A stretch of 5,346 bases of DNA from NCBI GenBank assembly GCA_946478675.1, contig CAMLEF010000314.1:1-5346 (forward strand), written 5' to 3'. Shown here piece by piece: positions 1 to 5,346 of the stretch. The position numbers were made by a program, and so were the translations under genes. The notes beneath the pieces were generated by a model. The model had not been told where the DNA came from. It did not search any database and saw nothing but the letters and a program-made list of their open reading frames with translations. How positions within the stretch are numbered: position 1 is the first letter of the stretch; each line of letters starts with the position of its first letter. The DNA is from an uncultured Flavobacteriales bacterium (GTDB lineage: Bacteria > Bacteroidota > Bacteroidia > Palsa-965).

Positions 1-1351
1 GCAGATCCCGCTTTTCGAAACGTATTTCGGTTCCGCGATGCCCGAATATGCGCGCTCCGTCAAACAGATGCCCGACAGCTTCGTGTACATGGCCGGCTAC
101 GTGAATGAGCTTTCGCTCGCGCATACGAACGTGGTGCTGTACAAACTCGATGCGCGCGGCAATGTGCGCTGGCAAAAAACCTACGGCGACACGCTCGACG
201 ACAACGGGCTTTGTCTTGAGAAAACACGCGACGGAAATTTTCTGCTCTGCGGCGAAAAACAAACGCCTTCCAATCTCAACGACGGCATTCTCTACAAGAT
301 CGACACGAGCGGAAATGTACTCTGGTATAAAACCTACGGCGGGCCGCAATACGAATCGTTCAACCGCGTGGCCGAGCTTCCCGATGGAAAACTCGTGCTC
401 GTCGGAACGCAAACCGATGCGGGCGGCTGGAACGGCATTTACGTGATGGTCACCGACAGCGCCGGCAACATGATCTGGACGGGCAATTACGGCGGCTCCG
501 ACAACGACATCGGCCACAGCCTGTGCGTGCTTCCCGACAGCGGCTTCGTCGTGTTCGGCGACACGCGCAGGGCCGGCGGCGATTACAACGTGGAAGGCAT
601 TCGCTTTACGAAGAACGGAACGGTGCTTTGGGACAGCACGTACACGTACAACGACACGGTGGCCGACGGTTGCCAGGGCGCCACGCTGCTCAGCGACGGA
701 AACATCCTCATCTTCGGCGAGTCGGTTGCTTACGCCGGATCGTGGTTCGATTTCCTCGTGCAGAAGATCGACGTGAACGGCAATACGATCTGGTGGAAAA
801 AAGTCGGCGGACCGAATCCCGATGCCGCGTTCTCGATGATCGAAGTGCCGGGCGGGTTTCTCGGAACGGGCTACAGCATGAGCTATTCGAGCGGGCCGAA
901 CAACATCATCGTTTTCAAAACCGATACGGCCGGAAATCTCCTGTGGGCGAATCCGTACGGCGGACCGAACATCGATATCGGTTACGAGATCATTCCTGCG
1001 CTCGGCGGCGGCTATTATGTGGGCGCAACAGCAAACGTTTCCGGCGACGATCAGTTCGGACTGCTGCACGTGGATGAAGGCGGCTGGGCGGGAATGCCGG
1101 AGCAATCTGCTGATGGAGAAGTTCGCCTGTACCCGAATCCGAACAATGGAAATTTCACCGTGCTGCTGCCGCCGAACAATTGTTCATCCGTTGTTGAAAT
1201 CGTGAGCGCTGGCGGCGCGCTGGTTTTTTCGGAAGAGATCGCCGCCGGCACAACGCAAACTTCGTTGCAGGAAAAGCTCTCGCCGGGAATGTATTTCCTG
1301 CGCGTGATTTCCGGTAAAAACGTAACGGTAAAAAAGCTGGTCGTCGATTGA
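1..1351 (+). CDS. Secreted beta-propeller-like repeat protein with T9SS type A sorting domain (5' end outside window)
   Basis: The reading frame is open from base 2, and the residues before the first ATG (base 38) already match the repeat pattern, so the true start lies upstream. Numbering from that ATG, the protein carries repeats of the form K-x-D-x-x-G-N-x-x-W-x-x-x-Y-G-G followed by a 'lPdGgfvvvG' strand. The repeat tryptophans fall at residues 45, 96, 147, 198, 252 and 303, a spacing of 51 (once 54). This suggests blades of a beta-propeller. After the repeats comes a C-terminal domain of about 75 residues with YPNPNNGNF at 365-373 and a final 'SPGMYFLRVISGKNVTVKKLVV' type strand pattern. 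That is the T9SS type A signature, which directs Bacteroidota proteins through the outer membrane, usually with cleavage of the tail. The protein should be extracellular or cell-surface. The ligand or activity is unknown; I see no catalytic motif. Its stop codon directly abuts the stop of the next, convergent gene. Confidence 0.9.
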   Translation, partial: QIPLFETYFGSAMPEYARSVKQMPDSFVYMAGYVNELSLAHTNVVLYKLDARGNVRWQKTYGDTLDDNGLCLEKTRDGNFLLCGEKQTPSNLNDGILYKIDTSGNVLWYKTYGGPQYESFNRVAELPDGKLVLVGTQTDAGGWNGIYVMVTDSAGNMIWTGNYGGSDNDIGHSLCVLPDSGFVVFGDTRRAGGDYNVEGIRFTKNGTVLWDSTYTYNDTVADGCQGATLLSDGNILIFGESVAYAGSWFDFLVQKIDVNGNTIWWKKVGGPNPDAAFSMIEVPGGFLGTGYSMSYSSGPNNIIVFKTDTAGNLLWANPYGGPNIDIGYEIIPALGGGYYVGATANVSGDDQFGLLHVDEGGWAGMPEQSADGEVRLYPNPNNGNFTVLLPPNNCSSVVEIVSAGGALVFSEEIAAGTTQTSLQEKLSPGMYFLRVISGKNVTVKKLVVD

Positions 1352-1597
1352 TCAGCCGACGAGCGTGCCGCTGTTGCTGAGCAGTTCTGCGCCCACTACA
1401 TCTTCCAGGTCGATCATCATGCCGATGGAATTGTTGTTGCGGTAGCTGCGGTTGAAACGTTCGTTGAGGCTGGCGAAATAATAACCGGGTCCGCCCGGCT
1501 GGGGTTTTTCCCAGATGACGCCAAACACTTCTTTTCCGGTCTTCAGCTTGAAACGACAGGGTTGGTCGTTGATGGCTATAAACTCTGCACGGGTCAT
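1352..1597 (-). CDS. Small conserved-looking protein of unknown function (81 aa)
   Basis: I do not recognise a named family. The frame remains open upstream to a GTG at 1702, but I chose the ATG at 1597 because AAGGA lies 8 nt before it and because the upstream residues look like translated leader. The resulting protein is 81 residues: MTRAEFIAINDQPCRFKLKTGKEVFGVIWE, then a Pro/Gly turn (QPGGPGYYF), an Asn/Arg-rich stretch and a hydrophobic strand (IGMMIDLEDVVGAELL). It is soluble, with no signal peptide or membrane segment. The 'kLktGkevfGvIwe' segment followed by later beta strands resembles a small SH3-like or Sm-like barrel, but this is only a fold guess. It is convergent with the T9SS protein gene with no intergenic base, and it is separated from the ferritin gene upstream by that gene's terminator. 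It is therefore probably transcribed alone. Confidence 0.7.
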   Translation of the reverse strand: MTRAEFIAINDQPCRFKLKTGKEVFGVIWEKPQPGGPGYYFASLNERFNRSYRNNNSIGMMIDLEDVVGAELLSNSGTLVG

Positions 1598-1605
1598 TCG
1601 TTGGG

Positions 1606-1610
1606 TCCTT
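1606..1610 (-). promoter_or_regulatory. Shine-Dalgarno-like AAGGA for the 81-aa protein
   Basis: AAGGA on the minus strand lies 8 nt upstream of the ATG at 1597. Good Shine-Dalgarno matches are uncommon in Bacteroidota, so this site favours the 1597 start over the GTG at 1702. Confidence 0.45.
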
Positions 1611-1665
1611 TTCTCAAAGTTCAACATTAAAACGCCGAAAGTCCAATTCTTGTTGCGCGTACTTT

Positions 1666-1701
1666 TTAACAGACTGCGCAAGCTGTTAATTGTTATTAAC
1701 A
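1666..1701. repeat. Overlapping inverted repeats with TTAACA half-sites
   Basis: TTAACAG at 1666-1672 and CTGTTAA at 1683-1689 form a perfect 7-bp inverted repeat with a 10-nt spacer. The second half-site is shared with another perfect 7-bp inverted repeat, TGTTAAT (1684-1690) and ATTAACA (1695-1701), with a TGTT spacer. Three regularly placed half-sites 70-105 bp upstream of the 81-aa gene could be an operator for a dimeric regulator. Which regulator would bind is unknown, and no clear -7 promoter element was found next to it. Confidence 0.45.
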
Positions 1702-1777
1702 CAGAACGCCGGTTGTTGTTTATTCGCGGCGAAAACTATGCCATTACGTCTGGAAACGGCGTGGATGTGGGATGTTT

Positions 1778-1834
1778 GCCGCAGAGGCGCGGAGGGCGCA
1801 GAGAATACCTCCGCGTTCTCTGCGCCTCTGCGGC
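1778..1834. repeat. Hairpin element built of 9-nt GCGCAGAGG-type units
   Basis: The left arm is three tandem 9-nt units: GCCGCAGAG (1778-1786), GCGCGGAGG (1787-1795) and GCGCAGAGA (1796-1804). The right arm contains the complements: CCTCCGCG (1808-1815), TTCTCTGCGC (1816-1825) and CTCTGCGGC (1826-1834). The outer 9 bp and the inner 10 bp pair perfectly, leaving the middle unit as a bulge that can instead pair with the loop. It lies just beyond the ferritin terminator. From memory, similar CGCAGAGG hairpins occur as dispersed intergenic repeats in many environmental genomes. Its coding potential is nil. Confidence 0.8.
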
Positions 1835-1844
1835 GAACGTTTTT

Positions 1845-1876
1845 TAAAAGAAAAGGCCGCTCAACAGAACGACCTT
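1845..1876 (-). terminator. Rho-independent terminator of the ferritin gene
   Basis: Read on the minus strand, AAGGTCGTTC (1876-1867), loop TGTT (1866-1863) and GAGCGGCCTT (1862-1853) make a 10-bp stem with two G-U pairs. It is followed at once by the T-rich run TTCTTTT. It begins about 25 nt after the ferritin stop codon. Confidence 0.8.
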
Positions 1877-1900
1877 CTCTTTCTTCTTTTACAAAATCCG

Positions 1901-2416
1901 TTACGCTCCCGCCTCTTCCGCCGGCTGCGCAGCCAGCGCTTCCATGTCACGATCAAACAAATAAAGTCCGCCTTTTTCACCGCCAATCAGCCTGAGCTTG
2001 TCGAGTACTTTGCGGGCGAGCGCTTCTTCTTCGATCTGTTCCGAAACGTACCACTGCAGGAAATTGTGCGTCGTATAGTCGCGTTCTTTCAGGCAGGCTT
2101 CGACGAGCTTGTTGATCTCGCCGGAAACTTTGATCTCATGCTTCAGCACTTCTTCGAAAACCGCCTGCACGGATTTGAAATTTTTCGGCGGCTGCTCCAA
2201 TGCGGGAACAACGGCTTTTCCTCCGCGTTCATTGACGAACTTCAGCAGCTTGAGCATGTGCATGCGCTCTTCGTCGGAGTGCTTGTAAAGAAACTGCGCG
2301 ACGCCGTTCATGCCTTGCGTTTCGGCCCAGGAAGCCATGGCGAGATAATATTGCGAGGAGTTTCCCTCGAGGACAACCTGCTCGTTGAGGGCTTTTTGGA
2401 TCTTTTCGGAAATCAT
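1901..2416 (-). CDS. ftnA: Non-haem bacterial ferritin (FtnA type)
   Basis: This 171-residue protein is an iron-storage ferritin that would oxidise Fe(II) at a di-iron centre and store the product as a ferric mineral inside a 24-subunit cytoplasmic shell. The ferroxidase ligands are all present at the same residue numbers as in E. coli FtnA: Glu17, Tyr24, Glu50, His53 (motif DEERMHM), Glu94, Gln127 and Glu130 (QIEEE). The four-helix bundle covers about residues 1-145, and the acidic Ala/Glu tail (QPAEEAGA) is disordered. Length is normal for the family. No haem-ligand Met or bacterioferritin signature is needed here; Dps is excluded by length and motif placement. It is transcribed alone: a -7 promoter element lies 20 nt upstream and a terminator follows the stop. 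It is divergent from the lipoprotein cluster, with 128 bp between the start codons. Confidence 0.97.
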   Translation of the reverse strand: MISEKIQKALNEQVVLEGNSSQYYLAMASWAETQGMNGVAQFLYKHSDEERMHMLKLLKFVNERGGKAVVPALEQPPKNFKSVQAVFEEVLKHEIKVSGEINKLVEACLKERDYTTHNFLQWYVSEQIEEEALARKVLDKLRLIGGEKGGLYLFDRDMEALAAQPAEEAGA

Positions 2417-2435
2417 CGGGTTATGGTTTAGGCGC

Positions 2436-2443
2436 CAAAGTTA
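2436..2443 (-). promoter_or_regulatory. Ferritin promoter -7 element (TAACTTTG)
   Basis: TAACTTTG on the minus strand is a perfect match to the Bacteroidota -7 consensus TAnnTTTG and lies 20 nt before the ferritin ATG. No TTG is found 17-23 nt further upstream, so the -33 element is weak or replaced. An 11-bp palindrome occupies that spacer region. Confidence 0.55.
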
Positions 2444-2451
2444 TAACATCA

Positions 2452-2462
2452 CTGACTGTCAG
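2452..2462. repeat. Palindrome CTGACTGTCAG in the divergent promoter region
   Basis: CTGAC and GTCAG flank a single T. The palindrome sits immediately upstream of the ferritin -7 element, inside the expected -7/-33 spacer, where a repressor could act. It is short enough to be chance. Confidence 0.35.
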
Positions 2463-2486
2463 GTTGGTTTTTTGTGACTTCACCGG

Positions 2487-2515
2487 TTGTTTCTGTTTAT
2501 TCTACTTTATTTTTG
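2487..2515 (+). promoter_or_regulatory. Promoter of the first lipoprotein gene (TTG-N18-TATTTTTG)
   Basis: TTG at 2487-2489 and TATTTTTG at 2508-2515 are separated by 18 nt, which fits the Bacteroidota consensus TTG-N17-23-TAnnTTTG. The ATG is 29 nt after the -7 element, giving a short A-rich leader that contains TAAACCAAA. Confidence 0.6.
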
Positions 2516-2544
2516 CCGTGAACCAACTAAACCAAAATCCCACT

Positions 2545-3129
2545 ATGAAAAAACCCCTTGCGTCCGCTCTCGCAGCGTTCATTTTCGCCACCATTTTCCT
2601 GGCATCCTGTTCACAGTTCGGTAACCTCGACGTACAGAAGCGCCATTACAACAAAGGTTTCTACGTTCACCGCAGCGAAAAACCGACCACGGTTGCTGCT
2701 GAAGAAAAAAACGTAACGATCGCTTCTTTCGATGCACCCGCGCAGCAGTCGCAGGAACCGGTAGCCGCTAAACAGGCTCCTGTTGAACAGGCACAAGCTC
2801 CCGCGGCCGTTCAGCAACAGCCCACGGTTACCACGAACAAAGCCGTTCGCGCAATTGCAAAAACGAAAGTGGCTGATCGCCCGGCTACCATCAGCCCGGT
2901 AAAAGCAGATGCTCCTGCTGTTGTTTCACAAGCGAAAAAAGCTCCTGCACAAAGCAGCGGCAAGCCGGACAAAGCGCTCCTGATCATCCTCGCGATCCTC
3001 ATCCCGTGGCTGGCTGTCGGCCTCGCTACCGATTGGGACGTGAAGCAGCTGATCATTAACCTGCTGCTTTGCCTTACCTGCATCGGCGGCATCATCCACG
3101 CGCTCGTCGTGGTTAACCGCAATGCTTAA
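2545..3129 (+). CDS. YqaE/Pmp3-domain lipoprotein, paralogue 1
   Basis: I chose the ATG at 2545 because it gives a clean lipoprotein signal peptide directly downstream of a good promoter; the open frame from 2464 only adds translated leader. The 194-residue product has a signal peptide ending in the lipobox LASC (Cys22), then the box LDVQKRHYNKGFYVH (28-42). A linker of about 97 residues rich in Ala, Gln, Val, Pro and Lys follows. The C-terminal YqaE/Pmp3 domain (about 144-191) is two hydrophobic segments around a short polar turn, with IHALVVV near the end. Pmp3 proteins are small membrane proteins linked in yeast and plants to membrane potential and salt stress; the role of bacterial versions is unclear. 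This copy departs from the usual ILLPPLAV-LKEG core, reading ILIPWLAVGLATD. No acidic residue follows the lipidated Cys (CSQFG), so surface export is not predicted. The DUF2752 gene starts 3 nt after its stop without a terminator, so the two are probably co-transcribed. Confidence 0.88.
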   Translation: MKKPLASALAAFIFATIFLASCSQFGNLDVQKRHYNKGFYVHRSEKPTTVAAEEKNVTIASFDAPAQQSQEPVAAKQAPVEQAQAPAAVQQQPTVTTNKAVRAIAKTKVADRPATISPVKADAPAVVSQAKKAPAQSSGKPDKALLIILAILIPWLAVGLATDWDVKQLIINLLLCLTCIGGIIHALVVVNRNA

Positions 3130-3132
3130 TCA

Positions 3133-3465
3133 TTGAAAAGGATTTTCTTTTTGATCCTGATCGGAGGGATGCTTATCACACCGGTGGTGCTGATAATGCT
3201 TCCCTCCGGTTTTTTTGACCAGGGCGAATCGATCTGCCCGTCTAAGCTGCTGTTCGGCGTTGAATGCCCGGGCTGCGGCATGACGCGCGCTACGATGCAC
3301 ATGATGCACCTCGAATTCACGCAAGCATGGGGCTTCAACCGGCTCAGCGTGGTCCTGGTTCCGCTATTGTTATTTTTCTACTTCAGCATCCTCGTACGTT
3401 TTATCCGCCGCGTCCGCAACAATGGCGAAAAGCTCCCGCGTGAAAAACAGCAGGCCGCAAAGTGA
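3133..3465 (+). CDS. DUF2752 small membrane protein
   Basis: The 110-residue protein has a first membrane segment at about residues 4-24, the diagnostic Cys-rich motif CPGCGMTRA at 45-53 preceded by Cys35, then His/Met-rich residues (MHMMH, 55-59), F62, A65 and N69, and a second membrane segment at about 71-92, ending in a basic tail (RFIRRVRNN). C35/C45/C48 and the Cys-Pro-x-Cys-Gly-x-Thr-Arg pattern define DUF2752, whose function is unknown; metal or redox roles for the cysteines are only inferred. The start is taken as TTG at 3133, because the frame has a stop at 3127 and MKRIFFLILIGG makes a sensible membrane start. An ATG at 3169 would remove half of the first membrane segment. The 3-nt gap to the upstream stop suggests translational coupling with lipoprotein 1. 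The second Cys pair sits on the side between the two membrane segments, possibly periplasmic. Confidence 0.85.
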   Translation: MKRIFFLILIGGMLITPVVLIMLPSGFFDQGESICPSKLLFGVECPGCGMTRATMHMMHLEFTQAWGFNRLSVVLVPLLLFFYFSILVRFIRRVRNNGEKLPREKQQAAK

Positions 3466-3476
3466 CGCACATCAGG

Positions 3477-3504
3477 TTGTTTTCTTTCTTCCGTTGTAAC
3501 TTTA
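3477..3504 (+). promoter_or_regulatory. Probable promoter of the second lipoprotein gene (TTG-N17-TAACTTTA)
   Basis: TTG at 3477-3479 and TAACTTTA at 3497-3504 have a 17-nt spacer; the -7 element has one mismatch to TAnnTTTG. Its distance to the ATG (27 nt) is close to that at the first lipoprotein (29 nt), and the leader again contains TAAACCAAA (3513-3521). This suggests the promoter was duplicated with the gene. Confidence 0.45.
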
Positions 3505-3531
3505 CTTGCATATAAACCAAACCTTCCCGCG

Positions 3532-4131
3532 ATGAAAAAGCTCTTTCGTTCCTCTTCGATCGTTGTTTTCCTCTTTGCCGTAGCGTTTCTTTCTTCCTGC
3601 TCGCAGTTCGGCAACCTCGACATTCAGAAGCGCCATTACAATAAAGGCTTCTACGTTCACCGCAGCGAAAAGCACGACGCCGTTTCCGCTGAAGAAAAAA
3701 CCATGAGCGCCGCAGTTACTGAAACCGCAACGGAAATTCAGCAGCCGGTTGCCGTGGAGGAAGCGTCTTCGACGCCCGTAGCTCAGCCGTCGCGCACTGT
3801 GGCTCTTCAGCAACAAGCTGCGGAAGAATCGAACCACGCTGTTCGTCCCGCTGTTGAAAAACCGGCGACGCATTCCACGACTATTGTTCCTGTAAAAATC
3901 AAAACGCCTGCGTCGATCGTTCTGCACGATCGCAAAGCGCCCGCCGGACAAGCAAGCGGCGACGTCGACCTGCTCATTCTCGTCATCCTGGCGATCCTGC
4001 TGCCGCCGCTGGCCGTGTTCCTGAAAGAAGGCGACCTCACAATGAACTTCTGGATCGACCTGCTGCTGTGCCTGCTCTTCTTCCTGCCGGGCATCATCTT
4101 CGCGCTGCTCGTCGTGTTCGACGTGGTTTAA
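3532..4131 (+). CDS. YqaE/Pmp3-domain lipoprotein, paralogue 2
   Basis: The 199-residue product has the same layout as paralogue 1: MKK-type signal peptide with lipobox LSSC (Cys23), the box LDIQKRHYNKGFYVH (29-43), a linker of about 100 residues rich in Ala, Glu, Val, Thr and Gln, and a C-terminal Pmp3 domain (about 146-199). This domain is a textbook match, reading ILAILLPPLAVFLKEG and then FLPGIIFALLVV. The first 25 residues from the lipidated cysteine differ from paralogue 1 at one position only (Ile for Val). The linkers cannot be aligned convincingly. The protein is expected to be anchored by lipid at one end and inserted in a membrane at the other. It lies 66 nt behind the DUF2752 gene with its own likely promoter, and is followed 20 nt later by a strong terminator. 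It could also be read through from the promoter at 2487. The exact function is unknown. Confidence 0.9.
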   Translation: MKKLFRSSSIVVFLFAVAFLSSCSQFGNLDIQKRHYNKGFYVHRSEKHDAVSAEEKTMSAAVTETATEIQQPVAVEEASSTPVAQPSRTVALQQQAAEESNHAVRPAVEKPATHSTTIVPVKIKTPASIVLHDRKAPAGQASGDVDLLILVILAILLPPLAVFLKEGDLTMNFWIDLLLCLLFFLPGIIFALLVVFDVV

Positions 4132-4151
4132 CACAAAAAGATTTTTTTTAG

Positions 4152-4189
4152 AAAGAGCCTCTGCTATTGCGCGGGGGCTTTTTCTTTTT
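4152..4189 (+). terminator. Rho-independent terminator after lipoprotein 2
   Basis: AAAGAGCCTCTGC (4152-4164), loop TATTGC and GCGGGGGCTTTTT (4171-4183) form a 13-bp stem with three G-U pairs, followed by the T-rich run CTTTTT. It separates the second paralogue from the third. Confidence 0.8.
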
Positions 4190-4242
4190 GGTGTGGCATG
4201 CTTTTGCTGTTGTGTGAAAAACAAACAGACAATTACGCACCC

Positions 4243-4860
4243 ATGAAAACACGTACTTTCTTATTCGCGATCGCTACCGCCTTTCTTTTTTCCGCCTGCA
4301 ACGTCCTCGACAATTTACAGGTTGAAAAACGTCACTACGGCAAAGGATACTACGTGCACCTGCGGAAAGACCGCCAGACGGAACCCGTAGCTGCTGCACA
4401 GGCCGACAACACGACGCCCGCGCCGCCGGCTGTTGAGGAAAAACCTGCCGCTGCCGGGGAAAACGCACCACGCACTTCACCGCCCGCGCAAGCACCCGCG
4501 CCCGCGCCGCCTGCAACATCAACAGAAAAATCTTCCGTTCCGGAAAGCTCGCCTCCGCATCACACGGCCGTTGCCGACGCTTCTTCACAGGAAACGTTCG
4601 TCATGCATGAACATCCCGGCCCCGCCGATGATGGTGATGCTGCAGTCGTCTTGTTGTTGCTGATCATTCTCGCGATCCTGTTGCCGCCGCTGGCTGTTGC
4701 GCTGAAAGAAGGCTTGACCGTGCGCTTCCTGCTCGACCTGATCTTCTGGCTGCTCGGTTATGGCTTTATCTTCTTCGTCGCCGGCGGTTATATTTATCTC
4801 GGCATCTTCGGACTGATCGCCATTATCTATGCGCTGCTGATCGTGCTGGATGTAATCTAG
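4243..4860 (+). CDS. YqaE/Pmp3-domain lipoprotein, paralogue 3 (with enlarged membrane domain)
   Basis: The ATG at 4243 gives a compact signal peptide with lipobox FSAC (Cys19); the open frame from 4198 runs back toward the terminator and is not favoured. The 205-residue product has the box LQVEKRHYGKGYYVH (25-39), a divergent version of that in the two upstream paralogues, then a linker of about 95 residues that is Pro/Ala-rich (PAQAPAPAPPATS) and ends in a His/Asp/Gly patch (HEHPGPADDGD). The C-terminal Pmp3-like domain begins at about 135 (ILAILLPPLAVALKEG). From that motif to the end it has 64 residues against 48 in paralogue 2. The excess is an aromatic/Gly-rich hydrophobic insertion (about GYGFIFFVAGGYIYLG) before IIYALLIVLDVI. 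It may therefore have three membrane segments instead of two. I found no clear -7 element in the 53 nt between the terminator and the ATG. It may rely on an unusual promoter or on terminator read-through. Confidence 0.88.
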   Translation: MKTRTFLFAIATAFLFSACNVLDNLQVEKRHYGKGYYVHLRKDRQTEPVAAAQADNTTPAPPAVEEKPAAAGENAPRTSPPAQAPAPAPPATSTEKSSVPESSPPHHTAVADASSQETFVMHEHPGPADDGDAAVVLLLLIILAILLPPLAVALKEGLTVRFLLDLIFWLLGYGFIFFVAGGYIYLGIFGLIAIIYALLIVLDVI

Positions 4861-4868
4861 TGGGGGTG

Positions 4869-4949
4869 CGAATTACGAATCATTACGAATATACGAATCG
4901 CACACTCCAACACATGTCATTCGTATATTCGTATTGATTCGTTAATTCG
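4869..4949. repeat. Long inverted repeat of ACGAAT units
   Basis: The left arm (4869-4898) and right arm (4919-4949) pair over about 30 bp with one mismatch and one single-base insertion, around a 20-nt loop. Each arm is itself made of four (A)CGAAT units at irregular 6-10 nt spacing. It lies between the convergent lipoprotein 3 and LutB-like genes, 8 nt past the lipoprotein stop. A long hairpin there could stop or process both transcripts, although no T-run follows it on either strand. It is probably one copy of a dispersed repeat family. Confidence 0.85.
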
Positions 4950-4982
4950 TGACCCGCTCCCCTGCCAATGCAATCGGCTCCT

Positions 4983-5346
4983 TCACTTGATACCCTTGCG
5001 TTCCCGCCACAATTGATTGAACGACTTCGGGGCCACTGCGGGTAATTCTCTCCGGTCGCCCCAGGATTTGCGGAAGAACTGGCGCAGCATAAAATTCTTC
5101 AGCTTCGCGCCGCCTTTATCCATCTTGCCGCGCTTGAGCATCGCGCCTTTCCAGAAGAACCACATCACGTTCTCCGTCTTCGTGGCGTAACCCGAAGCCA
5201 TCGCATCGCGGCGATTGTAGAGTAATAATTTGTGCAGGTCGATCCTCACCGGGCAGGCTTCCGTGCATCGTCCGCATAACGTAGACGCGTAGCCGAGATG
5301 CGCGAAGGAATTGTTTCCCGTCATCGAAGGCAGCATCGCCGAACCG
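4983..5346 (-). CDS. lutB: LutB/LldF-type iron-sulfur protein, C-terminal part (5' end outside window)
   Basis: The minus-strand frame runs through the window edge, so only the last ~120 residues are seen. They start with GSAMLPSMTG, then HLGYASTLCGRCTEACPVRIDLHKLLLYNRRD. The CxxCxxxCP motif ligates a 4Fe-4S cluster and, with the 'YAS-LCG-CTE-CPV-I-LH-LLL--RR' context, is characteristic of LutB/LldF. This is the ferredoxin-like subunit of the LutABC system that oxidises L-lactate to pyruvate in the cytoplasm. The segment that follows contains aromatic and basic residues (VMWFFWKGAMLKRGK) and ends RELPAVAPKSFNQLWRERKGIK, matching the usual LutB C-terminal 'lP..a..SF..lWr.r' tail. An internal ATG at 5336 is not the start, because the family has several hundred residues upstream. 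lutA and lutC are not in the window. Confidence 0.88.
   Translation of the reverse strand, partial: GSAMLPSMTGNNSFAHLGYASTLCGRCTEACPVRIDLHKLLLYNRRDAMASGYATKTENVMWFFWKGAMLKRGKMDKGGAKLKNFMLRQFFRKSWGDRRELPAVAPKSFNQLWRERKGIK

Follow-up and report, generated by a model that had tools for sequence, protein, structure and literature searches.

Three tandem putative lipoproteins with C-terminal Pmp3 modules and a candidate box-defined family of modular lipoproteins in Bacteroidota

What might a protein do that is attached by a putative lipid near its N-terminus and by membrane segments at its C-terminus? The question is raised by three tandem genes (P1, P2 and P3) in a 5,346-nucleotide stretch of DNA from an uncultured Flavobacteriales bacterium (contig CAMLEF010000314.1; the whole stretch is referred to as the window). 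A preliminary description of the window had proposed a lipid-based, Pmp3-defined family of tethers between two membranes. The proposal is partly and indirectly supported, by the absence of a surface-export motif and by an arm of at least 105 residues among the relatives; four relatives without a lipobox speak against a purely lipid-based tether, and Pmp3 is not what defines the family.

Three paralogous genes and their surroundings

The features of the locus, from the first copy to the last, are:

2545–3129, + strand: P1, 194 residues; signal peptide II (LASC, Cys 22), box KRHYNKGFYVH at residues 32–42, linker, then a Pmp3 module of variant form whose loop includes AVGLATDWD
3133–3465, + strand: DUF2752 membrane protein (CPGCGMTRA); PF10825, 69.5 bits against a cut-off of 27, E 2.5e-19
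3532–4131, + strand: P2, 199 residues; signal peptide II (LSSC, Cys 23), box KRHYNKGFYVH at residues 33–43, linker, then the best-matching Pmp3 module of the three (residues 149–195)
4150–4185, + strand: terminator-like 15-pair stem and adjoining T run, downstream of P2, from a consensus scan
4243–4860, + strand: P3, 205 residues; signal peptide II (FSAC), box KRHYGKGYYVH, Pro/Ala-rich linker, then a Pmp3 module whose last segment is preceded by an extra insertion

As described previously, each paralogue has a signal peptide with a lipobox cysteine near the N-terminus, an exact KRHYxKGxYVH box and, behind a linker some 100 residues long, a Pmp3 domain at the C-terminus (also YqaE or UPF0057; PF01679), which scores 32.5, 59.9 and 33.2 bits in P1, P2 and P3, respectively, all above the Pfam curated cut-off of 22.9. 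The pairwise identities of 50% (P1/P2) and 35% (P2/P3) rule out chance look-alikes as the origin of the three copies, which are thus true paralogues. The usual form of Pmp3 is a small standalone protein of about 50–60 residues, and 94 of the 105 matches in the 198 Bacteroidota genomes sampled lie in open frames of at most 107 residues. P1–P3, in contrast, are 194–205 residues long, and their module is preceded by an export signal, a lipobox, the box and a long arm.

In the AlphaFold2 model of P2 (mean pLDDT 62), the linker is of low confidence and unstructured, and the C-terminal region is predicted as two helices of 24–25 residues each (143–166 and 171–195; pLDDT of the block 69–82), consistent with the two-helix hairpin of Pmp3. 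A model of a DUF5670-type protein (see below) also has an unstructured linker. The box is predicted as a β-hairpin in the P2 model, yet not in the DUF5670-type model; given this disagreement, we claim no structure for the box.

The DUF2752 gene, which the preliminary description overlooked, sits between P1 and P2 and starts either at a TTG 3 bases past the P1 stop or at an ATG at 3169. It is probably in one transcript with P1. DUF2752 also adjoins a box gene at four other loci (L009, L026, L029 and L044), a repeated but partial link. The terminator-like stem after P2 suggests that P3 is probably transcribed alone; the consensus scan found six such sites across the region, against a mean of 4.1 in shuffled sequences. 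Promoter-like sites of the form TANNTTTG with at most one mismatch showed no excess (40 versus 48.6 by chance).

A family defined by the box

Judged by sequence, P1, P2 and P3 belong to a Bacteroidota family of modular lipoproteins, here termed KRHY-box lipoproteins, and this family is defined by the box rather than by Pmp3. The pattern used for it comprises a signal peptide, a K-[RK]-x-[YH]-x-x-G box, a linker and C-terminal membrane segments, all of which are present in the window proteins. The common layout runs from signal peptide II and the cysteine, through the 11-residue box (beginning 4–17 residues past the cysteine) and a linker rich in K, E, S, T, A and N, to a swappable C-terminal membrane module. 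Surveyed genomes yielded the box with a lipobox and PF01679, and also with other modules: DUF5670 (PF18919), DUF4190 (PF13828), TM2 (PF05154) or unnamed membrane modules. Pmp3 was therefore rejected as the family-defining feature, since the same box and arm carry the others. These Pfam families are distinct from Pmp3 and absent from the window. Module classes were assigned with home-made HMMs seeded by motifs; the Pfam model matched 13 of the 26 proteins picked as DUF5670-type at 0.001. Weak DUF2207_C matches among the modules were given no weight.

Relatives were called in two ways. Similarity to P2 confirmed 83 of 197 pattern matches, of which 80 were kept; the other 114 were left out, so the box counts apply to the selected set and its relatives. 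An N-terminal profile at 0.01 gave 261 ORFs, reduced to 193 by a loose-box requirement and removal of duplicates, and then to 191 (the window three included) by excluding one above 1e-5 and one QRKY variant (L231) without the stricter box. Residues 18–62 of P1 as sole query retrieved five proteins, all close relatives. We found no paper on the KRHY-box family in the one open-access library searched.

The strict conservation of the box noted in the window holds there and loosens outside it: K and G are required or always present, whereas R is found in 238 and Y in 241 of 245 box proteins. C-terminal membrane segments occur in 188 of 189 complete box proteins (the window three included), the sole exception being frameshifted; of the remaining lipobox ORFs that the fetched DNA contains, 3 of 37 have them. 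A single strict lipobox pattern was applied for this control across all 258 sources, loci without box genes included. The lipobox was found by pattern in 182 of 191 family members, and six of the nine misses do have a cysteine when the sequences are read. Four box proteins with ordinary signal peptides lack a lipobox (two at L022, one each at L084 and L067; the L084 protein, whose cysteine lies within the signal segment, was counted by the pattern and is among the 245). Thus, the lipid is not obligatory in the family.

Two or three copies of the box gene lie in tandem in 22 of 164 sources, and half of the ten genomes tallied (G009, G409, G425, G433 and G460) combine Pmp3, DUF5670-like and other modules. 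Counts from the genome scans are at-least values, with at most 18 or 84 candidates scored per genome in the two scans. The combination of a constant N-terminal unit, variable C-terminal modules and tandem arrays would also suit a delivery platform for membrane-active effectors, akin to lipoprotein polymorphic toxins, and NCBIfam gives P2 a sub-threshold match with a domain of SitA5 type (E 0.053; 13 bits, where the cut-off is 160). We regard such a platform as highly improbable: those modules that have a name belong to general membrane families, inspection by eye of the 28 largest neighbor clusters brought out no neighbor of immunity type, and the search of defense families gave no noteworthy match. 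The last result also led us to reject a defense system. A mobile or plasmid origin was likewise rejected as a lead: P2 has no relative in the plasmid collection (E 1e-5), and none of 44 viral-contig pattern matches was confirmed. In PHROGs, the Pmp3 part had just a weak match, to a membrane protein.

Arm length and the placement of the two ends

The distance from the cysteine to the membrane segments is at least 105 residues in all 245 box proteins, with a mean of 126.6 (sd 8.7, n = 129) for Pmp3 modules and 125.1 (sd 6.1, n = 41) for DUF5670-like modules, so that the linker comparison gives equal means for two unrelated modules. Among modules of one class, arm-length variance levels off with divergence (for Pmp3, 114, 120 and 108 at distances of 0.81, 1.03 and 1.33, from non-independent pairs). 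The pooled test over all modules, also on non-independent pairs, has no such plateau, which counts against a bridge, and only the within-module test is therefore relied on. In the comparison with non-lipidated exported Pmp3 proteins (see below), sixteen proteins were scored as “lipid only”. Seven of these are signal-peptide-I proteins on reading (P0105, P0148, P0197, P0217, P0227, P0235 and P0236); the remaining nine have distances of 111–132, with a variant box in P0021, P0034 and P0042 and a box missed by the pattern in P0086.

The surface-export (LES) motif of Bacteroidota lipoproteins (PMC5080379), K-(D/E)2 or acidic-rich at +2 to +6, is absent from all 245 box proteins, in line with what had been noted for the window. 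LolA and LolB are conserved in Bacteroidota (PMC11885536). Since a surface-export signal is absent, we infer that the Lol pathway would carry the cysteine, once lipidated, to the outer membrane, on the side facing the periplasm. The C-terminal module would insert in the inner membrane, leaving the linker in the periplasm, which the protein would cross as a flexible arm of about 100–125 residues. Its reach was judged from general figures for the width of the periplasm and a length of 0.35 nm per residue. Such a single-chain arm, with the lipid in the outer and the module in the inner membrane, is our tentative reading, to which we give somewhat less than an even chance. Over 91 proteins, acidic residues exceed basic ones before the hairpin and the net charge is highest in the loop, which weakly fits a periplasmic linker; the slightness of this bias and a basic residue at the C-terminus of the DUF5670-like class count against the bridge.

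A serious rival, plausible though doubtful, has the inner membrane hold both ends: the lipid would stay in the outer leaflet of that membrane, the C-terminal segments blocking or outlasting Lol extraction, while the linker would form a periplasmic loop whose box binds peptidoglycan or a partner. Insertion of the C-terminal module would be expected in that same membrane, which DUF4190 and TM2 modules are unlikely to leave, and the lipid is dispensable in four box proteins. However, this arrangement by itself leaves unexplained why none of the 245 arms is shorter than 105 residues.

Non-lipidated exported Pmp3 proteins bear on both the arm and the topology. Among the matches listed (the best 120 of 522 and the best 120 of 3340 homologues, the latter all relatives of one protein), their mean arm is 69 residues (n = 149, most related to one protein), an indirect point in favor of a tether; at least five that are box-less have arms of 114–128 residues, which counts against the bridge. 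Their existence, with 3340 relatives for one of them, favors a further alternative, in which export takes the protein across in its entirety. The Pmp3 module would then be monotopic and lie in the inner membrane's periplasmic leaflet, or even in the leaflet of the outer membrane that faces the periplasm, on the face opposite to that of standalone Pmp3. Two published cases also favor it: the worm Pmp3-like protein PMPL-1 is monotopic in an AlphaFold2 model (PMC12136403), and the four membrane helices of PscF/Ric1 are described as lying wholly within the bilayer (PMC9529944). Against it, DeepTMHMM gives PMPL-1 two passes with both ends cytosolic (PMC12136403). As the DUF4190 and TM2 modules that share this arm appear to span the membrane several times and the P2 model has two helices of 24–25 residues, we consider a monotopic module unlikely.

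Relation to known proteins and possible role

In periplasm-spanning links such as Pal/Tol, TonB and LpoB-PBP1B, a disordered or extended segment joins outer- and inner-membrane parts. These links are multi-protein or peptidoglycan-bound, whereas a KRHY-box chain alone would bear a lipid and membrane segments at opposite ends. In the single-chain bridge, the box would grip a distal partner, which may be an outer-membrane lipid, a barrel or peptidoglycan, and the protein would keep small membrane modules of the stress type within a defined reach of the outer membrane and would couple both membranes under envelope or osmotic stress. In E. coli, a block in lipoprotein transport induces standalone yqaE, which is named there alongside CpxA/R-regulated genes (PMC5105897).

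Because the box and arm are shared by several unrelated membrane modules, these proteins may be unrecognized envelope anchors or bridges. They could even form a lineage-amplified bridge class, several per genome, in which an invariant lipid-plus-box unit would grip the outer membrane, a disordered arm of kept length would cross the periplasm and the inner-membrane modules would be interchangeable (Pmp3, DUF5670, DUF4190 and TM2), as a socket system holding modules under outer-membrane attachment sites; this broader proposal is speculative, and we think it rather unlikely. To our knowledge, the bacterial roles of these four small membrane families are poorly understood. Their interchangeability on one lipid-anchored arm suggests a shared envelope job, and a single conserved box to mutate and a single arm length to vary provide an experimental handle on module function. 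If the arm crosses the periplasm, a major bacterial phylum would have a simple one-protein link between its two membranes, and the spacing of membranes in Bacteroidota would become testable.

Among solved chains, the only convincing match to the Pmp3 part is PscF/Ric1 of the green sulfur bacterial reaction centre (7ueb_F, E 0.0018), the sole other up to E 1 being 6pny_A (0.91). Unlike the window proteins, PscF/Ric1 is a standalone protein of 58 residues without lipid or arm. The non-lipidated exported Pmp3 proteins (for example, P0116 from Ferruginibacter) come closer, having a signal peptide and a C-terminal Pmp3; they differ in lacking lipobox and box and, among the matches listed, mostly in a much shorter arm, which in many of them contains an SLSKKERKxRIKEAKK-like stretch.

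Architecture and surroundings of the window paralogues

The window was described preliminarily as encoding three tandem lipoproteins, each with a lipobox Cys, a strictly kept KRHY box, a linker and a C-terminal Pmp3 domain (PF01679), and all four elements are indeed present in P1, P2 and P3:

2545-3129, + strand: P1; lipobox Cys, exact KRHYxKGxYVH, ~100-residue linker, Pmp3 above the Pfam cut-off
3133-3465, + strand: DUF2752 gene, beginning 3 bases 3' of P1
3532-4131, + strand: P2; lipobox Cys, exact KRHYxKGxYVH, ~100-residue linker, Pmp3 above the Pfam cut-off
4243-4860, + strand: P3; lipobox Cys, exact KRHYxKGxYVH, ~100-residue linker, Pmp3 above the Pfam cut-off

P1 and P2 are 50% identical, P2 and P3 35%, and a terminator-like stem lies 3' of P2. 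The paralogues are positioned between genes that domain searches assigned to a T9SS sorting-domain protein, a ferritin and a LutB-like fragment. The relatives of the window proteins are from Bacteroidota, and the window looks like Bacteroidota DNA. A 116-residue open frame on the minus strand (1352-1702) has no match in Pfam, NCBIfam or PHROGs. Intergenic inverted repeats occur at 1774-1838 (arms of 30 nt, 83%) and 4875-4942 (arms of 24 nt, 96%).

The link between DUF2752 and box genes recurs but is incomplete. A signature scan of 258 sources (the window plus 257 loci) found DUF2752 in six, two of which are the same gene, giving five distinct places (the window, L009/L083, L026, L029 and L044); every gene found is on the same strand as, and directly 3' of, a Pmp3-type box gene. 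The TDW-type loop of P1 is shared by three DUF2752-linked box genes (P1, L009 and L044), and five other TDW-type box genes (L021, L031, L032, L034 and L045) have no DUF2752 neighbour. Three of eight box-rich genomes carry DUF2752 genes, all outside the loci examined.

The box as the mark of a larger family

The combination of lipobox, box and PF01679, for which a genome survey had been proposed, recurs beyond the window, yet box proteins also carry other modules. A box-pattern scan of one genome per species (84,980 species) returned 197 stretches, of which 83 encode P2 relatives and 80 were kept; box-protein counts rest on this set of confirmed P2 relatives and on their own relatives. With another 80 regions added, there were 191 non-redundant box proteins, window included, at an N-terminal profile cut-off of 1e-5 or better. 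The lipobox pattern is found in 182, including L084, which is actually a signal-peptide-I protein; six of the nine misses have a Cys when read by eye, and two genes at L022 and one at L067 lack it. Membrane segments are predicted in 188 of the 189 proteins with a complete C-terminus. The lone exception, L066 (~5950-6620), is apparently broken by a frame change, and a hydrophobic, membrane-module-like stretch continues in another frame. As a control, 37 non-box lipobox ORFs were taken from the 258 sources; a membrane segment follows the Cys in three of them, all paralogues.

Shortly 3' of box genes, L021 (6820), L032 (6358) and L045 (5000; all +, 0-based frame starts) encode box-less lipoproteins ending in a membrane segment ~128 residues after the Cys. 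Cys-to-box spacing is even (4, 6, 8, 10 or 14) in 209 of 245 proteins and odd in 36, which could reflect strand register or mere lineage.

The box, rather than Pmp3, marks a larger family. Pfam searches of 87 box proteins (P1, P2 and P3 together with 84 from a set of 85 box ORFs) identified Pmp3 in 28, DUF5670 in 15, DUF4190 in four, TM2 in three and, weakly, DUF2207_C in five; 53 of 75 proteins neither Pmp3 nor DUF5670-like were checked, with DUF4190 in 20 and TM2 in two. Tandem box proteins occur at L056, L200, L214, L217, L226, L228 and L240, many with an extra KVLEI...YKKC-like stretch ahead of DUF4190-type modules.

In one order, at least 81 of 87 genomes match the N-terminal-unit profile at E 0.01 or better (at least 66 at <1e-6), with maxima of at least 12 matches per genome at 0.01. 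The box unit outnumbers Pmp3 there, since Pmp3 is found in only 19 of the 87 genomes (20 matches, 12 in frames of 197-244 residues). Across a phylum sample, matches at 0.01, most of them due to the signal peptide alone, occur in at least 139 of 395 genomes, and matches at <1e-6 in only three; these counts, like those for the order, are lower bounds, as the number of candidates scored in each genome was limited. Pmp3 occurs in 97 of 198 genomes of a phylum sample, 94 of 105 matches being in frames of ≤107 residues. Searches of one open-access library turned up no title or displayed abstract on lipidated Pmp3 proteins or this box. The L041 contig is labelled Saccharibacteria, and its box protein is almost identical to that of L040 (a Bacteroidetes bin); it is perhaps misbinned.

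Arm length and membrane placement

The proposed comparison of linker lengths was run on 245 lipid-plus-box proteins (window, loci and homologues listed; one, L084, is misassigned), and none has fewer than 105 residues from Cys to membrane (range 105-217, median 127). At a contour of ~0.35 nm per residue, a 105-residue arm (~37 nm) would be long enough to span a periplasm ~20-30 nm wide. The distance is 126.6 residues in the Pmp3 class (sd 8.7, n=129), 125.1 in the DUF5670-like class (sd 6.1, n=41) and 149.9 for the remaining modules (sd 24.7, n=75), many of which bear the extra KVLEI...YKKC-like stretch. Among 237 Pmp3 homologues listed, the mean arm is 125.4 where lipid and box are both present (sd 7.0, n=68). 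Where both are absent it is 68.8 (n=149, most being relatives of one protein), but five of these proteins reach 114-128; nine lipidated homologues without the standard box have arms of 111-132.

The mean squared arm-length difference between Pmp3 pairs rises from 8 to 114 at module distance 0.81, followed by 120 and 108; DUF5670-like pairs give 20, 34, 52, 61, 61 and 31 across divergence, and the pooled all-module test shows no plateau. The within-module plateau is only suggestive, because the pairs have common ancestry and are non-independent.

An acidic motif at +2 to +6 directs Bacteroidota lipoproteins to the surface (PMC5080379), and both LolA and LolB are conserved across the phylum (PMC11885536). 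As had been noted for the window, no residue after the Cys would force surface export: positions +2 to +6 hold neither an acidic pair nor a recognised export motif in any of the 245 box proteins. The Cys end is therefore expected to face the periplasm. If the predicted Cys is lipidated, it may sit in the outer membrane, and the C-terminal module may lie in the inner membrane with the box gripping a partner. We tentatively suggest that box proteins bridge the two membranes; close behind in probability is an arrangement in which the inner membrane holds the Cys end as well as the module.

The P2 model (mean pLDDT 62) pairs strands 31-36 and 39-44 into a box hairpin, leaves 45-142 without secondary structure and ends in two helices. 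The DUF5670-type model (mean pLDDT 60, <50 over 42-108) has two short helices followed by two long ones and, unlike P2, no predicted box hairpin, so that only a loose linker and helical ends are common to the two predictions. In Pmp3-type proteins (91 of 129 scorable), the stretch before the membrane hairpin is slightly acidic (net -0.46) and its loop near neutral (+0.09). PMPL-1 is monotopic in an AlphaFold2 model and two-pass by DeepTMHMM (PMC12136403). PscF, the only solved chain convincingly matching the Pmp3 part, is reported to have four membrane helices wholly within the bilayer (PMC9529944).

Box proteins may also have a role in envelope stress, because yqaE is among the E. coli genes induced by a LolCDE inhibitor (tabulated values 8.17 and 17.15) and is named alongside CpxA/R-regulated genes (PMC5105897).
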